From: Haliea sp.
GTDB taxonomy: Bacteria > Pseudomonadota > Gammaproteobacteria > Pseudomonadales > Halieaceae
Length of the DNA stretch: 50,041 nt
Reading direction: 5' to 3'
Assembly: GCA_002862465.1 (NCBI GenBank)
Contig: PKDD01000096.1
Span: 1-50,041, forward strand
In this document: in pieces, positions 1-50,041 of the stretch
Position numbering within the stretch: the stretch's first letter is position 1
How the letters are laid out: every line of letters starts with the position of its first letter
Program-made: the position numbers and the translations under genes
The notes under the pieces: generated by a model
Told to the model about the DNA's origin: nothing
Database searches by the model: none
The model's input: the letters and a program-made list of their open reading frames with translations, nothing else

Positions 1-71
1 TTCTGACGGAGTTCTACTTTCGATTCATGAAGTACTGAACAGCAACGATTTTGATCTCGGGTAAGACGACC

Positions 72-450
72 ATGACAACATCCATTATCTGTACTAGCCT
101 TTTTTCAGATGCTCAAGGCGAAAGCCTCTTTGAAGACATTGAACTTGATCTGTCATCAGTACAATTTGCACCACCCGCTCCCGCTCCCGCTCTCGATGTA
201 GCAGACCCTATTGAGGCAACTAATATATTTTGAATGCGATTTCCTGAAGACTGGCATGGTGGCGCACCCTTATCCCCACGACGACAACTTTTTATTGTGT
301 TGGCCGGTGAGATCGAAATATGGACCAGCATCGGAGAAACGACAATCTTCAAGCTGGGTGATCGCTTGCTGGGAGAGGGCATGGAACCCGTTCTCTCAAC
401 GGCGATGTTTTGGCGATTGTGATTTCTCTAGAGTAGCCGCGTCTCACCCC
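72..450 (+). pseudogene. Decayed cupin-domain gene
   Basis: Reading from the ATG at 72 gives a start resembling small cupin proteins: an acidic N-terminal part, a PPAPAPALDV stretch, then after an in-frame TGA at 231-233 the same frame continues with a FPEDWHGG segment, SPRRQLFIVLAGEIEI and FKLGDRLL. These match the usual cupin pattern of a tryptophan/histidine turn followed by RRQ, LxGExE and a GD turn. Beyond about base 400 the likeness moves to the next frame (GDCDFSRVA), which implies a frameshift as well. An in-frame stop plus a frameshift within 400 bases indicates a true pseudogene more than one sequencing error. The exact 3' limit is uncertain, and metal-ligand histidines cannot be assigned. 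Confidence 0.6.
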
Positions 451-601
451 GAATCCTTTGACAAAATTTGCGCTAGATCAGATCAGATCTGCATAATCTA
501 TGCGCTTCGTACTTTTTAAACCGATGGCTCGACAATTTCAGCTTTTTAGCGTGGGTTATAAGATTTAAAATTCAATGGTGCGCATCCAGAGCATCTGTCC
601 G

Positions 602-1654
602 TCAGCGTTGTCCCAGATAGCGGTTTAGCATTTCCTGCCAATGGCTGCCATTGGTAACAGCTAGCAGGGTCTGATTGAGTTTTTCCTGATGCGCAAAATT
701 TGACTTCATGCCAAACGCATAATACTGCATTTCGATCGACTGCCTAAGAATCTCGATCCCCGGCGCAGCATCCTTCAACCGATAACGTAATAGCGCTTCG
801 TCGTAGACTAAAGCATCCGCCTTATCGTCTCTTAACATTGCTAGCCCCTCCTCGGCCGTCGCGACTGACTGCATGCGAATACCGCTTTTACGCAAAAACT
901 GCTCCCCGGTAGAGCCACTCACAGCAACCGACCTTACCCGATGTAGGTCGTGAACGCCGCGTACCAGGGTATTAAGTTGACTAACGGTGAGTGATGCCGC
1001 GATGCTGGCTGTGAGCACAGAAATCATTATGATGCTAGCAAACATCCAAATTGTGGCTAACGCTCGACCGGTCAAGGTTACCGGCGCCTTGTCGCCATAA
1101 CCCACCGTCGTCATAGTCACTAATGACCACCAGAAGCCACTGCCGATGCCTTGCGCGAACGAGCCACCGAATTCCTGAGGATTACGTCTACGCTCGATAA
1201 GCCATAGCAAAACGCCTACTGCCATCAACAGCAGCAGTAGTGCAGCAACAGTGCTCAAAAACGTTGGCGACAATAGCTCCTTCAACAAACCTCGCCAATT
1301 ACCGTATTGGGCTGGGGTGGCGATAGCAAGATGAGTAGAATAAAAAGGGGCACTGAAATTCATCACCGCTTCACGTTCTGGCGTCATTGATAGGGCTCCC
1401 AGTGCGACATCAATACTGCCAGCGTCTAATGCTTCGATCTGCGCGCGGGAGCTATCCATAACCACCCACTCGGTCTCCCATCCCAAACTCGCCGCAATAC
1501 GCTGCCACAGTTCCACTGAAATTCCGGTCCAGGTATCTTCCTCCTCCAGCATCGCAAACGGCGGCACAGACTTAACGCCGACACGCAGTGTTTCCGCCGG
1601 TACCAGTACCGCCCAGAACAGCAGCAACAGCGCAAGATACCCACGCATTCTCAT
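602..1654 (-). CDS. GluR0-like ionotropic glutamate receptor / ligand-gated potassium channel
   Basis: A 350-residue protein with a signal peptide (about 1-20), then the first lobe of a family 3 solute-binding domain (about 22-115, with Arg94 in the TPEREAVMNF segment at the usual carboxylate-binding position). Next come a membrane helix near 132-153, a re-entrant pore loop carrying the potassium filter TVGYGD at 183-188, and a second helix near 198-222. The second binding lobe follows, with Asp285 in ALVYDEALL where the ligand amino group is normally held. This split-lobe order is that of prokaryotic glutamate receptor channels such as GluR0. It should sit in the inner membrane, with the periplasmic domain sensing an amino acid. 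The longer GTG start at 1681 was rejected because the ATG at 1654 has GGGAG seven bases upstream and gives a clean signal peptide. Ligand identity is not readable. Confidence 0.85.
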   Translation of the reverse strand: MRMRGYLALLLLFWAVLVPAETLRVGVKSVPPFAMLEEEDTWTGISVELWQRIAASLGWETEWVVMDSSRAQIEALDAGSIDVALGALSMTPEREAVMNFSAPFYSTHLAIATPAQYGNWRGLLKELLSPTFLSTVAALLLLLMAVGVLLWLIERRRNPQEFGGSFAQGIGSGFWWSLVTMTTVGYGDKAPVTLTGRALATIWMFASIIMISVLTASIAASLTVSQLNTLVRGVHDLHRVRSVAVSGSTGEQFLRKSGIRMQSVATAEEGLAMLRDDKADALVYDEALLRYRLKDAAPGIEILRQSIEMQYYAFGMKSNFAHQEKLNQTLLAVTNGSHWQEMLNRYLGQR

Positions 1655-2233
1655 AAATATACTCCCAAGCAAAAGGTTCACTGTCCAATACCGTCAGCAT
1701 CATAATACCAATCGGCACATCGATACCATTAGATCCATCGCTAGGTCGCAATAGCCTGACATGCCCAGCGACAATCCATTGCTGTAATCATACTCGGCAG
1801 CCGACTGCAGCACGCACACAGTGTTTTCATCAATAGTAACATCCGCAAACACTGCAAGCTTATTGTCGACACTGCGCTTGGCGCCGCCCACACCAGAAAA
1901 GTCTATTGCGGGACCGTCGCTACCATCTCCAAACCGATGAAAGCAGCACTGCAGTCAACACTGATTGATTTATACGCTTCTGGCCTTCAAAACTATAAGA
2001 CTCTCATCTCTGCTGGGCTGAGACACCTTTTTACAGGGCAGGCATCAGACTACATTTAGTTTTTTATAGCAACGGCATATCTCTGATGACCCTATATTAG
2101 TGTGGCAGGCAGGGAGCTTCATCGCCAATAAACAACGATCCCGCGCGCCTGCCGATACAGGCGACCCTAGAGAAATTTGTCTGGTGAGACTTTCCTTTCA
2201 AATTGAAGACATCTAACTGTAATGACTTCAAGT
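1655..2233. other. Intergenic stretch without a recognised gene
   Basis: About 580 bases between the channel gene and the kinase gene. The minus strand has one open stretch from about 1954 to 1700 (roughly 85 codons, stop to stop) with a GTG at 1891. Its translation resembles no family I know, and no ribosome-binding site precedes it. It could be a gene remnant. No strong terminator hairpin or repeat was seen. Confidence 0.4.
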
Positions 2234-3274
2234 CTAAATAGCTCCACGAATTGCATCTACCGAATCAAGGATTTCCATGGCCGCGTGCAGCCGTTCCAGC
2301 GAAGCCAGCATGTAATTGACCGGCTGCCACGCATCACCCATCGCTAAAGTGACTGCCGATCCGACCCAGACATACGCCGCGTGCCACTGGTATTGCTGCC
2401 AAAGTTCGTCCGCGGACGGCGCTGCGACACGGAGCGCAAGTAGCCGCTCGCGATAGTAGCGGAGCATGTCAGGTCCCCACGCTTGCTGATCGGCTGGCGT
2501 CAATACTCCAGCTAGAAAATAGCTGATATCGCGCATGGCAGGGGCTTTTGCCACAAGCGCCCAATCGAGAAGGCCGGGACCATCAACACCGAAGAATAGG
2601 TTTCCGTCATGAACGTCTCCGTGAATTAACGTTGGGACGCCGCGATTCCAGAGTTGGTGTATATCATCAGTCCGTTCTAAGTAAAGCTCGCCCATATCTC
2701 GAAAGACCGATGGCATACTTGCGGCATACATCTTGAGAGACTGCTCGATCAGAGGCAGCGCAATCTCGTGCTGCACTGGCGGCTGCAACCAAGCGAGGTC
2801 AGCATTAAAACGGGGGGAATTCCAGTACGCTGCATGAAAGCTTGCGAACGCCGCAAGCACCTGACGGACATAGTCTCCGGAGTATCGCTTTCTGGCATTT
2901 TTAAAAGTACAACCGCTATCCTCTAGATGTTCAAGCAGCATAATATATTTTTCACCTGCATCGTCGCTAACGGCAAAATAGCAGCGCGGCACACGTACTG
3001 GAATTTCCCTAGAGAGGTCTGTATAGAAACGCGTCTCGCGCCGACCCATCCCGCTTGATGTGACAAAGGCTTGCTGCAGATCATCCGCAGGGGGTAGCTT
3101 CACAAACAGTCGAGAGGGGAGGTTCAACGGTGTTTCATATTCTAGTTCCAGCACAGCGCGACCGGTGGTGCCTGCGTGAGCATCTACCACTGTAAAACCT
3201 GAGACCGCAGTTTCCAGCGCATAAGCCAACCATTCACACGAGAGGTCGTTTATGCTTTTCGGTGTTAACAACAT
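2234..3274 (-). CDS. APH-fold phosphotransferase (ecdysteroid-kinase-like)
   Basis: A 346-residue kinase-like protein of the aminoglycoside phosphotransferase/choline kinase fold. The N-terminal lobe contains LFVKLPP, with the candidate ATP-binding lysine, and MLLEHLEDSG as hinge. The catalytic loop is LIHGDVHDGNLFF, and the metal-binding loop is GLLDWALVAKAPAMRDISYFL, in which the Asp-Trp pair replaces the usual DFG-type Asp. The match to the DUF1679/EcKinase-like group is by motif pattern. These enzymes phosphorylate small hydroxylated metabolites, but the substrate here is unknown. The start is the ATG at 3274, preceded by AGGAGG. It is separate from a second, different APH-fold kinase at 23113. 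Confidence 0.75.
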   Translation of the reverse strand: MLLTPKSINDLSCEWLAYALETAVSGFTVVDAHAGTTGRAVLELEYETPLNLPSRLFVKLPPADDLQQAFVTSSGMGRRETRFYTDLSREIPVRVPRCYFAVSDDAGEKYIMLLEHLEDSGCTFKNARKRYSGDYVRQVLAAFASFHAAYWNSPRFNADLAWLQPPVQHEIALPLIEQSLKMYAASMPSVFRDMGELYLERTDDIHQLWNRGVPTLIHGDVHDGNLFFGVDGPGLLDWALVAKAPAMRDISYFLAGVLTPADQQAWGPDMLRYYRERLLALRVAAPSADELWQQYQWHAAYVWVGSAVTLAMGDAWQPVNYMLASLERLHAAMEILDSVDAIRGAI

Positions 3275-3324
3275 CAACCTCCTCTTGCTTTACCGAACGA
3301 TGGTGGGGCAATGAAAAAATAGCA

Positions 3325-4074
3325 TCAGCGCACCTCCACTGTCACGGGTATCCAACGGTTGAGGATGTAACGCAAGCTTCCATTACTTTTCATTGTCAAC
3401 AAAGCAGCCGCTAACAATTGGGCTAAACGCGCATCGTCTTTGCGCACAGCCCAAGCTAATTGTTCGTTAGTCAGTGGCGCATACAGGCTGAGTAGATCTC
3501 CATTGTCTTGCGAAGTTGCAAGCTGCCAACTTGTGGGCGCATCATGAACATAAAGATCAATATTATCATTACGGAGTCCGGCAAAAGCCGCGGCAGGGTT
3601 ATTAAAATAGCTAACCTTGGCCTCCAGGAGTTCAGTCTCGGCAAAGTCTGCGCCGGTGGTACCCGGCTCTACGCCAACGCGCACACCCTTTCGATAGATC
3701 GACCAGGACTGGGAAAAACGTGCGGCGTTGGCTGCTAACAGTATGGCCATCTGCCCAATCTCCATGTAAGGATCGATAAAGCTAACCTGGTCGCCACGCG
3801 CAGCAGTAACGCTCATACCAGACATTATTATATCGATATTACCTGACTGTAGAGCTGGGATCAGTGCTTCAAAAGGCATTTCAACCAATACCATTTTCTG
3901 GCCGAGGATCGCTCCCACGGCCGTGGCATTATCGGCTTCGATACCAACGATGCGCCCTTCCTGTTTGTATGCCAATGGCGGATAATCTGTTGAAATGCCA
4001 ACCTTGAGGCGATCTGCCACGGCCACCGCGGATACAAAAACGAGTACGACAGGCAGTAGGAGCTTACGCAACAT
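3325..4074 (-). CDS. Periplasmic amino-acid-binding protein, solute-binding family 3
   Basis: A 249-residue secreted protein with a signal peptide ending near VAVADRL. The mature part begins LKVGISTDYPPLAY, typical of family 3 (SBP_bac_3) polar amino-acid-binding proteins. The GNIDIIMSGMSVTAARGDQVSFIDPY segment holds the arginine that binds the ligand carboxylate, and NIDLYVHDAPTSW supplies the usual aspartate. No ABC permease or ATPase gene is adjacent, so it may serve a distant transporter or act as a sensor. It lies 50 bases upstream of the kinase gene on the same strand and is divergent from the SDR at 4173, leaving a 98-base shared promoter region. Confidence 0.85.
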   Translation of the reverse strand: MLRKLLLPVVLVFVSAVAVADRLKVGISTDYPPLAYKQEGRIVGIEADNATAVGAILGQKMVLVEMPFEALIPALQSGNIDIIMSGMSVTAARGDQVSFIDPYMEIGQMAILLAANAARFSQSWSIYRKGVRVGVEPGTTGADFAETELLEAKVSYFNNPAAAFAGLRNDNIDLYVHDAPTSWQLATSQDNGDLLSLYAPLTNEQLAWAVRKDDARLAQLLAAALLTMKSNGSLRYILNRWIPVTVEVR

Positions 4075-4172
4075 GACATTTCCTTATTGACCGGAGGAAG
4101 CGACACTCCACTAAAAATACTAATGTAACATTGCTCAATACTTTGATGGAAGCAATCAGGATAGTAGCCACC

Positions 4173-4964
4173 ATGCAGCTCACATTTAAGCAAAAGACAG
4201 CGCTGATAACCGGCGCCGACCGCAACACCGGCGCAGTGATCGCACGCACGCTGTCTCGAAATGGAGCCACTGTCGTTATCCATAGTAACCATTGTGACGG
4301 CAGCGCTGCCAGGACTGCTCAAAGCTTGGGAAATAGTTTTTCCGTAGAGGGCGATATCGCCACCGAGCGCGGCTGCCACGCTGTGTTGCGGCAGTTGAAA
4401 TCACAGGCACTAAATATAGACATATTAGTGAACAACTACGGTAATGCCGCTTACGCCAAGTGGGATTCTGCGAATACTGCGGACTGGCTGGATATGTACC
4501 AAAAAAATGTCCTATCCGTAACTCGACTGGTACAGGGTATCGTCCCAAACATGAAACAGCGCGCTTGGGGGCGAATCGTTAATCTTGGAACTATAGGCTC
4601 ACACCGGCCCGGCAAAACAATGCCCCATTACTATGCCGCCAAGGGTGCACTGGCTAATCTGGGAGTCAGTTTGACTCAGGAACTAGCGGGCACGGGAATC
4701 ACCGTGAACACGGTATCGCCTGGCTTGATACACACGCCCGAATTAGAGTCCGGCTACCGTAAAAAAGCGAAAAAGAAAGGCTGGGGAAACGATTGGGAGA
4801 ATATTTTAGCCCACATTGTTGCTGAAGAGTTCCCCAACCCCTGTGGCCGCCTCGCAACTCGTGAGGAAGTCGCCGATCTGGTGGCCTTCCTATGCAGCGA
4901 CAGCGCAGGGTTTATCAATGGCCAGAATATACGAGTCGACGGCGGCGCCATATCTCATATCTGA
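4173..4964 (+). CDS. Short-chain dehydrogenase/reductase
   Basis: A 263-residue classical SDR. It has a nucleotide-binding segment TALITGADRNTGAVIA (a TGxxxNTG variant of TGxxxGxG), LVNNYGNA for the central Asn region, an active-site serine in NLGTIGSHR and a YYAAK motif that fits YxxxK. The C-terminal FINGQNIRVDGGA is typical. The start at the ATG at 4173 places the Rossmann beta strand nine residues in. The upstream ATGs at 4131 and 4146 are in frame but add a leader uncommon in the family. It probably reduces or oxidises a 3-oxoacyl or similar carbonyl; the substrate is unknown. It is divergently transcribed from the binding-protein gene. Confidence 0.85.
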   Translation: MQLTFKQKTALITGADRNTGAVIARTLSRNGATVVIHSNHCDGSAARTAQSLGNSFSVEGDIATERGCHAVLRQLKSQALNIDILVNNYGNAAYAKWDSANTADWLDMYQKNVLSVTRLVQGIVPNMKQRAWGRIVNLGTIGSHRPGKTMPHYYAAKGALANLGVSLTQELAGTGITVNTVSPGLIHTPELESGYRKKAKKKGWGNDWENILAHIVAEEFPNPCGRLATREEVADLVAFLCSDSAGFINGQNIRVDGGAISHI

Positions 4965-5072
4965 GTAATACTTTAATCTTTCCGCCAGACTTGACGCTGT
5001 AAGAGGTATTTGCCATGCTGTTTCCCGGTAAAACTGATCGTTAAGTGCTGCATCTAACTAGGGAATAAAATT

Positions 5073-5648
5073 ATGAAAACATTAATTAAGACAACGATGA
5101 TGTTCGTTCTGTTAAGCGTCGCGAGCCTTACAGCTCAGGCAGATTCGTATTCTGAAGCGATAGAAACTTTTAGGAATGCAGGCGAGAGCGGCACCTTTTT
5201 TGATAGAAGTGTTGGTTACGCTGTGTTTCCTACAATTGGAAAAGGCGGAATCGGTATTGGCGGGGCTTACGGTGAGGGGCAAGTCTATCGCGATGGCGTT
5301 GTCATAGGGACTTCTAGTATGGCTCAGGTAACTATTGGCTTGCAATTTGGCGGGCAAGCTTTTAGCCAAATAATCTTTTTTGAAAATGAAAATGCTTTGA
5401 TAAACTTTATCTCGGGCAACTTTGAGTTCAGCGCAGATGCTAGCGCAGTAGCCATCACAGCCGCTGCTTCGGCAGGCGCCAACACAGGCGGCGGTGCCTC
5501 AACAGGTCTTAGTGGTGGCAAGAATGATGCGGACACAACGTCGTTAGGTGGCTACCGCAAGGGAATGGCTATCTTCACAATTGCCAAGGGTGGCCTGATG
5601 TATCAGGCGACACTAGGTGGGCAGAAGTATAGCTATACACCGCTATAA
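5073..5648 (+). CDS. Secreted SYLF-domain (Ysc84-like) lipid-binding protein
   Basis: A 191-residue protein with a signal peptide (about 1-23, cleavage after AQADS-like sequence). It is followed by a SYLF/DUF500 domain: FDRSVGYAVFPTIGKGGIGIGGAYGEGQVY, then VTIGLQFGGQAFSQIIFFEN, an alanine/glycine-rich stretch and a final KGGLMYQATLGGQKYSY. In eukaryotes the SYLF domain binds phosphoinositides and actin. Bacterial members are periplasmic or envelope proteins with poorly known roles, so a lipid-binding function is an inference from the family. The gene stands alone and ends 25 bases before a strong terminator. Confidence 0.85.
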   Translation: MKTLIKTTMMFVLLSVASLTAQADSYSEAIETFRNAGESGTFFDRSVGYAVFPTIGKGGIGIGGAYGEGQVYRDGVVIGTSSMAQVTIGLQFGGQAFSQIIFFENENALINFISGNFEFSADASAVAITAAASAGANTGGGASTGLSGGKNDADTTSLGGYRKGMAIFTIAKGGLMYQATLGGQKYSYTPL

Positions 5649-5673
5649 CGCCTGAGCAAATTTATTAGATGAG

Positions 5674-5701
5674 GCCGCAACCGTAAGGTTGCGGCTTTTT
5701 T
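5674..5701 (+). terminator. Rho-independent terminator of the SYLF gene
   Basis: Perfect 9-base stem GCCGCAACC / GGTTGCGGC with loop GTAA, followed directly by six T residues. It sits 25 bases after the SYLF stop codon. Confidence 0.9.
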
Positions 5702-5734
5702 ATTTACCTGACACGACGGCATTAATGGACGGTG

Positions 5735-5929
5735 TCAACTCAACTTGCGAAAGCGCTTTCTAGATAATTGGGTAATGTGGCCTACAAGTTCGCGCCACAG
5801 CAATCCAAAACTGTAAATGACAATCTGATAAACGCCGGACAGTGCGATCTTTGCTAGGAAGGCGGAGAATATAAGGCAAACTTTGGCTGCGGCAGGGATC
5901 AGCAATCGAACATGGCCTGCATCACACAA
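5735..5929 (-). CDS. Small basic/hydrophobic ORF of uncertain reality
   Basis: A 64-codon frame with a TTG start 10 bases downstream of the phosphotransferase stop. It contains one plausible membrane-spanning segment (KVCLIFSAFLAKIALSGVYQIVIYSF) and a basic C-terminus (SRKRFRKLS). The frame stays open upstream into the 3' end of the preceding gene, and no clear ribosome-binding site is seen. It could be a small membrane protein or the remnant of a larger gene. I do not recognise a family. Confidence 0.25.
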   Translation of the reverse strand: MCDAGHVRLLIPAAAKVCLIFSAFLAKIALSGVYQIVIYSFGLLWRELVGHITQLSRKRFRKLS

Positions 5930-5939
5930 CGCTTGTGCC

Positions 5940-8324
5940 CTATAGACGCTCTACGGTGCCTCTATCGCCGTCCAACCGCACCCGATCACCGGTGTTCAGA
6001 AATCGTGTTCCCTCGCGAGAATTGACTATACACGGTAATCCATACTCTCTGGCTATTACCGCGCCATGAGAAACTGAACTGCCAAGGTCCGTGACCAGAC
6101 CGCCAATCAAACTAAAATACGGGGTCCAGCCAATATCAGTGATTGGTGTAATCAGAATCTCGCCAGGCTGCAACTTCGCCGCTTCTCCCAGTGTTATCGC
6201 GACACGCGCAGTGCCCTCTACAATGCCGCGCGAAGCTGGACGCCCATGCAATACCCCGTCAGAAATTGTAGCTGCGCGCGCCTCTAGCGGCTGCGGCAAA
6301 CCGACAGAAATTTCTGGAAACTCAAATTGCTGCTGATAACTTAATGCTTCTCTGCGGGCAATCGCATTTTTGACTGCGCTTGTATCCGGGTGCGCGACAA
6401 AGTGCGGCAACTCCTCCACACTAAAAAAGTTGATGAGGTCAGCTTCCGCTAATACGCCTTCTTCCTGCAACAGTTTGCCGAGGTGCCGAAAGCCAGATTT
6501 GAAGCGATGCGCAACGTCTACCAATTGCGACTTAGTTTGCTCGCGCCGGCGGATCGCGTTGTGGGCCTTTGGTAAAACCCAGCGCAGGCCGCGGCTCAGA
6601 GAAGACCAATCTATATTCGCAGCCTGCAAAGACCTGCGCCCCCCGGTTACCAAACGCGCGTGTGCTGCAGCTTGCATAGACTGTATGAGAGGGGACGGGT
6701 CGTCGCCCCAAGCCGGATCGCGCATACACAACTCACGGTAACCACGATGTCCATTATCCGACAAAAAGTCAGCGAACATTGGCGCCAATGTGGGTTCGTT
6801 ACTCAACCAAGACAGCGCATCCCCTACAGTTGCCTGCTGGAACGCTTCCGATGCCTGTGGATGCGCCACCACACAATCAATTAAATTGTCCAGTTGCTCC
6901 AGCATCACAGCACTCTCTACGCCTGTAGCGCCGGCTAGCAAACGCACGGCCTCACCCTGCTCTTCGCTGGTACTGTCATTAGACTTGCTTGACACCATAT
7001 TTTCTACAATGGTGCACAGAAAGCCTGATAAAGCCGAGGACTGAATGTGCACAGCCATGGAATGATCAAAAAAACTAGACTTTTTCTCCAACTCTTGCCA
7101 CATAGACTTGCTGTCGATTTTGTTATGAATCACAAATGCGTCAAGTTCTCGACCAAAACGCTCAACAACGGTCGGGGCACGCAGGCAATAAAGCAAAAGT
7201 TTCCCTGTGTTGACTACGCGGCGTAGCAGAGGTTGGGGAGGAAATGCCTTGAGTTCCGGAATTATCCGCCCACACAATGCCTGACCCGTTTGTTCCACAG
7301 TAGAACCAAGCACCGCAGAAGACATCACAGCGCTGCCCGACATATTGAGGAGGAGGTGCCCATAAGCCCAGGCCGTCACTTGCCACTCCTTGTCGATATC
7401 GGGCCTAGCACCCACTGCCACCTGCATATGCTGCAAGCCATAATCAATGCCCCATCCTGTAAATGATCCGGTAAGGGGGCACACAGCACCGGGCATCATC
7501 TCACTGACATTGCTAATGGTCAGAACATCGTCTGACCGCGGCAATACGGTATCAAATTCATTGAGATCTTGCGGCAAAGTAGTAATAGGCCTAGCCTGCA
7601 GCCAATATAAGGTGCCGTCCTGATCTATCGCCCATTCTAGGTCCAGAGGCTGACCTTCATGCAGCGCTGCGGCTCGAGCCCCCGCTGCGATCTGTAATAT
7701 CTCAGAATCACTCAATAACGGCTCAGTTGCGGTTAATTGCCGTCGCACGATACTGCCGCTACTGTGCACACCATAGTGGTCAGGAGTCGCCTCGCCACTG
7801 ACCAGTGCCTCCCCTAAACCAGCGACAGCATCAATTACCAGCAGATCACGCCTAGCGCTGACCGGGTCCGCGGTAAATACGACGCCAGCAGCCCTAGCAT
7901 CTACCATTGCCTGTACCACAATATTCATTGTCGCTGTGTCACTGCTTGTCTTATCCTGCAGATATTGCTGGGCACGTTCATTCGAAACAGAGGCGACACA
8001 GCGCTGAATTGCATTACGTAATTCAGCGGGGCCCCGCACATTCAATACAGTGTCATACTGCCCAGCAAATGACGCATCGGCCCCATCCTCGCCCAAAGCC
8101 GATGATCGCACCGCCACCTCTTTCCCAAGGTCATAATAGCTTTGATCCAGCGTCTCAGGAAAAGACTCAGATCCAGCGTTGCGGATAACAAAAGCAGGCG
8201 GTACGGGCAAACCCATAGCTACCAATCTCGCAAGGCCATAGGCCTTTCCGCCGGCACTGGCGTCAGTGATCTCTGCCAGTGTACAAATTTCAGTCGTCAC
8301 AGTGATTATGGCCTCAGGTTGCAA
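5940..8324 (-). CDS. Dikinase-type phosphotransferase with rifampin-phosphotransferase-like architecture
   Basis: A 794-residue protein. The N-terminal part is the PEP-synthase/PPDK-type ATP-grasp domain (GGKAYGLARLVAMGLPVPPAFVI, later VVQAMVDARAAGVVFTADP and LDLEWAIDQDGTLYWLQARPI). A long middle region begins near ISNVSEMMPGAVCPLTGS. At the very C-terminus is the swivelling phosphohistidine domain, SSVSHGAVIAREYGLPCIV, with the catalytic His at about 753. There is no PEP/pyruvate-binding TIM barrel after it, so this is not a PEP synthase. The order ATP-grasp, substrate domain, His domain is that of rifampin phosphotransferases and related small-molecule dikinases. The substrate cannot be told. 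The TTG at 8324 gives the full frame; a GTG at 8303 with GAGG 11 bases upstream is an alternative start. It lies 33 bases behind the GST gene and is likely co-transcribed with it. Confidence 0.8.
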   Translation of the reverse strand: MQPEAIITVTTEICTLAEITDASAGGKAYGLARLVAMGLPVPPAFVIRNAGSESFPETLDQSYYDLGKEVAVRSSALGEDGADASFAGQYDTVLNVRGPAELRNAIQRCVASVSNERAQQYLQDKTSSDTATMNIVVQAMVDARAAGVVFTADPVSARRDLLVIDAVAGLGEALVSGEATPDHYGVHSSGSIVRRQLTATEPLLSDSEILQIAAGARAAALHEGQPLDLEWAIDQDGTLYWLQARPITTLPQDLNEFDTVLPRSDDVLTISNVSEMMPGAVCPLTGSFTGWGIDYGLQHMQVAVGARPDIDKEWQVTAWAYGHLLLNMSGSAVMSSAVLGSTVEQTGQALCGRIIPELKAFPPQPLLRRVVNTGKLLLYCLRAPTVVERFGRELDAFVIHNKIDSKSMWQELEKKSSFFDHSMAVHIQSSALSGFLCTIVENMVSSKSNDSTSEEQGEAVRLLAGATGVESAVMLEQLDNLIDCVVAHPQASEAFQQATVGDALSWLSNEPTLAPMFADFLSDNGHRGYRELCMRDPAWGDDPSPLIQSMQAAAHARLVTGGRRSLQAANIDWSSLSRGLRWVLPKAHNAIRRREQTKSQLVDVAHRFKSGFRHLGKLLQEEGVLAEADLINFFSVEELPHFVAHPDTSAVKNAIARREALSYQQQFEFPEISVGLPQPLEARAATISDGVLHGRPASRGIVEGTARVAITLGEAAKLQPGEILITPITDIGWTPYFSLIGGLVTDLGSSVSHGAVIAREYGLPCIVNSREGTRFLNTGDRVRLDGDRGTVERL

Positions 8325-8357
8325 ACGTGTAATTGTAGTAAAAAAAAGGGGCGCTTC

Positions 8358-8999
8358 TCAGCCACGTCCCATCGCAGCTGCTTCTGCCGCTAATATCTGA
8401 TTTACAATCGGATAGGATGATACTCTCTCAACAAAGCTTGAGAAAATCGGCCAGCGTGTGCTATCAGTTTCGTAGCCAGCATAGCCCGCATTCACAAAAG
8501 GACTCACTAGGCTAATATCTGCAATCATAAAATTGTCAAAAATAAAATCCTTTTCAGGGACCTGGGTCTCAAGATAATCTAGAATTGGAGGCAGCTGTTT
8601 GTCGATAATCTTTTTAACCAGTTCCTCATCTGTCTCCTGCTTGAGCACCATGGGTCGCATAAAGCGCTGGAAAAAAATTCCCGCTGCCAGTTCCGCCACT
8701 CGAGTCCCGCCTAACTCCTCGTACCAACGAGCTTTTGCTTTATCAACAGCGTTATCCGGATACAGTGCTGAACCGGGATAAGCGTCCTCTAGATATTCAC
8801 AAATAACCGTCGAATCACAAATGGTGAGTTCCCCGTCCTGCAGCGTGGGTATCTTTTCTAACGGATTAATCTTCCGGTACACCGCATCTCTAGTAAACGG
8901 AATTTGTTGAATTTGCTCGAAAGGCAGCCCTTTGAGGGCCAATGCTACCAAGACCTTTCGAACAAATGGAGACGCGGACGCGCCGTGCAAAATAATCAT
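8358..8999 (-). CDS. Glutathione S-transferase family protein
   Basis: A 213-residue protein. The N-terminal thioredoxin-like domain starts MIILHGASASPFVRKVLVALALKGLPFE, and the glutathione gamma-glutamyl contact motif appears as LTICDSTVICEYLEDAYP (the usual ES/DS element). An all-helical C-terminal domain follows, with FDNFMIADISLVSPF matching the N-capping box region. The ATG at 8999 has GGAGG six bases upstream; the longer frame to 9032 lacks such a site. The reaction, whether conjugation, isomerisation or peroxidase, is not determinable. The position between the monooxygenase and the dikinase-type phosphotransferase suggests a detoxification or xenobiotic-handling group, but that is inference. 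Confidence 0.85.
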   Translation of the reverse strand: MIILHGASASPFVRKVLVALALKGLPFEQIQQIPFTRDAVYRKINPLEKIPTLQDGELTICDSTVICEYLEDAYPGSALYPDNAVDKAKARWYEELGGTRVAELAAGIFFQRFMRPMVLKQETDEELVKKIIDKQLPPILDYLETQVPEKDFIFDNFMIADISLVSPFVNAGYAGYETDSTRWPIFSSFVERVSSYPIVNQILAAEAAAMGRG

Positions 9000-9183
9000 G
9001 AGCCGCCTCCATATTCCAACAGGTCCGCCCACTGTGGCACAACTTGTTCCACAGAAATCAGCACGGTAGCCTTACTCTGTTTCTGCGGTGACCACTTTTG
9101 GTATAGTACCGACATTAAAATCGTCGTCACTCCTTTTACAGTTTTTCAAGAATTGAATATAAAATTCTGACCGTGTTATACAA

Positions 9184-10638
9184 CTATTTAAATTTTAGAA
9201 CCGTGTCCGTCAGAGGCCTCAGGCGTAAGTTGATAAAGTCTATTATGAAGTTCTGATAAACTCGCCAGGGTAGTTTCTTACCTTGCTTTGGAAACTCTTT
9301 GGCAGCCCGCAAGATATAGCCTGAGCTAAAATCAAGCATTGGCTCCTCTTCAAGTCCGGCAGACGCAATATTTGGCACCGCCATCGTGGTTCCCGTCTTT
9401 CGCATATGATTTAGCAGACGACAAACATATTGGCCCGTAAGGTCAGACTTGAGTGTCCAAGAGGCATTTGTATAACCAAATACCTGCACCAGATTAGGCA
9501 CATTAGACAGCATCATCCCTCTGTAGACATAAAGCTTAGAAGATTCCACACTATTTCCGTCAACAATTAATTTTGTGCCTCCGATAAACTTCATTGTGAG
9601 ACCTGTGGCTAATACAATAATGTCAGCATCCAGATGCTTGCCGGATTCAAGCTGAATCCCAGTTGGCGAAAAATGCTTCACATTATCAGTGACCACCTCC
9701 GCGCGTTTTTCAGAAATAGCGGTAAACAAATCACCCTCGGGCACGGCGCAAAGTCGTTGATCCCAAGGATTATACTTCGGGGTGAAATGTGTCTTGATAT
9801 CGTAGTCATCGCCAAGCGCTTCGCGCACCTGGCCGAGCAACAAGTTCTTCACCATCTGCGGCCGCTTCCGCGAAAGATTGAATACTCCTATTTGTAGCAA
9901 GATACGCTTCCAACGAATGATGCGATAAACCCATGGTGCAGGTAGAATGCCGCTCAAACGCGCGGACCATGAGTCCTCCTCCGGTACAGAGGCTATATAG
10001 GTAGGGGAGCGTTGTAGCATAGTAGTGTGCGCCGCGGTTTTAGCCAGTTCAGGCACCAGTGTGACGGCAGTCGCTCCACTACCAATAACGACGATCTTCT
10101 TTGACGTGTAATCGAGATCTTCAGGCCACTTCTGAGCGTGAATCACCAACCCTTCAAAGTCATCACTACCCGAAAACTCTGGCGTGTGACCTTGTTCATA
10201 GTCGTAATAACCCCCACACATCATAAGAAAATTACACTGAAATTCGATACTGGCCTCCGTATCGGAGCACTGAGCACTTACCGTCCATGTGCAGGATTCA
10301 GACGACCAACTGGCGCTTTCTACCTTGCGATTATAGTAGATGTGTTTATCCACGCCCGTTTCAGTCGCTGCTTCTCGGAGATATTGCAGTATAGAAGGGC
10401 CGTCCGCGAGTGACCTAGTACCTAACCAGGGCTTAAAGGTGTAACCCAGTGTGTACATATCGCTGTCAGAGCGTATTCCTGGATACCTAAATAAATCCCA
10501 GGTGCCTCCTAGACTTCCTCTGGATTCAAGCAGGGCAAACGTGCGATCTGGGCAGTCACGCTGAAGATGCCGAGCACTGCCAATACCCGACAACCCCGCA
10601 CCCACGATAACGACATCCACGAAGTTATTACTGCTCAT
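9184..10638 (-). CDS. Flavin-containing monooxygenase, Baeyer-Villiger type
   Basis: A 484-residue class B flavoprotein monooxygenase. The FAD-binding GAGLSG is at 13-18, and the fingerprint FEGLVIHAQKWP at 161-172 fits FxGxxxHxxxW(P). The NADPH-binding GSGATA is at 186-191, and there is a late ATG motif (IIVLATGLTMKF). The opening strongly resembles EthA-like Baeyer-Villiger monooxygenases (GGTWDLFRYPGIRSDSDMYTLGYTFKPW). It would insert oxygen next to a ketone, making an ester or lactone, or oxidise sulfur. It sits at the downstream end of the acyl-CoA catabolic region, 141 bases after the MBL hydrolase gene, which could open the ester or lactone formed. That link is inferred. Confidence 0.9.
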   Translation of the reverse strand: MSSNNFVDVVIVGAGLSGIGSARHLQRDCPDRTFALLESRGSLGGTWDLFRYPGIRSDSDMYTLGYTFKPWLGTRSLADGPSILQYLREAATETGVDKHIYYNRKVESASWSSESCTWTVSAQCSDTEASIEFQCNFLMMCGGYYDYEQGHTPEFSGSDDFEGLVIHAQKWPEDLDYTSKKIVVIGSGATAVTLVPELAKTAAHTTMLQRSPTYIASVPEEDSWSARLSGILPAPWVYRIIRWKRILLQIGVFNLSRKRPQMVKNLLLGQVREALGDDYDIKTHFTPKYNPWDQRLCAVPEGDLFTAISEKRAEVVTDNVKHFSPTGIQLESGKHLDADIIVLATGLTMKFIGGTKLIVDGNSVESSKLYVYRGMMLSNVPNLVQVFGYTNASWTLKSDLTGQYVCRLLNHMRKTGTTMAVPNIASAGLEEEPMLDFSSGYILRAAKEFPKQGKKLPWRVYQNFIIDFINLRLRPLTDTVLKFK

Positions 10639-10779
10639 AATATGATTCTCTCTAAACCCAACCTTACATTTGCCTGCCGGTAACTGCGCGTCCTACTTTG
10701 AACCATTATGCAACCGCGTTCAATGGTTTGGCATCCTAGCTTCCTTCATTGCAACTCAGTGGTAACCGCGGTCGCGCGG

Positions 10780-11718
10780 TCAATTACTCTGCAAGCCTTC
10801 CTGCCACACACACAAACCCTGCGCATTGAGTTGCAAGTCAAGCCCAAGCCGAGCACGCAGATCGCCGCTATCCTCGCTAGCACCCAATTGGCGGAATAAC
10901 TCTATTGCATAATCACCCAACTGCAACGCTAGACGCGCTTCATCGCTAGCGTCAGTATTAGCAAACTTGGAATAGGCTTCTATTTGCTGCGCAAGCAATT
11001 GTGCCTTCTCATGTGAATATTCCAATTCTCCATAGTGAGTAAGATACAATCGTTGCGGCGCATAACTACCCAATAATTGAATCGAAGCAAGATAGGCTTC
11101 AGGGTCAAACTGACTGGGCGTAGTCGAGGGCATCACAAAGTCACCACCAGGCAATCGACACCAAGCATAAGAAACACCAAACATATCGCCGCTGAACCAG
11201 CCCCTGCTGACTTCATCCCAAACACAGAAATGGTGTTCGGCATGACCTCGAGTGTGGCGGAATTCCAGTGTTCGTCCACACAGAGAAATCTTTTCCCCAT
11301 CACCCATCTGCACAATACGAGCGGGATCAACAGGTCGAATGTCACCATATAACTGGCGGAACAGATCCGGCCCATACACCTGTGTAGCGCCGGCGATGAG
11401 TCGCTTTGGATCGACCAGATGCCGAGCACCGCGCGGATGAATCAGCAACTTTGCCAGGGGAAACGCCGCCATCATAGCACCTGCGCCCCCGGCGTGATCC
11501 AGATGCACATGTGTGGGAATCACATATCGCACCTGCTCAGAATCAATGCCACGATCCAGCAAAAGCTGCTCAAGAGCAGGGACACTGTGACAAGTGCCCG
11601 TCTCCAGCACCGCACATTCATCGCCTTCCTGCATCAGGTAGAAACAGGCCGTACCCTGCTGTATATACTCAGCATCGATGCAGGTAATACCAAAACCGAG
11701 AGGGGTGTAAATCGACAT
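10780..11718 (-). CDS. MBL-fold metallo-hydrolase
   Basis: A 312-residue metallo-beta-lactamase-fold protein. The metal motif HVHLDHAGG is at residues 70-78 (His70, His72, Asp74, His75). Further ligands are likely in FRHTRGHAEHHFCVWD and WFSGDMFGV, with YLTHYGELE near the C-terminal third. Such proteins hydrolyse thioesters, esters or lactones. The ATG at 11718 begins two bases after the stop of the SDR gene, so the pair is almost certainly co-translated. Confidence 0.85.
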   Translation of the reverse strand: MSIYTPLGFGITCIDAEYIQQGTACFYLMQEGDECAVLETGTCHSVPALEQLLLDRGIDSEQVRYVIPTHVHLDHAGGAGAMMAAFPLAKLLIHPRGARHLVDPKRLIAGATQVYGPDLFRQLYGDIRPVDPARIVQMGDGEKISLCGRTLEFRHTRGHAEHHFCVWDEVSRGWFSGDMFGVSYAWCRLPGGDFVMPSTTPSQFDPEAYLASIQLLGSYAPQRLYLTHYGELEYSHEKAQLLAQQIEAYSKFANTDASDEARLALQLGDYAIELFRQLGASEDSGDLRARLGLDLQLNAQGLCVWQEGLQSN

Positions 11719-11720
11719 TC

Positions 11721-12491
11721 TTAGCCGGAAGCAGCGACGGCTCCGCCGTCTAGCGCAATGGTCTGACCAGTTAACCAGGAGGAAGCACGGGCGCTCAAGT
11801 AAATAGCCGTGCCCGCCACATCCTGCGCATTACCGAGGCGACCGCAGGGGAAAAGCGCACCCATTTCCGCCTCATGATCAAGCAGATGAGCCGTCATCTT
11901 GCTGGGGAAAAACCCCGGTGCTATCGCATTAACATTTATCCCCTGAGGCGCGAGGTCTGCTCCGAGATGCCGTGTTAGGTGGTGCACCGCGGCTTTGCTA
12001 GCAGAATAAGCGTAGTTATTCATGTGCGGATGCGTTAAACCGTTGATCGATCCGATGTTGATCACGCGCGCAGGGTCGTCTTCTGCGCTCGCTGAGCGCA
12101 GGGCAGGCAGTAATTGCTGAGTAAGGAAAAATAATGATTTCACATTGAGGTCCATAGTCTTGTCCCAGCCACTTTCAGGGAACACGTCGATATCCGCACC
12201 CCAGGTGGTGCCCGCATTATTGACCAGAATATGTACCTTTTCTTCAGCAGCGCTGACGGCTTCGGCAAAAGCAACAACTCCCTCCATAGTCGAGAGGTCT
12301 GAGGAAATCGCGATGCACGACCCTATGCCAGCCAGTTCACTTACGGTAGCTTGCAATTCTTCTTCCTTACGAGCCGTAATGTACGTCTTCACGCCATTCT
12401 CGAGAAAACCGCGTGCGATCATAGCTCCAATACCGCGGGAACCACCCGTAACCACCGCCACTTTTCCGCTTACGTCAAAGAGATTCTTCAT
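11721..12491 (-). CDS. SDR oxidoreductase, FabG/RhlG-like
   Basis: A 256-residue classical SDR starting MKNLFDVSGKVAVVTGGSRGIGAMIARGF, with TGGSRGIG for cofactor binding and ITARKEEEL suggesting NADP preference through the Arg. Other elements are LVNNAGTTWG, INIGSINGLTH with the active-site Ser, YAYSASKAA for YxxxK and TGQTIALDGGAV at the C-terminus. The overall pattern resembles 3-oxoacyl reductases of the RhlG-like group. The ATG at 12491 follows AGAGGA, and the frame open to 12626 is only an extension into the AraC gene. It is probably part of the operon with the MBL hydrolase and acts on a 3-oxo or hydroxy intermediate. Confidence 0.88.
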   Translation of the reverse strand: MKNLFDVSGKVAVVTGGSRGIGAMIARGFLENGVKTYITARKEEELQATVSELAGIGSCIAISSDLSTMEGVVAFAEAVSAAEEKVHILVNNAGTTWGADIDVFPESGWDKTMDLNVKSLFFLTQQLLPALRSASAEDDPARVINIGSINGLTHPHMNNYAYSASKAAVHHLTRHLGADLAPQGINVNAIAPGFFPSKMTAHLLDHEAEMGALFPCGRLGNAQDVAGTAIYLSARASSWLTGQTIALDGGAVAASG

Positions 12492-12534
12492 GTTTTCCTC
12501 TTCATTATTTAAATTAATATCAAATTCATTTCGT

Positions 12535-13554
12535 TTAATGGTCACCGCGCTGTCGATACTCCGTAGGAGCACAGCCACACCAAGACTTAAAAGCGTTTGA
12601 GAAAGACGCCTGATCTGAATAACCAAGCAATAGCGCTATTTCAGTAACCGCCAATCGCGGATCGTCAAGATAGCGCCGAGACTGTTCCTCGCGCACCTCC
12701 TGTAACACAGTTTTGAAACTTGACTGCAGTGCACTAAGACGGCGTTGGAGCGTACGCCGGGACACACTTAATTCCAATGCCAGGCTATCGATAGTCAAGG
12801 CCCCTCCCGGAAGAGCGCGGCGGATAGCGATGCGCGTGTCACGTAAAAAAGGATCTACAGTCAGAGGCTCATCGAACACCGAGCGCGGACCAGCCCAAAA
12901 ATCTGCACCCAGTTCAAAACCAACATTAATTAATGGGTAGTGTACCACCTCTCGAGAAAAATACAGACAACTCACTTCACAACCAAACTTGAGATTAGAA
13001 CCAAAAGTCCGTTTCAGCGCGCGCGTATCATCGGGTGCAGGGTAAGAAAATTCAGCGGCGCGCACTGGAACAGGCAGTGCACAAATAGCGCTGACAATCT
13101 CAGCGGATGACTTCAGCATCTCGTCAACCAATGGCCGCCATGTCGAGGTTTCCTCATCGAGCGGATGCCACTCGAGTCGAATAAAATCGCCCTGTGGACG
13201 GATTAACACTCGTCCAGTATCGCCTCTTATTCGGATAGTGCTGGGAATAACATTAAAGTATTCCTTTAAATTACGACAGATCGTTGTCATATATAGATGT
13301 AGGTTCATCCCAGTGAAGTAAACGATATGCCCCACATACAAACCAATATCCGAATCTGCACTGCGCTCAGCAGCCATGCGGTAAAGATCCATATAACTTG
13401 CTAGCGGAATACGCTCTGCTGGCGCACTGAGCAGGTCCTGACTAATGCCTGCATCACGAAGCAATATCGCACTATCCACTCCTAGCGCGCTAGCAGCCTG
13501 CACAACAGCTTTCGGGCAAAGTACATAAACGCTACCACCACTCAACGTAGACAT
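12535..13554 (-). CDS. AraC-family transcriptional regulator
   Basis: A 339-residue regulator with an N-terminal Arabinose_bd-type ligand domain (MSTLSGGSVYVLCPKAVVQAASALGVD onward) and a C-terminal double helix-turn-helix. The latter includes LTIDSLALELSVSRRTLQRRLSALQSSFKTVLQEVR and LAVTEIALLLGYSDQASFSNAFKSWCGCAPTEYR. This is the group that often responds to acyl-CoAs or hydrophobic compounds, as in the AraC-like regulators near fatty-acid and steroid catabolism. The ATG at 13554 begins one base after the TGA of the carboxyltransferase, so the regulator is translationally coupled inside the operon it probably controls. Confidence 0.88.
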   Translation of the reverse strand: MSTLSGGSVYVLCPKAVVQAASALGVDSAILLRDAGISQDLLSAPAERIPLASYMDLYRMAAERSADSDIGLYVGHIVYFTGMNLHLYMTTICRNLKEYFNVIPSTIRIRGDTGRVLIRPQGDFIRLEWHPLDEETSTWRPLVDEMLKSSAEIVSAICALPVPVRAAEFSYPAPDDTRALKRTFGSNLKFGCEVSCLYFSREVVHYPLINVGFELGADFWAGPRSVFDEPLTVDPFLRDTRIAIRRALPGGALTIDSLALELSVSRRTLQRRLSALQSSFKTVLQEVREEQSRRYLDDPRLAVTEIALLLGYSDQASFSNAFKSWCGCAPTEYRQRGDH

Positions 13555-13555
13555 A

Positions 13556-15085
13556 TCAGGTAATTTTTGCTGCGGCCAGAGCGCGCAATACCACCGCGCG
13601 CGTATCAGCCGGGTCAATAACTGCATCCACTTCCAGATATGAGGCAGCCTCCGAAGCCTTACCGACCTCATACATGCGCGCAACAAGCTGCTGGAAAAGC
13701 GCTTCACGCTCGACCAAATCGTCGAGTGCTTCCAATTCTTTTTTGAAACCCAACCTGACGGCTCCCTCCAACCCCATACCGCCTACTTCGCCCGTTGGCC
13801 AGGCAGCGGCGTACACCGGAGCGACAAAACTCCCGCCAGTCATTGCCATTGCACCGAGGCCATAGGCTTTACGCAAAAATATCGCCACCATAGGAACCCG
13901 CAGTTTTGCGCCTGCCAAGAACAAAGAAGACATGCGACGCACCGCCCCCTGAACCTCGCTGTCTGGGCCCACCATAAAGCCCGGAGTATCGGTGAGTGAT
14001 AGCACTGGCAAAGAGAATGCATCACAAATCTGCAGGAATCGCGCGGCCTTTTCTGAGGCTATTGCATCTACCGCGCCACCGAGTTGCTGGCAGTCATTGG
14101 CGATCAGGGCAACGGGCTTTCCCTCGAGCCGGATGAATCCGATGATAATACTTCGACCGTATATGCGCTGTAATTCCAAAAACGAATCAGTGTCCGCAAT
14201 AGTTTTGATAACATCACGCACTGGATAACTCCAACGCCTATCTTCAGGAATAACATCACGCAATGCTTCCTGTGACATCGTATCCCATTGAGACACCGCG
14301 CCCTGAAAATAAGACAGCAGTTGTTGGGCCAAAACGGTAGCATGTGCCTCGTCGTCAGCGACAATATCTACAACTCCGTTTCTTTCCTGCACCTCAATAG
14401 GACCGATAGCAGTGGGCTCATACTTACCCAAACCGCCGCCTTCGATCATCGCAGGACCTGCCATACCAATCCATGAATGGCGAGTGGCAATACAAAAATC
14501 GGCACAGCCAAATAGGGCTGCGTTTCCAGCAAAGCAATATCCATTATTCACGGCAATGCGCGGCACCGTGCCACTAAGCGCGGCCCAGGTACTGAACGAT
14601 TTGATGTTGAGGCCGGCAATTTGCGTAGCGACATCAGTATCGCCCGGGCGACCACCGCCGCCCTCGGTATACATCACTAGGGGTAATGAGTGCTCGCGAG
14701 CCAACTCGCAGATGCGGTCCAGTTTTTGGTGATGGAAAAAACCCTGCGTCCCAGCCAGCACCGAGTAATCATTGACAATGATGCCTGCCCGCGCGCGGTC
14801 TCGACCAAACAAACCCGCGTTAATAGTGCAGGTCCCTGTAATAATCCCATCCGCGGCAGTGTTAGTCTGCAAATCCTCATAATCCCGGCGACTGCGCTGT
14901 GCCGCCACGGCAAGTTGTCCGTATTCCTGGAACGAATCCTCGTCGACCAAATCTGCGACGTTCTCTCTAGCGGTACGGTATCCCTTAGTGTGACGTTTAG
15001 CACGCGCCTGTGATCGCGCTGCATCCAACGTACGCTCTGTGCGTTTGCGCAACGCTTGCAACTCAGGTCTTATATCACCGTCCAT
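13556..15085 (-). CDS. Acyl-CoA carboxylase carboxyltransferase (beta) subunit
   Basis: A 509-residue biotin-dependent carboxyltransferase. The N-terminal half shows ENVADLVDEDSFQEYGQLA, FFHHQKLDRICELAREHSLPLVMYTEGGGGRPGD and NGYCFAGNAALFGCADFCIAT. The C-terminal half has IANDCQQLGGAVDAIASEKAARFLQICDAFSLPVLSLTDTPGFMVGP and KAYGLGAMAMTGGSF. These are the two crotonase-fold halves with the paired oxyanion glycine motifs of propionyl-, methylcrotonyl- and geranyl-CoA carboxylase beta chains. The acyl substrate is not readable. No biotin carboxylase or biotin carrier gene lies in this window, so a partner must be encoded elsewhere. The ATG at 15085 follows GGAGAG, and the frame continuing to 15238 is not used. 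Confidence 0.85.
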   Translation of the reverse strand: MDGDIRPELQALRKRTERTLDAARSQARAKRHTKGYRTARENVADLVDEDSFQEYGQLAVAAQRSRRDYEDLQTNTAADGIITGTCTINAGLFGRDRARAGIIVNDYSVLAGTQGFFHHQKLDRICELAREHSLPLVMYTEGGGGRPGDTDVATQIAGLNIKSFSTWAALSGTVPRIAVNNGYCFAGNAALFGCADFCIATRHSWIGMAGPAMIEGGGLGKYEPTAIGPIEVQERNGVVDIVADDEAHATVLAQQLLSYFQGAVSQWDTMSQEALRDVIPEDRRWSYPVRDVIKTIADTDSFLELQRIYGRSIIIGFIRLEGKPVALIANDCQQLGGAVDAIASEKAARFLQICDAFSLPVLSLTDTPGFMVGPDSEVQGAVRRMSSLFLAGAKLRVPMVAIFLRKAYGLGAMAMTGGSFVAPVYAAAWPTGEVGGMGLEGAVRLGFKKELEALDDLVEREALFQQLVARMYEVGKASEAASYLEVDAVIDPADTRAVVLRALAAAKIT

Positions 15086-15161
15086 TGCTCTCTCCGCCTT
15101 GGTATCAGGGTAATAGTATAACGCGGATGGCCACTGCTTGAGGCTAAGACTATTAGCTAAA

Positions 15162-15932
15162 CTACTGCGTTTTCCCGCGCTGCTGCACACCAGAGCGACG
15201 AGTAGCAATAACATCGCCCGACACTCGTTGGTTAACATCAGTCATCAGGCTACGCTCCATGGCCAACCCAGTAGCCAGATCGGTCTGCAAGCCCTCGTTT
15301 ACCATTTGCTTATAGACCTTCACCGTTTCTGGCACGCAGCTTGCAATATCTGCCGCGACCTGTCGACAAGCGTCAAGCAAATCCTCGGGAGCCACCACAC
15401 GACTCACTAAACCCCACGCTTCCGCGCACTGCGCAGATATAAAATTGCCGGTAAAATGCGCCTCCCGCGCCCTACTCGGTCCAATAATACGTGCTAGCTT
15501 CTGGGACAATCCCCAACCCGGCGCCAGCCCCACGCGACAGTGGGTGTCAGCAAAGCGTGCGTCCGGAGAGGCGAGCAGAATATCACCCATCAGCGCAAGC
15601 TCGAAGCCGCCGGTGGCTGCAACGCCATTCACCCCAACTATAATGGGCCGATCAAAAGCCATCATGGCTGCGGTAATATCGTGTTGAGCATGAATGGCAT
15701 ACACGCCAAGGCCGGATTTATCTTCCGCCATTGCCTTGAGATCCAGGCCTGCACAAAACGCTGTACCTGCGCCTGTTAGAATCGCAGCATGAATATCACT
15801 ATCGTTCTGCAACTGGCGGAAGGCCTCGCACAGATCAAGCAGTAATTGTGGGGATAGCGCATTTCGAGCATGCGGACGATTAAGCGTAAGGACGGCATAA
15901 CCGTCCTCCCGTTGCAGCAGCAGTTCTGTCAT
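15162..15932 (-). CDS. Enoyl-CoA hydratase/isomerase (crotonase) 1
   Basis: A 256-residue crotonase. Its motifs include LTLNRPHARNALSPQLLLDL, ILTGAGTAFCAGLDLKAM for the first oxyanion-hole loop and VNGVAATGGFELALMGDILLASPDARFADTH for the second. The second loop carries acidic residues differently from classical two-glutamate hydratases, so the reaction may be hydration, isomerisation or another crotonase chemistry. The ATG at 15932 has AAGGAG upstream, and the reading frame extending to 16037 overlaps the preceding crotonase. It is the third of three consecutive CoA-processing genes downstream of the racemase. Confidence 0.88.
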   Translation of the reverse strand: MTELLLQREDGYAVLTLNRPHARNALSPQLLLDLCEAFRQLQNDSDIHAAILTGAGTAFCAGLDLKAMAEDKSGLGVYAIHAQHDITAAMMAFDRPIIVGVNGVAATGGFELALMGDILLASPDARFADTHCRVGLAPGWGLSQKLARIIGPSRAREAHFTGNFISAQCAEAWGLVSRVVAPEDLLDACRQVAADIASCVPETVKVYKQMVNEGLQTDLATGLAMERSLMTDVNQRVSGDVIATRRSGVQQRGKTQ

Positions 15933-15958
15933 TAGACTCTTCTCCTTCAGACGGCGTT

Positions 15959-16747
15959 TTATCGCCCCCTCCACACGGGTTTGCGTTTCTGCAAAAAGGC
16001 CGCAACGCCCTCCTGTGCATCGTCGCTCGCCATACAAACATGTTGCAATTTAGCTTCCCCAGAAATTGTGTCACTGACGGACTCTTCTATCGCAGCGTTA
16101 AGCGCCTGTTTAGCAAAGCGCAGAGACAAAGGGGCTTTACCCGCGATCTCCTGCGCCCAACCGAGTGTATCTTCCAGAAGTCTATCGGCTGGAACTACCC
16201 GATTGCATAGGCCCCATTGTAAACATTTTTCGGCACGAATTTTCTCCCCGGTAACAATGACCTCATAGGCGCGCTTCCGACCCAGCGTGCGCGCTAGGTG
16301 CCACGTCGCGCCGCCGTCCGGTATCAGACTAATGGCAGCGAAAGCCTGATAGATGAATGCATCTTCTGCCATTACCGTGAGATCACAGACCATGCCCAAA
16401 GCACTTCCAATGCCGGCACAGGCGCCATTGATTGCACTAATCCAAGGTTTGGGAGCCTCGTGAATTTCCATCAGCACGGGCTTGTACTCGCCATTAAGTT
16501 GATCCTCAACTCGGAAAGTCAATGCATCCTCAGGGACGTCTGCTAAATCGGCACCCGCACTAAAAACTCGACCGATACCGGTCACGACCACCACACGCAC
16601 ACTGTCATCGTCGTTGACCTCACGCACCGCTAACAACAGATCACGGCGCAAAGCTTTATTAAAACTATTAAGGTTATCAGGGCGGTTTAAACTCACCACC
16701 GCAACCGAATCATGACGTTCTACCAGAACTGTTTCATACTTACTCAT
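15959..16747 (-). CDS. Enoyl-CoA hydratase/isomerase (crotonase) 2
   Basis: A 262-residue crotonase with VVSLNRPDNLNSFNKALRRDL, VVVVTGIGRVFSAGADLADV and INGACAGIGSALGMVCDLTVMAEDAFIYQAFAAISLIPDGGATWHLARTLG. The last segment contains the helix with catalytic acidic residues usual in PaaG-like hydratases/isomerases. The ATG at 16747 is preceded by AAGGTG; the GTG at 16756 adds three residues and is less likely. The gene lies 30 bases after the racemase and 26 bases before crotonase 1, so an operon is likely. It is likely the main enoyl-CoA hydratase of the surrounding pathway. Confidence 0.88.
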   Translation of the reverse strand: MSKYETVLVERHDSVAVVSLNRPDNLNSFNKALRRDLLLAVREVNDDDSVRVVVVTGIGRVFSAGADLADVPEDALTFRVEDQLNGEYKPVLMEIHEAPKPWISAINGACAGIGSALGMVCDLTVMAEDAFIYQAFAAISLIPDGGATWHLARTLGRKRAYEVIVTGEKIRAEKCLQWGLCNRVVPADRLLEDTLGWAQEIAGKAPLSLRFAKQALNAAIEESVSDTISGEAKLQHVCMASDDAQEGVAAFLQKRKPVWRGR

Positions 16748-16777
16748 CGCACACACCTTTTATCAAGCTAATCATCA

Positions 16778-17902
16778 TCATACGATTGAGCCGTCAGCCC
16801 TCAAGCTTGCCAGCTCCTGCTCACCAAAACCCATCTCCGTCAGCACGGCATCGGTGTCCTGCCCAACGTCATGACCACCGTGCCGAACCTCTGAGGGTGT
16901 GCGATGAAAACGTGGTGCCGGTGCAGGCTGCACTAATCCATCCACCTCTATATAGGTGTTACGCGCAACATTTGCTGGGTGCTTTGGTGCATCTAAAAAA
17001 TTTAGCACAGGCGCAAAGCAGACGTCGGTGCCCTCCATAATCTCCGACCACTGCGCCTGTGTTTTCTGCTTAACGATACGGGTGAGCTTCTCCTTCATTG
17101 CTGGCCATTGCGACTGATCATTCTGCGCGCCAAAATCTTCCTCGGCTAATCCAGCCCGCTCTTTTAACAATGCGTAAAACTGAGGCTCTATAGAACCTAG
17201 GGAAATATACTCACCGTCAGCACACTCATAGGTGTCATAAAAATGTGCCCCGCCGTCCAGCATATTGGATTCGCGTTTCGTTGCATCCCACAAGCCCATC
17301 GCCTCGAAACTATGGAACATCCACATCAGTTGAGCCGCACCATCAACCATCGCCACATCAATAACTTGGCCCTTGCCAGAGTTCGCGGTTTCTAGCAATG
17401 CTGCCAGTACACCGTTAACCAACAACATGCCGCCGCCACCCATATCGCCCACGAGATTTAGGGGTGGCACCGGCTTTTCCCCTTTGCGACCCATGGCGTA
17501 CAATGCGCCCGTGATAGAAATATAGTTAATATCATGTCCTGCGCTTTGCGCTAACGGCCCTTCTTGCCCCCAGCCCGTCATGCGCGCAAAAATAAGTTTG
17601 GGGTTGCGAGCGAGACAAGCAGAGGGGCCAATGCCCAACTTTTCGCAAACGCCCGGGCGATAGGGATCAATAAGAACATCGGCGTTCTCTACCATACGAA
17701 GTAGGGTTTCAAGACCACTCGGGTCCTTCAGATTGACCACTACTGACTTCTTACCACGAGTGCTAACGTCTTTCATCACCATCGCACCGGCTCGGTCAAT
17801 ACGGATCACTTCCGCACCCATATCCGCAAGCATCATGCCGCCCATTGGGGCGGGCCCAATACCCGCAAGCTCAATCACTGTATAACCATTCAGCGGACCC
17901 AT
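16778..17902 (-). CDS. Alpha-methylacyl-CoA racemase (CaiB/BaiF family)
   Basis: A 374-residue family III CoA-transferase fold protein whose opening, VIELAGIGPAPMGGMMLADMGAEVIRIDR, is characteristic of alpha-methylacyl-CoA racemases rather than of CoA-transferases. His123 (GHDINYIS) and Asp153 (NLVGDMGGG) fall where the His/Asp acid-base pair of the mycobacterial racemase lies. Glu239 in GSIEPQFYALL is also conserved. The enzyme interconverts 2R- and 2S-methylacyl-CoA so that S-specific acyl-CoA dehydrogenases can act. This points to a methyl-branched substrate such as an isoprenoid or sterol side chain. The start ATG at 17902 follows GGGAG. Confidence 0.9.
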   Translation of the reverse strand: MGPLNGYTVIELAGIGPAPMGGMMLADMGAEVIRIDRAGAMVMKDVSTRGKKSVVVNLKDPSGLETLLRMVENADVLIDPYRPGVCEKLGIGPSACLARNPKLIFARMTGWGQEGPLAQSAGHDINYISITGALYAMGRKGEKPVPPLNLVGDMGGGGMLLVNGVLAALLETANSGKGQVIDVAMVDGAAQLMWMFHSFEAMGLWDATKRESNMLDGGAHFYDTYECADGEYISLGSIEPQFYALLKERAGLAEEDFGAQNDQSQWPAMKEKLTRIVKQKTQAQWSEIMEGTDVCFAPVLNFLDAPKHPANVARNTYIEVDGLVQPAPAPRFHRTPSEVRHGGHDVGQDTDAVLTEMGFGEQELASLRADGSIV

Positions 17903-17971
17903 TGGTCATCTCCCATGCTTGAATTTTGCAGCGTGCCGGCATCAACGTCGCCACGCTGTGAAACAGACCTT

Positions 17972-18763
17972 TTACTTAGGCTGCATTCGAATACCGCCGT
18001 CCATACGGATACATTCGCCATTAATGTAGTCGTTTTCTACTAGCTGCTGCGCTAACTGGGCGATCTCGTCCGCCTTACCTAGGCGCTGAGGATAAAGCAC
18101 CTGACTGGCTAAAGGTTTCAGAAACTCCGCAATTTCAGGCGACATTTCTTCGGCGCCCCCCATCATCAGCGGCGTCGCAATCAGTCCTGGCACAATCGTG
18201 TTTACCCTGATACCCAGTACCGCTAAGTCACGCGCTATCGGCAGGGTCATGCCGACTACGCCACCTTTAGAGGCCGAGTATGCCGCTTGCCCGATCTGGC
18301 CTTCATACGCTGCGATAGACGCGGTGTTGATAATAACGCCACGGCAACCGTCTTCATTCAAAACATCGTTAGTGGACATTTTCTCAGCACACAGCCGCAG
18401 CACATTAAATGTGCCTACCAAATTGATCTGGATAATGCGGTTGAATTCATCAAGAGGGAATGGGCCTTTTTTGCCCATAGTGCGCTTTGCGTTGCCAGTG
18501 CCCGCAAAATTACAACAAATATGAATTGCGCCAAACTCTTCAATGGTGGAGGCAATCCCGGCAGCGACCGATTCCTCGCTTGTAACATTCACGTTGCAGA
18601 AAATTACCATGCCAGGATATTCTGCTACCAGTTGATTGCCCTTCTCCTCATTCATGTCGAAGATTGCGGCCTTACCACCATTAGCAACAAAACGCCTGAG
18701 CGTTGCTCGACCGAGACCAGATGCCCCACCGGTAATAACAGCTACTTTATCTTTTAAGTCCAT
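17972..18763 (-). CDS. SDR 3-hydroxyacyl-CoA dehydrogenase, HSD10-like
   Basis: A 263-residue SDR that resembles 17-beta-HSD type 10 proteins. It has VAVITGGASGLGRATLRRF, an acidic residue after beta 2 (AAIFDMNEEKG, favouring NAD) and CNFAGTGNA in place of NNAG. It also has VIINTASIAAYEGQIGQAAYSASKGGVVGMTLPIARDLA with Ser and the YSASK motif. The insertion around TMGKKGPFPLDEFNRI is the usual HSD10 feature. It should oxidise 3-hydroxyacyl-CoA, possibly branched, to 3-oxoacyl-CoA. AGGAG precedes the ATG at 18763. It lies between the dehydrogenase and racemase genes. Confidence 0.88.
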   Translation of the reverse strand: MDLKDKVAVITGGASGLGRATLRRFVANGGKAAIFDMNEEKGNQLVAEYPGMVIFCNVNVTSEESVAAGIASTIEEFGAIHICCNFAGTGNAKRTMGKKGPFPLDEFNRIIQINLVGTFNVLRLCAEKMSTNDVLNEDGCRGVIINTASIAAYEGQIGQAAYSASKGGVVGMTLPIARDLAVLGIRVNTIVPGLIATPLMMGGAEEMSPEIAEFLKPLASQVLYPQRLGKADEIAQLAQQLVENDYINGECIRMDGGIRMQPK

Positions 18764-18808
18764 ATCAATTCTCCTAGTCTGATAAGTTAATCGTTGTGTA
18801 TTAAAAAT

Positions 18809-19984
18809 CTAAAAATTGCGAGTGTTAAAAGGTATGTAAGAGTCTGACAGGCAGTCTCGGCTGATTATGATTTTCATAACCTCAGAACTTCCAGCGTAGA
18901 TCGTTGTAATTCTTGCATCGGTATACTGCCTGCTTATTGGGTATTCATCCATATAGCCAGCACCGCCATGCAACTGCACACCCAAATCGGCAACTGCAAT
19001 AGACAACTCGCTAGTGACTAACTTTGCCTTAGCGGCATCCACTGCCGTCAGTGCATTTGCAGCGAAAGCCCGAACGCACTGGTCGACATAACTCTGCGCA
19101 AGATCCAGTTGCATACGCATTTCGGCAAGCTTGAATTGAGTATTCTGAAATGCCGCCAGAGGTTTCTTAAATGCCATACGCTGCTTAACATACTCCGCAG
19201 TGAGATCCCAGGACAACTGAGCTGACGCAATATATCCTGCAGCACCAATCAAGCGTTCCTCCCCCAACCCTTCCATCAGATAAATAAATCCCTTTCCAGG
19301 CTCTCCTAATACATTTGCTTTGGGCACTTTGACATCGTTAAAGAATAGCTCAGCTGTATCCTGAGCTTTCATCCCCATTTTTTCCAAATTGCGCCCGCGT
19401 TCAAAACCCTTCATGCCACGCTCGACGAGAAACAGCGTCATAGAGTGGGGGTTATTTTCTGGGTCAGTTTTCGCTGCGACGATTACTAGGTCGGCATTGA
19501 TCCCGTTGGAAATATAAGTTTTCGAGCCATTTAGCACCCAATGGTCAGATTTTTCAACTGCCGTCGAACGCATCCCTGCCAAGTCACTGCCAGCATCTGG
19601 CTCAGTCATGGCAATGGCCAAAATAGTATCTCCACGGACGCAACTTGGCAGAAATCTCTGGCATTGCTCCTCACTACCAAAACGAGTCAGATAGGGGCCC
19701 ACTAAACGACTGTGCAGAGAGTTATACCAGTCACCTACCCGAGCATAAGCAGTCTCCTCAATAATAATTTGCTCGAAACGAAAGTCGGAATCGCCCATAC
19801 CGCCATACTTCTCGTCTGGCCATACCATCAAAAAGCCCTGTTCTCCGGCTCTACGGAAAGCCTCACGGTCAACAATTCCAGCCTCACGCCAGGCCTCCAT
19901 TTGTGGCACAATCTCCGCAGCGAGAAATTTCCGGTAGGCATCTCGGAACATGTGCTGCTCTTCAGTGAATTCTCGTTGCAACAT
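18809..19984 (-). CDS. Acyl-CoA dehydrogenase
   Basis: A 391-residue FAD acyl-CoA dehydrogenase. It contains AIAMTEPDAGSDLAGMRSTAV, HWVLNGSKTYISNGINADLVIVAAKTDP, YVKQRMAFKKPLAAFQNTQFKLAEM and VQLHGGAGYMDEYPISRQYTDARITTIYAGSSEVMKIIISR. The last segment reads YAGSSE where medium-chain enzymes have YEGTSE, so the catalytic Glu is not at that position. Relatives with YAGTNE use other arrangements or bases. It probably starts the beta-oxidation-like sequence of this operon. The ATG at 19984 has GGAG nine bases upstream; the frame reaching 20008 would need a TTG. The gene is the first of the minus-strand operon and is divergent from the diguanylate cyclase. Confidence 0.9.
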   Translation of the reverse strand: MLQREFTEEQHMFRDAYRKFLAAEIVPQMEAWREAGIVDREAFRRAGEQGFLMVWPDEKYGGMGDSDFRFEQIIIEETAYARVGDWYNSLHSRLVGPYLTRFGSEEQCQRFLPSCVRGDTILAIAMTEPDAGSDLAGMRSTAVEKSDHWVLNGSKTYISNGINADLVIVAAKTDPENNPHSMTLFLVERGMKGFERGRNLEKMGMKAQDTAELFFNDVKVPKANVLGEPGKGFIYLMEGLGEERLIGAAGYIASAQLSWDLTAEYVKQRMAFKKPLAAFQNTQFKLAEMRMQLDLAQSYVDQCVRAFAANALTAVDAAKAKLVTSELSIAVADLGVQLHGGAGYMDEYPISRQYTDARITTIYAGSSEVMKIIISRDCLSDSYIPFNTRNF

Positions 19985-20071
19985 GGAGCCCAACTCCCTT
20001 GTGGACAAATGAACGGCAGCTAGTATGGTGAGCGGTTACTAGGCCAACAATGACCTACCCCTACAAATAAA

Positions 20072-20100
20072 TTGACAATAAATTACAAGCTGAGACTAAA
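20072..20100 (+). promoter_or_regulatory. Possible sigma-70 promoter for the diguanylate cyclase
   Basis: A perfect TTGACA at 20072-20077 is followed after 17 bases by ACTAAA, a weak -10 with three of six matches, about 20 bases before the cyclase ATG. The -35 is good and the -10 is poor, so this is tentative. Confidence 0.3.
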
Positions 20101-20119
20101 GGCTGGCACTGAAAAAACC

Positions 20120-21283
20120 ATGCAACATATTCAACCGGAAAACTGGATCATTCTCTACTTTGGCTTAATTTTCGCGGTTGCCTGCGTGCAGATGGTTGTT
20201 GTCTATACTCTAACCAATGCCAGTAATCCGCCACTCGGGCTAGGTCTCTACACCGTCTATTTCATGGCCACCCTGTTAGGCTTGATCGCGTTTGCACTGC
20301 AATATAGCTTGAGGGCGCCACTGCGGCTGGACGTTTCCTCGGCGTCATCAATTTTTTATAGTTACTTGCTATTGGCGGCAGCAGGACAGCGGGCAGAGAT
20401 TAAGATGGGACGCACAGTGTTCGGCATCATCTGTGCAGTCGCCTGCGTTAGTGTGTTTATTGCAGAGCCAGAAGACATATTGAAGGTGCAAGTCACTGTA
20501 GCTGCTGTCTTTTTTATTTATGCGGCACTACTCAGTGGTTGGCGCGGCTGGACAAACAGCAACATAGGCGACGGTATCATGGCCGTCGCGCTAATGATGA
20601 CGGCCAGCACACTAGTACTGCTGTACCTGCAACAAACTGAAGCCGACTATACTCAGTTCCAAACAGCCAGCTTTGTCCTATACAGTTCGGCGTATGTGGT
20701 GGTTGCAATAGGTTTTCTGGCGAGTGTGCTCATCGAGAATCAACAAAAGTTGTCCCACATATCAACGCAAGACCCGCTGACGCGACTGCTAAACCGCCAT
20801 GGCTTGGAACAGGCACTGCATGTCACGCTCGCGCAGGCTGCACGCCAGCAACTTCCCACTGCAGCTATCATGGTGGATATCGATCATTTTAAGGAAATTA
20901 ACGACAACTTCGGCAATAAGGCAGGAGACCAAGTACTCAGGCAGGTCGCTCAAACTTTGCAGCGTATATCCCGCGCCAGCGACATCGTGGCTCGGGTCGG
21001 GGGTGAGGAATACCTAGTGATTCTGCCTGCTACCGACTTAGACGACGCTCGCACGTTGGCAGAGCGCATTCGCCTAGATATTGCCGAGTGCGCCCTTTTA
21101 GTCAGCCAACAGCAGATTACCATTACCGCAAGCCTCGGTGTGGCGGGTGCGCTTGGAGCGGTAGAACTGAACAGACTGTCAAGCGAGGCCGAGCGAGCGA
21201 TGCACTTAGCCAAACGGGGCGGACGCAACCAGGTGGCCTCGGTAGAAAATAAACCCATTCTCTACAGCACACACGTGGACTAG
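20120..21283 (+). CDS. Membrane-bound diguanylate cyclase (GGDEF)
   Basis: A 387-residue protein with about six membrane helices in residues 8-205 and a C-terminal GGDEF domain (about 212-380). The domain opens with QDPLTRLLNRHGLEQAL, has MVDIDHFKEINDNFGNKAGDQVL, and carries the active-site motif GGEEY at 294-298. The product-inhibition I-site RASD is at 285-288, five residues before it. It should therefore make cyclic di-GMP from two GTP and be feedback-inhibited. The membrane part resembles no named sensor that I recognise. The ATG at 20120 is chosen because upstream codons overlap the promoter-like region. It is followed after 12 bases by an AraC regulator and probably co-transcribed. Confidence 0.9.
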   Translation: MQHIQPENWIILYFGLIFAVACVQMVVVYTLTNASNPPLGLGLYTVYFMATLLGLIAFALQYSLRAPLRLDVSSASSIFYSYLLLAAAGQRAEIKMGRTVFGIICAVACVSVFIAEPEDILKVQVTVAAVFFIYAALLSGWRGWTNSNIGDGIMAVALMMTASTLVLLYLQQTEADYTQFQTASFVLYSSAYVVVAIGFLASVLIENQQKLSHISTQDPLTRLLNRHGLEQALHVTLAQAARQQLPTAAIMVDIDHFKEINDNFGNKAGDQVLRQVAQTLQRISRASDIVARVGGEEYLVILPATDLDDARTLAERIRLDIAECALLVSQQQITITASLGVAGALGAVELNRLSSEAERAMHLAKRGGRNQVASVENKPILYSTHVD

Positions 21284-21295
21284 GCCAAAAAACGC

Positions 21296-22297
21296 ATGCG
21301 CGACCTATCAATCTCTGTCTATTTTGCACGGTCAGTGTTAAAAAATGCGGTTGCGCATGGCCTCGATCCCATCAGCCTGCTGCGCAAAAACCGCATCTCT
21401 CCGCGACTTATGCTGGAGGGCGATGCGCGCATATCGATAGAACGCTTCGCCGATCTACAGGTCGCCACGATGCAGGCGATGAATGACGAGACCCTAGGAT
21501 ATGGCACCCGACCCATGCCGCTGGGCTGTTGGTCAATGATGTGCCATGCGGTTATTGGGTGCGAGACCTTAGCAGAGGCGTTAAGCCGAGCTTGCAGATT
21601 CTACCAGCTGTTTGAATTGGGGTTGCACCCAGTGCTAGATCAAGACGGAGAGTCTGCTGTTATCCGGCTGGAAGAGCAGCGGGTTCCTATGCCGTCAACA
21701 CCTTTTTTGCACGAGTTGCTACTGTTCAATCTGCACCGTTTTGCAAGTTGGCTGGTACAGGAACATCTACCGATTCAGGTCGTTCAACTAAACTATCAAC
21801 CACTGGCACCGGCGCTAGATTATCGCCATATGTTCCTCGGCAATCCGGTGGAGTTCGAACAACACCACTCACAACTGGTGCTTTCTAGCGGCCTGCTAAA
21901 AAAACGTATCACACAAAATGAAACGTCACTGCGGCACTTTTTACGGCATCCAACGCTCATCATGCTCACACAAAACTATGCTATCAATAGTTGGACATCA
22001 CAGGTAAGGGACATTGTGCGCCGCCAGTTGCGTAACATATCGGAACTCAATGATGTCGCCGTCAAACTGAAGGTTCATCCGCAAACACTCAGAAGACGCC
22101 TCGCAGCGGAGGGGACCACATTTAAAGACATAAAAAATCAGATGCGGCGGGATACGGCCCTTCACTTCCTCGGAAAACAAGGACTCAGCATTGAAGAAAT
22201 ATCCCACCGGGCAGGTTTCTCAGAATCCAGCGCATTTATAAGGGCTTTTAAAGGGTGGACCGGCGTAACACCTTATACCTATCGTAAAGGGCTGTGA
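21296..22297 (+). CDS. AraC-family transcriptional regulator
   Basis: A 333-residue regulator with an Arabinose_bd-like N-terminal ligand domain (SISVYFARSVLKNAVAHGLDPISLLRKNRISPRLM onward). The C-terminal AraC helix-turn-helix pair includes LNDVAVKLKVHPQTLRRRLAAEGTTFKDIKNQMRRDTALHFLGKQGLSIEEISHRAGFSESSAFIRAFKGWTGVTPYTYR. It is distinct from the regulator at 12535. Its target could be the divergent acyl-CoA operon, but that is not shown by the sequence. No clear ribosome-binding site precedes the ATG at 21296, which fits translational coupling to the cyclase gene. Confidence 0.85.
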   Translation: MRDLSISVYFARSVLKNAVAHGLDPISLLRKNRISPRLMLEGDARISIERFADLQVATMQAMNDETLGYGTRPMPLGCWSMMCHAVIGCETLAEALSRACRFYQLFELGLHPVLDQDGESAVIRLEEQRVPMPSTPFLHELLLFNLHRFASWLVQEHLPIQVVQLNYQPLAPALDYRHMFLGNPVEFEQHHSQLVLSSGLLKKRITQNETSLRHFLRHPTLIMLTQNYAINSWTSQVRDIVRRQLRNISELNDVAVKLKVHPQTLRRRLAAEGTTFKDIKNQMRRDTALHFLGKQGLSIEEISHRAGFSESSAFIRAFKGWTGVTPYTYRKGL

Positions 22298-22339
22298 GTA
22301 TTACACTGTGTATTAGGCAAGTGGCCCACTGGCATCAAT

Positions 22340-22888
22340 TCAAGATAAATATACTAGGCGGCCATCGCAGGCGACACACTGGTAGTGTGCCCTGCCCCGC
22401 TGAACACGATTATGGCGGGTTGTGGAAACTTCATGCAGTTGACAGCCGCAGTGATAGAGATGTTTGGCCTGCCTGCGCTGAGGCACACCTTCTAGGTCAA
22501 AGTTAAAAGTCACCCCAGGGTCAGCATCAAAACGCGCCATCAGCGACTGCCACTCTAATCCATGTGGCTTTACGCCCCGCCTGGGATACACCTCATGCAC
22601 AATAAAGTGCGCCACCTCGTGGGGAACGGTGTCACGCAGATTTTCTTCGAAATACTTGGAGAAAATCCAAGGGTTATAACGGATCAAGCGACGCCTGCCA
22701 ATGGTTTTGAACATGCCCGCCGTCTGTCCTTTCAGGTCAAAAAGCACGGGCACACGATCGAAAGAGCGATCAAAAATAACCTCTGCCCGACAGATGTAAT
22801 CCTCTGTCTTCTGTATTACCTGGCATTGCTCTGGATCCTCTATGGGCTGCACCACGTTGAATATTTCCCTCTGATTCGTATTAATCAT
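22340..22888 (-). CDS. sprT: SprT-family zinc metalloprotease
   Basis: A 182-residue SprT-like protein. The zinc motif is VPHEVAHFIVH with HEVAH at 90-94, and the third ligand is likely His109 in KPHGLEWQSLM. The C-terminal zinc ribbon has the CGC and CVAC cysteine pairs (YHCGCQ and QCVACDGRLVY). Length is close to the E. coli protein of about 165 residues. The family is related to the protease domain of SPRTN, which repairs DNA-protein crosslinks; the bacterial role is less certain. The ATG at 22888 is the best in-frame methionine, and the GTG at 22921 gives a longer alternative. It converges with the AraC gene. Confidence 0.88.
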   Translation of the reverse strand: MINTNQREIFNVVQPIEDPEQCQVIQKTEDYICRAEVIFDRSFDRVPVLFDLKGQTAGMFKTIGRRRLIRYNPWIFSKYFEENLRDTVPHEVAHFIVHEVYPRRGVKPHGLEWQSLMARFDADPGVTFNFDLEGVPQRRQAKHLYHCGCQLHEVSTTRHNRVQRGRAHYQCVACDGRLVYLS

Positions 22889-23112
22889 TCGCCCAACAGT
22901 AAATCTCAGGTCACCACGCACTACAGAAATGCTAAGATGCTCGAACAGTTCGTTAGCATAGCGATGAAGATGGCGCGACTCAATAAATACTGCATACGTG
23001 TAAGTTCCAGTACACTTATTTGTTGCGAGCTGTCATTGTTACCTAGTCGACCACGGCACAAACTTCGTGTCTGCTTCTATTGCAACACCTAACTGCCATA
23101 GAGAAAAGGTAT

Positions 23113-24135
23113 ATGACGACACAGACTCTCGATATCCAAAAGCTGAGCGACTATCTGACGCAGCATATAGTAGGGTTCAAAGGCCCCTTAATTGCTGAGA
23201 AGTTTGAAGGCGGTCAATCCAACCCCACCTTCAAACTGACTACCGCAGACGAGCAGCGATATGTACTGCGGCGCAAGCCGCCCGGTGAGTTACTAAAATC
23301 GGCCCACGCGGTCGATCGAGAATTTCGCGTCATCAGTGCATTGCGTGATACAGATGTGCCGGTGCCAGAAGCTTTTGTGCTGTGCGAAGACGACGCTATC
23401 GTCGGCTCTATGTTCTATGTCATGGAATACAAAGAAGGTCGGATCTTGTGGGACCCCTTGCTTCCAGAGGCAAACGACAATGCAGAGCGCGGTGCCATCT
23501 ACGATGCTATGAACCAAACCATGGCCGCCCTGCACAATGTGAATGTTGATGCAGTTGGCCTGACTAGCTTCGGTCGACCGGGGAACTACTTTGAGCGGCA
23601 GCTTGATCGCTGGAGCCGACAGTATCGAGCATCTGAAACCTCCCACATTGCGTCAATGGAGTCTTTGATGACCTGGCTTGTTGCTAAAATGCCTGAGGAT
23701 GACGGCACGATAACACTTGTACATGGAGACTACCGGCTGGACAATATGATGTTCCATTCTACAGAGCCGCGTGTTGTCGCTTTGTTGGACTGGGAACTGT
23801 CTACTTTAGGCCATCCGCTGGCAGACTTGGCTAATCAATGTATGGCTTGGATGCTGCCACGACAAGGCCGCGTCAAGGGTCTCGGAGGAGTCGACCGCGC
23901 AGCGCTAGGCATTCCTAGTGATGAAGAGTACATCGCTCGCTATTGTGAACGCACCGGCCGCGACGGAATTGAGAACTGGAACTTTTATTTAGTGTTCTCG
24001 CTGTTCCGTTTGGCGGCAATTTTGCAAGGCATCGTTAAGCGTGCACAGATAGGGACGGCTTCTAGCACTGAAGCAGATTCACAGGGAGAAGCCGTTACAC
24101 AGTTGGCTGACCTTGCGATGTTACTGACGGATTAA
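23113..24135 (+). CDS. APH-type kinase, ACAD10/11 kinase-domain-like (putative 4-hydroxyacyl-CoA kinase)
   Basis: A 340-residue kinase of the aminoglycoside phosphotransferase fold. It shows FEGGQSNPTFKLTTADEQRYVLRRKPPGELLKSAHAVDREFRVISAL, the catalytic loop LVHGDYRLDNMMFHS and the metal loop VALLDWELSTLGHPLADLA. This exact motif set marks the group found as the N-terminal domain of ACAD10 and ACAD11 and as LvaA of the Pseudomonas levulinate pathway, where 4-hydroxyacyl-CoA is phosphorylated on the 4-hydroxyl. A matching ACAD is encoded four genes on, at 26278, which supports that role. The ATG at 23113 is preceded by AAAGG. Confidence 0.85.
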   Translation: MTTQTLDIQKLSDYLTQHIVGFKGPLIAEKFEGGQSNPTFKLTTADEQRYVLRRKPPGELLKSAHAVDREFRVISALRDTDVPVPEAFVLCEDDAIVGSMFYVMEYKEGRILWDPLLPEANDNAERGAIYDAMNQTMAALHNVNVDAVGLTSFGRPGNYFERQLDRWSRQYRASETSHIASMESLMTWLVAKMPEDDGTITLVHGDYRLDNMMFHSTEPRVVALLDWELSTLGHPLADLANQCMAWMLPRQGRVKGLGGVDRAALGIPSDEEYIARYCERTGRDGIENWNFYLVFSLFRLAAILQGIVKRAQIGTASSTEADSQGEAVTQLADLAMLLTD

Positions 24136-24151
24136 CTGGCTGAATAGCATG

Positions 24152-24177
24152 CCGGCGTACAACGCCGGTTACTTTTT
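24152..24177 (+). terminator. Terminator-like hairpin between kinase and crotonase genes
   Basis: The stem CCGGCGT / ACGCCGG with loop ACA is followed by AC-free spacing of a few bases and five T residues (24173-24177). It lies 17 bases after the kinase stop. It could end transcription or attenuate it ahead of the crotonase gene. Confidence 0.6.
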
Positions 24178-24204
24178 AAACGTTCAATAACGAGGATCAA
24201 AACA

Positions 24205-24969
24205 ATGGATGAAGAAGTATTGATGGATGTAACCGACGGCATTTTGACCGTTACACTTAACCGGCCAAAAGCTAAAAATGCTGCCAATAAAGCACTGGCC
24301 GAAGGCGTCGCTGCCGCCATGGACAGACTCGACAGCGATGACAGTCTGCGCGTAGCAATTCTTACCGGCGCTGGTGGCACCTTTTGCTCTGGCATGGACT
24401 TAAAAGCCTTTGTGACCGGTGAGACCCCGAATGTTGAGGGCCGCGGATTTGCTGGCCTGACCGAACGATCACCGCGTAAACCACTGATTGCTGCGGTCGA
24501 GGGTTATGCCTTGGCCGGAGGCCTGGAACTCGCCATCTCATGCGATCTTATCATTGCTGCCGATGATGCCAAATTCGGCATTCCAGAAGTCAAACGCGGC
24601 CTCGCCGCTGCCGCCGGCGGACTCATCAAACTGCCCAGACAAATACCCAAACGAATCGCTATGGAACTGGCATTAACCGGGGACTTTATCGGTGCCCAGC
24701 GGGCTTACGACATTGGCCTTATCAATGAAGTGGTCCCAGCAGGAACTGCACTTGATGCTGCAAAAGCGCTCGCCGCGAAGATTGTTGCCAATGGGCCACT
24801 AGCCGTCGCGATTAGCAAACAGGTTGTACTACAATCCGAAGACTGGTCCGCAAGCGAGATGTGGCAGAAACAACAGGAGCTGGTGATGCCGGTATTCACA
24901 AGCGAAGACGCTATTGAAGGGTCAGTCGCTTTCGCTGAAAAACGCGCCCCTAACTGGAAAGGCAAATAA
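24205..24969 (+). CDS. Enoyl-CoA hydratase/isomerase (crotonase) 3
   Basis: A 254-residue crotonase with LTVTLNRPKAKNAANKALAEGV, ILTGAGGTFCSGMDLKAF and VEGYALAGGLELAISCDLIIAADDAKFGIPEVKRGLAAAAGGLIKLPRQIP. The GIPEVKRGL helix supplies one of the acidic catalytic residues. The C-terminus ends EKRAPNWKGK, as common in crotonase family CoA hydratases. The ATG at 24205 follows GAGGA. It probably hydrates the enoyl-CoA made by the ACAD at 26278, with the thiolase next to it completing the cleavage. It is separated from the kinase gene by a terminator-like hairpin and is 11 bases ahead of the thiolase. Confidence 0.9.
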   Translation: MDEEVLMDVTDGILTVTLNRPKAKNAANKALAEGVAAAMDRLDSDDSLRVAILTGAGGTFCSGMDLKAFVTGETPNVEGRGFAGLTERSPRKPLIAAVEGYALAGGLELAISCDLIIAADDAKFGIPEVKRGLAAAAGGLIKLPRQIPKRIAMELALTGDFIGAQRAYDIGLINEVVPAGTALDAAKALAAKIVANGPLAVAISKQVVLQSEDWSASEMWQKQQELVMPVFTSEDAIEGSVAFAEKRAPNWKGK

Positions 24970-24980
24970 GGAGTAACGCT

Positions 24981-26216
24981 ATGACAGACGCATGGATTAT
25001 CGACGCCTGCCGCACACCGCGCGGCATTGGCAAGAAGGGCAAAGGCGCCCTTGCAGACCAGCATCCACAGCATCTCGGTGCCACAGTGCTCAAAGCCATC
25101 GCTGAACGCAATGACCTAAATACTGCCGATGTAGATGATGTGATTTTTGGCACCAGCTCCCAGAGAGGGCGCCAAAGTGGCGACTTGGCCCGCATGTCTG
25201 CACTGGAAGCGGGCTATGATATTCGATCCAGCGGCATGACCCTAGATCGTTTCTGCGGCTCCGGCATCACCTCCGTAAATCTAGCGGCCATGAGCATCAT
25301 GTCTGGAACCGAAGATTTGGTGATTGGCGGCGGCGCGGAAATGATGTCCACATATGGCGAGGAAGGTGCCACACCCACGCCGTTTCTCGATAATGGCAAT
25401 TTGGCACTGCGCGCCTTGCATCCCCAGCCGCATCAGGGCGTCTGCGCCGACGCAATTGCGAGCATGGAGGGTATCGACAGGCAAGCGTTGGACGCCCTCG
25501 CATACGTATCGCAGCAACGAGCAGCCAATGCTATCGACAATGGCTACTTCGACAAGAGTTTGGTATCTGTCCATTCTATCGATGGAACACTAGCCCTAGA
25601 TAAAGAGCAATTTCCCCGCCCGCAAACAACCCTTGAGGGCCTAGCTGAACTGAAGGCTTCATTTGCGCCGATCGCGGATTATCCGTTAGATGAGAGTGGC
25701 ATAACGTACCGAAGTATGGTGCTAGAAAAATATCCGGATCTGCAAATCACCCACATGCACCATGCTGGCAACTCATCCGGCGTAGTCGATGGTGCGGGTG
25801 CAGTCCTGCTGGCCTCTCCCGAATATGCCAAATCGCACGGCATGAAGCCAAGAGCGCGGATTAAAGCAATGTGCAACATGGGTGATTGCCCTACGCTGAT
25901 GCTGAACGCTCCGGTCCCAGCGGCGAGGAAAGTACTGATGAAAGCTGGTCTATCGATCGATGACATCGACCTTTTTGAAATCAATGAGGCTTTTTCTGTA
26001 GTCGCGGAAAAATTCATCCGTGACTTACAGCTTGACCGCGATAGGGTCAATGTTAACGGTGGCGCTATGGCACTGGGCCACCCAATAGGAGCAACCGGAG
26101 CATTGTTGATTGGCACCGTGCTGGATGAATTAGAGCGCAGAGACCAGCAGTTTGGCCTGATCACTATGTGCGCTGCCGGCGGCATGGCGCCCGCAATCAT
26201 CATCGAGCGTATTTAA
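24981..26216 (+). CDS. Thiolase (acetyl-CoA C-acyltransferase)
   Basis: A 411-residue thiolase with all catalytic parts. The nucleophile is Cys92 in LDRFCGSGITSVN. ALGHPIGATGA provides the active-site His, and MCAAGGMAPAII provides the second Cys near the C-terminus. NEAFSVVAEKF is the usual NEAFA-type loop. It should cleave 3-oxoacyl-CoA with CoA to give acetyl- or propionyl-CoA and a shorter acyl-CoA. The ATG at 24981 is preceded by GGAG. It is 11 bases after the crotonase gene and is followed by a hairpin and then the ACAD gene. Confidence 0.92.
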   Translation: MTDAWIIDACRTPRGIGKKGKGALADQHPQHLGATVLKAIAERNDLNTADVDDVIFGTSSQRGRQSGDLARMSALEAGYDIRSSGMTLDRFCGSGITSVNLAAMSIMSGTEDLVIGGGAEMMSTYGEEGATPTPFLDNGNLALRALHPQPHQGVCADAIASMEGIDRQALDALAYVSQQRAANAIDNGYFDKSLVSVHSIDGTLALDKEQFPRPQTTLEGLAELKASFAPIADYPLDESGITYRSMVLEKYPDLQITHMHHAGNSSGVVDGAGAVLLASPEYAKSHGMKPRARIKAMCNMGDCPTLMLNAPVPAARKVLMKAGLSIDDIDLFEINEAFSVVAEKFIRDLQLDRDRVNVNGGAMALGHPIGATGALLIGTVLDELERRDQQFGLITMCAAGGMAPAIIIERI

Positions 26217-26226
26217 CACACCCGCT

Positions 26227-26252
26227 ACGTGGCGATAATTCTATCGCCACGT
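26227..26252 (+). terminator. Perfect hairpin between thiolase and ACAD genes
   Basis: A perfect 11-base inverted repeat ACGTGGCGATA / TATCGCCACGT with loop ATTC. No proper T-run follows (CATTTCACC), so it may be a weak terminator, a processing or stabilising stem, or an operator. Confidence 0.45.
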
Positions 26253-26277
26253 CATTTCACCAACTGCGGAGAGCCGC

Positions 26278-27504
26278 GTGTTCGATTTTAGTGAAAAATC
26301 TCGCAGGTATCAGCATCAGCTTGATGCATTTATGGCGCAAAACATCTACCCCAGAGAAGAAGAATACGCCGCCCAATTGCACGGCGCAGAAAGTCGTTAT
26401 GACTACCTGCCAATCATGCACGAACTCAAGACTAAGGCACAAGAACAGGGTTTGTGGAATTTGTTCATTCCGCCTTCACTGGCCGAGTTCAGCGATCATG
26501 GAGGCCTCAGCAATTTTGACTATGCACCACTGGCCGAAACCATGGGTCGGGTATTATGGTCTCCCGAAGTGTTCAACTGCAATGCGCCGGACACGGGCAA
26601 TATGGAGGTCTTCATGAAGTATGCGACGCCCGAACAACAGGCACAGTGGCTAACCCCACTTCTTGCCGGCGAAATTCGATCGTCCTACGCCATGACAGAA
26701 CCACAGGTAGCCTCGTCAGATGCCACTAACGTAGAACTCAGTATCGTACCTGAGGGCAATCAGTGGGTGTTAAACGGTCGCAAGTGGTTTATCACCGGCG
26801 CCTTGTATGAGCGCACTCGAATATTTATCGTCATGGGAAAATCGGATCCACATAACCCCAATCGTCATAAACAACAGACCCAGGTGTTGGTACCCAAGAA
26901 CACACCCGGATTGCAATTAATCCGCCCCCTAACCACGCTTGGGTATGACGACGCGCCTATCGGACATGCTGAGATCGTGTTTGATAATGTCCGGGTACCG
27001 CTGGACAATGTGTTGCTAGGCCCGGGCCGAGGTTTTGAAATTGCTCAAGGACGCCTCGGCCCAGGCCGCATTCATCACTGCATGCGACTTGTAGGTGCTG
27101 CACAGCGTTCACTTGAGCTTGCATGTAAACGCGTTGCATCGCGCACCACCTTTGGACGCAAACTCAGCCAGCACCAATCCGTCCGTGAGGATATCGCCCG
27201 GTGTTTTTCTGAAATCGAAATGGCCCGCTTACTGATACTGAAAACCTGCAAGAAAATGGATGAAGCTGGCGCATCGGGCGCGCTGGACATGATCGCGGCG
27301 AGCAAAACCACCGTGCCGCTGATGGTGCAAAATATAATCGACCGATGCATGCAAATGCATGGCGCTGCGGGTTTAACCGCAGATTACGGCATGGCAGAGG
27401 CATTTAACTATGCCCGCTGGTGCCGTCAGGCCGACGGCCCTGACCAGGTTCACCAAATGGCACTAGGCAAGATGGTGATTATGCGCTACGCCCATGATCT
27501 GTGA
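26278..27504 (+). CDS. ACAD10/11-type acyl-CoA dehydrogenase
   Basis: A 408-residue dehydrogenase. Its signature segments are those of the ACAD10/11 branch: PEVFNCNAPDTGNMEVFMKY, SSYAMTEPQVASSDATNVE, WVLNGRKWFITGAL, GYDDAPIGHAEIVFDNVRVP, GRGFEIAQGRLGPGRIHHCMRLVG and a final ADGPDQVHQMALGK in place of the usual YEGTSE. In this group the protein works on 4-phosphoacyl-CoA, eliminating phosphate to form the enoyl-CoA. The kinase in the same cluster (23113) is the other half of the two-step reaction, encoded separately. The GTG at 26278 has GGAG nine bases before it. A regulatory hairpin precedes the gene. Confidence 0.9.
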   Translation: MFDFSEKSRRYQHQLDAFMAQNIYPREEEYAAQLHGAESRYDYLPIMHELKTKAQEQGLWNLFIPPSLAEFSDHGGLSNFDYAPLAETMGRVLWSPEVFNCNAPDTGNMEVFMKYATPEQQAQWLTPLLAGEIRSSYAMTEPQVASSDATNVELSIVPEGNQWVLNGRKWFITGALYERTRIFIVMGKSDPHNPNRHKQQTQVLVPKNTPGLQLIRPLTTLGYDDAPIGHAEIVFDNVRVPLDNVLLGPGRGFEIAQGRLGPGRIHHCMRLVGAAQRSLELACKRVASRTTFGRKLSQHQSVREDIARCFSEIEMARLLILKTCKKMDEAGASGALDMIAASKTTVPLMVQNIIDRCMQMHGAAGLTADYGMAEAFNYARWCRQADGPDQVHQMALGKMVIMRYAHDL

Positions 27505-27617
27505 GCATACATTACAGGAGCTTTACTGGAGCAGAGTGCGCGATACCTTTCTTCGACGAGCCATACACACAGATGAACCACTCGAATTGAAGCCGACAGT
27601 CAGTTAAGCTCAACCCT

Positions 27618-28418
27618 ATGGATTTAAAAGTACTTGCCCTACCTCTGTTTGCTTTACTGATTCTGACTGAAGCCGTTGTCACCGGTTTACGCGGCAGCAA
27701 TGCCTATGCGTGGCAGGACTTCGGTGGCTCCATGTCCCAGCTAGGCATGAACATCGTTGTAAAGCTCGGTTTCGACATTTTAGTCGTCGCACTGTATTTC
27801 TTACTTTATCAGTACCGGCTGTTCGATATACCCAACGGTCCTTTGCAATGGCTTTTCACGCTGCTGGTGCTTGACTTTCTGTTCTATTGGTACCATCGCG
27901 CTTCGCACCGTGTGCGTTTTCTGTGGTGCGCTCATGTGGTCCACCACTCCAGTGAGCGCATGAACTTCGGCACAGCGTTGCGCCAGTCTCCTACCGGACC
28001 ACTGACGATAGTACTTTTTTACTGGCCACTACCGCTGCTGGGTTTTCATCCGCTGGTCATTGCCAGTGCTGGCGCGATTGCCACCATTTATGGCTTCTGG
28101 ACGCACACTGAAACCGTTAAAAAACTGCCGCGGCCCTTCGAATGGTTGTTTGTTACGCCCTCTCACCACCGCGCGCACCACGGTTCCAACCCGGAATATA
28201 TCGACAAAAATTACGCCAACTTGCTGATTATTTGGGATCGCTTATTTGGCACCTTCGAGCCCGAGGTAGCCCCGGTGCGTTATGGGTTGACCGATAACAT
28301 CAACACCTACAACCCATTAAAAATTGCCTTCACAGAATGGCATAAGTTATTTCGGGATACAGTGCATGCCAAATCCATGGCGTCGGCTAGACGGCTGTGG
28401 ACCGCTCCCCCAGACTAA
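27618..28418 (+). CDS. Fatty acid hydroxylase superfamily membrane protein (sterol desaturase-like)
   Basis: A 266-residue integral membrane protein with about four hydrophobic helices. It carries the histidine clusters of non-haem di-iron hydroxylases and desaturases: HRASH (93-97), HVVHHSSE (106-113), an isolated His163 in WTHTE and HHRAHHG (183-189). The sequence SPTGPLTIVLFYWPLPLLGFHPL and FVTPSHHRAHHGSNPEYIDKNYANLLIIWDRLFGTF fit the sterol desaturase/fatty acid hydroxylase family. It would use O2 and reducing power from an unknown donor to hydroxylate a lipid. It follows the ACAD gene after 113 bases and converges with the patatin gene. Confidence 0.9.
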   Translation: MDLKVLALPLFALLILTEAVVTGLRGSNAYAWQDFGGSMSQLGMNIVVKLGFDILVVALYFLLYQYRLFDIPNGPLQWLFTLLVLDFLFYWYHRASHRVRFLWCAHVVHHSSERMNFGTALRQSPTGPLTIVLFYWPLPLLGFHPLVIASAGAIATIYGFWTHTETVKKLPRPFEWLFVTPSHHRAHHGSNPEYIDKNYANLLIIWDRLFGTFEPEVAPVRYGLTDNINTYNPLKIAFTEWHKLFRDTVHAKSMASARRLWTAPPD

Positions 28419-28448
28419 AACTAGGGCTCGGAGACTTCAGTTGAACCG

Positions 28449-30149
28449 CTATGCCATCTGCCGAGCGCGGGCTACGTCCTTTCCAGCCGCTTTATCGACA
28501 TCGACAGGCTTTGACGCCGGTATAACCTGCTTTCGTCGCGTGGCAGACTTTTTCTTCGTAGCCATCTTCGCTGGCTTAGACCGCACTCGCTGCTTGCGCG
28601 AGGCATTTTGGTCTAACTTTGTCGGTGATGGACGACGCCGCGAGCTGCGCGGGCGATAATATTCAGAGCCGTCAGGCCGGAGGTCACCCTGCTCAAAGCG
28701 GGTCAAGATCTCCTCCATAGTGCGACTAATTCTAGTACAGATACGGATTGCTTCCACGGCGGGAAACGTCGAGTTTTCGCCACCCTCCATCAACTCTACC
28801 AAATCCTCCTCAGACAGATGCGATAACAACTTGGCGGGGTTGTACCAGCTAAAGTTGGGAGTGATATTAATATCGCCACTGTACTGTTGATCTATCAATC
28901 CATGCATACTGCTAACCAACATATTAACCCGCGGCCAGCTATCCCCACGCTTTTGTGCAGCACCCCGGTACAAGTTTAGGACCTCTCGGCCCACACCCAT
29001 CCCTATCGTACCCAAGGCTGCACCCACTGTACCGCGCTCTCCGTTCTTGTTTAAGAACGGTATAGCAATTGGGTTCACCATGCTGACAATGAAGTGGTTA
29101 GTGCTATATAGCCGCTGTAAGCGTTTTGCGGGAAGATCATCAGCAATTGAGCCATCCACCCATTTTTGGTTGGGTAGGTACGGCTGCGCCTCCCCATGCT
29201 GATTCTTTGCCATCAACATAACGGGAGGAAACACTCCCGGTACCGCGCAGGACGCCATCACTGCAGAGCGCAAATACACATTGGGTGACGTGATGGCATT
29301 CAACAAGCGCGACTGCTGGTGTAATTCTGCTGGCGCGATTGATATACTGATTTGCCTTCCACTCATTTCATATGCTTCATGAAAGGTCACATCAGGGATC
29401 ATTCGATCAATCATCTTCTCAAGATCACTCACTTCTATACGTGGGTTAGCGCCAAAAAACATTTTAGAAAATACGCTGGCCTCCTGCTCGGCTTCAGAGA
29501 CCACGTTAGCGGGCTCATAGAAATACTCTAGCTCTTTATCGGTGTGCGTGCCGATGACTGCCGCCACCAAGGCGCCAGCACTAGAACCAGAAATAACTCG
29601 AGGCAGCAGACCTTCATTTAACAACGTCTTGACAACACCCATATGGTAAAAACCCAGCACTCCGCCGCCACTCAGCATAAGCGCAGAACGACCAAAACAG
29701 ATATTGGCACGATAAAAAAAATCGAGCTTTTGCTGTGTCGTAATCTCGTCGCACTCGAGCTCTGCGAGAAATCGCAGAGAGTCGTCAACCTCATCAACAT
29801 ACTGCTCTATCAAAGTTTTGGTCCCAAACTTTGCTTGGCTATAGAGACTATGCCGGCCCATACCGCCTAAGTTTCCATGAATACCCTCATTAAGGGTAAA
29901 CAAAAGTCCCTGGTAATCCTGTCGCGCACGCAAATAACGCAATTTGTCGAGGCGCAATCGAATCTGAGAATGATCGTACTGACTGGTCTTGTCTATGCCT
30001 CGCCATCGTTTCTGTCCAGATATTTCATCATGCTGCTGAGCACACTCACTCCACAGTTTATAAGTAACGGCCTTATCCATCTGCTTCTGAAGATTCTTTA
30101 ACTTGCGTGATTTCAACAATGCGATACCTATAAAATTTAGTGCGACCAT
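28449..30149 (-). CDS. Patatin-like phospholipase
   Basis: A 566-residue patatin protein. The N-terminal region (about 1-150) resembles the DUF3336 part of TGL-type lipases. The patatin core follows, with the oxyanion-type LSGGGVLGFYHMG near 159-171, the nucleophile Ser190 in GSSAG and the catalytic Asp332 in WVDGSIADDLP. After about 490 the protein becomes very basic (KKKSATRRKQVIPASKP and similar), a tail not seen in most relatives and possibly for nucleic-acid or membrane binding. Likely a cytoplasmic or inner-membrane-associated lipid acyl hydrolase. The ATG at 30149 is preceded by AAAGGGAAG. It converges with the hydroxylase gene with a 30-base gap. Confidence 0.9.
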   Translation of the reverse strand: MVALNFIGIALLKSRKLKNLQKQMDKAVTYKLWSECAQQHDEISGQKRWRGIDKTSQYDHSQIRLRLDKLRYLRARQDYQGLLFTLNEGIHGNLGGMGRHSLYSQAKFGTKTLIEQYVDEVDDSLRFLAELECDEITTQQKLDFFYRANICFGRSALMLSGGGVLGFYHMGVVKTLLNEGLLPRVISGSSAGALVAAVIGTHTDKELEYFYEPANVVSEAEQEASVFSKMFFGANPRIEVSDLEKMIDRMIPDVTFHEAYEMSGRQISISIAPAELHQQSRLLNAITSPNVYLRSAVMASCAVPGVFPPVMLMAKNQHGEAQPYLPNQKWVDGSIADDLPAKRLQRLYSTNHFIVSMVNPIAIPFLNKNGERGTVGAALGTIGMGVGREVLNLYRGAAQKRGDSWPRVNMLVSSMHGLIDQQYSGDINITPNFSWYNPAKLLSHLSEEDLVELMEGGENSTFPAVEAIRICTRISRTMEEILTRFEQGDLRPDGSEYYRPRSSRRRPSPTKLDQNASRKQRVRSKPAKMATKKKSATRRKQVIPASKPVDVDKAAGKDVARARQMA

Positions 30150-30387
30150 CTTCCCTTTCTGAGGCTAGCATAAGCGAAATAAACACTAACGCATAGCATC
30201 CAATAAGCCTTGTACTTCAGTGCGGATATATATCGCCTTAGACTGGTCAAGTTTCCACGTATTCACCACTAAAACCACAAGCTTTTGGCACAATTTGGCC
30301 TCGACTAGTGCGCGCCATGCTTAAAGGAACTATCATAGCGGTTCAGGTATGCAGATGACGGCAACAATAACATAAGGGGACCAAGCC

Positions 30388-31455
30388 TTGCGCGCTTACT
30401 TATTCATCGTCCTTTTACTAATACTTATTTTCGGCAGTATTGCTGCGTTTTTATACAACAAGTTCTCCAGTCTAGCCGGCATGGATTTTACCCCGCCGCC
30501 CATCACCATCGCCGCCGCCACTGCACAATCCGCAGTCTGGCCTGCCGAACTCGACGCTGTTGGCACCATTCGAGCCGCTCGAGGCGTGCAATTGAGTGCT
30601 GAAACCAGCGGCGAAGTCATATTCATTAACGTAGAGTCTGGCGAAAAGGTCAGTGCTGGGCAATCTATACTCACTCTCAACAACGGCAAAGAAAGGGCTG
30701 GCCGCCTTCGAGAGCAGGCAAATTTAAAACTAGCGAGGCAGTTATATGAGCGGGATGCTCGACTGGTAAAGCAAAAATCTATACCGCAAAGCCAGTATGA
30801 CCGATCATTAGCTGACCTAGAGAGCGCTATTGCTCAATTGGCTCAGACCGAAGCTCAATTGAGCGACAAAAGTATTATCGCACCCTTTGACGGCACTATT
30901 GGAATTTTCAAGGTTAAAGTCGGAGATTACATTGAGTCCGGCACACCAATTACCAACCTGCAGGACCTAAGCGAATTGGAGATCGATTTTTCTGTGCCTG
31001 ATCGATACTACCCCAGTCTGCGACCAGGATTAAAAATTGCCGTACATGTGGCGGCTTTTCCAGAAAGAGTCCTAGAGGCAACACTGAGCGCGCTTGACTC
31101 CACGGTAGATAGCGGCAGCCGCAACCTTATGCTCCGCGCGAGTTTAGAAAACAGCGACGGTATTCTGCCAGGAATGTTTGCACGACTAGTTATCGATCTT
31201 GACCAACCGACGAGAGTAGTCACTGTTCCAGAAACTGCGGTTACCTACTCATTACATGGCAACACTATCTACGTGCTTTCTCAGGGAAAGGGAGAGACGA
31301 CTGTACAGCCACGCGTGGTGAAAACCGGAGCAACACGGAATGGACAGACCGCTATTATTGAGGGTCTTCTTAGCAGCGAATGGGTCGCTACTGTCGGGCA
31401 AAATAAATTGTACCGCGGTGCCCGCGTCACTATTGATGACACTGTGAAGCTCTGA
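30388..31455 (+). CDS. RND efflux periplasmic adaptor (membrane fusion protein)
   Basis: A 355-residue MFP-family adaptor. A single N-terminal membrane helix (2-22, no lipobox Cys) is followed by a lipoyl-like half (GVQLSAETSGEVIFINVESGEKVSAGQSILTL), a coiled hairpin (about 105-160) and a beta-barrel (SIIAPFDGTIGIFKVKVGDYIESGTPI onward). The start is a TTG with GGGGA seven bases upstream. It connects the inner-membrane pump to an outer-membrane channel and is followed after 6 bases by the pump gene. No outer membrane TolC-like gene lies in the window, so the channel must be recruited from elsewhere. Confidence 0.9.
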   Translation: MRAYLFIVLLLILIFGSIAAFLYNKFSSLAGMDFTPPPITIAAATAQSAVWPAELDAVGTIRAARGVQLSAETSGEVIFINVESGEKVSAGQSILTLNNGKERAGRLREQANLKLARQLYERDARLVKQKSIPQSQYDRSLADLESAIAQLAQTEAQLSDKSIIAPFDGTIGIFKVKVGDYIESGTPITNLQDLSELEIDFSVPDRYYPSLRPGLKIAVHVAAFPERVLEATLSALDSTVDSGSRNLMLRASLENSDGILPGMFARLVIDLDQPTRVVTVPETAVTYSLHGNTIYVLSQGKGETTVQPRVVKTGATRNGQTAIIEGLLSSEWVATVGQNKLYRGARVTIDDTVKL

Positions 31456-31461
31456 CCCCAC

Positions 31462-34400
31462 ATGGCCTTTACCGACCACTTTATAAAACGCCCTGTGCTG
31501 GCCATTGTAGTCAGCAGCCTGCTGCTATTGCTCGGTGGCACCGCTTTGTCTCGGATCAATTTGCGTGAATTCCCTGAGATAGAGCGCAGTGTGATCTATA
31601 TTGCGACGATTTTCCGCGGGGCCAGCGCCCGCACTGTTCAGAGTTTTGTCACGACGCCTCTGCAGGTCAGTATTGCCGGCGCGCGCGGCATTGAGTATAT
31701 GAATTCTACAAGTCATCCGAGCATCTCGGATATCGAAGTCCATGTGCGTCTGGGAGAGAACAGCAGTGACGTGCTGTCGGAGGTTATCGCTAAAGTCAAT
31801 GAAGCGCGGGGAGATCTGCCGCGCGAGATTGACGATCCTGTCGTCACTACCGTTAGCGGTGGTGACGCCATGATGTACCTAGCATTCTTCAGCGAACAAA
31901 TGACACCGCACCAAATTACCGACTACCTCCTTCGTAATGTGCAACCCCAACTTGCCACGCTTGAAGGTGTTGGCAAAGCAAATATCTTTGGGCGCTTTCT
32001 AGCCATGCGTGTGTGGCTAGATCCTGTCCGCATGGCAGCACTTGGAGTTACCGCAACGGACATAAGCGATTCTATCCAGCGAGATAATTATATATCTACC
32101 TCTGGCGATACAGAAGGAGGACTCGTTCGAGCCACCGTCGACGCTCGCACTAACATGAAAAGCGTCGCTGACTTTAATAAATTAGTTGTCCGTCAGGTGG
32201 GTGAGAAAAAGATTAGATTGGGTGATGTGGCAGACGTTGAATTGGCGGCAGAGACCTCTCAGCTCAAAACGCTATCCAGTGGACGCGATGCAGTATTTAT
32301 GTCAATTGCTCAGTCACCTGACGCAAACCCGCTGGATGTTTCACGGGAAGTTCACGCGGCCCTTCCGAGTATCAGGGAAAACCTGCCCGCTGATATGGAG
32401 CTTTTCCTAGATTGGGACGGCAGCGTGGTCATCGACGAAGCATTAAAGGAGGTTATCACCACGCTGGCAGAAACCAGCTTAATTGTCATTCTGGTCATTT
32501 ACCTGTTTCTCGGTTCATTGAGAGTCGTATTAATCCCCCTCGTTGCAATACCTTTATCACTCATTGGAGTCGTGTTTTTGGTCATGGCGATGGGGTTCTC
32601 TCTTAATCTTCTCACATTATTGGCTATGGTTATCGCTATCGGGTTAGTCGTGGATGACGCTATCGTAGTGGTAGAGAATGTGCATAGGCACATCGAGATG
32701 GGCGCATCACCGCGAGAAGCCGCGTTAACAGGTGCTCGTGAAGTCGCTTTACCCGTGGTAGCCATGACCCTGACACTCGCAGCGGTCTATGCACCTATCA
32801 GCTTTATAGGCGGTCTAACTGGCGCCCTCTTCAGTGAGTTTGCTCTGACGCTCGCGGGGGCAGTTATCGTATCTGGTATCGTCGCGCTGACCCTTAGCCC
32901 AATGATGTGTTCCCGTGTACTGAAAGATAGCGAGCATCAGGGGCGCCTCGCCAACTGGCTTGACCGAAGTTTTGATCGGCTGAACGGTCAATATCGAAGA
33001 TTGCTATCGATCTGTCTGAAAGAGCGCGGAGCCGCTGTGCTATTCGCTGCCAGCATCCTAGCCAGTCTGCCCGTACTGTTCATGTTGGCGCAGCAAGAGC
33101 TGGCGCCTGAAGAGGATACCGGGGGTATCTACGTGACAGGTGTTTCCCCGCGCTATGCAAACATTGAATATACCGACTACTTCCTCAATGACGTAGTCAA
33201 CATCTGGAAGGGCATACCCGAGTTCAGCCATTCATGGCAGGTTATATCTCCCAACGGAAACTTCGGCGGCATTACTTTAAAACCCTGGTCTGAACGCCAG
33301 CGCAACCAACAAGAGGTGCATACCGAATTTCAAAAAAAACTCGGTGGGGTCGCCGGCATGCAGTTATTTTCTTTTGGCACACCGCCACTGCCGGGCTTCG
33401 ATGCAGGGTTACCTGTCAGCTTTGTGGTGGCTTCAACCGCAGGCTATGAAGAAGTCATGCGCGTGGGCGATGAACTAGTACAGGCAGCTAATGATTCAGG
33501 GTTGTTTATTTTCATTACTCAGTCACTAGATTTTGATCGTCCAGAGATCCGCGTCAACATCGACAGAGAGTTGGCGGCAGATTTGGGTATTTCTATGCAA
33601 GACATCGGACAGACGCTGTCTACGATGCTGGGCGAGTCGGAAATAAATCGCTTCAACTTAGAGGGACGCTCCTACAAAGTCATCCCTCAGGCTGCGAGAG
33701 ATTTCCGACTAACCAAGCAGGAAATGGAAAAATACTATGTCCGTACAACAAGTGATGAGCTTGTACCTCTGTCCGCAATTATATCGTTGGAGACAAATGC
33801 GGAGCCGAACGAGTTGACGCAGTATCAGCAGCTGAACAGCACTACGATACAAGGAATAATGATGCCACCCAATAGCCTGGGCACCGGACTAGGATTTCTT
33901 CGCGACAAGATGAAAGAGATCGCGCCAAAAAAATTCAAAGCTGGGTACACAGGCGCCTCGCAAAGATTCATGCAAGAGACGGGCGCCTTCCCCATCCTAT
34001 TTTTTCTGTCATTAGTTCTTATCTTTTTGGTACTCGCGGCACAGTTCAACAGCTTCCGAGATCCATTCATCGTATTACTCAGCGTGCCACTGTCAATATT
34101 TGGTGCAGCTGTGCCTATCGCCCTGGGTTTCGCTACACTAAATATTTATACCCAGATTGGCCTGCTGACATTAATAGGCCTGATCAGTAAACACGGCATT
34201 CTCATCGTTGAGTTTTCCAACAAACTCTCTTTGCAGGGCATGAGTCGTCGCGACGCGGTGCTCGAAGCGGCATCCCTTCGACTCCGCCCAATACTCATGA
34301 CCACATTTGCTACCGTCATGGGGGTGTGGCCGCTGGTTATTGCCACGGGGCCAGGTGCTAATAGCCGCTTCAGCATTGGGCTAATGATTACATCAGGTAT

Positions 34401-34515
34401 GCTGGTTGGCACTTTATTTACGCTGTTTCTTATCCCCGTATTTTATTTGCCTTTCACAAAGCGTGGAGTTACGTCGGAGCGTGAAAAAGGCTCTATGGCG
34501 CTGCCTCCCAACTAG
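31462..34515 (+). CDS. RND multidrug efflux permease
   Basis: A 1017-residue HAE1-type RND permease with 12 expected membrane helices and two large periplasmic loops. The opening, FTDHFIKRPVLAIVVSSLLLL, and the helix 4 proton-relay pair Asp398-Asp399 in AIGLVVDDAIVVVENVHRHIEMG are diagnostic. SEFALTLAGAVIVSGIVALTLSPMMCSRVL is the second conserved motif. It pumps substrates from the inner membrane or periplasm using the proton gradient. Substrates are unknown. It is co-transcribed with the adaptor gene. Confidence 0.95.
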   Translation: MAFTDHFIKRPVLAIVVSSLLLLLGGTALSRINLREFPEIERSVIYIATIFRGASARTVQSFVTTPLQVSIAGARGIEYMNSTSHPSISDIEVHVRLGENSSDVLSEVIAKVNEARGDLPREIDDPVVTTVSGGDAMMYLAFFSEQMTPHQITDYLLRNVQPQLATLEGVGKANIFGRFLAMRVWLDPVRMAALGVTATDISDSIQRDNYISTSGDTEGGLVRATVDARTNMKSVADFNKLVVRQVGEKKIRLGDVADVELAAETSQLKTLSSGRDAVFMSIAQSPDANPLDVSREVHAALPSIRENLPADMELFLDWDGSVVIDEALKEVITTLAETSLIVILVIYLFLGSLRVVLIPLVAIPLSLIGVVFLVMAMGFSLNLLTLLAMVIAIGLVVDDAIVVVENVHRHIEMGASPREAALTGAREVALPVVAMTLTLAAVYAPISFIGGLTGALFSEFALTLAGAVIVSGIVALTLSPMMCSRVLKDSEHQGRLANWLDRSFDRLNGQYRRLLSICLKERGAAVLFAASILASLPVLFMLAQQELAPEEDTGGIYVTGVSPRYANIEYTDYFLNDVVNIWKGIPEFSHSWQVISPNGNFGGITLKPWSERQRNQQEVHTEFQKKLGGVAGMQLFSFGTPPLPGFDAGLPVSFVVASTAGYEEVMRVGDELVQAANDSGLFIFITQSLDFDRPEIRVNIDRELAADLGISMQDIGQTLSTMLGESEINRFNLEGRSYKVIPQAARDFRLTKQEMEKYYVRTTSDELVPLSAIISLETNAEPNELTQYQQLNSTTIQGIMMPPNSLGTGLGFLRDKMKEIAPKKFKAGYTGASQRFMQETGAFPILFFLSLVLIFLVLAAQFNSFRDPFIVLLSVPLSIFGAAVPIALGFATLNIYTQIGLLTLIGLISKHGILIVEFSNKLSLQGMSRRDAVLEAASLRLRPILMTTFATVMGVWPLVIATGPGANSRFSIGLMITSGMLVGTLFTLFLIPVFYLPFTKRGVTSEREKGSMALPPN

Positions 34516-34522
34516 CTTCTCA

Positions 34523-34566
34523 ATGTAGACCACGCCCTCTCTAAAAAGGGCTCGAAATGTCTACAT
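34523..34566 (+). repeat. Nested inverted repeat downstream of the RND genes
   Basis: An outer 8-base pair ATGTAGAC / GTCTACAT encloses an inner GCCCT / AGGGC pair (34534-34538 and 34547-34551). There is no T-run, so this is a structured stem-loop more than a classical terminator. Confidence 0.5.
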
Positions 34567-34728
34567 GTCAAGCAAAGCTAGCCGTTCCCCGCTGTCTATG
34601 TTAATTCACAGCATCGTACCTTGCAGTACTCCTGTAGTTTGCGTTTGCTCACAGCAGCATACATATTTAGGCATCAAAGGCACACTAGGGTATATTTGAT
34701 CAACACCGCTTACGACAAGGCAATTATT

Positions 34729-35931
34729 ATGACCGCGATGCATAAAAAACTGTATTTTCGACTCCGTCAATCTCTGGCCAGCACACTCTTCCTAAAACCC
34801 CAGCCAAAACCTTTAGTCTTCACTGGAGAGGGATCTACGGTGCAATTAAGTAAGGCGATAGGTCGCTTTGGTTTAGGAAAAATTTTAGTGGTAACCGACA
34901 AACCTCTACACGACCTAGGAGTTATTAACCCAACACTGGATGCGCTGCATCAAGCTGGCGTGAAAACAGCTATTTTCGATGGCGTACTCCCGGACCCCAC
35001 AGCACAGATAGTCGACAGCGGCATTGACCGCTATCATCAGGAGGGCTGTGACTCCGTCCTAGCATTTGGCGGAGGCTCTTCTATTGATGCAGCAAAAGTC
35101 ATTGCATTGGGCGCCGCCAATGATAGCAACGCAGCGGGTTGCATGGGTATCAACAAATGCAAACTTCCGGCGGTGCCTTTTTTCGCTGTACCGACGACGG
35201 CAGGCACAGGCTCTGAAGCCACATTTATCGCCGTAATTTCAAATAACGAAACGCATGCAAAGGACGCCGTAGTAGATTCCTGCCTCATACCTAAAGCGGC
35301 GGCACTGGATCCGGAAATAATGCGCGGACTGCCAAAACATATTACAGCCGCCACCGGTATGGATGCACTCACTCACGCAATAGAATCTTATATTGGGCGA
35401 TGGGAGACAGAAGATACAAACTATTATGGGCTGGCGGCGTGCCATCTAGTCTTCAACAATCTCGCGGAAGCCTGTCGCAATGGCGAGAATTTGCAGGCTC
35501 GCGAGTCGATGGCACTGGCTTCACATTACGGCGGACTGGCCATCACCAATGCACTGGTGGGGTATGTGCACGCGATTTCTCATAATCTGGGCGCCAAGTA
35601 TGGAGTCCCGCACGGACTGGGAAATGCATTACTGTTACCGCACATACTGGAACTTCTGAAAGACGACGCGACAGAAAAGCTTGCCGATATTGCTGTCTAC
35701 TGTGGAATGGGTGAGCGCTCCGAGGGACCCACAGCACTGACCCGCAAATTAATTGATCAGGTTTGGGCTCTTAATGATGAGATAGGCATTCCGAGAACAA
35801 CTGATGTTATTCGCACAGAAGATATTGAAGAACTAATCACAGCGGCCTTAATCGAAGGCGGAAACTATCCCTCACCACGATTCATTACAAAACATGAGTG
35901 CCGCGAAGTGCTGATGGCCATAAGTGCATAA
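34729..35931 (+). CDS. Iron-containing alcohol dehydrogenase
   Basis: A 400-residue Fe-ADH (group III). It has LAFGGGSSIDAAKVIALGA for the nucleotide-binding glycine loop and VPTTAGTGSEAT. The metal-binding region includes MDALTHAIESYIGRW and YVHAISHNLGAKYGVPHGLGNALLLPHI. It oxidises an alcohol to an aldehyde or the reverse, with NAD(P). The start at the ATG at 34729 with AAGG upstream is preferred over the long frame from 34621, whose first 36 codons are unlike the family. It converges with the ligase gene. Confidence 0.9.
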   Translation: MTAMHKKLYFRLRQSLASTLFLKPQPKPLVFTGEGSTVQLSKAIGRFGLGKILVVTDKPLHDLGVINPTLDALHQAGVKTAIFDGVLPDPTAQIVDSGIDRYHQEGCDSVLAFGGGSSIDAAKVIALGAANDSNAAGCMGINKCKLPAVPFFAVPTTAGTGSEATFIAVISNNETHAKDAVVDSCLIPKAAALDPEIMRGLPKHITAATGMDALTHAIESYIGRWETEDTNYYGLAACHLVFNNLAEACRNGENLQARESMALASHYGGLAITNALVGYVHAISHNLGAKYGVPHGLGNALLLPHILELLKDDATEKLADIAVYCGMGERSEGPTALTRKLIDQVWALNDEIGIPRTTDVIRTEDIEELITAALIEGGNYPSPRFITKHECREVLMAISA

Positions 35932-36027
35932 ACAGGTGGCACTGCTCTTGCTCAACTCTGGTTCCAGAGGTTTTTCTAATATTTTTAATGTTAGGATCAA
36001 CCCTTTTGACTCGTTCAATGTGCCCAG

Positions 36028-37608
36028 CTAGGCCTCGGGAAAATTCGATTCAGCGGGCTTCGTGCCTTTGTCGGCAAGCACCTTAACGCGATACTCTTCC
36101 ACCAGATGACGTTTATACAGTTTACCGTTATCCATTCGCGGTAGCTTCGGATGAAAGTCCACGGAGCGCGGCATCTTGATGCTGGAGATACGTTCGCGCA
36201 GCCATTCTATAATCTCTATGGCAGTCTCATCCGTAGCGTCTGCCCAATTCATCGGCTCGATGACAGCTTTGACCTCTTCCCCAAACTCTTCATTGGGAAT
36301 ACCAAACACGGCCACGTCAGCCACCTTTTCATGGACAGCTAAAATATTTTCAACTTCCTGCGGATAGATATTTACACCGCCGCTGATGATAGTAAAGTTC
36401 TTGCGGTCGGTAAGATATAGATACCCCTCTGCGTCAACATAGCCAACATCGCCTGTTGTTGCCCAGCCTTTGTCATTGTAAGCCTCCTCGGTTTTTTTGG
36501 GCTCGTTATGGTAATGGAAGCTTCTTTGTTGACCGCCGAAATAGACTGTCCCTATTTCCCCCTGCGGCAGTTCGACGCCTTCATCATCGACAATATGTAA
36601 CTCGCCCACTAGCGTCACACCGACCGAACCCCTATGGGTGAGCCAATTGGCAGAATCGATTAACGTAAAGCCGATGCCTTCGCTGGCAGCGTAGTATTCC
36701 ATAATAATCTCACCCCACCATTCGATCATCTTCTCCTTCACTTCGATAGGACATGGCGCAGCAGCATGAATCGCAATTTGCATAGAACTCACGTCATAAC
36801 TCTGTCGCACCTCTTCCGGGAGTTTAAGCAAGCGGTTGAACATAATGGGAACCCATTGGCTGTGGGTGACGCGATGCTCTTCGATCAACTTCAGCGACAA
36901 CTCGGGATCAAACTTTTCCATGATGACCGACGTACCGCCGTTATAGGTCGTCATCATGTTGTAGTGCAGCGGTGCTGCATGATAAAGCGGAGCTGGCGAC
37001 AGGTAGACAGTCTCCTCACCAAAGCCAAATAATACGCCTAGGGTCGGAGCCGCCCACGGTGGCGTATTGACATCCTTCGCATAATCACTAACAAAAACAC
37101 CCTTCGGCTGCCCTGTGGTTCCGGACGAGTAAAGCATGGGTACACCGTTACTCTCATCTTCTATAGGGACATCCGTCTGCGCATCCGTCGCCTCTTCCCA
37201 GGACTCGAAGCCAGGCTTGATGCCACCGACCATATAATAGTGATCGACACCCGTAGACTCTGCCAGCAACTGCTCTGCCACGTCCGACAGCGCAAGTGAA
37301 CCTATAAACAATTTAGCCCCGCAATTTTGCAAAATATAGGCTGTTTCAGTTTTCTTTAAATGAGTACTGACTGGTGTAAAGATCAATCCACTACGCTGGG
37401 CCGCCCAGACGATTTCCAAGAACTGCCGGTTGTTTTCCAGCATCATGCCAATATGATCACCCGACTTTAGACCTAGTGATCGGAACAATTGCGCTGCCTG
37501 ATTAGAACGCTCATCGAGCTCGCGATAGGTTACAATCTCGCCAGTCGAACCCATAATGATGGCCGGTTTATGGGGATAAGTTTTTGCGGTAATACTGGGA
37601 TGCGGCAT
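36028..37608 (-). CDS. AMP-binding acyl-CoA ligase
   Basis: A 526-residue adenylate-forming ligase. The P-loop-like signature YSSGTTGQPKG is at 160-170, the core segment EIIMEYYAASEGIG follows, then AYNDKGWATTGDVGYVD with the hinge Asp in YLTDRKNF. The C-terminal Lys is in KLPRMDNGKLYKRHL. It converts a carboxylic acid to acyl-CoA through acyl-AMP. The sequence fits long-chain or aromatic acid ligases; the substrate is not readable. The ATG at 37608 has GAGGAA upstream. It lies downstream of the TesB gene on the same strand, and the pair could control acyl-CoA entry and release. Confidence 0.9.
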   Translation of the reverse strand: MPHPSITAKTYPHKPAIIMGSTGEIVTYRELDERSNQAAQLFRSLGLKSGDHIGMMLENNRQFLEIVWAAQRSGLIFTPVSTHLKKTETAYILQNCGAKLFIGSLALSDVAEQLLAESTGVDHYYMVGGIKPGFESWEEATDAQTDVPIEDESNGVPMLYSSGTTGQPKGVFVSDYAKDVNTPPWAAPTLGVLFGFGEETVYLSPAPLYHAAPLHYNMMTTYNGGTSVIMEKFDPELSLKLIEEHRVTHSQWVPIMFNRLLKLPEEVRQSYDVSSMQIAIHAAAPCPIEVKEKMIEWWGEIIMEYYAASEGIGFTLIDSANWLTHRGSVGVTLVGELHIVDDEGVELPQGEIGTVYFGGQQRSFHYHNEPKKTEEAYNDKGWATTGDVGYVDAEGYLYLTDRKNFTIISGGVNIYPQEVENILAVHEKVADVAVFGIPNEEFGEEVKAVIEPMNWADATDETAIEIIEWLRERISSIKMPRSVDFHPKLPRMDNGKLYKRHLVEEYRVKVLADKGTKPAESNFPEA

Positions 37609-37678
37609 TGGTTATTCCTCACTCATTTGGCGTGTTCATGCAATACTATAGAAGTTTCCACTGCAAAGTGACAGCGGC

Positions 37679-38518
37679 CTAACGAAACCGCATGACGCCC
37701 TGCTGCATCGTAGTGGCGACGAGCCGTCCTTCCCGGGTGTAAAAATTACCGCTGGCTAGACCCCGGCCGCCACCGATGCGCTCGGCTTTGACGGTATGTA
37801 ATAACCATTCATCGGCACGGAAATCCTCATGAAACCAGAGTACGTGGTCTAGACTCGCGACCTGAAAGCCAACATGTGCAAAATGCCGTCCATGTGCTAC
37901 CAAGCAAGCGTCAAGAAGAACCGCGTCAGAAAAATACGCGAGGACCGCCTGATGCAAACCAAGTTGATCTGGCATCGGCCCAGTAGTCTTCATCCATGCC
38001 TGCAAAACTGGTTCCCGTGCCACCGGATTATCCCAGTCTACTGGCTCTACAAGACGGATATCCAAGTCTTCTCCGGTAGTAATCATAAAGCTTTCGTCCA
38101 GATTTTCGCGCTCCAAGCTCAACTGACGCTCACTAGGCAAGACCTCTGGAGGCGGCACCTGCGGCATATCAGGCTGATAGTCATCACCGGTGGACGGCAT
38201 TTGGAATGACAACGAACTGACCAAAATAGGCTTTCCTCCCTGCAGCGCGACCACACGGCGGGAACTGAAGCTCAGACCGTCTCGGGCAACCTCTACTTCC
38301 AATATAATGGGTTTAGTTGGATCGCCTGGACGCAAAAAATAAGCATGCTGTGAATGCACAATACGGTCAGTAGCCACGGTTTCCACCGCAGCACTGACGC
38401 ATTGCGCTAGCACCTGACCACCATAAACTCTGAAAGCAGCGGGATGCATATTGCCAGCACTAAATTTATTTTCACCCATAGGCTGGGGCGTTAGAACGTC
38501 GAGGAGTGTATTGAGCAC
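37679..38518 (-). CDS. tesB: Acyl-CoA thioesterase II (TesB)
   Basis: A double-hotdog thioesterase of about 279 residues. It matches the E. coli TesB pattern: RVYGGQVLAQCVSAAVETV, HSQHAYFLRPGDPTKPI, RDGLSFSSRRVVALQGGKPI, LAYFSDAVLL (position of the catalytic Asp), SLDHVLWFHEDFRADEWLLH and TTMQQGVMRF with the catalytic Gln. The Thr of the E. coli catalytic triad is Ser here, in VASLDHV. It hydrolyses acyl-CoAs. The GTG at 38518 gives a family-like N-terminus; the frame is open to an ATG at 38593, which would add 25 residues. It is divergent from the DUF1445 gene. Confidence 0.88.
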   Translation of the reverse strand: MLNTLLDVLTPQPMGENKFSAGNMHPAAFRVYGGQVLAQCVSAAVETVATDRIVHSQHAYFLRPGDPTKPIILEVEVARDGLSFSSRRVVALQGGKPILVSSLSFQMPSTGDDYQPDMPQVPPPEVLPSERQLSLERENLDESFMITTGEDLDIRLVEPVDWDNPVAREPVLQAWMKTTGPMPDQLGLHQAVLAYFSDAVLLDACLVAHGRHFAHVGFQVASLDHVLWFHEDFRADEWLLHTVKAERIGGGRGLASGNFYTREGRLVATTMQQGVMRFR

Positions 38519-38676
38519 GATTGCTACCAGATTGCTAATTAAGGCGCTATTATCCAGATTTGTGCACCAATGCCAAACACCGTTTGGTAACATCTATTCG
38601 CAGCAATCTGCGTCAACGTCGATAAATTTGATATTCTCGACACCGCAGGCAGTATCGAATGAACAAAGGAACAACA

Positions 38677-39459
38677 ATGCCCAGCACATTAACGCCAGAT
38701 GAACTGCGCCAAGCGATACGTTCGGGAGCCTACACAGAGAACACCTCGGGCATGGCAGTGGGCTTCGTGCAATGCAACGTGGTGATTCTCCCCGCAGGAA
38801 ATGCCAGCGATTTTTTACGTTTTTGCCAAGCAAATCCAAAGCCTTGCCCAATCATTGCAGTAGGAGATGCAGGCGCTACCGCGTTGCCTGGACTGGGAAA
38901 TATCGATATCCGCACCGATGTGCCCCGCTACTGCGTGTTCCGTCAGGGCAAAATGACAGAAGAGGTCACGGATATCACGGCACTGTGGCGCAATGATCTC
39001 GTAAGTTTTGCGCTGGGTTGTTCATTTTCTTTTGAAGAGGCGTTAGTAGCGAGTGGATTGGAGGTACGTAATGTGAGCCAAGGGCTGAACGTGCCCATGT
39101 ATCAAACCAATATTGACTGCACTAATGCCGGACCTTTCTCCAGTAAAATGGTGGTCAGCATGCGACCGTTCACCGCCAGCGATGCCATTCGCGCTATTCA
39201 AATCTGTACACGGTTTCCGGCAGTGCATGGCGCGCCAATTCACTTGGGCAATCCGAGCTTAATAGGCATTGGGGATCTGGAGCGGCCTGATTTTGGTGAT
39301 GCCGTGCAGATACATGATACCGAAATTCCCTTGTTCTGGGCCTGTGGCGTTACGCCACAAGTAGCTTTGGCTTCGGCCAGGCTGCCCTTTGCCATCACCC
39401 ACAGCCCCGGGTGCATGCTAATCACTGACGTGCGCAACAGCCAACTAGCAGTGCTATAA
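38677..39459 (+). CDS. DUF1445 protein, D-glutamate cyclase first domain
   Basis: A 260-residue protein of the DUF1445/putative hydro-lyase family. Conserved parts are [58 protein letters not shown] and a late [14 protein letters not shown]. In animals this domain forms the N-terminal half of DGLUCY, which dehydrates D-glutamate to 5-oxo-D-proline. Here the two DGLUCY domains are separate proteins (the second is at 41825). The ATG at 38677 follows AAAGGA. It opens the operon and lies 15 bases before pxpA. Confidence 0.85.
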
Positions 39460-39474
39460 CAATAGAGGAAATCA

Positions 39475-40206
39475 ATGCAACTCAACTGTGATCTAGGCGA
39501 AAGTTATGGCAGTTGGCATATGGGGCATGATGCTGCAGTTATGCCCTATATCGACCAAGCGAGTATCGCTTGCGGATTCCACGCAGGCGACCCAGTGACT
39601 ATGCGTAATACACTGACAATGGCTGCAAAGCACAACGTTGCAATCGGCGCTCATCCCGCCTACCCCGATATTACCGGTTTTGGTCGTCGCAGCATGACAC
39701 TGAGCCGTGATGAAATCATTGCCTGCCTGCACTATCAGGTGTCAGCATTGGAAGGCATGGCCCAGAGTCAGGGGTTAGCCCTTGCCTATGTCAAACCGCA
39801 CGGTGCCCTCTACCACGATATGATGGCGCAGGAGGACGTACGCGCCGCTATTTTTGATGCGATGGCCAGCTACTATCGCCCACTGACATTGATGCTCCAG
39901 TCTACGCAGCGTGCCGATAAGCACAGAGAGGAAGGGAAATTAGCCGGTGTAAAGTTATTGTTTGAAGCATTCGCAGACCGCTGCTATGCCGACGATGGCA
40001 GTCTTGTACCCAGAAGCCAGCCAGGCGCCATACACAGCCGCGATCATATGCTAGCGCAGGTGCAGCAATTACGGTGTGACAGTAGCGTAACGAGCTTGAG
40101 TGGCGACCGCATTGGGCTACAAGTTGACACCGTTTGCGTGCACGGGGACAACCCCGAAGGCATACACTCCATCGCAGCGATTCGTGCTTTGTTAGATGGC
40201 GACTGA
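39475..40206 (+). CDS. pxpA: 5-oxoprolinase subunit A
   Basis: A 243-residue LamB/YcsF family protein, close to the 244 residues of E. coli PxpA. It starts MQLNCDLGESYGSWHMGHDAAVMPYIDQASIACGFHAGDP and has AYVKPHGALYHDMM with the conserved His pair. With PxpB and PxpC it forms the ATP-dependent 5-oxoprolinase that opens 5-oxoproline to glutamate. GAGGAAA precedes the ATG. It is 6 bases ahead of pxpB. Confidence 0.92.
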   Translation: MQLNCDLGESYGSWHMGHDAAVMPYIDQASIACGFHAGDPVTMRNTLTMAAKHNVAIGAHPAYPDITGFGRRSMTLSRDEIIACLHYQVSALEGMAQSQGLALAYVKPHGALYHDMMAQEDVRAAIFDAMASYYRPLTLMLQSTQRADKHREEGKLAGVKLLFEAFADRCYADDGSLVPRSQPGAIHSRDHMLAQVQQLRCDSSVTSLSGDRIGLQVDTVCVHGDNPEGIHSIAAIRALLDGD

Positions 40207-40212
40207 ATCACC

Positions 40213-40893
40213 GTGAAACTGCGTATAGTCGGCGAGGGTGCCCTAATGATTTATTTTGGAGACGCCATAGATGCTCAGACCTCCATTCGCGTTCAGGCGG
40301 CGACCAACGCTATCGAACATGCGATGCGCGAGGACATTATCGATTTGGTGCCCTCCTACGCCTCCGTCTTAGTGCTCTATAATCCCCTGCACAGCGATTA
40401 CATAAAGATCGCAAGCCGCTTACGCAATGTGCTAGCTCATGCACCCACGCCCAGCGGGCAAGAGCATCGTACTGTCGTGCTGCCGGTATACTATGGCACC
40501 GAAGCAGGCATAGATCTCGAGTCTTTGGCGGAGCGCGCCGACTTATCGATCAATAAAGTGATCGACCTCCATACAGATGCTGAATACAAGGTCTATGCGA
40601 TCGGTTTCGCGCCCGGCTTCGCCTACTTGGGAGAAGTGGATGAGCGCATTGCGGCACCTCGTCTGATGACGCCTAGGGCTAGTGTTCCCCGCGGCTCAGT
40701 TGCCATCGCCGATCGACAAACTGCCGTTTATCCTGCCGCATCGCCCGGTGGGTGGAACCTGATCGGTCGCTGCCCAACACCCATGTTTGATCCCGATATC
40801 CAGCCCTGCATGCCGGTATCGATCGGTGACACAGTTCGCTTTGAAGCGATCAGCCGCGAGCATTTTCTGACATTGGGAGGCGATCTCGCGTGA
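40213..40893 (+). CDS. pxpB: 5-oxoprolinase subunit B
   Basis: A 226-residue PxpB/KipI-like protein. It has the family pattern GEGALMIYFGDAI, VPSYASVLVLYNP, VLPVYYGTEAGIDLESLAE and YAIGFAPGFAYLGEVDERIAAPRLMTPRASVPRGSVAIAD with the C-terminal GGWNLIGRCP. It forms the ATP-dependent 5-oxoprolinase with PxpA and PxpC. The start is a GTG. The stop overlaps the pxpC start by four bases. Confidence 0.92.
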   Translation: MKLRIVGEGALMIYFGDAIDAQTSIRVQAATNAIEHAMREDIIDLVPSYASVLVLYNPLHSDYIKIASRLRNVLAHAPTPSGQEHRTVVLPVYYGTEAGIDLESLAERADLSINKVIDLHTDAEYKVYAIGFAPGFAYLGEVDERIAAPRLMTPRASVPRGSVAIADRQTAVYPAASPGGWNLIGRCPTPMFDPDIQPCMPVSIGDTVRFEAISREHFLTLGGDLA

Positions 40894-41825
40894 GTATGCG
40901 TGTACTTGAACCGGGCATGCTCAGTCTGCTGCAGGATAGTGGACGGCAAGGCCAGCACCGCCTAGGCCTGAGCAATGGCGGACCAATGGATCGTGAGGCA
41001 TTCCGCTATTGCAATCATCTACTGCAAAACTCGCTCAACTGCACCGCCATCGAAATCAGTGTTGGTGGCCTGCAGTTGGAGACTCTTGTCGACACCTATA
41101 TTTGCCTTACCGGTGCGCCGATGCCGCTGAGCATTAACGGCCGAGAAAAGCCTTTGTGGGAGGTTCAGCGCATCTGCGCCGGAGACACAATACGGGTTGG
41201 ATTTGCGAAAGCGGGATGTCGTAGTTATTTAGGCGTGGCTGATGGCTTTAGCATAGAAGCACGTTTTGGCAGTACAGCAACAGTGGTAAGGGAAAATATC
41301 GGAGGCTTACGAGGGCGCAGTTTACAGACCGGCGATGAACTGCCCTGCCCGGTCACACGCGCGCGCAAACAGTATTATTTAGCGGACAGGGACAGGCCTC
41401 GCTATCAAAAGATGTTGACTGTGCGCGTTATCCCTGGGTACCAGCAGCGTCATTTCGACAGAGTGGAACAGCGCCGATTTTTTGGTAGCACCTACACCAT
41501 ATCCGAGCACTGCGATCGTATGGGCTATCGACTAGAGGGCCCTGCCATATCATGTAATATCGAGGGAATATTATCTGAAGGCATCTGCTTTGGTGCAATT
41601 CAACTGCCGCCGGATGGACAACCGATTATATTGCTCAATGATCGTCAGACCATCGGGGGCTACCCGAAAATTGGCGCGGCCTTGTCGCTGGATGTTGCAC
41701 GCATGACCCAATTGGTTCCGGGTAGCAGCGTTCACTTTGCACCCATAACGCACCATACCGCACGCAAGGTGCTTGAGTTATCTGAGCGTTTCACCCTGCA
41801 TAAAATTCTGCAGGAGCGTTACTAG
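40890..41825 (+). CDS. pxpC: 5-oxoprolinase subunit C
   Basis: A 311-residue PxpC/KipA-like protein (310 in E. coli). It shows VLEPGMLSLLQDSGRQGQHRLGLSNGGPMDREAF, CLTGAPMPLSINGRE, SYLGVADGF and VIPGYQQRHF. The later SDRMGYRLEGP-type segment reads CDRMGYRLEGP, followed by LPPDGQPIILLNDRQTIGGYPKIGAAL. It shares the 5-oxoprolinase role with the two preceding subunits. It starts at a GTG overlapping the pxpB stop and ends overlapping the next gene by one base. Confidence 0.92.
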   Translation: MSMRVLEPGMLSLLQDSGRQGQHRLGLSNGGPMDREAFRYCNHLLQNSLNCTAIEISVGGLQLETLVDTYICLTGAPMPLSINGREKPLWEVQRICAGDTIRVGFAKAGCRSYLGVADGFSIEARFGSTATVVRENIGGLRGRSLQTGDELPCPVTRARKQYYLADRDRPRYQKMLTVRVIPGYQQRHFDRVEQRRFFGSTYTISEHCDRMGYRLEGPAISCNIEGILSEGICFGAIQLPPDGQPIILLNDRQTIGGYPKIGAALSLDVARMTQLVPGSSVHFAPITHHTARKVLELSERFTLHKILQERY

Positions 41826-42706
41826 TGCAGGATCAGCAACTCAGCGAATCCATTGAGCAGTTATTGGTGTCTAGTAATCCGCGTCACATGGCTGCCGCGC
41901 AAGCAGCGCTGCCGCCCGGCTATTATTTGCGGGCAGCCAAACATCTGCGAGACGCGACCGGCACAGTTATTATTGCCACTGGATTTCCGGTGTCTGGCAC
42001 CTTTGAAACCGATGGACCGGTCGGCGCCATAGCACTTTACCAAACTCTAGAGTCGCTGGGCGCAAGGCCCTATATCGCATGTGGATCACTACTGGCTCAG
42101 GCACTTGTTGCACGTTATCGCGTAATAGAATTGACCGCACGTAGCCGAGAGACGGCATTCATAGAAGCGACAAAGCAATTATCGACCTTGCGACCTCAAG
42201 CTATTGTCGCGATAGAGCGTCCAGGGATTGCCGCAGATGGCTGTTACTATAATATGCGAGGGGAAGACATTACCGCAGATTGCGTCTATTTTGACCCCTT
42301 CATCAGTCAAGCTAATTGTCCTACTATTGCAATTGGCGACGGTGGCAATGAAATCGGCATGGGCAATATAGCCAAAACGCTGGCGCACATTAACATCAAG
42401 GCCTCGGTTACCTGCTGCAATGAACTGTTAGTAGCTGATGTCTCCAACTGGGGGGCTTATGGCCTCATCGCTTTTTTGGGCTTATGGTCGCAACAGGACT
42501 TATTGGCGCGCATCTCGCCGGGAGAACTGTTTAACTATCTGTCTGCCCGCGGCAGCGTTGATGGCGTAACCGGAAAAAATACGCTCACCGAAGACGGGCT
42601 ATCGCCCTTTGAGGGAATAAAGATTATTGAGCAATTGCGCGTGCTCACACATTTTTCCCCACGCATAACACAGCGCGACTGCATTCAAAAAAGGGTACAT
42701 AAATGA
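41825..42706 (+). CDS. DUF4392 protein, D-glutamate cyclase second domain
   Basis: A 293-residue protein of the DUF4392 family. Typical elements are ATGFPVSGTFETDGPVGAIAL, AIERPGIAADGCYYNMRGEDI and the hallmark IAIGDGGNEIGMGNIAKTL. The C-terminal DGVTGKNTLTEDGLSPFE is also usual. This domain is the C-terminal half of DGLUCY. Together with the DUF1445 protein it completes a split D-glutamate cyclase within the pxp operon, which is unusual against the fused animal form. The GTG at 41825 overlaps the pxpC stop by one base; the gene overlaps the transaminase by four. Confidence 0.85.
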   Translation: MQDQQLSESIEQLLVSSNPRHMAAAQAALPPGYYLRAAKHLRDATGTVIIATGFPVSGTFETDGPVGAIALYQTLESLGARPYIACGSLLAQALVARYRVIELTARSRETAFIEATKQLSTLRPQAIVAIERPGIAADGCYYNMRGEDITADCVYFDPFISQANCPTIAIGDGGNEIGMGNIAKTLAHINIKASVTCCNELLVADVSNWGAYGLIAFLGLWSQQDLLARISPGELFNYLSARGSVDGVTGKNTLTEDGLSPFEGIKIIEQLRVLTHFSPRITQRDCIQKRVHK

Positions 42707-43560
42707 GTATTGTTTATCTAAACGGCAATTATATACCGATGAATGAGGCCCGCATCTCGCCGATGGATCGCGGCTTCCTATTCGGTGACGGTATTTATGA
42801 GGTAATACCCTCCTACAACGGCAAGCTTGTCGCTCTAGCGCCGCACCTTAAACGTATGCAAAACGGATTAGACGAAATAGAAATCGAACTACAAATAGAT
42901 TATGACCATTGGCAAGAAATTGCGTTACAACTAATTGCGCGCAATGGCAGTGGCAACCTAGGACTCTATTTTCAAATCAGCCGCGGCGCTGACACGAAGC
43001 GAGACCACGCCTATCCTGATAAAGTGGAACCGACTGTTTTTGTTTTCACCTACGAAATCCCGCCAGCACCGAAAGCAGACAAAACTTCTGCAACACCCTT
43101 ATCTGTTGTAACTGCTGAGGACCTGCGCTGGCAACGTTGCCATATTAAATCTACGTCACTGTTGGGCAATGTTATGCATTATCAGCAAAGCCAGCCCGGC
43201 GGACACAACGAAACGATTTTGTATAACGATGTACATGAAATTACAGAAGCTTCTAAAAGCAACGTGTATGTAATCAAAAATGGCGTAGTTGCCACGCCGC
43301 TACTAGACAATCAGAAGTTAGCGGGTGTTACGCGGAAGACCCTACTTGAGATTTTGCGTCGCGATGGCAATATAGCGGTCGAAGAGCGCATAGTAACACT
43401 CGCTGAATTAAAAGACGCAGATGAGGTATGGCTTTCCAATTCTACTCGAGATATTGTTCCAGTAATAGCCGTAGATGAAAAGCCCGTCGCCGATGGCCAC
43501 ATTGGGGATGTATGGCTAGCGGCGCAAACACTCTATGCCACTCACAAGTTTGACCACTGA
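42703..43560 (+). CDS. dat: D-amino acid transaminase
   Basis: A 285-residue class IV PLP transaminase that matches the Bacillus D-amino acid transaminase at each key position. MDRGFLFGDGIYEV (Tyr32), the R-x-H substrate-carboxylate motif at 100-102 (Arg100, His102), the PLP lysine Lys149 (RCHIKSTSLLGNV) and Glu182 (EITEASKSNV) are all present. It transfers the amino group between D-alanine and 2-oxoglutarate, giving pyruvate and D-glutamate, with other D-amino acids usable. Its products are thus fed to the D-glutamate cyclase and oxoprolinase in the same operon. It overlaps DUF4392 by four bases and alr by one. Confidence 0.9.
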   Translation: MSIVYLNGNYIPMNEARISPMDRGFLFGDGIYEVIPSYNGKLVALAPHLKRMQNGLDEIEIELQIDYDHWQEIALQLIARNGSGNLGLYFQISRGADTKRDHAYPDKVEPTVFVFTYEIPPAPKADKTSATPLSVVTAEDLRWQRCHIKSTSLLGNVMHYQQSQPGGHNETILYNDVHEITEASKSNVYVIKNGVVATPLLDNQKLAGVTRKTLLEILRRDGNIAVEERIVTLAELKDADEVWLSNSTRDIVPVIAVDEKPVADGHIGDVWLAAQTLYATHKFDH

Positions 43561-44639
43561 TGGCCCGGCCCAATCAAGCAAAACTGAACCTTAGCGCGTT
43601 ACGACATAATGTCTGCCTGGCGCGCAAGTTGGCACCACGATCCAAAGTGATGGCGGTTGTCAAAGCCAATGCCTATGGCCACGGCGCCGCAATAATTGCC
43701 GGCGCACTCCAATCCAGCGTGGATGCTTTGGCTGTTGCCAGTATCGAGGAGGCCGCTGCGCTTCGTGATTCCGGCGTTACATGTCCCATTCTTCTTTTGG
43801 AGGGTCTGTTCGATGAATCCGAATTAGGCATTGCGAGCCAACTTAACGTCTGGCTAAGCATCCACAACGAGCGACAACTGCAGTGGCTAGAAGGGGCTGC
43901 ATTGTCTGCGCCCGTGACCTGCTGGCTTAAGATCGACACGGGCATGAATCGTCTTGGCGTCACACCAGATAAAGCCTTGCACTATCATCAACGACTAGTG
44001 GCCACACCCAATGCTGCTAACGGCACAGTCGCCTATACGCACTTCGCCTCGGCAGATGATTTACAAAATCTACAAACGCAGCGACAGATCGATGCCTTCG
44101 ATAGCTTGAATTTTGACGTAGCACGCAGCGCGGCTAATTCTGCGGCATTACTTGCTTGGCCAACTACACATTATGAATGGGTGCGACCGGGTTACATGCT
44201 GTATGGGAATTGTCCCATGGCACAGGGCCATCCCAATGCTCAAACACTGAAACCGGTCATGACACTGACTTCCGCAGTGATCGCCCTGCATGACGTTGCT
44301 GCGGGTGAATCTGTCGGATACGGCGGCACTTGGGTTGCACAGCGCCCCTCTGTCATTGCCACAGTGACTATCGGCTATGGCGATGGCTATCCCCGCGAAG
44401 CGCTCAATGGGACACCGATACTTGTCAACGGACAACGCGCCACACTTGCCGGTCGCGTCTCTATGGACATGATTACTGTCGATGTCACAGATGTCGAACA
44501 TGTCCAGCTTGGCACCGAAGTCGTGCTGTGGGGCCCAGACCTGCCTCTGGCAGAAGTCGCTCGCTGGACCAACACTATCGGTTACGAACTCACAACGCGC
44601 ATGCCGCAGCGCACACCGAGGGTTGTCGTCAATGCCTAA
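43560..44639 (+). CDS. alr: Alanine racemase
   Basis: A 359-residue fold III PLP alanine racemase. Lys35 in VVKANAYGHG is the PLP lysine, and Tyr254 in SVGYGGTW is the second catalytic base. WLKIDTGMNRLG, VRPGYMLYG, GYGDGYPREAL and GRVSMDMITVDVT are conserved. It interconverts L- and D-alanine. In this operon the D-alanine made would feed the transaminase to give D-glutamate, a catabolic use like that of DadX, but a cell wall supply role is possible. The ATG shares its A with the last base of the transaminase TGA. Confidence 0.95.
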   Translation: MARPNQAKLNLSALRHNVCLARKLAPRSKVMAVVKANAYGHGAAIIAGALQSSVDALAVASIEEAAALRDSGVTCPILLLEGLFDESELGIASQLNVWLSIHNERQLQWLEGAALSAPVTCWLKIDTGMNRLGVTPDKALHYHQRLVATPNAANGTVAYTHFASADDLQNLQTQRQIDAFDSLNFDVARSAANSAALLAWPTTHYEWVRPGYMLYGNCPMAQGHPNAQTLKPVMTLTSAVIALHDVAAGESVGYGGTWVAQRPSVIATVTIGYGDGYPREALNGTPILVNGQRATLAGRVSMDMITVDVTDVEHVQLGTEVVLWGPDLPLAEVARWTNTIGYELTTRMPQRTPRVVVNA

Positions 44640-44704
44640 TCGACAAGTAGTAATCCATGCGCTGCCCATCATGTGCATGGAAGGCCTGCATCAGCGAGGT
44701 CAAT

Positions 44705-46225
44705 ATGCTATCTGGTGACCCGACTTGCACCCTACTCCATCATTTAATTGAACGACACGCCGACGAGCAACCTGACAGTATCGCGTTATGGTGGCAAGGG
44801 AGCGCGATCGACTATGCCAGTCTATACCGCAACGCCATGTCTACGGCAAGACGCTTAGCCGCCAGTGGCGATGTAGGCGATCGCATCGCCGTTTTATCAT
44901 GGAACTGCCCACAGTTTGTAGAGCTAATTTATGGCGTCACTGCCGCGGGCAGAATACTCGTGCCTCTGAACGCCAGACTTGCGCCCGCAGAATTGACCTA
45001 TCAACTGAAATCGGCCCGCGCCACTGCACTCTTCGGAGACCGAGAATTACTTGAACCTTTGCTAGCACATGCCGACTTCCCACCGACTACTGAGATTGTT
45101 TACCTAGACGAGGACTATATCAACTGGCGAGAATCTATCACTCGTAAACAGCTGCCCGCGACTAGCCCTGAGGATCCAGCATGGATACTATTCACTTCGG
45201 GTTCCACCGGCCGACCCAAAGGAGCAATGTTAAGCCACCGCGCCTTTATGGCCGCATTACGCTCGGCGGCACTATCCCGACCGGTACAACCATCCGATAA
45301 ATACTACTATCCATTCCCATTATTTCATGTATCTGCTCACAATGTACTGCTGCAACATTTATACGGTGCTGCGGTCGTACTGGCGCGATCGTTTGATGCC
45401 GCTGACACCCTCAAAGCCTGCATTGAACTGCAAGTAACGACAATGTCCCTCGCGCCGACTATGATCGCCTTATTGTTGGATCACCCAGCTTTCACCCCCA
45501 TGCATCTTAACTCAGTGCGCACTATTGGCTATGGCGCATCTGCTATGCCACAAACACTGTTGCAGAGACTGCTAGCGGGCACCGATGTAGGTCTGTGCCA
45601 GAGTTACGGCATGACAGAATTGGCCGGGAGTGTCTCGTTCCTCACGGTAGAGGATCATCAACGAGCCGCCGCAGACCGGCCGGAGTTACTTCAGTCTGTG
45701 GGCCGACCTCTTCCTACAGCACAACTCAAATTGCTCGACGAACAGGGTCGCGAATGTGCCTCAGGTGAAGCCGGAGAAATTTTAGTCAGGGCCCCACAGT
45801 GTATGACGGGATACTGGGATGACGATGCGGCCACCACACTTGCAATAACCGACGGCTGGTTACGCACCGGCGACATCGGTCGCTTTGACGACAACGGCTA
45901 TCTATACATCGTGGACCGCAAGAAAGACATGATTATCAGCGGCGGAGAAAATATTGCCTCACGAGAAATAGAGGAAGTATTACGCCAACATTCGTCAGTA
46001 AGCGATTGCGCGATCATCGGCTTGCCGCACCCTAAGTGGGGCGAAAGTCCCTTAGCCGTGGTCCGACTCAGGAGCGCTATAAGCGACTCAGAGCTTCATG
46101 CGCACTGCCGTGCAAACCTAGCCAGCTACAAAATTCCGAAACGATGGATACGCGTCGACGGTCTGCCTCTGAACGCATCTGGAAAAGTTGACAAGCCACT
46201 ACTGAGAGAGCTCTACACAGTCTAG
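44705..46225 (+). CDS. AMP-binding acyl-CoA ligase
   Basis: A 506-residue adenylate-forming enzyme. The signature LFTSGSTGRPKGAML is at 162-176, with QSYGMTELAGSV, TGDIGRFDDNGYLYIVDRKKDMIISGGENIASREIEEVL and the C-terminal Lys in LPLNASGKVDKPL. The pattern suits medium/long-chain or aryl acid-CoA ligases. The ATG at 44705 is chosen because GAGGT lies five bases upstream; the frame to 44657 adds 16 residues. It follows alr by 65 bases and could belong to the operon, but no link to D-amino acid metabolism is evident. The stop is 2 bases from the convergent transporter stop. Confidence 0.9.
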   Translation: MLSGDPTCTLLHHLIERHADEQPDSIALWWQGSAIDYASLYRNAMSTARRLAASGDVGDRIAVLSWNCPQFVELIYGVTAAGRILVPLNARLAPAELTYQLKSARATALFGDRELLEPLLAHADFPPTTEIVYLDEDYINWRESITRKQLPATSPEDPAWILFTSGSTGRPKGAMLSHRAFMAALRSAALSRPVQPSDKYYYPFPLFHVSAHNVLLQHLYGAAVVLARSFDAADTLKACIELQVTTMSLAPTMIALLLDHPAFTPMHLNSVRTIGYGASAMPQTLLQRLLAGTDVGLCQSYGMTELAGSVSFLTVEDHQRAAADRPELLQSVGRPLPTAQLKLLDEQGRECASGEAGEILVRAPQCMTGYWDDDAATTLAITDGWLRTGDIGRFDDNGYLYIVDRKKDMIISGGENIASREIEEVLRQHSSVSDCAIIGLPHPKWGESPLAVVRLRSAISDSELHAHCRANLASYKIPKRWIRVDGLPLNASGKVDKPLLRELYTV

Positions 46226-46227
46226 CG

Positions 46228-47310
46228 CTAGCTATTGTCCTGTGAATCGAGGAAGTCGGAAAACGCATTCTCGTAAAGTTTGAATAACACCAATGCAAGC
46301 GAAAACACTAGGGGTCCATAAATAAGGCCAATCAATCCGAACACCTGAAGACCTCCAATAATGGAGAAAAACACCACCACAGTACTCATGCTGGCACCCT
46401 GCATCAACAATGGACGTAAAAAATTGTCTATTGACCCTGTCACCACAACGCCCCACACGACTAAAAATCCTGCCCAACCCAATTCTCCTGTAAACACTAA
46501 ATACAGCGCAGCTGGAACCCAAATCAATGCTGTCCCCACCAGAGGTATTAGCGAGGTAAAAGCCATTACAGCACCCCAGAAAAGGCCCGGAAATCCGGCG
46601 AGCCATAAACCAAACCCTCCAACAACACCCTGCGCAACGGCGGTTAAGAAAGAGCCCATTAAAGCAGATTTGCTCACCGCTTGAACTTCGTTAAACAGTG
46701 TTTCTTCTGCACTGCGTGACAACGGCAAAGCGCGATATATAAAGGCGATCAATTTTTGATGGTCGCGCAGCACAAAAAATAATACGAACAGCAATAGCAC
46801 AAAATTTATTAGGAATCGGGTCATACTACCCAATATCGATGTCGATATTCCGGCAAAATGGGTCCCTATTGCTCCTGCAGTAGCTAGTGCTTTGGCGCGA
46901 ATGTTGTCGGGGTCTAATGCGCCATCTGGCAAAATCTGCGTCACCCGCAACTGGGCGTTATGCAGCCAAGGATGCGACATCATCTGGTGTATATTATCTG
47001 AGGTCGCCCATTCCCGAACGGTGACAGAATAGCTAATGCCCTGCTTAAGGACAGCAATCAATAACACCAATGTAGGCAATAGAATGATTAATAACAACGC
47101 TAGACAACTGATAAGGGAGGCGAGATTTTCGCGCCCTCGCAATACAGAAACTAATCGCTCATGAGCTGGATATGCCAATAAGCCGATCAATATCGCCATA
47201 ATAATCGGCTGCAGGAAAGGTTTGATCATCCAGTAGCAGCCATACAATGCGAGTGCAAGAAAAATCAGCAACACCACGCGATGTGCGTTACCCTCAAACT
47301 GAGACTGCAT
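46228..47310 (-). CDS. AI-2E family transporter (PerM-like)
   Basis: A 360-residue membrane protein of the AI-2E/PerM family with about eight hydrophobic segments. Conserved are MIKPFLQPIIMAILIGLLAYP at the N-terminus, FVLLLFVLFFVLRDHQKL, and the late GVVVTGSIDNFLRPLLMQGASMS with IIGGLQVFGLIGLIYGPL. Despite the name, substrates are mostly unknown. The ATG at 47310 is preceded by AAAGAGAG; the frame continuing to 47349 adds 13 residues. It converges with the ligase with a two-base gap. Confidence 0.9.
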   Translation of the reverse strand: MQSQFEGNAHRVVLLIFLALALYGCYWMIKPFLQPIIMAILIGLLAYPAHERLVSVLRGRENLASLISCLALLLIILLPTLVLLIAVLKQGISYSVTVREWATSDNIHQMMSHPWLHNAQLRVTQILPDGALDPDNIRAKALATAGAIGTHFAGISTSILGSMTRFLINFVLLLFVLFFVLRDHQKLIAFIYRALPLSRSAEETLFNEVQAVSKSALMGSFLTAVAQGVVGGFGLWLAGFPGLFWGAVMAFTSLIPLVGTALIWVPAALYLVFTGELGWAGFLVVWGVVVTGSIDNFLRPLLMQGASMSTVVVFFSIIGGLQVFGLIGLIYGPLVFSLALVLFKLYENAFSDFLDSQDNS

Positions 47311-47636
47311 AGGTGTGCTCTCTTTACCGCTATATAGGCAAGACAACATAGCGCTTTTTCACAAAAAATCAACGCATACATGCCGTCTAAATAAAAAGTG
47401 CGCTCAGCCTAGACTGTATTTATAAGCATAGCGTTCACAGGCGCATGCCACCAGAAACGTAAACACCGGTAGAGCTTTTCAAGAATACATGCCATCGTCA
47501 TCCAGAACATGAACACAGCCGCCGCAGATATCTATGCCACCGCGCGCTTAGTCTTGAATCCCCCTGCAAAAATCGTACGGATTTGCCAACGGCACTTTTA
47601 GTGGCATAATTGCTGCCCATCAGGTCAATGAAGCTT
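47311..47636. other. Intergenic stretch, possible gene remnant
   Basis: About 326 bases between the divergent AI-2E and thiolase-like genes. On the minus strand, a frame near 47484-47547 reads GGCVHVLDDDGMYS and then, after a frameshift, another near 47443-47490 reads SSTGVYVSGGMRL before a stop. These look like two pieces of one gene end, possibly an SDR-type C-terminus. Nothing else was recognised; the promoters of both flanking genes must lie here. Confidence 0.25.
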
Positions 47637-49157
47637 ATGAATATTTCAGATAACACTCCAGTCATTATAGGCGTTGGGCAACAAACTTGGCGGTCAACCG
47701 ATGTGGCGAGAACGCCCCTAGACGCGCTCTGCTCAGCCGCAGAGGTTGCTATCGCTGACACGGGACAAGATGGCTTAACGTCTGCCATCGATACCGTTGC
47801 CATGATTAGATTTATTGCCGACACTACGCCAGGCACCGGTGCACTGTTCCCTCGCAATCCCGGCAGACACTTAAGCCGTCGCCTCGGCATTAATGATGCG
47901 ACAATTTTTCAGGGTACGATCGGCGGCAATACTCCACAGTATCTGGTCAATCATTTTGCTGAAAAACTGGCGCACGGCGATCACAACGTTGTCTTGCTCG
48001 CAGGCGCAGAACTGCTTGCAACCCTATTTTCAGCGCTGCGCTCTGGGGAGGATATTTCTGCTTGGAGCGGGGAGGCAGAGGCGCAACCGGTAACGGTGGG
48101 ACACGAACGAGAGGGACATAACGCCGTAGAGATGACACATGGGCTTTACGAGCCGATCAATACATATCCGCTATTCGAGAATAGCCTGAGACATCACCTT
48201 GGCAACACCCAAGAGCATCACACGGCTCGCATCGCAGAGATTTGCAGCAGCATGAGCTTGGTGGCTGCGAGCAATCCCCATGCGTGGAAACAGCAATTTC
48301 AGAGCGCAGAAGAGGTTGGCACCGTAGCGCAACGGAATCGTTTTATCGGGTACCCCTACACTCGCGCTATGAATCCGATTCTGGAAGTCGACATGGCCGC
48401 CGCGGTCATTATGACAACGGCGGGCAAAGCCCGTCAGCTAGGCATCGATCAGAGCACCTGGATATACTTCCGTGGCGGCGCTGACGTTAACGATATTTGG
48501 CATGTTAGCGAACGCCCTAGCCTGCATACCTCGCCCGCTATCAAGACGGCATGGGAGTCAGTCTCTGCGCGCTCTGGCATTGCTTTAGATGAAATTTCAC
48601 ACTTCGATATCTACAGTTGTTTTCCCAGCGCAGTAGAGATTGCCTGCAACGAAATTGGGCTGTCGCCACTCGACAGCCGCGGGATCACTGTCACTGGCGG
48701 TCTGCCCTTCTTCGGCGGACCGGGCAATAACTACTCTCTGCACGCGATTGCACAAATGATCACCGCTTTACGCAAAACAGGTGGGGGCCATGGATTGGTC
48801 ACGGCCAATGGTCTGTACCTGACGAAGCACTCGTTAGGCATCTATTCGACAGAGCCTCCCACTGATGATTGGCAAGACATGGACCGCCGGTCGCTGCAGC
48901 AACATATCGATGTCGCTCCACGACTGCCAGTGGCCTCAGATCCTGCGGGTCTTGCAACCATAGAGACTTATACTGTTAGCTTTGACCGAGAAGGTCCGAA
49001 ACGAGGAATTGTTATCGGACGGAATCCAGCAGGCGAGCGGATTATTGCCAACACCAGCAGCGACATTGACACTCTGAACCAGCTGTTAGCGCAAAGCCCG
49101 ATTGGGCAAACTGGAAAGATCCATGTCAAAGACGGGATCAATCTATTCGAAATATAA
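47637..49157 (+). CDS. Thiolase-like SCP2-type protein lacking the nucleophilic Cys
   Basis: A 506-residue thiolase-fold protein (annotated elsewhere as acetyl-CoA acetyltransferase). The body has FQGTIGGNTPQYLVNHFAE where true thiolases have their CGSG nucleophile, so the usual Cys is absent. Later it has FDIYSCFPSAVEIACNE, VTGGLPFFGGPGNNYSLHAIA and NGLYLTKHSLGIYS. The last retains the His region but without a Cys partner. It may be a thiolase-like aldolase or hydrolase, or a non-catalytic partner in side-chain degradation. The function is unsure. The start at the ATG at 47637 is uncertain; ATGs at 47610 and 47628 are in frame. Confidence 0.75.
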   Translation: MNISDNTPVIIGVGQQTWRSTDVARTPLDALCSAAEVAIADTGQDGLTSAIDTVAMIRFIADTTPGTGALFPRNPGRHLSRRLGINDATIFQGTIGGNTPQYLVNHFAEKLAHGDHNVVLLAGAELLATLFSALRSGEDISAWSGEAEAQPVTVGHEREGHNAVEMTHGLYEPINTYPLFENSLRHHLGNTQEHHTARIAEICSSMSLVAASNPHAWKQQFQSAEEVGTVAQRNRFIGYPYTRAMNPILEVDMAAAVIMTTAGKARQLGIDQSTWIYFRGGADVNDIWHVSERPSLHTSPAIKTAWESVSARSGIALDEISHFDIYSCFPSAVEIACNEIGLSPLDSRGITVTGGLPFFGGPGNNYSLHAIAQMITALRKTGGGHGLVTANGLYLTKHSLGIYSTEPPTDDWQDMDRRSLQQHIDVAPRLPVASDPAGLATIETYTVSFDREGPKRGIVIGRNPAGERIIANTSSDIDTLNQLLAQSPIGQTGKIHVKDGINLFEI

Positions 49158-49255
49158 GATTTACGTGTAGAAAAAATATGCTGACGCTAACACTAGTGAA
49201 ATCTATACCGACAGCTGGAGCAGCATCCACCGCGATTATCCTCTATACTTACCAC

Positions 49256-49261
49256 TATAAT
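49256..49261 (+). promoter_or_regulatory. Candidate -10 element of the aconitase gene
   Basis: A perfect TATAAT 21 bases before the GTG start. No good -35 is present at 16-18 bases upstream, so the promoter may be activator-dependent or the match may be chance. Confidence 0.4.
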
Positions 49262-49282
49262 ATCTAAAAAAGGTATCTCACC

Positions 49283-50041
49283 GTGACAGTATCTTTAAAC
49301 TCTTTCAGCACGCTTTCGACGCTGGATGTTAACGGCAAAATTTACCGCTATTTCGCTGTAAGTGGTGGTGCGCTAGCGACACACGATACCGTCTCTCGCC
49401 TCCCAATATGCAGCAAAATTCTTCTCGAAAATTTGTTGCGCCACGAGGATGATATAAGCTGCACCAGCGAAGATATCGATACTTTGGCAAGCAGTGCAGG
49501 CAATGGTTCTGACCAGGAAATCGCCTATCACCCGGCGCGCGTATTAATGCAGGATTTTACTGGAGTGCCAGCAGTGGTCGATCTGGCCGCAATGCGTGAT
49601 GCCCTGGTCAAAAGGGGTATCGGTCCGACGAAAATCAATCCACTATCGCCAGTCGACCTCGTCATCGACCACTCCGTGAGCATTGACAAGTTCGGCAGCG
49701 ACACTGCTTTTGAACAAAACGTAATCATGGAAATGCAGCGCAACCATGAACGCTATGAATTTTTGAAATGGGGTCAGGGAGCATTTGATAATTTCAGAGT
49801 AGTGCCGCCGGGCACCGGCATTTGTCACCAGGTCAATCTAGAATATCTTGCCCAGGTGGTGCGGCAAGATGCCGACGATAGCACACTCCTCGCCTATCCC
49901 GACACACTAGTTGGCACCGACAGTCACACCACTATGATTAATGGCTTGGGTGTTCTCGGCTGGGGCGTCGGCGGAATAGAAGCTGAAGCAGCTATGCTGG
50001 GGCAGCCAATTTCAATGTTGATACCGGACGTTGTCGGTTTT
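49283..50041 (+). CDS. acnA: Aconitate hydratase A, 5' part
   Basis: The first 253 codons of aconitase A, open to the window edge and so partial by truncation of the window. It contains [19 protein letters not shown] (here with several family-typical positions), [82 protein letters not shown] and [35 protein letters not shown]. It isomerises citrate to isocitrate with a 4Fe-4S cluster whose ligand cysteines lie beyond the edge. The GTG at 49283 has AAAAAGG upstream. Confidence 0.93.

Follow-up and report, generated by a model that had tools for sequence, protein, structure and literature searches.

Our genome comparisons point to an operon of D-glutamate homeostasis in Haliea sp. and its family, the Halieaceae. 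The operon lies in the window (the whole analysed stretch of 50,041 nucleotides, contig PKDD01000096.1), and we consider it rather probable that it joins a supply branch, in which alanine racemase (Alr) and a D-amino acid transaminase (Dat) replace glutamate racemase (MurI), to a five-gene return branch. Alr would turn L-alanine into D-alanine, and Dat would pass the amino group of D-alanine to 2-oxoglutarate, giving pyruvate and the D-glutamate that feeds MurD; this route would stand in for the missing MurI in Halieaceae. The DUF1445 and DUF4392 proteins would cyclise excess D-glutamate into 5-oxoproline. With ATP, PxpABC would then reopen this compound, including the share formed spontaneously, to glutamate. 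We infer these enzymatic activities, the direction of flux and the entry of 5-oxo-D-proline into the L series. The five genes other than dat and alr are most likely a disposal or repair branch and not part of one catabolic chain from alanine.

A compact and conserved gene order

Seven genes are tightly packed at positions 38677-44639 (Table 1). The first-pass annotation had described them as a compact operon with gaps of 15 and 6 bases and overlaps of one to four, and the coordinates and Pfam searches agree: the gaps separate DUF1445 from pxpA (15) and pxpA from pxpB (6), and the overlaps are 4 bases for pxpB/pxpC, 1 for pxpC/DUF4392, 4 for DUF4392/dat and 1 for dat/alr. All seven proteins exceed their Pfam cut-offs, which extends to the pair PF07286 and PF14336 that had been named as the two halves of DGLUCY, and the profiles support the proposed gene assignments as well as their grouping around D-glutamate, 5-oxoproline, Dat and Alr. 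NCBIfam cut-offs were reached by the DUF1445 protein (PRK05463), PxpA (its subfamilies), PxpB (TIGR00370) and Alr (TIGR00492), and PxpC reached TIGR00724, a 5-oxoprolinase/urea amidolyase family that marks it as PxpC-like at the domain level; the NCBIfam search gave no match for the DUF4392 protein. An AMP-dependent ligase gene after alr may be co-transcribed with the operon, and its product is probably outside the pathway. Promoter and terminator patterns near the operon were counted within one standard deviation of shuffled sequences, and no Rfam family exceeded its gathering score between 34000 and 48000.

Table 1. Genes of the operon and the gene following it, with positions in the window
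Gene or product	Position	Strand	Profile scores and remarks
DUF1445 / PF07286 "D-Glu_cyclase" protein, 260 aa	38677-39459	+	PF07286 217 bits; N-terminal half of mammalian DGLUCY
pxpA, 5-oxoprolinase subunit A (LamB/YcsF)	39475-40206	+	PF03746 293 bits
pxpB, 5-oxoprolinase subunit B (CT_C_D), GTG start	40213-40893	+	PF02682 238 bits
pxpC, 5-oxoprolinase subunit C (CT_A_B), GTG start	40890-41825	+	PF02626 276 bits
DUF4392 / PF14336 protein, 293 aa, GTG start	41825-42706	+	PF14336 218 bits; C-terminal half of mammalian DGLUCY; TON_0340-type metal enzyme
dat, class IV transaminase	42703-43560	+	PF01063 172 bits; best models are D-amino-acid transaminase, cut-offs missed
alr, alanine racemase	43560-44639	+	PF01168/PF00842 212/152 bits; TIGR00492
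AMP-dependent acyl-CoA ligase	44657-46225	+	starts 17 bases 3' of alr

The same seven genes stand in the same order at 45 of 58 Halieaceae loci, and 7 of the remaining 13 are interrupted by contig ends; a chance arrangement of the genes is ruled out by this conserved order. Among the 80 nearest named loci, 26 have a form of the operon that lacks alr. DUF4392 and dat co-occur at loci of Halieaceae and at Marinobacterium-like and Colwellia-like ones. No operon surrounds the lone dat at the loci fetched for it (L097-L105). Within Halieaceae dat and alr adjoin at 57 of the 58 fetched loci, the last one holding an alr fragment at a contig end. Two genomes (G057 and G063) keep dat-alr and have lost the other five genes from the locus: neither has a DUF4392 match anywhere in the genome or MurI over the cut-off, and their pxpBC or pxpABC genes are located elsewhere. 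The G033 locus lacks both DUF genes but has pxpABC and dat-alr. In G053, G069, G026, G105 and Pseudoalteromonas lipolytica pxpBC is absent from the locus, but a PF02626 PxpC-type protein is encoded elsewhere in all five genomes (in G053 and G069 it matches the window PxpC weakly, at about 119 bits), and therefore the notion that PxpA works there without PxpBC is unsupported.

Absence of MurI and the dat-alr pair

Nearly all bacterial cell walls require D-glutamate, for which MurI is the usual source. No MurI above the curated cut-off was found in 59 of 60 Halieaceae genomes, by a search that detected the enzyme in both controls, E. coli and B. subtilis; the genome of the window itself (97.8% complete, 182 contigs) gave 0 matches. 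Exactly one alr, normally the operon copy, exceeded the cut-off in 58 of the 60 genomes, and the operon alr is the sole such gene in its own genome (TIGR00492, 368 bits against a cut-off of 168). Across the order (341 genomes, 4 with partial MurI rows being left out) dat occurs in 79 of 92 MurI-negative and in 43 of 245 MurI-positive genomes, with a Fisher p of 1.4e-31 that is overstated because the genomes are kin. When Halieaceae are left out the counts are 64/77 and 43/245, and with one genome per other family dat is present in 10/10 MurI-negative and 4/26 MurI-positive families. Thirteen of the 92 MurI-negative genomes have no dat match, and dat is split across two frames in G061 and G350. 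Many of the order-wide dat matches are just 33-48% identical to the window Dat; the order-wide link with MurI absence concerns dat in general. MurI is still present in 7 of 27 named genomes with a whole or partial operon, and therefore the operon does not require the loss of MurI.

The window Dat scores under both curated cut-offs (NF005209, 249 against 320; TIGR01121, 219 against 277), but these are still its top two models. Its residues R100-x-H102, K149 and Y32 are invariant in 13 sequences, and the R-x-H motif, which aligns with that of the D-alanine aminotransferase 9pxs, is presumably the carboxylate trap (R98/H100 in Bacillus numbering); K149 we take to be the PLP lysine. Because MurI is missing, alr is single and dat-alr persists without the other five genes, Alr and Dat most likely supply D-alanine and D-glutamate for the wall. 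A Dat-based supply of D-glutamate was reportedly described in Mycobacterium smegmatis by Mortuza in 2018. Where such a supply operates, Dat makes D-glutamate from 2-oxoglutarate as an alternative to MurI, and we propose the same here; the difference is that here it would span an entire family of Gammaproteobacteria, whose dat and sole alr lie inside an operon of D-glutamate cyclase and 5-oxoprolinase genes. D-amino acid aminotransferases are also named beside MurI as a source of D-glutamate (PMC8788868, excerpts).

The putative return branch and its stereochemistry

Both DGLUCY domains are present in the window as two proteins encoded on either side of pxpABC, whereas mammalian DGLUCY (C14orf159) carries the same domains in one fused mitochondrial protein (PMC5339696, PMC5132392, excerpts). 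Purified recombinant mouse DGLUCY converts D-glutamate to 5-oxo-D-proline, and in the published excerpts cyclase activity was seen for this fused protein only (PMC5339696). The closest solved structure to the DUF4392 protein is TON_0340 (Z 35.4, rmsd 2.1, 254 aligned residues). Its E59, D61, D157 and E161 (chain 4fc5) correspond to window residues E61, D63, D172 and E176, which are invariant in 14 sequences; the acidic metal ligands are thus conserved where mapped, the mapping being partial, with Glu59 and Asp157 named among the six of TON_0340 (PMC5132392, excerpts). The activity that the same source gives for TON_0340 of Thermococcus is that of a Mn-dependent phosphatase of unknown natural substrate and not that of a cyclase.

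The three PxpABC subunit genes are all present and adjacent, and PxpC falls under the 5-oxoprolinase equivalog cut-off (NF045499, 210 against 500 bits). PxpABC acting on 5-oxo-D-proline without an inverting step would regenerate D-glutamate at the expense of ATP, and no member of the operon is known as an inverter of 5-oxo-D-proline. The step from 5-oxo-D-proline to glutamate, with which the first-pass annotation had closed its pathway, fails as it was written: the opening returns D-glutamate unless something inverts. One could argue that the DUF1445 protein could be a cofactor-free 5-oxoproline epimerase, while DUF4392 cyclises, Alr-Dat makes D-glutamate and PxpABC pulls towards L-glutamate in a two-way inversion system. 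We find this very doubtful. Cys57, Cys115 and Cys223 of the DUF1445 protein are invariant among aligned relatives, and Cys115 and Cys223, which would be the acid/base pair, each lie at a strand end just before a helix in the predicted model. Against it stand the product of the fused mouse enzyme, 5-oxo-D-proline, and the lack of an internal repeat or racemase fold match: the halves of DUF1445 align with an hhalign probability of 0.2 and a score of 12, exceeded by at least 8 of 40 column-shuffled controls (best 24), and the fold list (2PIF and 3DB9, followed by NrpR-like 3NEK at Z 9.7 and by PII-like proteins with Z around 5-7) has no racemase among its matches. These repeat and fold results also make a duplicated two-cysteine racemase unlikely. 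If true, the epimerase reading would mean an ATP-driven D-to-L racemisation of glutamate in a lineage that lost MurI.

Other readings and what the operon may mean

The first-pass annotation had seen in the operon a catabolic path from L-alanine through D-alanine, D-glutamate and 5-oxo-D-proline to glutamate, which could serve the recycling of D-amino acids or peptidoglycan. Its gene content and grouping stand, every gene family that it names being present, and some neighbourhoods speak for it: in Pseudoalteromonas the DUF1445-pxpA-DUF4392-dat genes sit 3' of a GH3 gene (two GH3 proteins scanned resemble NagZ-like beta-N-acetylhexosaminidases, slightly under the family cut-off), and at several loci of Marinobacterium, Neptuniibacter, Aestuariicella and their relatives a putative LysR regulator gene, assigned by eye, lies between DUF4392 and dat, which fits inducible scavenging there. 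The part that does not stand is catabolism starting from L-alanine, which we regard as very unlikely: with MurI missing, alr single and dat-alr persisting by itself, the wall is most likely at least one destination of what Alr and Dat make, L-alanine can be converted to pyruvate directly, and the ring opening meets the stereochemical obstacle described above. It is unlikely as well that the operon holds two independent modules, with dat-alr providing wall precursors and DUF1445-pxpABC-DUF4392 repairing 5-oxoproline and stray D-glutamate, tied by nothing but a common glutamate pool. The parts are indeed separable, as the G057, G063 and G033 loci and the five genomes with a PxpC-type protein encoded away from the locus illustrate; yet DUF4392 and dat co-occur beyond what shared metabolites alone would suggest. 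We take ycsI of Bacillus subtilis to be a DUF1445 gene, and we know of no DUF4392, dat or alr in the B. subtilis pxp operon. That operon, which also fits separate modules, unites pxpABC with ycsI like the window operon but includes the Mn importer gene ycsG, which the window operon lacks (PMC10448178, excerpts).

Wall D-glutamate could also come from another route, with dat being catabolic. The MurD2/MurL pathway of Xanthomonas (PMC8788868, excerpts) and a bifunctional DapF with glutamate racemase activity (PMC5885031, excerpts) are documented, and the 13 genomes of the order with neither MurI nor dat fit such a route. In Haliea it is highly improbable: its genome encodes one MurD over the cut-off, of the D-glutamate type, and no second; the enzyme retains the equivalents of E. 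coli MurD Asp182, Lys319 and Lys348, having Asp and Lys where the L-glutamate type has its signature Glu and Arg (the D182/K348 sites). It carries Phe at the Leu416 position, as MurD2 does, but this change left MurD2 stereospecificity unaltered (PMC8788868, excerpts). Xanthomonas is likewise a gammaproteobacterium with a MurI-independent D-glutamate wall, but there L-glutamate is added and epimerised later (same excerpts). Nor would such a route lead one to expect dat to be so strongly tied to the absence of MurI.

Among the papers covered by our literature search, none has 5-oxoprolinase, D-glutamate, alanine racemase and transaminase together; "glutamate cyclase" and "5-oxoprolinase" share one work, in whose excerpts they occur in a table of split human homologues in gut bacteria. 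By term search, the main text of a 2023 Halieaceae genomics paper (PMC10100682) mentions neither peptidoglycan, racemase, D-amino, glutamate nor 5-oxoproline, and a 2026 Corynebacterium pxp paper (PMC13274462) mentions neither D-glutamate nor racem-.

The homeostasis operon that we favour places the domains of human D-glutamate cyclase, which are poorly understood, in a bacterial setting. It also suggests that MurI should not be assumed as the source of D-glutamate in marine metagenomes. A marine family seems to have swapped MurI for a transaminase, encoded in one operon with enzymes predicted to destroy D-glutamate, and thus offers a natural test case for the control of a wall precursor without MurI. 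Our prediction is that dat would be essential in Halieaceae and that its deletion would yield D-glutamate auxotrophs.

Gene content and conservation of the operon

The first-pass annotation had described a packed cluster of seven genes, and this is borne out both by the gene spacing (gaps of 15 and 6 bases; overlaps of 4, 1, 4 and 1) and by Pfam matches, all of them over cut-off. With NCBIfam, five of the seven proteins reached the curated cut-off of some model. The DUF4392 protein had no NCBIfam match, the two top models for the class IV transaminase (Dat) were D-amino-acid transaminases that both scored under cut-off, and PxpC passed the cut-off of the wider TIGR00724 family but fell short of that of the 5-oxoprolinase equivalog. 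The window is contig C15 of an assembly of 182 contigs (3.3 Mb, completeness 97.8%).

Features of the operon and its divergent neighbours
Feature	Coordinates	Strand	Pfam family
Seven-gene operon	38677-44639	+	
DUF1445 gene		+	D-Glu_cyclase (PF07286)
pxpA		+	LamB_YcsF
pxpB		+	CT_C_D
pxpC		+	CT_A_B
DUF4392 gene		+	GLUCM-like_C (PF14336)
dat		+	Aminotran_4
alr		+	Alanine racemase
FadD4-like acyl-CoA ligase and TesB-like thioesterase, divergent from operon	36031-38593	-	

We fetched 58 loci from the 60 Halieaceae genomes, one per genome, leaving out the own genome and G010 (where neither DUF4392 nor alr gave a match), and compared the window proteins with the open frames of each locus. All seven genes stand in the same order at 45 of these loci: 44 listed automatically, and L054, in which the DUF4392 frame, taken from stop to stop, begins upstream of pxpC. 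Contig ends cut seven of the remaining 13 (L034, L048, L052, L056, L069, L078, L083); DUF1445 is missing at L053 and L068, pxpBC is missing at the locus in L071 and L087, and only dat-alr is present at L075 (G057) and L081 (G063). The dat gene adjoins alr at 57 of the 58 loci. A homologue of the FadD4-like ligase lies upstream of the operon at 42 of the 58 and the thioesterase at fewer, some loci being cut. Genome G063 has a separate locus (L208) with an NRAMP transporter-like gene, identified by eye, followed by pxpA-pxpB-pxpC, which recalls the pxp operon of Bacillus subtilis and the Mn importer in it. In the family genomes G061 and G350 dat, expected to be essential there, is broken across two frames, which may be sequencing error or true decay.

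In other families of the Pseudomonadales the seven genes are complete in G024 (L092), G032 (L094) and G089 (L096); G026 (L093) has pxpA-DUF4392-dat-alr, G033 (L095) has pxpABC and dat-alr separated by one unrelated gene, and 11 more dat loci (L097-L107) are not of operon type and hold dat alone. Among 80 named loci, taken as the best by DUF4392 from 531 relatives and partly repeating the same genomes, the complete ordered set of seven is present at 26, two of which lie at contig ends, and the six-gene set lacking alr at another 26; 3 further six-gene loci lie at contig ends, and in two of them alr could be cut off. The six-gene form is seen in Marinobacterium, Amphritea, Neptuniibacter, Colwellia, Psychrosphaera, Arsukibacterium and others. 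We infer that alr was a later addition to an older six-gene unit. A LysR regulator-like gene (by eye) separates DUF4392 from dat at two six-gene loci (L131, L147) and likewise at three seven-gene loci (L127, L133, L139), and in Amphritea L136 about 4 kb with several genes lie between them. Loci L156 and L167 hold DUF1445-pxpABC-DUF4392, their orientation having first been reversed by an unrelated dat-like match. Pseudoalteromonas has a GH3 gene followed by DUF1445-pxpA-DUF4392-dat; the two GH3 proteins scanned are NagZ-like (182 and 190 bits, family cut-off 207). Near the operon of Psychrosphaera L174 lies an anhydro-N-acetylmuramic acid kinase gene (12282-13577 of that locus, minus strand; one family cut-off reached).

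Glutamate racemase, MurD and the dat gene

Of the 60 family genomes, 59 had no match over the cut-off of TIGR00067 (glutamate racemase, MurI), five of these 59 giving weak sub-cut-off matches; the search was positive in both controls, E. coli and B. subtilis. The only family genome over the cut-off, G065, is split into 420 contigs and has 3% contamination. Exactly one alr over cut-off was found in 58 of the 60, two in G048 and none in G010 (74% complete). A dat match at E 1e-40 or better was likewise present in 58, the exceptions being G010 and G021; the alr piece of the latter starts at a contig end.

The order was surveyed with 341 genomes, four with partial MurI matches being dropped: dat is present in 79/92 MurI-negative versus 43/245 MurI-positive genomes, and in 64/77 versus 43/245 when the own family is excluded. 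With one genome for each of 36 other families the figures are 10/10 versus 4/26 (Fisher 3.9e-6). Many dat proteins of the order are 33-48% identical to Dat of the window, thus the link concerns dat in general. At the limits used, 13 MurI-negative genomes of the order gave no dat match (G098, G117, G134, G162, G212, G218, G221, G254, G279, G312, G327, G366, G383). For named loci chosen from these best 80, MurI was searched in 27 of 28 genomes and was missing over cut-off in 20; the other seven, which do have it, belong to Aestuariicella (2), Neptuniibacter (2), Psychrosphaera, Arsukibacterium and Pseudoalteromonas.

A single MurD in the own genome passes the cut-off, at 414 bits and among weaker Mur-ligase-like matches on contig C66, and its alignment with E. 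coli MurD (1e0d) keeps Asp182, Lys319, Lys348 and Ala414. The first three positions were linked to the choice of glutamate enantiomer in work on MurD2 (available text of PMC8788868). The own MurD shares with MurD2 a Phe at the position of E. coli Leu416; mutating this residue in MurD2 did not shift specificity, according to the same text (PMC8788868). Judged from sequence, free D-glutamate is probably needed for wall synthesis in this organism. Since MurI is missing, Dat would be the best candidate for its source, and D-amino acid aminotransferases are named in that text as a general MurI alternative (PMC8788868).

The DUF1445 and DUF4392 proteins and the fate of D-glutamate

The DUF4392 model (pLDDT 92) matches the archaeal DUF4392 protein TON_0340 (Z 35.4, rmsd 2.1, 254 aligned), with DHH-type phosphoesterases next, among them RecJ (Z 11.5, rmsd 3.5, 163 aligned). 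For the DUF1445 model (pLDDT 90), the structural matches are led by 2PIF (Z 33.4, rmsd 2.5, 249 aligned) and 3DB9; next comes an NrpR-like protein (Z 9.7, rmsd 3.1, 159 aligned). The three cysteines of DUF1445 (57, 115 and 223) are invariant among 23 sequences. TON_0340 is described as a Mn2+-dependent phosphatase that loses activity in D157L and E59Q, and the fused animal domains are suggested to carry out linked steps (available text of PMC5132392). Both D157 and E59 are conserved in the window's protein. Distant DUF4392 genes of rhizobia adjoin a Thr/Ser dehydratase-like gene and RidA (flanking the gene on either side in L199 and L202) or lie near transporter genes, therefore the family is not bound to pxpABC everywhere; the former neighbours are a possible clue to its chemistry. 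In L203 (Sinorhizobium sp. CCBAU 05631) a selenocysteine synthase-annotated gene stands between two glutamate cyclase domain-annotated genes, and genes for an amino acid ABC transporter come next.

The first-pass annotation had read the operon as a catabolic chain from L-alanine through D-alanine, D-glutamate and 5-oxo-D-proline to glutamate. Its Alr-Dat part is present, but the absence of MurI and the single alr point to wall supply rather than catabolism. The last step does not hold as drawn: recombinant purified mouse DGLUCY, in which DUF1445 and DUF4392 are fused, unlike the separate operon proteins, converts D-glutamate to 5-oxo-D-proline (PMC5339696), and were the same product opened by PxpABC, D-glutamate would return in an ATP-spending loop. 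Net disposal thus requires an inversion. One option is that the DUF1445 or DUF4392 protein inverts 5-oxo-D-proline; however, the fused mouse enzyme ends at the D form in the available text (PMC5339696). Another is that PxpABC acts on 5-oxo-L-proline alone and 5-oxo-D-proline exits the cell.

We take ycsI of B. subtilis to be a DUF1445 gene. The pxp operon of that species includes ycsI (PMC10448178), and split DGLUCY homologues were noted in gut bacteria (PMC12547972). In the open-access literature, in the texts available and with most subscription journals outside it, we found no report joining the pxp/ycsI operon, split DGLUCY homologues and Dat as a D-glutamate source. The last of these is a known principle; the setting here is new. 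Alr and Dat are likely to supply D-alanine and D-glutamate for the wall, as the alr count, MurI absence, dat link and MurD suggest. The DUF1445, DUF4392 and PxpABC proteins would, somewhat more probably than otherwise, drain or repair surplus D-glutamate and 5-oxoproline. The maker and destroyer of D-glutamate may be co-transcribed because Dat, a reversible transaminase, might not be throttled like MurI. That the operon joins both roles, wall supply and drain or repair, is a reading we moderately favour.
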